From NCBI GenBank assembly GCA_002705605.1, contig PAJD01000006.1, forward strand, positions 57,238 to 70,090: a stretch of DNA of 12,853 bases. The letters run 5' to 3'. Position 1 is the stretch's first letter. The number at the start of each line of letters is the position of its first letter. The notes under the pieces are model-generated. The model made no database searches. It saw only the letters and a program-made list of their open reading frames with translations, and had not been told where the DNA came from. This DNA is from Fidelibacterota bacterium. Lineage in GTDB: Bacteria > Fidelibacterota > Marinisomatia > SCGC-AAA003-L08 > D37C17. The translations under genes and the position numbers were made by a program. Positions 1 to 12,853 of this stretch are shown in pieces.

Positions 1-123
1 AATATAATTTTAGTCGTAAATCAAAATCCAACTGATTGTGAATTCTCAGATGCTGATTATAATAATGATTCTATTGTAAATATCCAGGATGTTATTTTAG
101 TGATAACTAATATTTTAAATTAA
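1..123 (+). CDS. C-terminal end of a dockerin-like-tailed exported protein (5' partial)
   Basis: Only the last 40 codons lie in the window, ending in TAA at 121-123. The visible sequence, including SDADYNNDSIVNIQDVILVI, is the second half of a dockerin type I-like pair of calcium-binding repeats: a D-x-N-x-D loop followed by an amphipathic helix ending NILN. Nearly the same ending occurs in the genes at 972-1979 and 2404-3384, so this is a third copy of the same C-terminal module in one operon. The catalytic or binding part of the protein lies upstream and cannot be judged. The next gene starts 2 nt after the stop, which indicates co-transcription. The module assignment is fairly safe; the protein's function is unknown. 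Confidence 0.75.
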   Translation, partial: NIILVVNQNPTDCEFSDADYNNDSIVNIQDVILVITNILN

Positions 124-125
124 AT

Positions 126-965
126 ATGAAATTTTATTTTTTAATAATATTGTTTTTGATGTTTTCTTGTGATTTGCCTAATGAAGCTGATGCAGATTGC
201 AGTGGTATTAATATGGGTTCAGCCTTTATTGATGATTGTGGAAGATGTGTTGGTGAATCTTCAGGTTTTATTGAGGGTCATGATAAAGATGATTGTGGCG
301 TTTGCTATGGTGATAATTCTTGCTTAGATGGTCTATGTGTTGATGCTAATGCTATAAATTATCATTCAGAATTACCAGATAATGCTATAGCTGATAATTC
401 TTTATGTATTTATGATGTTTGTCAAACATTGCCATCAAATGATGACTATACTTGTAGTGAAAATGATGTTAATTATCCTTATCAAATAGGAGATCAGCTT
501 AATTGTAATGATTTAGAAATTTCTTTAAATATTTGTTTCCCAGATAATTGTGACAATACGGTGACACTTGGTGATTATTATGGAAAAGTAATTTGGTTTG
601 AGATGACAAGTTCATGGTGAGGGACCTGCGTTTCTCATTTGCCGGGAGCAGATGCATTTATAGCAGAATATTTAGACAATCCAAATTTTGCAGCAATAAC
701 AGCTTTAATGGATGTTGGTCAACCTCATTCTTGTAGTGCATGGGGTAACTTTGGAAATAATAAATTACCTCTTTTAATTGATGGTGGTTCTTCTCTAACT
801 TTCGGTAACCAAAATGGTTTAGAAAGTTTGTTTTTTACAGAAGCTCAAATACCAAAAAGGGTATTTATCGATCATGAAATGAGAGTGTATGATATTGTTG
901 CTGGATATATGAGCCAATCTGAGATAAAATTGAAAATTGATGAAATGTTAAGTTTAATGGAATAA
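126..965 (+). CDS. TlpA/ResA-like thioredoxin-fold selenoprotein, predicted lipoprotein, with in-frame UGA (Sec165)
   Basis: A 279-residue protein read through an in-frame TGA at 618-620. The N-terminus is a lipoprotein-like signal, MKFYFLIILFLMFSC, with acylation likely at Cys15. Residues about 23-100 are a Cys/Asp-rich linker with DDCGRC and DDCGVC repeats and a YHSELPDNAIADNSLC segment of a type common in exported proteins of this style. A redoxin domain follows: YPYQIGDQL, then LGDYYGKVIWFEMTSSW, the usual approach to a WCxxC active site. The TGA sits at the first Cys position, giving U165-G-T-C168. Cys203 (QPHSCSAWGN) and a likely cis-Pro243 (IPKRVFIDH) are shared with the paralogue at 2404-3384. 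Without readthrough the first piece ends at the active site and the second has only a weak TTG start with no ribosome binding site. Likely role: extracytoplasmic thiol-disulfide or peroxide chemistry. The substrate is unknown. No clear Shine-Dalgarno precedes the ATG. Confidence 0.82.
618..654 (+). promoter_or_regulatory. Predicted bacterial SECIS element 1 (Sec UGA plus downstream hairpin)
   Basis: The UGA at 618-620 is followed by a 7-bp stem, CATTTGC at 636-642 pairing with GCAGATG at 648-654 with one U-G wobble. It closes a 5-nt loop, CGGGA, at 643-647. The loop begins 22 nt after the UGA and has G in its second position. Bacterial SECIS elements generally place a small G-containing apical loop about 16-37 nt after the Sec codon. 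An alternative pairing of CTGC (626-629) with GCAG (648-651) also exists. The segment is clearly more GC-rich than its surroundings. The fold was worked out by hand. Confidence 0.72.
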
Positions 966-971
966 TATTTT

Positions 972-1979
972 ATGTTTATTAGATTATTTATAATTATTAT
1001 ATCTTCTTTATTGTTAAGTGTTGATTATCAAACACAAATTCAGCCTATATTTGATAATAACTGTGGAGGTTGTCATTTATCAAATTCTGCTGGTGGTTTA
1101 AATTTATCTAATTATAATAACACCATGTCAAGTGGTGTAGTGATTGAAGGTAATGCTCAATCTAGTTCTTTATATGATAGAATTACAAGAGCAGAATCTG
1201 AGCCTGGAGATATGCCTCCATCTGGTTCTCTATCTCAATCAGATATAGATTTGATTGCTCAGTGGATAAATGAGGGCGCTTTATTTGAAGAAGCTTTAGA
1301 TGTAGAAGGATGTACTGACCCCAATGCTATTTCATGTGCTGAAGAAATAAATACTATTTATTTCCCAGAATGTTCAACATGTTCAGATTCAGAACCATGT
1401 ACAAATTATTATAATGAAAATGCTACAGTTGATAATGGTATGTGTATGTATAATGATGTTCCAAGTTATGATGAGTTTGTAATTTCATCAATTGAAGGTG
1501 GTTACAATGTTGATTGGAGTGGATTTTCACCCCCAGTAGACATTTTGCAATACACATTGCAAAGATGTTTAGATCCAGATGGAGATACTGATGGTGATGG
1601 TAGTTATGAATATGAGAATTGTACGATGCTTGTTCCTCCCATGTCATTTAATTTAAATGCAACTTATGATGATATAGATTCAGTTTTTGAGCTTGATGAT
1701 TATTATGCAAAGTATACACTTTATGTTCATTATCCTAATAATACATATTGGGGCTCAGCAAATGCTTATTATCTATTAGAAGCTGACTCTAGTCAATGTA
1801 TGGCTGGTGATGTAAGCGGAGACGGTGTTATTAATGTTGTTGATGTTATATCTTCAGTAAATCATATTATAGGTAATTCTGTATTAGAAGGAGATAGTTT
1901 TTGTGCAGCTGATTTAAATGGAGATGGTATTATCAATGTCACAGATATTATAAGTTTAATAAATATTATTTTATCGTAA
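972..1979 (+). CDS. Exported monohaem c-type cytochrome with dockerin-like C-terminus
   Basis: The 335-aa product begins with a signal peptide (MFIRLFIIIISSLLLSV). A class I cytochrome c-like domain of the planctomycete-type (PSCyt/CSD-like) follows: IQPIFDNNCGGCH gives the haem motif CxxCH at residues 31-35, and GDMPPSG supplies the probable distal Met81, then DIDLIAQWINEGA. Residues about 113-155 hold a Cys-rich GCTDPNA...NYYNENATVDNGMC module. Residues about 160-270 look like a beta-rich domain that I do not recognise. Residues 278-335 are two dockerin type I-like repeats (GDVSGDGVINVVDVI and DLNGDGIINVTDII). The gene starts 6 nt after the upstream selenoprotein, so the two are probably co-transcribed. 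It likely carries electrons outside the inner membrane, and the tail presumably binds calcium and attaches or targets the protein. The electron partner is unknown; the neighbouring selenoproteins are candidates. Confidence 0.82.
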   Translation: MFIRLFIIIISSLLLSVDYQTQIQPIFDNNCGGCHLSNSAGGLNLSNYNNTMSSGVVIEGNAQSSSLYDRITRAESEPGDMPPSGSLSQSDIDLIAQWINEGALFEEALDVEGCTDPNAISCAEEINTIYFPECSTCSDSEPCTNYYNENATVDNGMCMYNDVPSYDEFVISSIEGGYNVDWSGFSPPVDILQYTLQRCLDPDGDTDGDGSYEYENCTMLVPPMSFNLNATYDDIDSVFELDDYYAKYTLYVHYPNNTYWGSANAYYLLEADSSQCMAGDVSGDGVINVVDVISSVNHIIGNSVLEGDSFCAADLNGDGIINVTDIISLINIILS

Positions 1980-2001
1980 AATTAAAAAAAAGGAGAAATA
2001 A

Positions 2002-2187
2002 ATGAAGTGTGAAAATTGGAGTTGTTGGAAAGAATGTATAGAATTAGCTCTTAAAGTTGTATTCGTAGGAGTTTTTACATGGGGTGTAATGAGTGCGGTT
2101 TGTTGTATGAGTTCTTGTGGCTCAAAGGCTTCTTGTTGTAAGACAACAGCTGTTGAAGCTGGAAAACCATGTAGTTCTGGTAAATAA
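2002..2187 (+). CDS. Small Cys-rich single-span membrane protein, unknown function
   Basis: A 61-aa protein with a strong ribosome binding site (AAAGGAG, about 7 nt before the ATG). Nine of its residues are Cys: 3, 8, 12, 34, 35, 39, 45, 46 and 57. An N-terminal CxxxxCxxxC cluster precedes one hydrophobic segment (about 15-35), and a Cys-rich tail follows (CCMSSCGSKASCCK). I recognise no family. The Cys density suggests metal binding or thiol exchange at the membrane. Its position between a cytochrome c and two thioredoxin-like selenoproteins makes it a possible redox partner or substrate. It is a real gene rather than chance: it has a good ribosome binding site, sits in an operon position, and its neighbour at 2205 has the same character. 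Confidence 0.75.
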   Translation: MKCENWSCWKECIELALKVVFVGVFTWGVMSAVCCMSSCGSKASCCKTTAVEAGKPCSSGK

Positions 2188-2204
2188 AAAATAAAGGAGA
2201 CTTT

Positions 2205-2399
2205 ATGAAAAAATATTTTTTATCATTAGTATTGATTTTTAGTATGGGTTTATTTTTTAGTTCTTGCTCAACATCCTGTTTAAGTGGTTGTTCTACTTCT
2301 TCTTGTTCTAAAACAAGTTGTTGTAGTAAAGATGCAAAAGCATGTGATAAAGAGTGTTCGAAGTCATGTTGTTCTAAAGAGGATAAGAAAGAAGGTTAG
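2205..2399 (+). CDS. Small Cys-rich predicted lipoprotein, unknown function
   Basis: A 64-aa protein preceded by AAAGGAG about 7 nt before its ATG. The N-terminus MKKYFLSLVLIFSMGLFFSSC is a typical signal, with lipidation likely at Cys21. The mature part is about 44 residues, almost all Ser, Cys, Lys, Thr, Asp and Glu. It has Cys at 21, 25, 29, 34, 39, 40, 47, 51, 55 and 56, including two CC pairs and CxxxC spacings, which recalls metallothionein-like sequences. No known family was recognised. Its stop is 4 nt before the second selenoprotein's ATG, so the two are surely co-transcribed. Possible roles, all inferred, are metal sequestration, a thiol buffer, or a disulfide substrate of the adjacent selenoproteins. 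Confidence 0.77.
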   Translation: MKKYFLSLVLIFSMGLFFSSCSTSCLSGCSTSSCSKTSCCSKDAKACDKECSKSCCSKEDKKEG

Positions 2400-2403
2400 G
2401 TTT

Positions 2404-3384
2404 ATGTTTAGATTATTATATGTGATTATTTTCTTTTCATTTTCATTTAACTATGGTGTTGGTGATATTGTATCAGTTTCTGACCAAAATGTAGTAAAAG
2501 AAACGTGTTATCCAGGAAATGGATATGATGTTGGTGATGATTGGAAATTAGCTGATTGGAATGGTTCATTAAATGGTGGAGATTATAATGTTATTTTCAT
2601 TGATATGTCAGCTACTTGGTGACCTGGATGTTATCAGGCACTATCAGGCCCGGCGGGCGAAGTGCACCATAATTTTGAAGATAATGATTATGTTAAGTTT
2701 TTAGGAGCTCTATCTGATTTAAATCAACCATATTCTTGTACTCAATGGGGTAATACTCCTGATGGCGGATATTCTCAAATAGTTCATGATACAAGTTCTG
2801 GTATATATAATATGTTTGGTAATGGCTATGTGCCAATGACTGTATGGCTTGATCATAATATGAGAGTTTTTGATGCTATGAATTCTGCGGGTAGTTGGTC
2901 AATATCTTCTAGAATTAATGAAATGTTAGAAAGTTGTGGAGAGTGTAATATTGATGGAACAGTAATTGAGGATTTAAGCTCAAATAATGATTCTTATCAA
3001 GGATATTGTTGTGAAGAATTTGGTGGTACTTATTATGAATTTAGCGATAGCGCAGATAATTATTGTCAAGGTTCTGATGCAACATGGGTATCTTTATGTT
3101 CCTCTTGTACAGGTACAACAGATACTGATAATGATGGATTAGCTGATGAGTGTGATGATTGTCTTAATATGCTTGGTGATGTCAATGATGATATGATGAT
3201 TGATGTTTTAGATTTAGTAAGTGTAGTTAATATTATACTAGCAGTAACAACTGATGCTTCTGAATGTATGTTGACTGATTCTGATTTGAATAATGATGAT
3301 ATTATTAATATTCAAGATATTATTCTGATTATTAATTCAATTTTGAATGTTCAAATTGATTTTAATAAATATCAAATTGACTAA
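2404..3384 (+). CDS. Exported thioredoxin-fold selenoprotein with dockerin-like C-terminus, in-frame UGA (Sec73)
   Basis: A 326-residue protein read through TGA at 2620-2622. The start ATG at 2404 lies 4 nt after the preceding stop and is followed by a signal peptide (MFRLLYVIIFFSFSFNYG). A longer open frame from 2284 would overlap the Cys-rich gene and is rejected. Residues about 40-72 approach the active site (DYNVIFIDMSATW), and the TGA gives U73-P-G-C76, a Sec version of WCPGC. Downstream, QPYSCTQWGN (Cys112) and YVPMTVWLDHNMRV (probable cis-Pro144) match the paralogue at 126-965. Residues about 240-252 resemble a thrombospondin type 3 calcium repeat (DTDNDGLADECDDC). Residues about 258-316 form two dockerin-like repeats. 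Likely role: secreted or surface thiol or peroxide reduction. It is the last gene before a strong terminator. Selenocysteine insertion is inferred from sequence only. Confidence 0.85.
2620..2665 (+). promoter_or_regulatory. Predicted bacterial SECIS element 2 (Sec UGA plus downstream hairpin)
   Basis: After the UGA at 2620-2622, GCACT (2638-2642) pairs perfectly with AGTGC (2661-2665). Across an asymmetric internal loop, GCCC (2648-2651) pairs with GGGC (2655-2658) around a GGC loop (2652-2654). The apical loop begins 29 nt after the UGA and starts with G, within the normal bacterial SECIS geometry. The run 2647-2659 is almost pure G/C inside a strongly AT-rich gene, as expected if RNA structure rather than protein alone constrains it. 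The fold was worked out by hand. Confidence 0.77.
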
Positions 3385-3414
3385 TAAAATTTTATTTTCA
3401 TTATTTTATAATTT

Positions 3415-3442
3415 AAAAGGGACTCTTGTAGTCCCTTTTTTT
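3415..3442 (+). terminator. Intrinsic terminator closing the selenoprotein operon
   Basis: AAAAGGGACT (3415-3424) pairs with AGTCCCTTTT (3430-3439) around the loop CTTGT, and the T-tract runs to 3442. It is a perfect stem with a GC-rich core and a U-run, 30 nt after the stop codon at 3384. It ends only 4 nt before the ATG of the next gene, so it separates that gene from the upstream operon or could act as a leader attenuator. Confidence 0.9.
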
Positions 3443-3446
3443 ATAT

Positions 3447-4526
3447 ATGAATAATAAGTTTAACATATCAATTATAGGGGCGGGTATTATCGGTCTTTCA
3501 ATTGCTGAAAGATTAAGTAAAAAGTATAAAAATATAATTCTGTTTGATAAAGAATCAACCTTTGGCCAACATGTTTCAAGTAGAAATAGTGAGGTTATTC
3601 ATTCAGGATTTTATTATCCTCTAAATTCACTTAAATCAAAATTTTGTATTGATGGAAACAGTAGGATGTATAGTTTCTCAGATAAATACAATATTAATTA
3701 TAATAAGTGTGGTAAAATGATTATTATAAATAATATGAATGAGGAGGAAGAGCTTTATACTATCTATAATAATGCTAAAGAATGTGGTTTGTCTGGATTG
3801 AAAATTTTAAATCAGAAACAAGCAAAAAAAATAGAGGAGAGAGTTCGATGTGTAAAGGCTTTATGGATTCCTTCTACTGGAATTATTGATTCACATGGAG
3901 TAATGTCAAAATTAGAAAATTTATCAATACTAAATGGAGTTGATTTTGCTTATAACTATTCTTTAAATAATATAGCCTTTCATAAAGGTTTATATGAATT
4001 ATCATTTAATAATAATGAATTAATTTATTCAGATATCGTTATTAATGCCGCTGGTCTTTGGAGTAACAATATTTCTAGAATGTTAAATGTGAATAGTTAT
4101 GATATTGAATATTTTAAGGGTGATTATTATAAATCAAATCTTAAAAATCTAAATTGTTTAATATATCCATTGCCTAAACAGACATCTTTAGGAATGCATA
4201 CTGTCTTATCTTTAAATGGTGATGTTTCATTTGGACCTAATTATTATAAAGTTAATAATATTGATTATTCGATTGATAATAGATATAAAGAAGAATATCT
4301 TAATTGCTTTAAAGAACTATTAGATGATAATAGTTTGAAATTAACTCCTGATTTTTCTGGAATAAGACCAAAGATTAAAAATAATGGAAATTTTAGTGAT
4401 TTTATTATTAAGAATGAAAAAGATCAAGGATTTAATAATTTTATTAATTTGATAGGCATAGACTCTCCTGGTTTAACATCTAGCTTGTCTATAGCAAAAT
4501 ATGTTGAAAATTTAATTGATTATTGA
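3447..4526 (+). CDS. FAD-dependent oxidoreductase, L-2-hydroxyglutarate oxidase (LhgO)-like
   Basis: A 359-aa protein of the D-amino-acid-oxidase fold. The FAD-binding dinucleotide motif IIGAGIIGLSIAERL starts at residue 9, with the ribose-binding acidic residue in LFDKE (about 34). SSRNSEVIHSGFYYP (44-58) is the segment typical of L-2-hydroxyglutarate oxidases and related dehydrogenases, NAAGLWS (200-206) is the second FAD motif, and GMHTVLSLNGDVSFGPNYY matches the family's substrate-domain stretch. It is somewhat shorter than usual for the family (about 390-420). The likely reaction is FAD-linked oxidation of an L-2-hydroxyacid, probably L-2-hydroxyglutarate to 2-oxoglutarate, passing electrons to oxygen or the quinone pool; exact substrate not provable here. 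The ATG is 5 nt from the upstream terminator's T-tract with no Shine-Dalgarno, so translation may start from a leaderless message. It converges on the hydrolase at 4520-5323. Confidence 0.85.
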   Translation: MNNKFNISIIGAGIIGLSIAERLSKKYKNIILFDKESTFGQHVSSRNSEVIHSGFYYPLNSLKSKFCIDGNSRMYSFSDKYNINYNKCGKMIIINNMNEEEELYTIYNNAKECGLSGLKILNQKQAKKIEERVRCVKALWIPSTGIIDSHGVMSKLENLSILNGVDFAYNYSLNNIAFHKGLYELSFNNNELIYSDIVINAAGLWSNNISRMLNVNSYDIEYFKGDYYKSNLKNLNCLIYPLPKQTSLGMHTVLSLNGDVSFGPNYYKVNNIDYSIDNRYKEEYLNCFKELLDDNSLKLTPDFSGIRPKIKNNGNFSDFIIKNEKDQGFNNFINLIGIDSPGLTSSLSIAKYVENLIDY

Positions 4527-5323
4527 TTTAGATAGTCTAATATTATTTTGGATATCTTTTTAGGAATTTCAAGTGGAAATAGATGGGAACATTCATCTAT
4601 AGTTTTAATTTCAATATTTTTATTATTGATCCTGTTTATCTTTTTTTCTGCTGATTCAAAAAATGTATTAGACTCTTTGGCTCTGATTATTAGAGTTGGA
4701 ATTTCGATGTTCTTAATATTTTTCCATATATAATTATCTTCGCTAATTCCAGTTTTATATATTTTATATTCCCATTTTTTAGGGAATGTTATATTTAATG
4801 ATTTATCTTTATTTATTTTGGTTATAGAATTTATATAAATTTTTAAATTTTCATCATTAATATATTTAAATACATTTTTTTTTCTATATGATTTAAATAT
4901 TGAATCATAGCTATCATAGGTCATTTTCCTATTAAGAGTTTTTTTTGATAGAGGATGAAAGTAATCATCTAATCTTGTAAGTCTTATCAATTTCCAAAAT
5001 AGGATAAATCGTGGAATAAATAAGGTTGGGTCTAATAGTATTATTTGAGAAAATAAATTTGGATGGCTAATTGCTGATCTTAAAATTAAATTGCCACCTA
5101 TAGAATGCCCAATACCTATGTTTTTTTGATTTTTTTTTACACTATTAATAAAGTTTTTATGGAATGGCTCCCAATTTTTTAAATTATTTATATCAATATT
5201 ATTAGAAACTAAATTAAAGTGATTAATATAATATGTTTTTTGTATTTTTGTAAATAATGATGAATATGCGTTTGAAGGATATCCATTAGCATGAATAAAA
5301 TAGATGTTTTTTTTATTTATCAT
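4520..5323 (-). CDS. Alpha/beta hydrolase, substrate unknown
   Basis: The only minus-strand gene; 267 aa. It shows the alpha/beta-hydrolase hallmarks: an N-terminal HANGYPSNAYSSLF (residues 11-24) resembling the oxyanion-hole HG region, the nucleophile elbow GIGHSIGG with Ser74, ILLDPTLF after the next strand, and a probable catalytic His247 in DECSHLFPLE. The acid residue is probably in the IIRAKESNTFF segment, but which one is uncertain. No signal peptide or membrane span is seen, so it is probably cytoplasmic. Lys, Asn and Ile are very frequent even for this AT-rich window. Its stop overlaps the end of the convergent FAD oxidoreductase gene by 7 nt, with no terminator between them. No ribosome binding site is evident. 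An esterase or lipase-like role is likely; nothing narrower can be claimed. Confidence 0.85.
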   Translation of the reverse strand: MINKKNIYFIHANGYPSNAYSSLFTKIQKTYYINHFNLVSNNIDINNLKNWEPFHKNFINSVKKNQKNIGIGHSIGGNLILRSAISHPNLFSQIILLDPTLFIPRFILFWKLIRLTRLDDYFHPLSKKTLNRKMTYDSYDSIFKSYRKKNVFKYINDENLKIYINSITKINKDKSLNITFPKKWEYKIYKTGISEDNYIWKNIKNIEIPTLIIRAKESNTFFESAEKKINRINNKNIEIKTIDECSHLFPLEIPKKISKIILDYLNQ

Positions 5324-5407
5324 TAATTATTATTAAAATTTTTATTAAACTAATTTTATAAGTTATGAAATGCTAATTAAATTATACCTATAGTTTTTAT
5401 TCAATTT

Positions 5408-5481
5408 GCACCCGTAGCTCAACTGGATAGAGCACTTGACTACGGATCAAGAGGTTGTAGGTTCGAATCCTACCGGGTGTA
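5408..5481 (+). tRNA. tRNA-Arg (anticodon ACG)
   Basis: A complete 74-nt cloverleaf. Acceptor arm GCACCCG (5408-5414) pairs with CGGGTGT (5474-5480), with a G-U first pair. The D arm is GCTC/GAGC, the anticodon stem CTTGA/TCAAG (5435-5439/5447-5451), the anticodon loop CTACGGA, and the T arm GTAGG/CCTAC around TTCGAAT. The anticodon ACG at 5442-5444 predicts tRNA-Arg for CGN codons after A34 is changed to inosine. The discriminator base is A5481 and no CCA is encoded. It lies just upstream of, and on the same strand as, the SRPBCC gene, so the two may share a transcript. Confidence 0.95.
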
Positions 5482-5498
5482 CAAAAGGAGAATGAGTA

Positions 5499-5951
5499 GT
5501 GAAAGTATATACATTAAAATCTAAGCAAAAGATAAATAAAAGTTTGAAAGAAGTTTTTGATTTTTTTAAAAGTCCAGAAAATCTTTCTAAATTGACACCT
5601 TCTAAGTTAAATTTTAAAATATTAACACCAACACCTATTGAAATGAAAAATGGTCAATTAATTGATTATACAATAAATATATTGGGTTTTAGAGTACATT
5701 GGCGTACAATGATTACTTCTTATTTAGAACCTCATGAATTTGTTGATCAACAGTTGATTGGTCCTTATTCAATGTGGCATCATAAACATACCTTTGAAGA
5801 TAAAGGTGATTATGTTGAGATGAATGATGAGGTTAATTATGTTATTCCTTTTGGTGTATTTGGAAGAATAGCTCACTATTTGTATGTAAAAAAAGAACTT
5901 GAAGGTATTTTTTTGTATAGAACTAAAATTATAGATAAAGTATTTAAATAA
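5499..5951 (+). CDS. SRPBCC-family ligand-binding protein
   Basis: A 150-aa cytoplasmic protein. The GTG start is chosen because AAAGGAG ends about 8 nt upstream and the nearby ATG at 5492 meets a stop after two codons. The N-terminus KSKQKINKSLKEVFDFFKSPENLSKLTP is the classic opening of the SRPBCC (START/polyketide-cyclase-like) fold. The middle has ITSYLEPHEFVDQQLIGPYSMWHHKHTFE, with conserved aromatic and His residues, and the C-terminal helix contains IAHYLYVKKELEGIFLYR. Such small proteins are often encoded next to NAD-dependent epimerase-like proteins, as here (the next gene begins 11 nt later). They bind a hydrophobic ligand in an internal cavity; the ligand is unknown. Family assignment is firm; function is not. 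Confidence 0.85.
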   Translation: MKVYTLKSKQKINKSLKEVFDFFKSPENLSKLTPSKLNFKILTPTPIEMKNGQLIDYTINILGFRVHWRTMITSYLEPHEFVDQQLIGPYSMWHHKHTFEDKGDYVEMNDEVNYVIPFGVFGRIAHYLYVKKELEGIFLYRTKIIDKVFK

Positions 5952-5962
5952 AGGAGTGTAAA

Positions 5963-6922
5963 ATGAAAGTATCGGTATTTGGCGGTAGTGGTTTTGTAGG
6001 AGATTATATAATTAATGAATTAGTTGAAAATGATTTGACTCCTTATGCTTTAGTTAGACTTGGGAATGAATCTAAAATTACTAAATATGAAGAATGTAAA
6101 ATAATAACAGGAGATATTGATAATGATACTGCTATTGAACAGACTATGATGAATACTGAGGCGGTTATTTATAATATTGGAATAATACGAGAATTTAAAT
6201 CTTCACCATCATTATCTGTATTAGTGCATGATGATATAACATTTGAAAAATTGCATTATGAGGGTTTAAAAAAATGTGTAGATACAGCGAAAAAATTAAA
6301 TATTAAAAGATTTATTCTAATGAGTGCAAATGGAGTTAAAGAAAATGGAACTGGTTACCAATCAACAAAATTTAGAGCTGAAGAATATTTAAAAAATTCA
6401 GGATTAGATTGGACAATTTTCCAACCATCTTTAATTTTTGGAGATTCATCAGGTAAACAAGAGTTTTGCAAGCAATTAAAAAAAGATATGCTATCCTTAC
6501 CATTTCCTGCTCCATTGTTTCATGAAGGGTTTTTACCTTTTAATGCTGGGTCATTTAAGATGAGTCCAGTCCATGTAAAGGATGTCGCGAAATGTTTTGT
6601 AAGTTCATTAAGTGAAAAACAATCTATTGGAAAAACATTTTCATTAGGTGGAAAAGAGATGAGTTGGAAAGAAATAATAAAAAATATTGCGATTGCTTCA
6701 GATAAGGAAGATAAAATATTTATTCCTGCTCCTGTTTTACCTATAAAAATAGTCGCTTCATTATTTGATAGATTTAGTTGGTTCCCAATTTCAAAAGAGC
6801 AGCTTATTATGTTGTTAGAAGGAAATACATGTGATGGTTCAGAAGCATATGCTTTATTTAAGATAAAAGAACCTATTGAGTTTAATTTAGATTCACTTAC
6901 GTATTTATCAGATGAAAAATAG
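5963..6922 (+). CDS. Atypical short-chain dehydrogenase, complex I NDUFA9-like / NAD(P)H-binding protein
   Basis: A 319-aa Rossmann-fold protein preceded by AAAGGAG. Its N-terminal motif VFGGSGFVGDYII (residues 5-17, GxxGxxG) binds NAD(P). The strand-4 region is RFILMSANGVK, followed by YQSTK at 132-136 (YxxxK) and AEEYLKNSGLDWTIFQPSLI, the pattern of NDUFA9-like atypical SDRs. PVHVKDVAKCFVSSL and KTFSLGGKEMSWKEIIKNI are typical of the C-terminal substrate part. In bacteria such proteins are mostly uncharacterised; relatives act on quinone, flavonoid or sugar-type substrates or serve structurally in complex I. The next gene's ATG lies inside its last codons (11-nt overlap), indicating translational coupling. 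Confidence 0.85.
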   Translation: MKVSVFGGSGFVGDYIINELVENDLTPYALVRLGNESKITKYEECKIITGDIDNDTAIEQTMMNTEAVIYNIGIIREFKSSPSLSVLVHDDITFEKLHYEGLKKCVDTAKKLNIKRFILMSANGVKENGTGYQSTKFRAEEYLKNSGLDWTIFQPSLIFGDSSGKQEFCKQLKKDMLSLPFPAPLFHEGFLPFNAGSFKMSPVHVKDVAKCFVSSLSEKQSIGKTFSLGGKEMSWKEIIKNIAIASDKEDKIFIPAPVLPIKIVASLFDRFSWFPISKEQLIMLLEGNTCDGSEAYALFKIKEPIEFNLDSLTYLSDEK

Positions 6923-7430
6923 TATTATTATTAATGTAATTGGTTTTTATATTTGTTGGTGGTTAACAATTTATGGTGCTATTTCACAATTTTACTATAT
7001 TGGTCCATTGGCTACTTCTATATTTATAATTATACACTTAAATAAAGTTACAAATCATAAGAAAGAAGATATCTTTTTATTGATTTCATTTTTTCTTGGA
7101 ATTTTTATTGAATCTCTTTTGCTTAATTTGAATATAATTATACATAAGGGTTTGCTCGTTCAATATAATATAGCTCCTCTTTGGTCCGTTTCTCTCTGGT
7201 TATGCTTTGCAACAACTTTGCTCCATAGTTTTAAATGGCTTAGCAGAAGATATGTTGTTAGTTCATTTTTAGGCTTGCTTTCTGCTCCAATGATTTATTT
7301 TTCTATGTTTTCTTTAGGTGTTGTAGAATTTGGAGTAAGTAAATCTTTTGTTATTTTATCTACATCTTTTTTATGGGGATTATTTATTCCTTTATTTATT
7401 TATATATCAGATAAAATATTAGATTCATGA
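6912..7430 (+). CDS. DUF2878-like integral membrane protein
   Basis: A 172-aa protein with about six predicted transmembrane segments: residues about 5-25, 28-44, 55-72, 88-106, 117-138 and 145-166. Features fitting DUF2878 are the N-terminal INVIGFYICWWLTIYGA, the GIFIESLLLN stretch after a HKKEDIF turn, and APLWSVSLWLCFATTL. The domain is known from small inner-membrane proteins of undefined biochemistry. From memory, it is often found near genes for modified fatty acids in Proteobacteria. Its start overlaps the NDUFA9-like gene by 11 nt, and its stop overlaps the next start (ATGA), so this is a tightly coupled operon. Family call is moderate, function unknown. Confidence 0.7.
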   Translation: MKNSIIINVIGFYICWWLTIYGAISQFYYIGPLATSIFIIIHLNKVTNHKKEDIFLLISFFLGIFIESLLLNLNIIIHKGLLVQYNIAPLWSVSLWLCFATTLLHSFKWLSRRYVVSSFLGLLSAPMIYFSMFSLGVVEFGVSKSFVILSTSFLWGLFIPLFIYISDKILDS

Positions 7431-8047
7431 TATTTATTCTTTTATTAACACTTTTATTTGCATCAAATAGTAATGAGTTATTATTTGATATATATACTAT
7501 TGATAATTGGGATCTTATAGAAGAAAATAGTAATAAAAAAATTTATAAGGCAAATTGTACTATAAACAATGTTCAATATATAATGATAGAACAAGAATTA
7601 TTAAAAGAACAGGATAATGTTTTAGATGTAATTGAATCAGTATCAAACTATAATAATATTTTATCAAATAAAAATATAAAAACTAAACTATTATTAAGTA
7701 AAGGTGATACCTCAATTGTATTGCAAACAATTACTAATGCTATTCCATTTACTAGAGATAGAGAGTATATATTTAAAATGTATAGATACAATGAAAATAG
7801 AATTGATTGGTTTTTACTAAATGATTTAAATGTTCTATTGTATGATTTCAAAGATGATGATAGCCATAAATTATCATTTGGAGCCGGATCTTGGGAAATA
7901 AAGACAAAAGATGATAAAAAAATATTAATATATAGAATGTACTTAGATGATGAAGTAAATTTACCATTAATGTTTATTCAAAAAATTAGAATTAATCAGA
8001 CTGTTAATATATTTAATGATGTTTTAACTTTTAGCCAAGGAGAATAA
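7427..8047 (+). CDS. Exported START-like lipid-binding protein
   Basis: A 206-aa protein whose ATG overlaps the preceding stop. It has a short signal peptide (MIFILLLTLLFASNSNE). The rest fits the START/SRPBCC lipid-transfer fold: DNWDLIEENSNKKIYKANC at the start, DVIESVSNYNNILSNKNIK where START proteins have the helix and strand after the first beta region, PFTRDREYIFKMYRY, then KLSFGAGSWEIKT and a C-terminal helix MFIQKIRINQTVNIFNDV. Homologues bind hydrophobic molecules such as sterols or phospholipids; the ligand here is unknown. With the SRPBCC protein at 5499, the cluster encodes two related hydrophobic-ligand folds, one cytoplasmic and one exported. The domain call rests on pattern and is moderately sure. 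Confidence 0.68.
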   Translation: MIFILLLTLLFASNSNELLFDIYTIDNWDLIEENSNKKIYKANCTINNVQYIMIEQELLKEQDNVLDVIESVSNYNNILSNKNIKTKLLLSKGDTSIVLQTITNAIPFTRDREYIFKMYRYNENRIDWFLLNDLNVLLYDFKDDDSHKLSFGAGSWEIKTKDDKKILIYRMYLDDEVNLPLMFIQKIRINQTVNIFNDVLTFSQGE

Positions 8048-8049
8048 TA

Positions 8050-8628
8050 ATGATAAAGTATTTTGTAGTATTTGCATGTGTTTTTTTATTGATAGGGTTT
8101 GTTTTCCCCTTTTTTTTTAAGAATGAGAAGGTAAATATAGATGGTTTATCTAATAGCTTTTATGATTATTCTGTTGAATTGATAAGTGGTGAAAAAATAG
8201 CACTTAATAAATATAAAGATAAAAAGGTAATTATTGTAAATGTAGCTTCAAAATGTGGTTACACTTATCAATATGGTGGATTACAAAAATTATATGATGA
8301 ATATGGTGACAAAATAGAAATAATTGGATTTCCTTCTAATGAGTTCTTATTTCAAGAGCCAGGAGAAAATAAAGATATTCAAACTTTTTGTAGCTCTAAT
8401 TATGGAGTAAAATTTCCAATAGTAAAGAAAACAGTTGTTAAAAAAAATAGTAATCAACATCCCTTGTATTCATGGTTATCATGTAAAGAATTAAATGGAT
8501 GGAATGATTCTCCTCCGAGTTGGAATTTTTATAAATATTTAATTGACGAAGAAGGAGTGCTAGTTAATGTACTTTCTTCTAAAATTAAACCCCAAGATAA
8601 AGAGATAATTGATTTTATTAATAATTAA
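8050..8628 (+). CDS. Glutathione peroxidase-family peroxidase, Cys type, membrane-anchored
   Basis: A 192-aa protein with ribosome binding site AAGGAG. It is about 30 residues longer than typical bacterial enzymes because of an N-terminal hydrophobic anchor (residues 1-23), so it likely acts outside the inner membrane. The catalytic motif NVASKCGYTYQYGGLQ places Cys69 where animal enzymes have selenocysteine. GFPSNEFLFQEPG supplies Gln102, and W158-N159 (PSWNFYKYL) complete the catalytic tetrad. Cys114 in the helix after the QEPG motif is the likely resolving Cys, implying thioredoxin-type rather than glutathione recycling. It reduces hydrogen or lipid peroxides. GFPSNEF carries Ser where many homologues have Cys. 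It is the last gene of the lipid-related cluster, and its stop abuts the TonB receptor start. Confidence 0.92.
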   Translation: MIKYFVVFACVFLLIGFVFPFFFKNEKVNIDGLSNSFYDYSVELISGEKIALNKYKDKKVIIVNVASKCGYTYQYGGLQKLYDEYGDKIEIIGFPSNEFLFQEPGENKDIQTFCSSNYGVKFPIVKKTVVKKNSNQHPLYSWLSCKELNGWNDSPPSWNFYKYLIDEEGVLVNVLSSKIKPQDKEIIDFINN

Positions 8629-10860
8629 ATGAAGTTAAATAAATTAATATTTATATTATTTTTTTCATTTATGTATTCAGACCTTATAGTTGGAACAGTT
8701 AAGGATGAGGAAGGTAATCCTATTATTTATGCAAACGTATATTTAAAAGATACATTTGATGGGACATCATCTGATGATAAAGGATTGTTTGCTTTTGAAA
8801 CATATGAAACTGGGATTCAAACTTTAATCGTAAGTTTTATAGGATATGAATCATTTATTCAAGAAATTAATATTAGCAAGAATATTACTATAGATATTGT
8901 ATTAAAAGAGCTTATTACAAGAGCCGATGAAGTTGTAATAACGGCAGGCTCTTTTGGAGCAAGTGATGATGAAAAAGTTATTGTTCTAGATCCTATTGAT
9001 ATTGTTACTGTAGCAAGTTCAAGAGGGGAAATATCTGGTGCGCTTGAAGCACTTCCTGGAACTCAACCTCAAGCAGATAAGGAAGGTATTTATGTAAGAG
9101 GAGGAGATGCTTCTGAAGCAAAACAAATTGTTGATGGTATGTTGATCCAAAATCCATATTTCAGTGATGTTCCTGATATTCCTCAAAGGGGACGATTTGA
9201 ACCGTTTGATTTTCAAGGTACTGCATTTAGTCAAGGTGGATATTCAGCTCAATATGGACAAGCTCTATCTGCTATTGTTGATCTTAAGACTTGGACAAGA
9301 TTTGGAGATTTTAATGCAAATACCTTTGGAATCACTCCTCTGAGTTTAGGATATGGAAGAGGTTATGGAAATGATAGTACTGCATGTGGTATTAATATAG
9401 ATTATACAAATATTGAATATTTTCAAAATTTTAATAGTAGCTCAGATTTTATTAAAAGTAGAGTAAATTTTTCTAAACCACCCCAGGGTGTAGAACTTAA
9501 AACAAATTATGCTAAAAAATTGAATAACGGTGTATATAAATATTTAGGTAGAGTTTCAAATTATAGTTTAGGAACAACAGAAGATGAAATAGGTTCTGGT
9601 TTTAATTTAGATAATAATAACTTATTTTTGTTAACTACATATAGAGGGAAAATAAATGATAAATGGAGAGCTAAATTTGGATTGTCTTATTCAGAAAATT
9701 CTAATGACTCTGAAATTAGCTCAGAAGATTTTTTAGAACCTGTTAATATTAATTCTTATGATGATTTGTTGCAGTTTAGAACGGTTTTAACTAAAAAGTT
9801 CCTTGGTAGATCTAAGATTAATTTTGGATTTCATTTATTTGATCAATCTAGTGAATTTATGAATTATGTTTTTGATAATTTTGGAGAAATTAATGAAGAT
9901 TATAGTGGGAATATTATAATTGATGAATTTTTATCTACTGCATTTACAGAAATAGATTTAAGAATATTTAAAAAATTTGCTGTTAATGCTGGTGTTCGAT
10001 ATGAACATTCAAAATTGATAGATAAAGATAGTATTTCTCCTAGGTTCTCTGCTGCATATAAGCTTGGGAAAAACAGTCAAGTTTCATATGCATATGGTAA
10101 ATTTTTTCAAACACCTGATATTGGATTTGATCAATGGTATAGACAAAATAATATTAAAATAGAAAATAATTTAACAGGATTAGAATTTGAAAATTCTATT
10201 CATCATATATTTAATTATGAGTGGTCAAAAAAAGGAAGAACATTGCGATTAGAATTTTTTGATAAACAATATGATGATTTGATTTTGATAAATCCAAATT
10301 GTCCTAATTACTGGGAATGTGAAAATGATTTAACAAATAATGGTAGTGGATACTCCAAAGGTGCAGAATTGTTTTGGAGAATGGATAATACTTCAGATGG
10401 AATTGGTCAAGATATTTGGATTGCTTATTCATATTTGGATAGTAAGCGTAAGTTTAAGCAGTATTCAGATGAAATTATTCCAAGCTTTGCATCAAATCAT
10501 AAGTTGACATTTATTTATAAAAATGCATTTAAATTAAAAAATGGAGATGGTTTTAATACAAGCTTGGCTATAACAGGTACATCTGGATATCCATATTATA
10601 ACCCCATAATAAATGAGCAGTTTGAATCTGACCCTTATCTTTCCTTTGATATTGGTGGTAGCTATTTGCCTCAAATAGATGATGGTTTTATGGTTGTTTT
10701 CTTTAATGTATCTAATCCATTTGGTCATAGAAATAGTTTTGGATATAGATATATAGATTATGATATGTCAGTATTAGCAGAACCAGAAGAAAAATTGCCA
10801 GGAAGTTTAAGAAGTGTATTTATAGGTTGTTTTATGTTTTTTTCTGTAGATAAGGATTGA
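8629..10860 (+). CDS. TonB-dependent outer-membrane receptor with carboxypeptidase-regulatory-like N-domain
   Basis: A 743-aa protein with a signal peptide (MKLNKLIFILFFSFMYS). Residues about 19-95 form a CarboxypepD_reg-like beta-sandwich (VGTVKDEEGNPIIYANVYLK, DDKGLFAFE, VSFIGYE), the N-terminal extension typical of FCB-group receptors. The plug domain follows, with EALPGTQPQADKEGIYVRGG around residue 155, IVDGMLI, and SQGGYSAQYGQALSAIVDLKT. The remainder, about 520 residues, is Gly/aromatic-rich alternating sequence of a 22-strand barrel, with KFFQTPDIGFDQWYR and a YSKGAELFWR strand. It is shorter than SusC-type porins and no SusD partner is present. The substrate cannot be read from sequence; the downstream phosphodiesterase hints at a phosphorylated compound. 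The start directly follows the peroxidase stop, without a clear ribosome binding site. Confidence 0.92.
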   Translation: MKLNKLIFILFFSFMYSDLIVGTVKDEEGNPIIYANVYLKDTFDGTSSDDKGLFAFETYETGIQTLIVSFIGYESFIQEINISKNITIDIVLKELITRADEVVITAGSFGASDDEKVIVLDPIDIVTVASSRGEISGALEALPGTQPQADKEGIYVRGGDASEAKQIVDGMLIQNPYFSDVPDIPQRGRFEPFDFQGTAFSQGGYSAQYGQALSAIVDLKTWTRFGDFNANTFGITPLSLGYGRGYGNDSTACGINIDYTNIEYFQNFNSSSDFIKSRVNFSKPPQGVELKTNYAKKLNNGVYKYLGRVSNYSLGTTEDEIGSGFNLDNNNLFLLTTYRGKINDKWRAKFGLSYSENSNDSEISSEDFLEPVNINSYDDLLQFRTVLTKKFLGRSKINFGFHLFDQSSEFMNYVFDNFGEINEDYSGNIIIDEFLSTAFTEIDLRIFKKFAVNAGVRYEHSKLIDKDSISPRFSAAYKLGKNSQVSYAYGKFFQTPDIGFDQWYRQNNIKIENNLTGLEFENSIHHIFNYEWSKKGRTLRLEFFDKQYDDLILINPNCPNYWECENDLTNNGSGYSKGAELFWRMDNTSDGIGQDIWIAYSYLDSKRKFKQYSDEIIPSFASNHKLTFIYKNAFKLKNGDGFNTSLAITGTSGYPYYNPIINEQFESDPYLSFDIGGSYLPQIDDGFMVVFFNVSNPFGHRNSFGYRYIDYDMSVLAEPEEKLPGSLRSVFIGCFMFFSVDKD

Positions 10861-11522
10861 TGAAATATAAAATTTACATATTATTGTTTTCTTTTATCTT
10901 CTCTTTTGAATATTCAGATAGATATTATAAGGCTATGGATAAAGGTATTGAAATGTTTGAGTCCTCAGAGACTGAAAATGATTTTTTGAAAACATCCAAT
11001 TATTTCTACCGTATATCTCAAGTTGTTAAAAATGATTGGCTCTCTAGCTATTATTATGCATATAGTAATACTAGTTTAAGTATGATGCAAGATGATCCTG
11101 ATATTAAGGAGATGTATTTAGATAAAGCCTTTGATATTATTATTCCTTTTGATACTTTGGGAGTTGCTAATATTGATTCTGTCGCAATGTCAGAAATATA
11201 TACTTTAAAAGCTATGATTTATGTTGGGAAAATATTTATTAATCCTATGGTTAATGGAATGAAATATGGACCAATGTCAGATAAGAGTATTAATAAGGCT
11301 ATCTCATATTGTCCTACTAATCCTCGTCCATATTATTTAAATGGGCAATCTAAATTTTATACTCCATCAGCATTTGGAGGTGGTATGGATAAGGCTATTC
11401 CACTATTAAAAAAATCTTTAGATAATTATGAAATCTTTGAAACTAAAAAATATTGGCCTAATTGGGGTAAAGGTAAATGTCAATCACTGTATAATGAAGC
11501 TATAAATAATGTTGAAAAATAA
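10860..11522 (+). CDS. Exported TPR-like (helical repeat) protein, unknown function
   Basis: A 220-aa protein. The ATG at 10860 overlaps the receptor's TGA stop by one base and is preferred over TTG at 10857. It has a signal peptide (MKYKIYILLFSFIFSFEYS). The mature part is alpha-helical, with TPR-like pairs: YYKAMDKGIEMFESSETEND, WLSSYYYAYSNTSLSMMQ, YLDKAFDIIIPFD, SEIYTLKAMIYVGKIF, and a C-terminal PRPYYLNGQSKFYTP with MDKAIPLLKKSLDNYE. Such proteins are often encoded beside TonB-dependent receptors in Bacteroidetes-like genomes and are presumed periplasmic scaffolds. Its end overlaps the next gene by 14 nt. No enzymatic motif is visible. Confidence 0.72.
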   Translation: MKYKIYILLFSFIFSFEYSDRYYKAMDKGIEMFESSETENDFLKTSNYFYRISQVVKNDWLSSYYYAYSNTSLSMMQDDPDIKEMYLDKAFDIIIPFDTLGVANIDSVAMSEIYTLKAMIYVGKIFINPMVNGMKYGPMSDKSINKAISYCPTNPRPYYLNGQSKFYTPSAFGGGMDKAIPLLKKSLDNYEIFETKKYWPNWGKGKCQSLYNEAINNVEK

Positions 11523-12702
11523 TAAAATTAATATTTTACTTGTTGTTTTTATATCAATAATATTTTGTTCAAATAATGAAAAAGAATATGTTATTCTTGT
11601 TTCTTTTGATGGTTTTAGGCATGATTATGTTGATAGAATTGAAACATCTTACTTTGATTATGTAGAAAAATGGGGTGTTAAAGCTAAATCTTTAAAACCA
11701 GTTTTCCCATCTTTTACTTTTCCTAATCATTATGCTATTGCAACTGGATGCTATTCAAATAAGCATAAGATATTAGGTAATGAGTTTAATACTGAAATGG
11801 GAAGATATTCATATAAAGACAAAAGTTCAGTTCAAGATTCTAAATGGTATGGAGCTGAACCAATTTGGGTGACTGCTGAGAAAAATGATATTATTACAGC
11901 AACATATTTCTGGGTTGGTTCTGAAGCAAAAATTGGAGGGTATTATCCAACTTATTATAAAAATTATGAATCTGGAATTAATCCATATGCAAAAGTAGAT
12001 CAAGCAATAGAATGGTTGGAATATCCTGTTTCTAGTAGACCAAGATTAGTATGTTTGTATTTTGAAGAACCTGATCATGCTGGTCATGTTTTTGGTCCAA
12101 ATTCTATTGAAGTTACTAATCAAATTAAATCATCAGATGATATTCTTGGATATTTGTTGAAATCTATATCAAAAATCGATATTTTTGATAAAATTAATGT
12201 TGTTATTGTAAGTGACCATGGAATGGTTGATGTTGCTTTAAATCAAGTTATTAATATTGATGATTTTAATCTTCCTGGAATTCTAGATGAGAAGGGACCT
12301 ATTATGAGCTTTAAGGTAGATTCTGATATGGATTTTTCAATTAATGAATTAAATATTCCAAATGTATCAATAGTTCCATCTAGAAATAATAATAATTTAA
12401 ATTATCATAATTCTTTATATGATTATTTATTTATAGCTAATGAAGGTTGGATGATGTATAAAAATGAACATATTAAACAATATGATGGCAAGTTACCTGT
12501 TAAAGGAATGCATGGCTATGATTCAGATTATATGAATATGCATGCTATATTTTATGCATATGGCCCTCGTTTTAAAGAAAATTATAAAATTGAAACATTT
12601 GAATTGATACATATTTATCCATTACTTTGTGAGCTTTTAGGACTTAATCCAAGTGATAATATTGATGGTGATTTAAGAGTATTAGAATCTATTTTAAAAT
12701 AA
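11509..12702 (+). CDS. Nucleotide pyrophosphatase/phosphodiesterase (NPP)-type alkaline phosphatase superfamily enzyme
   Basis: A 397-aa exported enzyme whose N-terminal hydrophobic signal ends near Cys20 (IIFCSN), possibly lipidated. All the two-zinc site elements are present: Asp34 in VSFDGFRHDY, the nucleophile Thr70 in FPSFTFPNHY, Asp189 and His193 in EPDHAGH, Asp236-His237 in SDHGM, and His335 in KGMHGYD. The order and spacing match eukaryotic ENPP and bacterial NPP enzymes, which hydrolyse phosphodiester or pyrophosphate bonds in nucleotides, nucleotide sugars or phospholipid head groups through a covalent phosphothreonine. About 400 residues is the usual bacterial length. It sits after a TonB receptor and a TPR-like protein, suggesting extracytoplasmic release of phosphate-containing nutrients. 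The substrate is not fixed by the sequence. Confidence 0.92.
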   Translation: MLKNNKINILLVVFISIIFCSNNEKEYVILVSFDGFRHDYVDRIETSYFDYVEKWGVKAKSLKPVFPSFTFPNHYAIATGCYSNKHKILGNEFNTEMGRYSYKDKSSVQDSKWYGAEPIWVTAEKNDIITATYFWVGSEAKIGGYYPTYYKNYESGINPYAKVDQAIEWLEYPVSSRPRLVCLYFEEPDHAGHVFGPNSIEVTNQIKSSDDILGYLLKSISKIDIFDKINVVIVSDHGMVDVALNQVINIDDFNLPGILDEKGPIMSFKVDSDMDFSINELNIPNVSIVPSRNNNNLNYHNSLYDYLFIANEGWMMYKNEHIKQYDGKLPVKGMHGYDSDYMNMHAIFYAYGPRFKENYKIETFELIHIYPLLCELLGLNPSDNIDGDLRVLESILK

Positions 12703-12853
12703 ATGGAATTGTTTTTTTCAGATAATATTAATAATGATATAATTATCTTAGATTTACAAGAGTCAAGACATTGTACTAAAGTATTAAGGAAAAGTATTGG
12801 TGATACAGTTAACGTTGTAGATGGTATCGGAAATTTTTACAAAGGTCAAATAA
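12703..12853 (+). CDS. rsmE: 16S rRNA (uracil-1498-N3)-methyltransferase, N-terminal part (3' partial)
   Basis: The ATG follows the preceding stop directly and the gene runs off the window after 50 codons. The visible part, MELFFSDNI...LDLQESRHCTKVLRKSIGDTVNVVDG, is the N-terminal PUA-like RNA-binding domain of RsmE. Its signature is E-SRHC/H-xxVLR-xxGD-x-x-x-x-DG, which positions the enzyme on 16S rRNA to methylate U1498. The SPOUT catalytic domain with the knot would lie beyond the window. This housekeeping gene closes the operon run that starts near 5408. Confidence 0.88.
   Translation, partial: MELFFSDNINNDIIILDLQESRHCTKVLRKSIGDTVNVVDGIGNFYKGQI

What the first reader, a model, noticed from the sequence alone, without database searches (positions are those of the whole stretch)
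2404..3384. Secreted thioredoxin-like selenoprotein with a dockerin-like tail, hidden behind an in-frame TGA
The TGA at 2620-2622 replaces the first Cys of a WCPGC-like active site (ATW-U-PGC). The frame continues for 253 codons with conserved thioredoxin features (Cys112, cis-Pro144) and ends in dockerin-like repeats. A standard gene caller would split this into a short ORF and a fragment. A Sec-containing thioredoxin domain fused to calcium-binding anchoring modules is an architecture I do not recall as described.
Basis: partly seen in the sequence, partly recalled or inferred. Interest (0 to 1): 0.85.

Follow-up and report, generated by a model that had tools for sequence, protein, structure and literature searches.

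The report
Secreted selenium-using thioredoxins in marine Marinimicrobia
A gene that software cuts in two at a stop-like codon is almost certainly one secreted redox enzyme that carries the rare amino acid selenocysteine in its active site and a dockerin-like tail, one of a multi-copy family in an uncultured marine bacterial phylum.

Summary
The TGA at 2620-2622 is a selenocysteine codon by every computational test I could run. At 112 distinct homologous sites the codon is TGA in 88, TGT in 18, TGC in 6. A hairpin of the published bacterial SECIS shape follows the TGA in 81 of 87 genes, against 8 of 24 Cys genes. Selection is as strong just after the TGA as before it. The genome has tRNA-Sec, selA and a Sec-type selD; its selB is interrupted in the assembly but open in three same-genus genomes. 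The organism is a Fidelibacterota (Marinimicrobia/SAR406) MAG. The protein is a secreted TlpA/ResA-fold UxxC oxidoreductase with a type I dockerin tail. The window holds a second Sec-thioredoxin (126-965) and the tail of a third, with a cytochrome c-dockerin protein and two Cys-rich peptides. Relatives often add a T9SS sorting domain; this genome encodes two cohesins. UxxC redoxin/TlpA selenoproteins are known; surface-targeted ones with dockerin/T9SS modules I did not find in print. Hence: a new variant of a known kind. Selenium incorporation, cohesin binding and substrates are inferred.

The parts
2404..3384 (+). Sec-thioredoxin with dockerin tail (326 aa, U73)
2620..2622 (+). TGA selenocysteine codon of the W-U-P-G-C motif
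   Evidence: only TGA, TGT or TGC at 112 of 112 homologous sites examined
2638..2665 (+). SECIS-like hairpin, apical loop GGC at 2652-2654, loop 29 nt after the TGA; folded stretch dG -14.2
2461..2940 (+). TlpA/ResA-like thioredoxin domain (residues about 20-179)
   Evidence: AlphaFold model; Foldseek; VIA-align
3172..3345 (+). dockerin type I domain (residues 257-314), two Ca-loop-like repeats
   Evidence: PF00404; phmmer to solved dockerins weak, best E 0.0035
3415..3439 (+). intrinsic terminator-like hairpin after the last Sec gene
   Evidence: pattern match; 4 such sites found in 1-5500, 1.6 expected
126..965 (+). second Sec-thioredoxin: putative lipoprotein (by eye) with Cys-rich N-terminal part, W-U-G-T-C (279 aa, U165)
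618..620 (+). TGA selenocysteine codon of the second gene
   Evidence: TGA also in the orthologue L048
636..654 (+). SECIS-like hairpin of the second gene, loop CGGGA, 22 nt after the TGA
1..123 (+). dockerin tail of a third Sec-thioredoxin whose TGA lies upstream of the window (L015:9401)
972..1979 (+). cytochrome c (PSCyt1) fused to a dockerin; the same slot holds a plastocyanin-type protein with dockerin in L048 and L092
2002..2187 (+). small Cys-rich protein, found in the same place in L048, L049 and L092
2205..2399 (+). small Cys-rich putative lipoprotein (by eye), found in the same place in L048 and L049

Best explanation
The gene at 2404-3384 encodes one selenoprotein. Ribosomes read the UGA at codon 73 as selenocysteine, directed by a SECIS hairpin that starts 15 nt downstream, using the organism's tRNA-Sec, SelA, SelB and SelD (supported by comparative genomics, not shown biochemically). 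The product has an N-terminal hydrophobic export signal (judged by eye), a TlpA/ResA-type thioredoxin domain with a U-x-x-C active site, and a C-terminal type I dockerin. It most likely works outside the cytoplasm as a thiol-disulfide oxidoreductase: the selenolate of U73 attacks a target disulfide and C76 resolves it. It would be held at the cell surface through its dockerin by one of the genome's cohesin proteins; in many relatives a T9SS sorting tail does this directly. Its partners are probably the neighbours: a cytochrome c (or plastocyanin) dockerin protein and the Cys-rich peptides, in the way that TlpA/ResA reduce cysteines of haem and copper proteins (recalled). The last two steps are inference.
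Against: selB of this very genome is in pieces (C34:37163-38990), and one further genome with a TGA member, G115, shows no selB at E<=1e-66. Nine of 20 aligned database proteins carry W at the site. The window protein has no Pfam thioredoxin-type hit and no T9SS tail. Six of 87 TGA genes lack a model-fitting hairpin and 8 of 24 Cys genes have one. A stricter four-register rule fits only 58 of 87 TGA genes, and sliding it by 1 to 4 nt still gives 4 to 27 of 87. Peroxiredoxins tie with ResA in the structural ranking. No electron donor was identified, and nothing shows cohesin binding.
Confidence: 0.88

Rival explanations
1. The TGA is a genuine stop, or a sequencing/assembly error, or the gene is a pseudogene; two unrelated fragments remain.
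For: MAG with ambiguous bases in parts; standard calling splits the gene.
Against: TGA at the same codon at 88 of 112 sites, otherwise only Cys codons; dN/dS 0.056-0.134 after the TGA; RNA signal.
Confidence: 0.02
2. TGA is read as tryptophan (code 4 reassignment or read-through), as the W in several database proteins suggests.
For: 9 of 20 aligned database proteins show W at the site.
Against: Three predicted window genes end in TGA and this gene uses TGG seven times; the homologous codon is TGA or Cys, never TGG, at 112 of 112 sites; Sec machinery present. Metagenome gene callers can apply code 4 (recalled), which would explain the W.
Confidence: 0.03
3. A selenoprotein, but the dockerin is only a calcium-stabilised spacer or sorting module that binds no cohesin; the protein acts free in the periplasm or is released.
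For: 56 dockerin matches but only two cohesin matches in the genome; six of nine scanned relatives have dockerin and eight of nine their own T9SS tail, so many need no cohesin.
Against: The two cohesin proteins look surface-anchored (T9SS tail; lipoprotein by eye), and the dockerin proteins of this cluster showed no T9SS tail.
Confidence: 0.45
4. A peroxide- or methionine-sulfoxide-linked surface antioxidant (Etrx-like donor or peroxidase) rather than a haem/copper-site reductase.
For: Etrx1/Etrx2 and PrxQ/AhpE chains are among the fold matches, PrxQ tied at the top; a GPx-like gene lies at 8050-8628.
Against: No msr gene seen among the ORFs I scanned (not every window ORF was scanned); UxxC motif; immediate neighbours are cytochrome c/plastocyanin and Cys-rich peptides.
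Confidence: 0.3

Closest known systems
Redoxin-family (PF08534, UxxC) and TlpA/thiol-disulfide isomerase-like (cd02966, UxxC or UGC) selenoproteins in Table 1 of PMC13188914
   Same: thioredoxin fold, UxxC active site, bacterial SECIS, Cys homologues
   Different: the table rows name no dockerin, T9SS or surface architecture; this lineage forms multi-copy tandem sets in Fidelibacterota; the window protein hits no Pfam thioredoxin model
NF041054 ResA-like WAxxUGC motif-containing protein (NCBIfam)
   Same: ResA-like Sec/Cys family; 4 of 31 family members match it, best E 9.5e-6
   Different: better matches of the members are ordinary thioredoxin/ResA models; the window protein itself has no NCBIfam hit at E<=0.1
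ResA / TlpA / Etrx / DsbE extracytoplasmic thioredoxins (4nmu, 1su9, 1jfu, 4hqz, 3gl3)
   Same: fold, W-C-x-x-C site, export
   Different: Sec replaces the first Cys; dockerin tail; second conserved Cys pair (C35, C112)
Selenoprotein domain fusions from marine metagenomes (deiodinase-like with EF-hand, Prx-like with DsbC; PMC9402790, passages read)
   Same: Trx-fold-type selenoprotein fused to a Ca-binding or redox module in marine microbes
   Different: here the module is a dockerin, in relatives often followed by a T9SS tail
Hypothetical selenoprotein GOS_C (UxxC, Trx-like fold; PMC2398784, passages read)
   Same: marine, Trx-like fold, UxxC, many Cys homologues
   Different: NF045500 is not among the NCBIfam hits of 31 members; sequences were not compared directly, so overlap is not excluded
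Cellulosomal dockerin proteins
   Same: type I dockerin with duplicated Ca-loops at the C-terminus
   Different: redox enzyme instead of a glycosidase; only two cohesin matches in this genome, each single

Membership tests
Bacterial selenoproteins | in-frame UGA aligned with Cys in homologues | tested here: met
   88 TGA, 24 Cys codons, 0 other of 112 sites
Bacterial selenoproteins | SECIS hairpin 16-37 nt after UGA, G in first two loop positions | tested here: met
   29 nt, loop GGC, dG -14.2; 81 of 87 TGA genes fit the shape
Bacterial selenoproteins | tRNA-Sec, SelA, SelD in the genome | tested here: met
Bacterial selenoproteins | working SelB in the genome | tested here: inconclusive
   in pieces in this assembly; open, 619 aa, in the three same-genus genomes
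Bacterial selenoproteins | selenium in the purified protein | not testable with these tools
   needs mass spectrometry or 75Se labelling
TlpA/ResA-like thioredoxins | thioredoxin fold closest to extracytoplasmic thiol-disulfide oxidoreductases | tested here: met
   peroxiredoxins tie with them
TlpA/ResA-like thioredoxins | Pfam thioredoxin/redoxin model over its cut-off on the window protein | tested here: not met
   no such hit for P0001; 11, 10 and 9 of 31 family members hit AhpC-TSA, Redoxin, Thioredoxin at E<=0.01
Type I dockerin | PF00404 over its cut-off | tested here: met
   25.7 bits in the genome scan; 22.4, just under 22.9, in the whole-protein scan; orthologue 25.4
Type I dockerin | binds a cohesin | not testable with these tools
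   two cohesin matches exist in the genome
T9SS cargo | C-terminal sorting domain (PF18962) | tested here: not met
   absent from P0001; present in eight of nine relatives' Sec-Trx proteins scanned
T9SS cargo | SprA translocon in the genome | tested here: met
   C15, over cut-off
GOS_C selenoprotein (NF045500) | match to NF045500 | tested here: inconclusive
   not among NCBIfam hits of 31 members; whether that model is in the library was not checked

The most novel reading that the evidence does not exclude
Fidelibacterota build a cell-surface, selenium-dependent redox apparatus: several different Sec-thioredoxins and interchangeable electron-carrier modules (cytochrome c or plastocyanin), many carrying a dockerin, are docked onto cohesins that sit on the outer membrane through T9SS or lipid anchors. 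That would be a cellulosome-like assembly made of redox enzymes.
Probability: 0.3. Interest if true: 0.82.

Novelty: new variant of a known kind. Interest (0 to 1): 0.62.

Why it matters
Three SAR406 (Marinimicrobia) genomes were listed in 2016 among organisms with 'orphan' SelD, selD without a known selenium trait (Table 1 of PMC5029168, passage). Here 137 of 199 phylum genomes have selB (E<=1e-66), and a large selenoprotein family gives that machinery a purpose in at least 34 of them. The database entries of this family that I looked at are cut at the active site, or bear Cys or Trp there, and the few source-given names shown are 'hypothetical protein' or unrelated, so the Sec enzymes are invisible to ordinary annotation. 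If surface docking is real, it would be a new use of cohesin-dockerin pairs and would put selenium chemistry outside the cell.

Tried and rejected
Whether the region after the dockerin in T9SS-tailed relatives is a cohesin fused in cis: the PDB profile search found no cohesin and hhalign against the genome's own cohesin gave probability 61.8, E 7.6e-5; undecided. A four-register, 3-nt-loop hairpin rule covered 58 of 87 TGA genes (57 with G first in the loop) and 2 of 24 Cys genes; slid by 40-100 nt it gave 2-14 of 87, slid by 1-4 nt 4-27 of 87. Because it missed 29 genes, the looser published model was used. Genome-wide TGA reassignment rejected on the three genes that end in TGA; the absence of inner TGA in the other ORFs of that call says nothing, since they were called with table 11. 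The inverted-repeat finder saw nothing at its settings. Rfam gave no match at the hairpins up to E=1. Paper searches: Marinimicrobia+selenoprotein 2 papers, dockerin+selenoprotein 1 (listing only, CAZyme software), SAR406+selenocysteine 3, Marinimicrobia+dockerin 0, selenoprotein+type IX secretion 1 (listing, unrelated), selenoprotein+thioredoxin+extracellular+cohesin 2 (listing, unrelated), Neomarinimicrobiota+selenocysteine 0; subscription papers and preprints are not covered. A search on code 4 and selenocysteine found no paper, so that reading of the W stays an inference. In VIA-align mainly residues 15-179 were tested; the tail was not folded or searched alone.

Rows dropped or doubled: one TGA site (L045) was too short for the RNA tests (87 of 88 used), and it appears to be the same G011 gene as L095:2442, so the 112 sites hold at least one gene twice. 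Ambiguous bases were replaced by A for folding in eight site records. The 112 sites come from loci and stretches fetched; weaker matches were not all fetched. The reading of TGA as Cys in the profile favours Cys/TGA at the column only slightly, but it is not neutral.

Full report
WHAT IS THERE. The window is G000:C12:57238-70090 of a 1.64-Mb, 92%-complete MAG. The named relatives found are three Candidatus Neomarinimicrobiota MAGs, SAT2619, MED764 and EAC649, 78-84% identical over the protein; that phylum is now Fidelibacterota. The frame 2404-3384 encodes 326 residues with one in-frame TGA at codon 73, in ATW-U-PGC. A second gene, 126-965, has an in-frame TGA at 618-620 in SSW-U-GTC, and bases 1-123 are the end of a third gene whose TGA lies upstream (L015:9401).

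THE CODON. I searched relatives by protein (20 genomes) and by profile (199 genomes of the phylum: 47 with matches at E<=1e-25; 98 matches, of which 75 contain in-frame TGA, 23 no stop, none a TAA or TAG). In the DNA fetched I mapped the codon at the U73 column: 112 distinct sites, 88 TGA, 18 TGT, 6 TGC, no other codon; the codon of the second active-site residue is Cys in 109 and TGA in 3. A quick tree of these domains needs at least 9 Sec/Cys changes, 6 if only well-supported branches are trusted. Of 93 database hits I aligned 20 in full: 9 show Cys, 9 Trp, and 2 are truncated; the best hits are fragments that start after the TGA. Since none of the 112 homologous sites has TGG, I read the Trp as a code-4 translation of TGA by metagenome gene callers (inference; knowledge of such callers recalled).

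THE RNA. The 51 bases from the TGA on are 59% G+C in a 27.5% G+C window. Against shuffles that keep the protein, the RNA at +12..+51 is more stable than expected in TGA genes (mean z -1.31, n=87), not in Cys genes (+0.26, n=24), and not in two windows further downstream (-0.05 and -0.15). The best small loop in that region begins with G in 70 of 87 TGA genes, mostly GGC, GTT, GGT. In each of four loop registers some stem pairs change while pairing is kept. The published bacterial model (3-9 nt loop, 4-16 bp upper stem, G in the first two loop positions, 16-37 nt from UGA, MFE <= -7.5; PMC13188914, passages) is met in shape by 81 of 87 TGA genes and 8 of 24 Cys genes; with the energy limit, applied to the 54-nt stretch, by 65 of 87 and 5 of 24; synonymous shuffles give 44.5% and 23.3% for TGA genes, 27.5% and 14.6% for Cys genes. 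The three Sec genes of this cluster meet it, at -14.2 (finding), -11.9 (second gene) and -10.3 (third gene) kcal/mol.

THE MACHINERY. tRNA-Sec 65.8 bits with anticodon tca, SelA 368 bits, SelD 357 bits with its own in-frame TGA in SSGAGUACK. SelB sits beside SelA but is in pieces, in a stretch full of ambiguous bases; it is open in the three same-genus genomes. Of 36 phylum genomes with a TGA member, 34 have selB at E<=1e-66; of the other 163, 103 do (hand count, which list the same handles). G000 and G115 are the two exceptions. TGA still acts as a stop: three predicted window genes end in it.

SELECTION. Against the orthologue in L048, dN/dS is 0.072 before the TGA (codons 21-72), 0.056 in the thioredoxin part after it and 0.134 from codon 196 on; for the second gene 0.225 before and 0.132 after. 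This is what translation through the TGA predicts.

THE NEIGHBOURHOOD. The order Sec-Trx-dockerin, Sec-Trx lipoprotein, electron carrier-dockerin, Cys-rich peptide, Cys-rich lipoprotein, Sec-Trx-dockerin is also seen in L048 and L049 (there my ORF script listed the second gene only as its part after the TGA, whose TGA one search places at L049:4221). In the window the carrier is a cytochrome c (PSCyt1); in L048 and L092 it is a plastocyanin-type cupredoxin. Upstream lie a redoxin, a DUF6029 protein and a T9SS-tailed protein. A terminator-like hairpin follows the last Sec gene at 3415-3439. An interchangeable cytochrome or cupredoxin beside TlpA/ResA-type reductases fits a role in handling haem or copper sites outside the cell; this is inference.

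COUNT OF SELENOPROTEINS. Five thioredoxin-type genes with TGA and SelD give at least six predicted selenoproteins, the published threshold for a selenoprotein-rich organism (PMC5029168, passage).

NOVELTY. A 2026 review tabulates 119 prokaryotic selenoprotein families or subfamilies (PMC13188914, section 7 parts 1 and 2 of 3 read). The table includes UxxC redoxin and TlpA-like families but no dockerin or surface-targeted thioredoxin, and the words Marinimicrobia, SAR406 and secreted were not found in its main text. The word dockerin was not found in the main text of the GOS and Sargasso Sea papers (PMC2398784, PMC1088965; passages). A marine survey reports an EF-hand fusion of a deiodinase-like selenoprotein (PMC9402790, passage), a distant parallel. 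NCBIfam NF041054, a ResA-like WAxxUGC family, matches 4 of 31 members at E down to 9.5e-6. So the catalytic kind is known; the architecture, the expansion in this lineage and the surface context are what is new as far as I could search.

SHOWN AND INFERRED. Supported by sequence comparison: the joined reading frame, Sec/Cys exchange, SECIS signal, machinery (selB with the caveat above), selection, fold, domain order. Inferred: actual Sec incorporation, export (signal judged by eye), reductase direction, docking to cohesin, partners.

Noticed in passing
972-1979 and L048:4578-5579, L092:2732-3775: The same gene slot carries cytochrome c (PSCyt1) plus dockerin in the window but plastocyanin-type Copper-bind plus dockerin in two relatives: an electron-carrier domain swap in front of a conserved tail.
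   Followed up: partly
G000:C4:120191-120511 and G000:C28:8791-9150 (L142, L141): Two single-cohesin genes, one with a T9SS sorting tail and one on a putative lipoprotein, in a genome with 56 dockerin matches.
   Followed up: partly
L077, L104, L107: Three family members have TGA at both active-site positions (UxxU).
   Followed up: no
2002-2187 and 2205-2399: Two small Cys-rich proteins between the Sec genes, without Pfam match, kept in position in L048 and L049; the first also in L092.
   Followed up: partly
P0006, P0013, P0016, P0022-P0025, P0027, P0029: Database proteins with Trp exactly at the Sec position, probably TGA translated by code 4; this may be a general signature for finding hidden selenoproteins in protein databases.
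   Followed up: partly
G000:C34:37163-38990: selB of this MAG is interrupted in a stretch rich in ambiguous bases, while selA beside it is open.
   Followed up: partly
G000:C20:23823-24395 frame, 780 aa (L138): A Sec-thioredoxin followed by a long region and a C-terminal dockerin (C20:22116-22265); in its clade six proteins (G006, G012, G134, G195, G199, G204) have Cys and that of G008 has Sec.
   Followed up: partly
8050-8628: A glutathione-peroxidase-like protein with Cys, not Sec, at the usual catalytic site (motif recalled), close to the Sec cluster.
   Followed up: no
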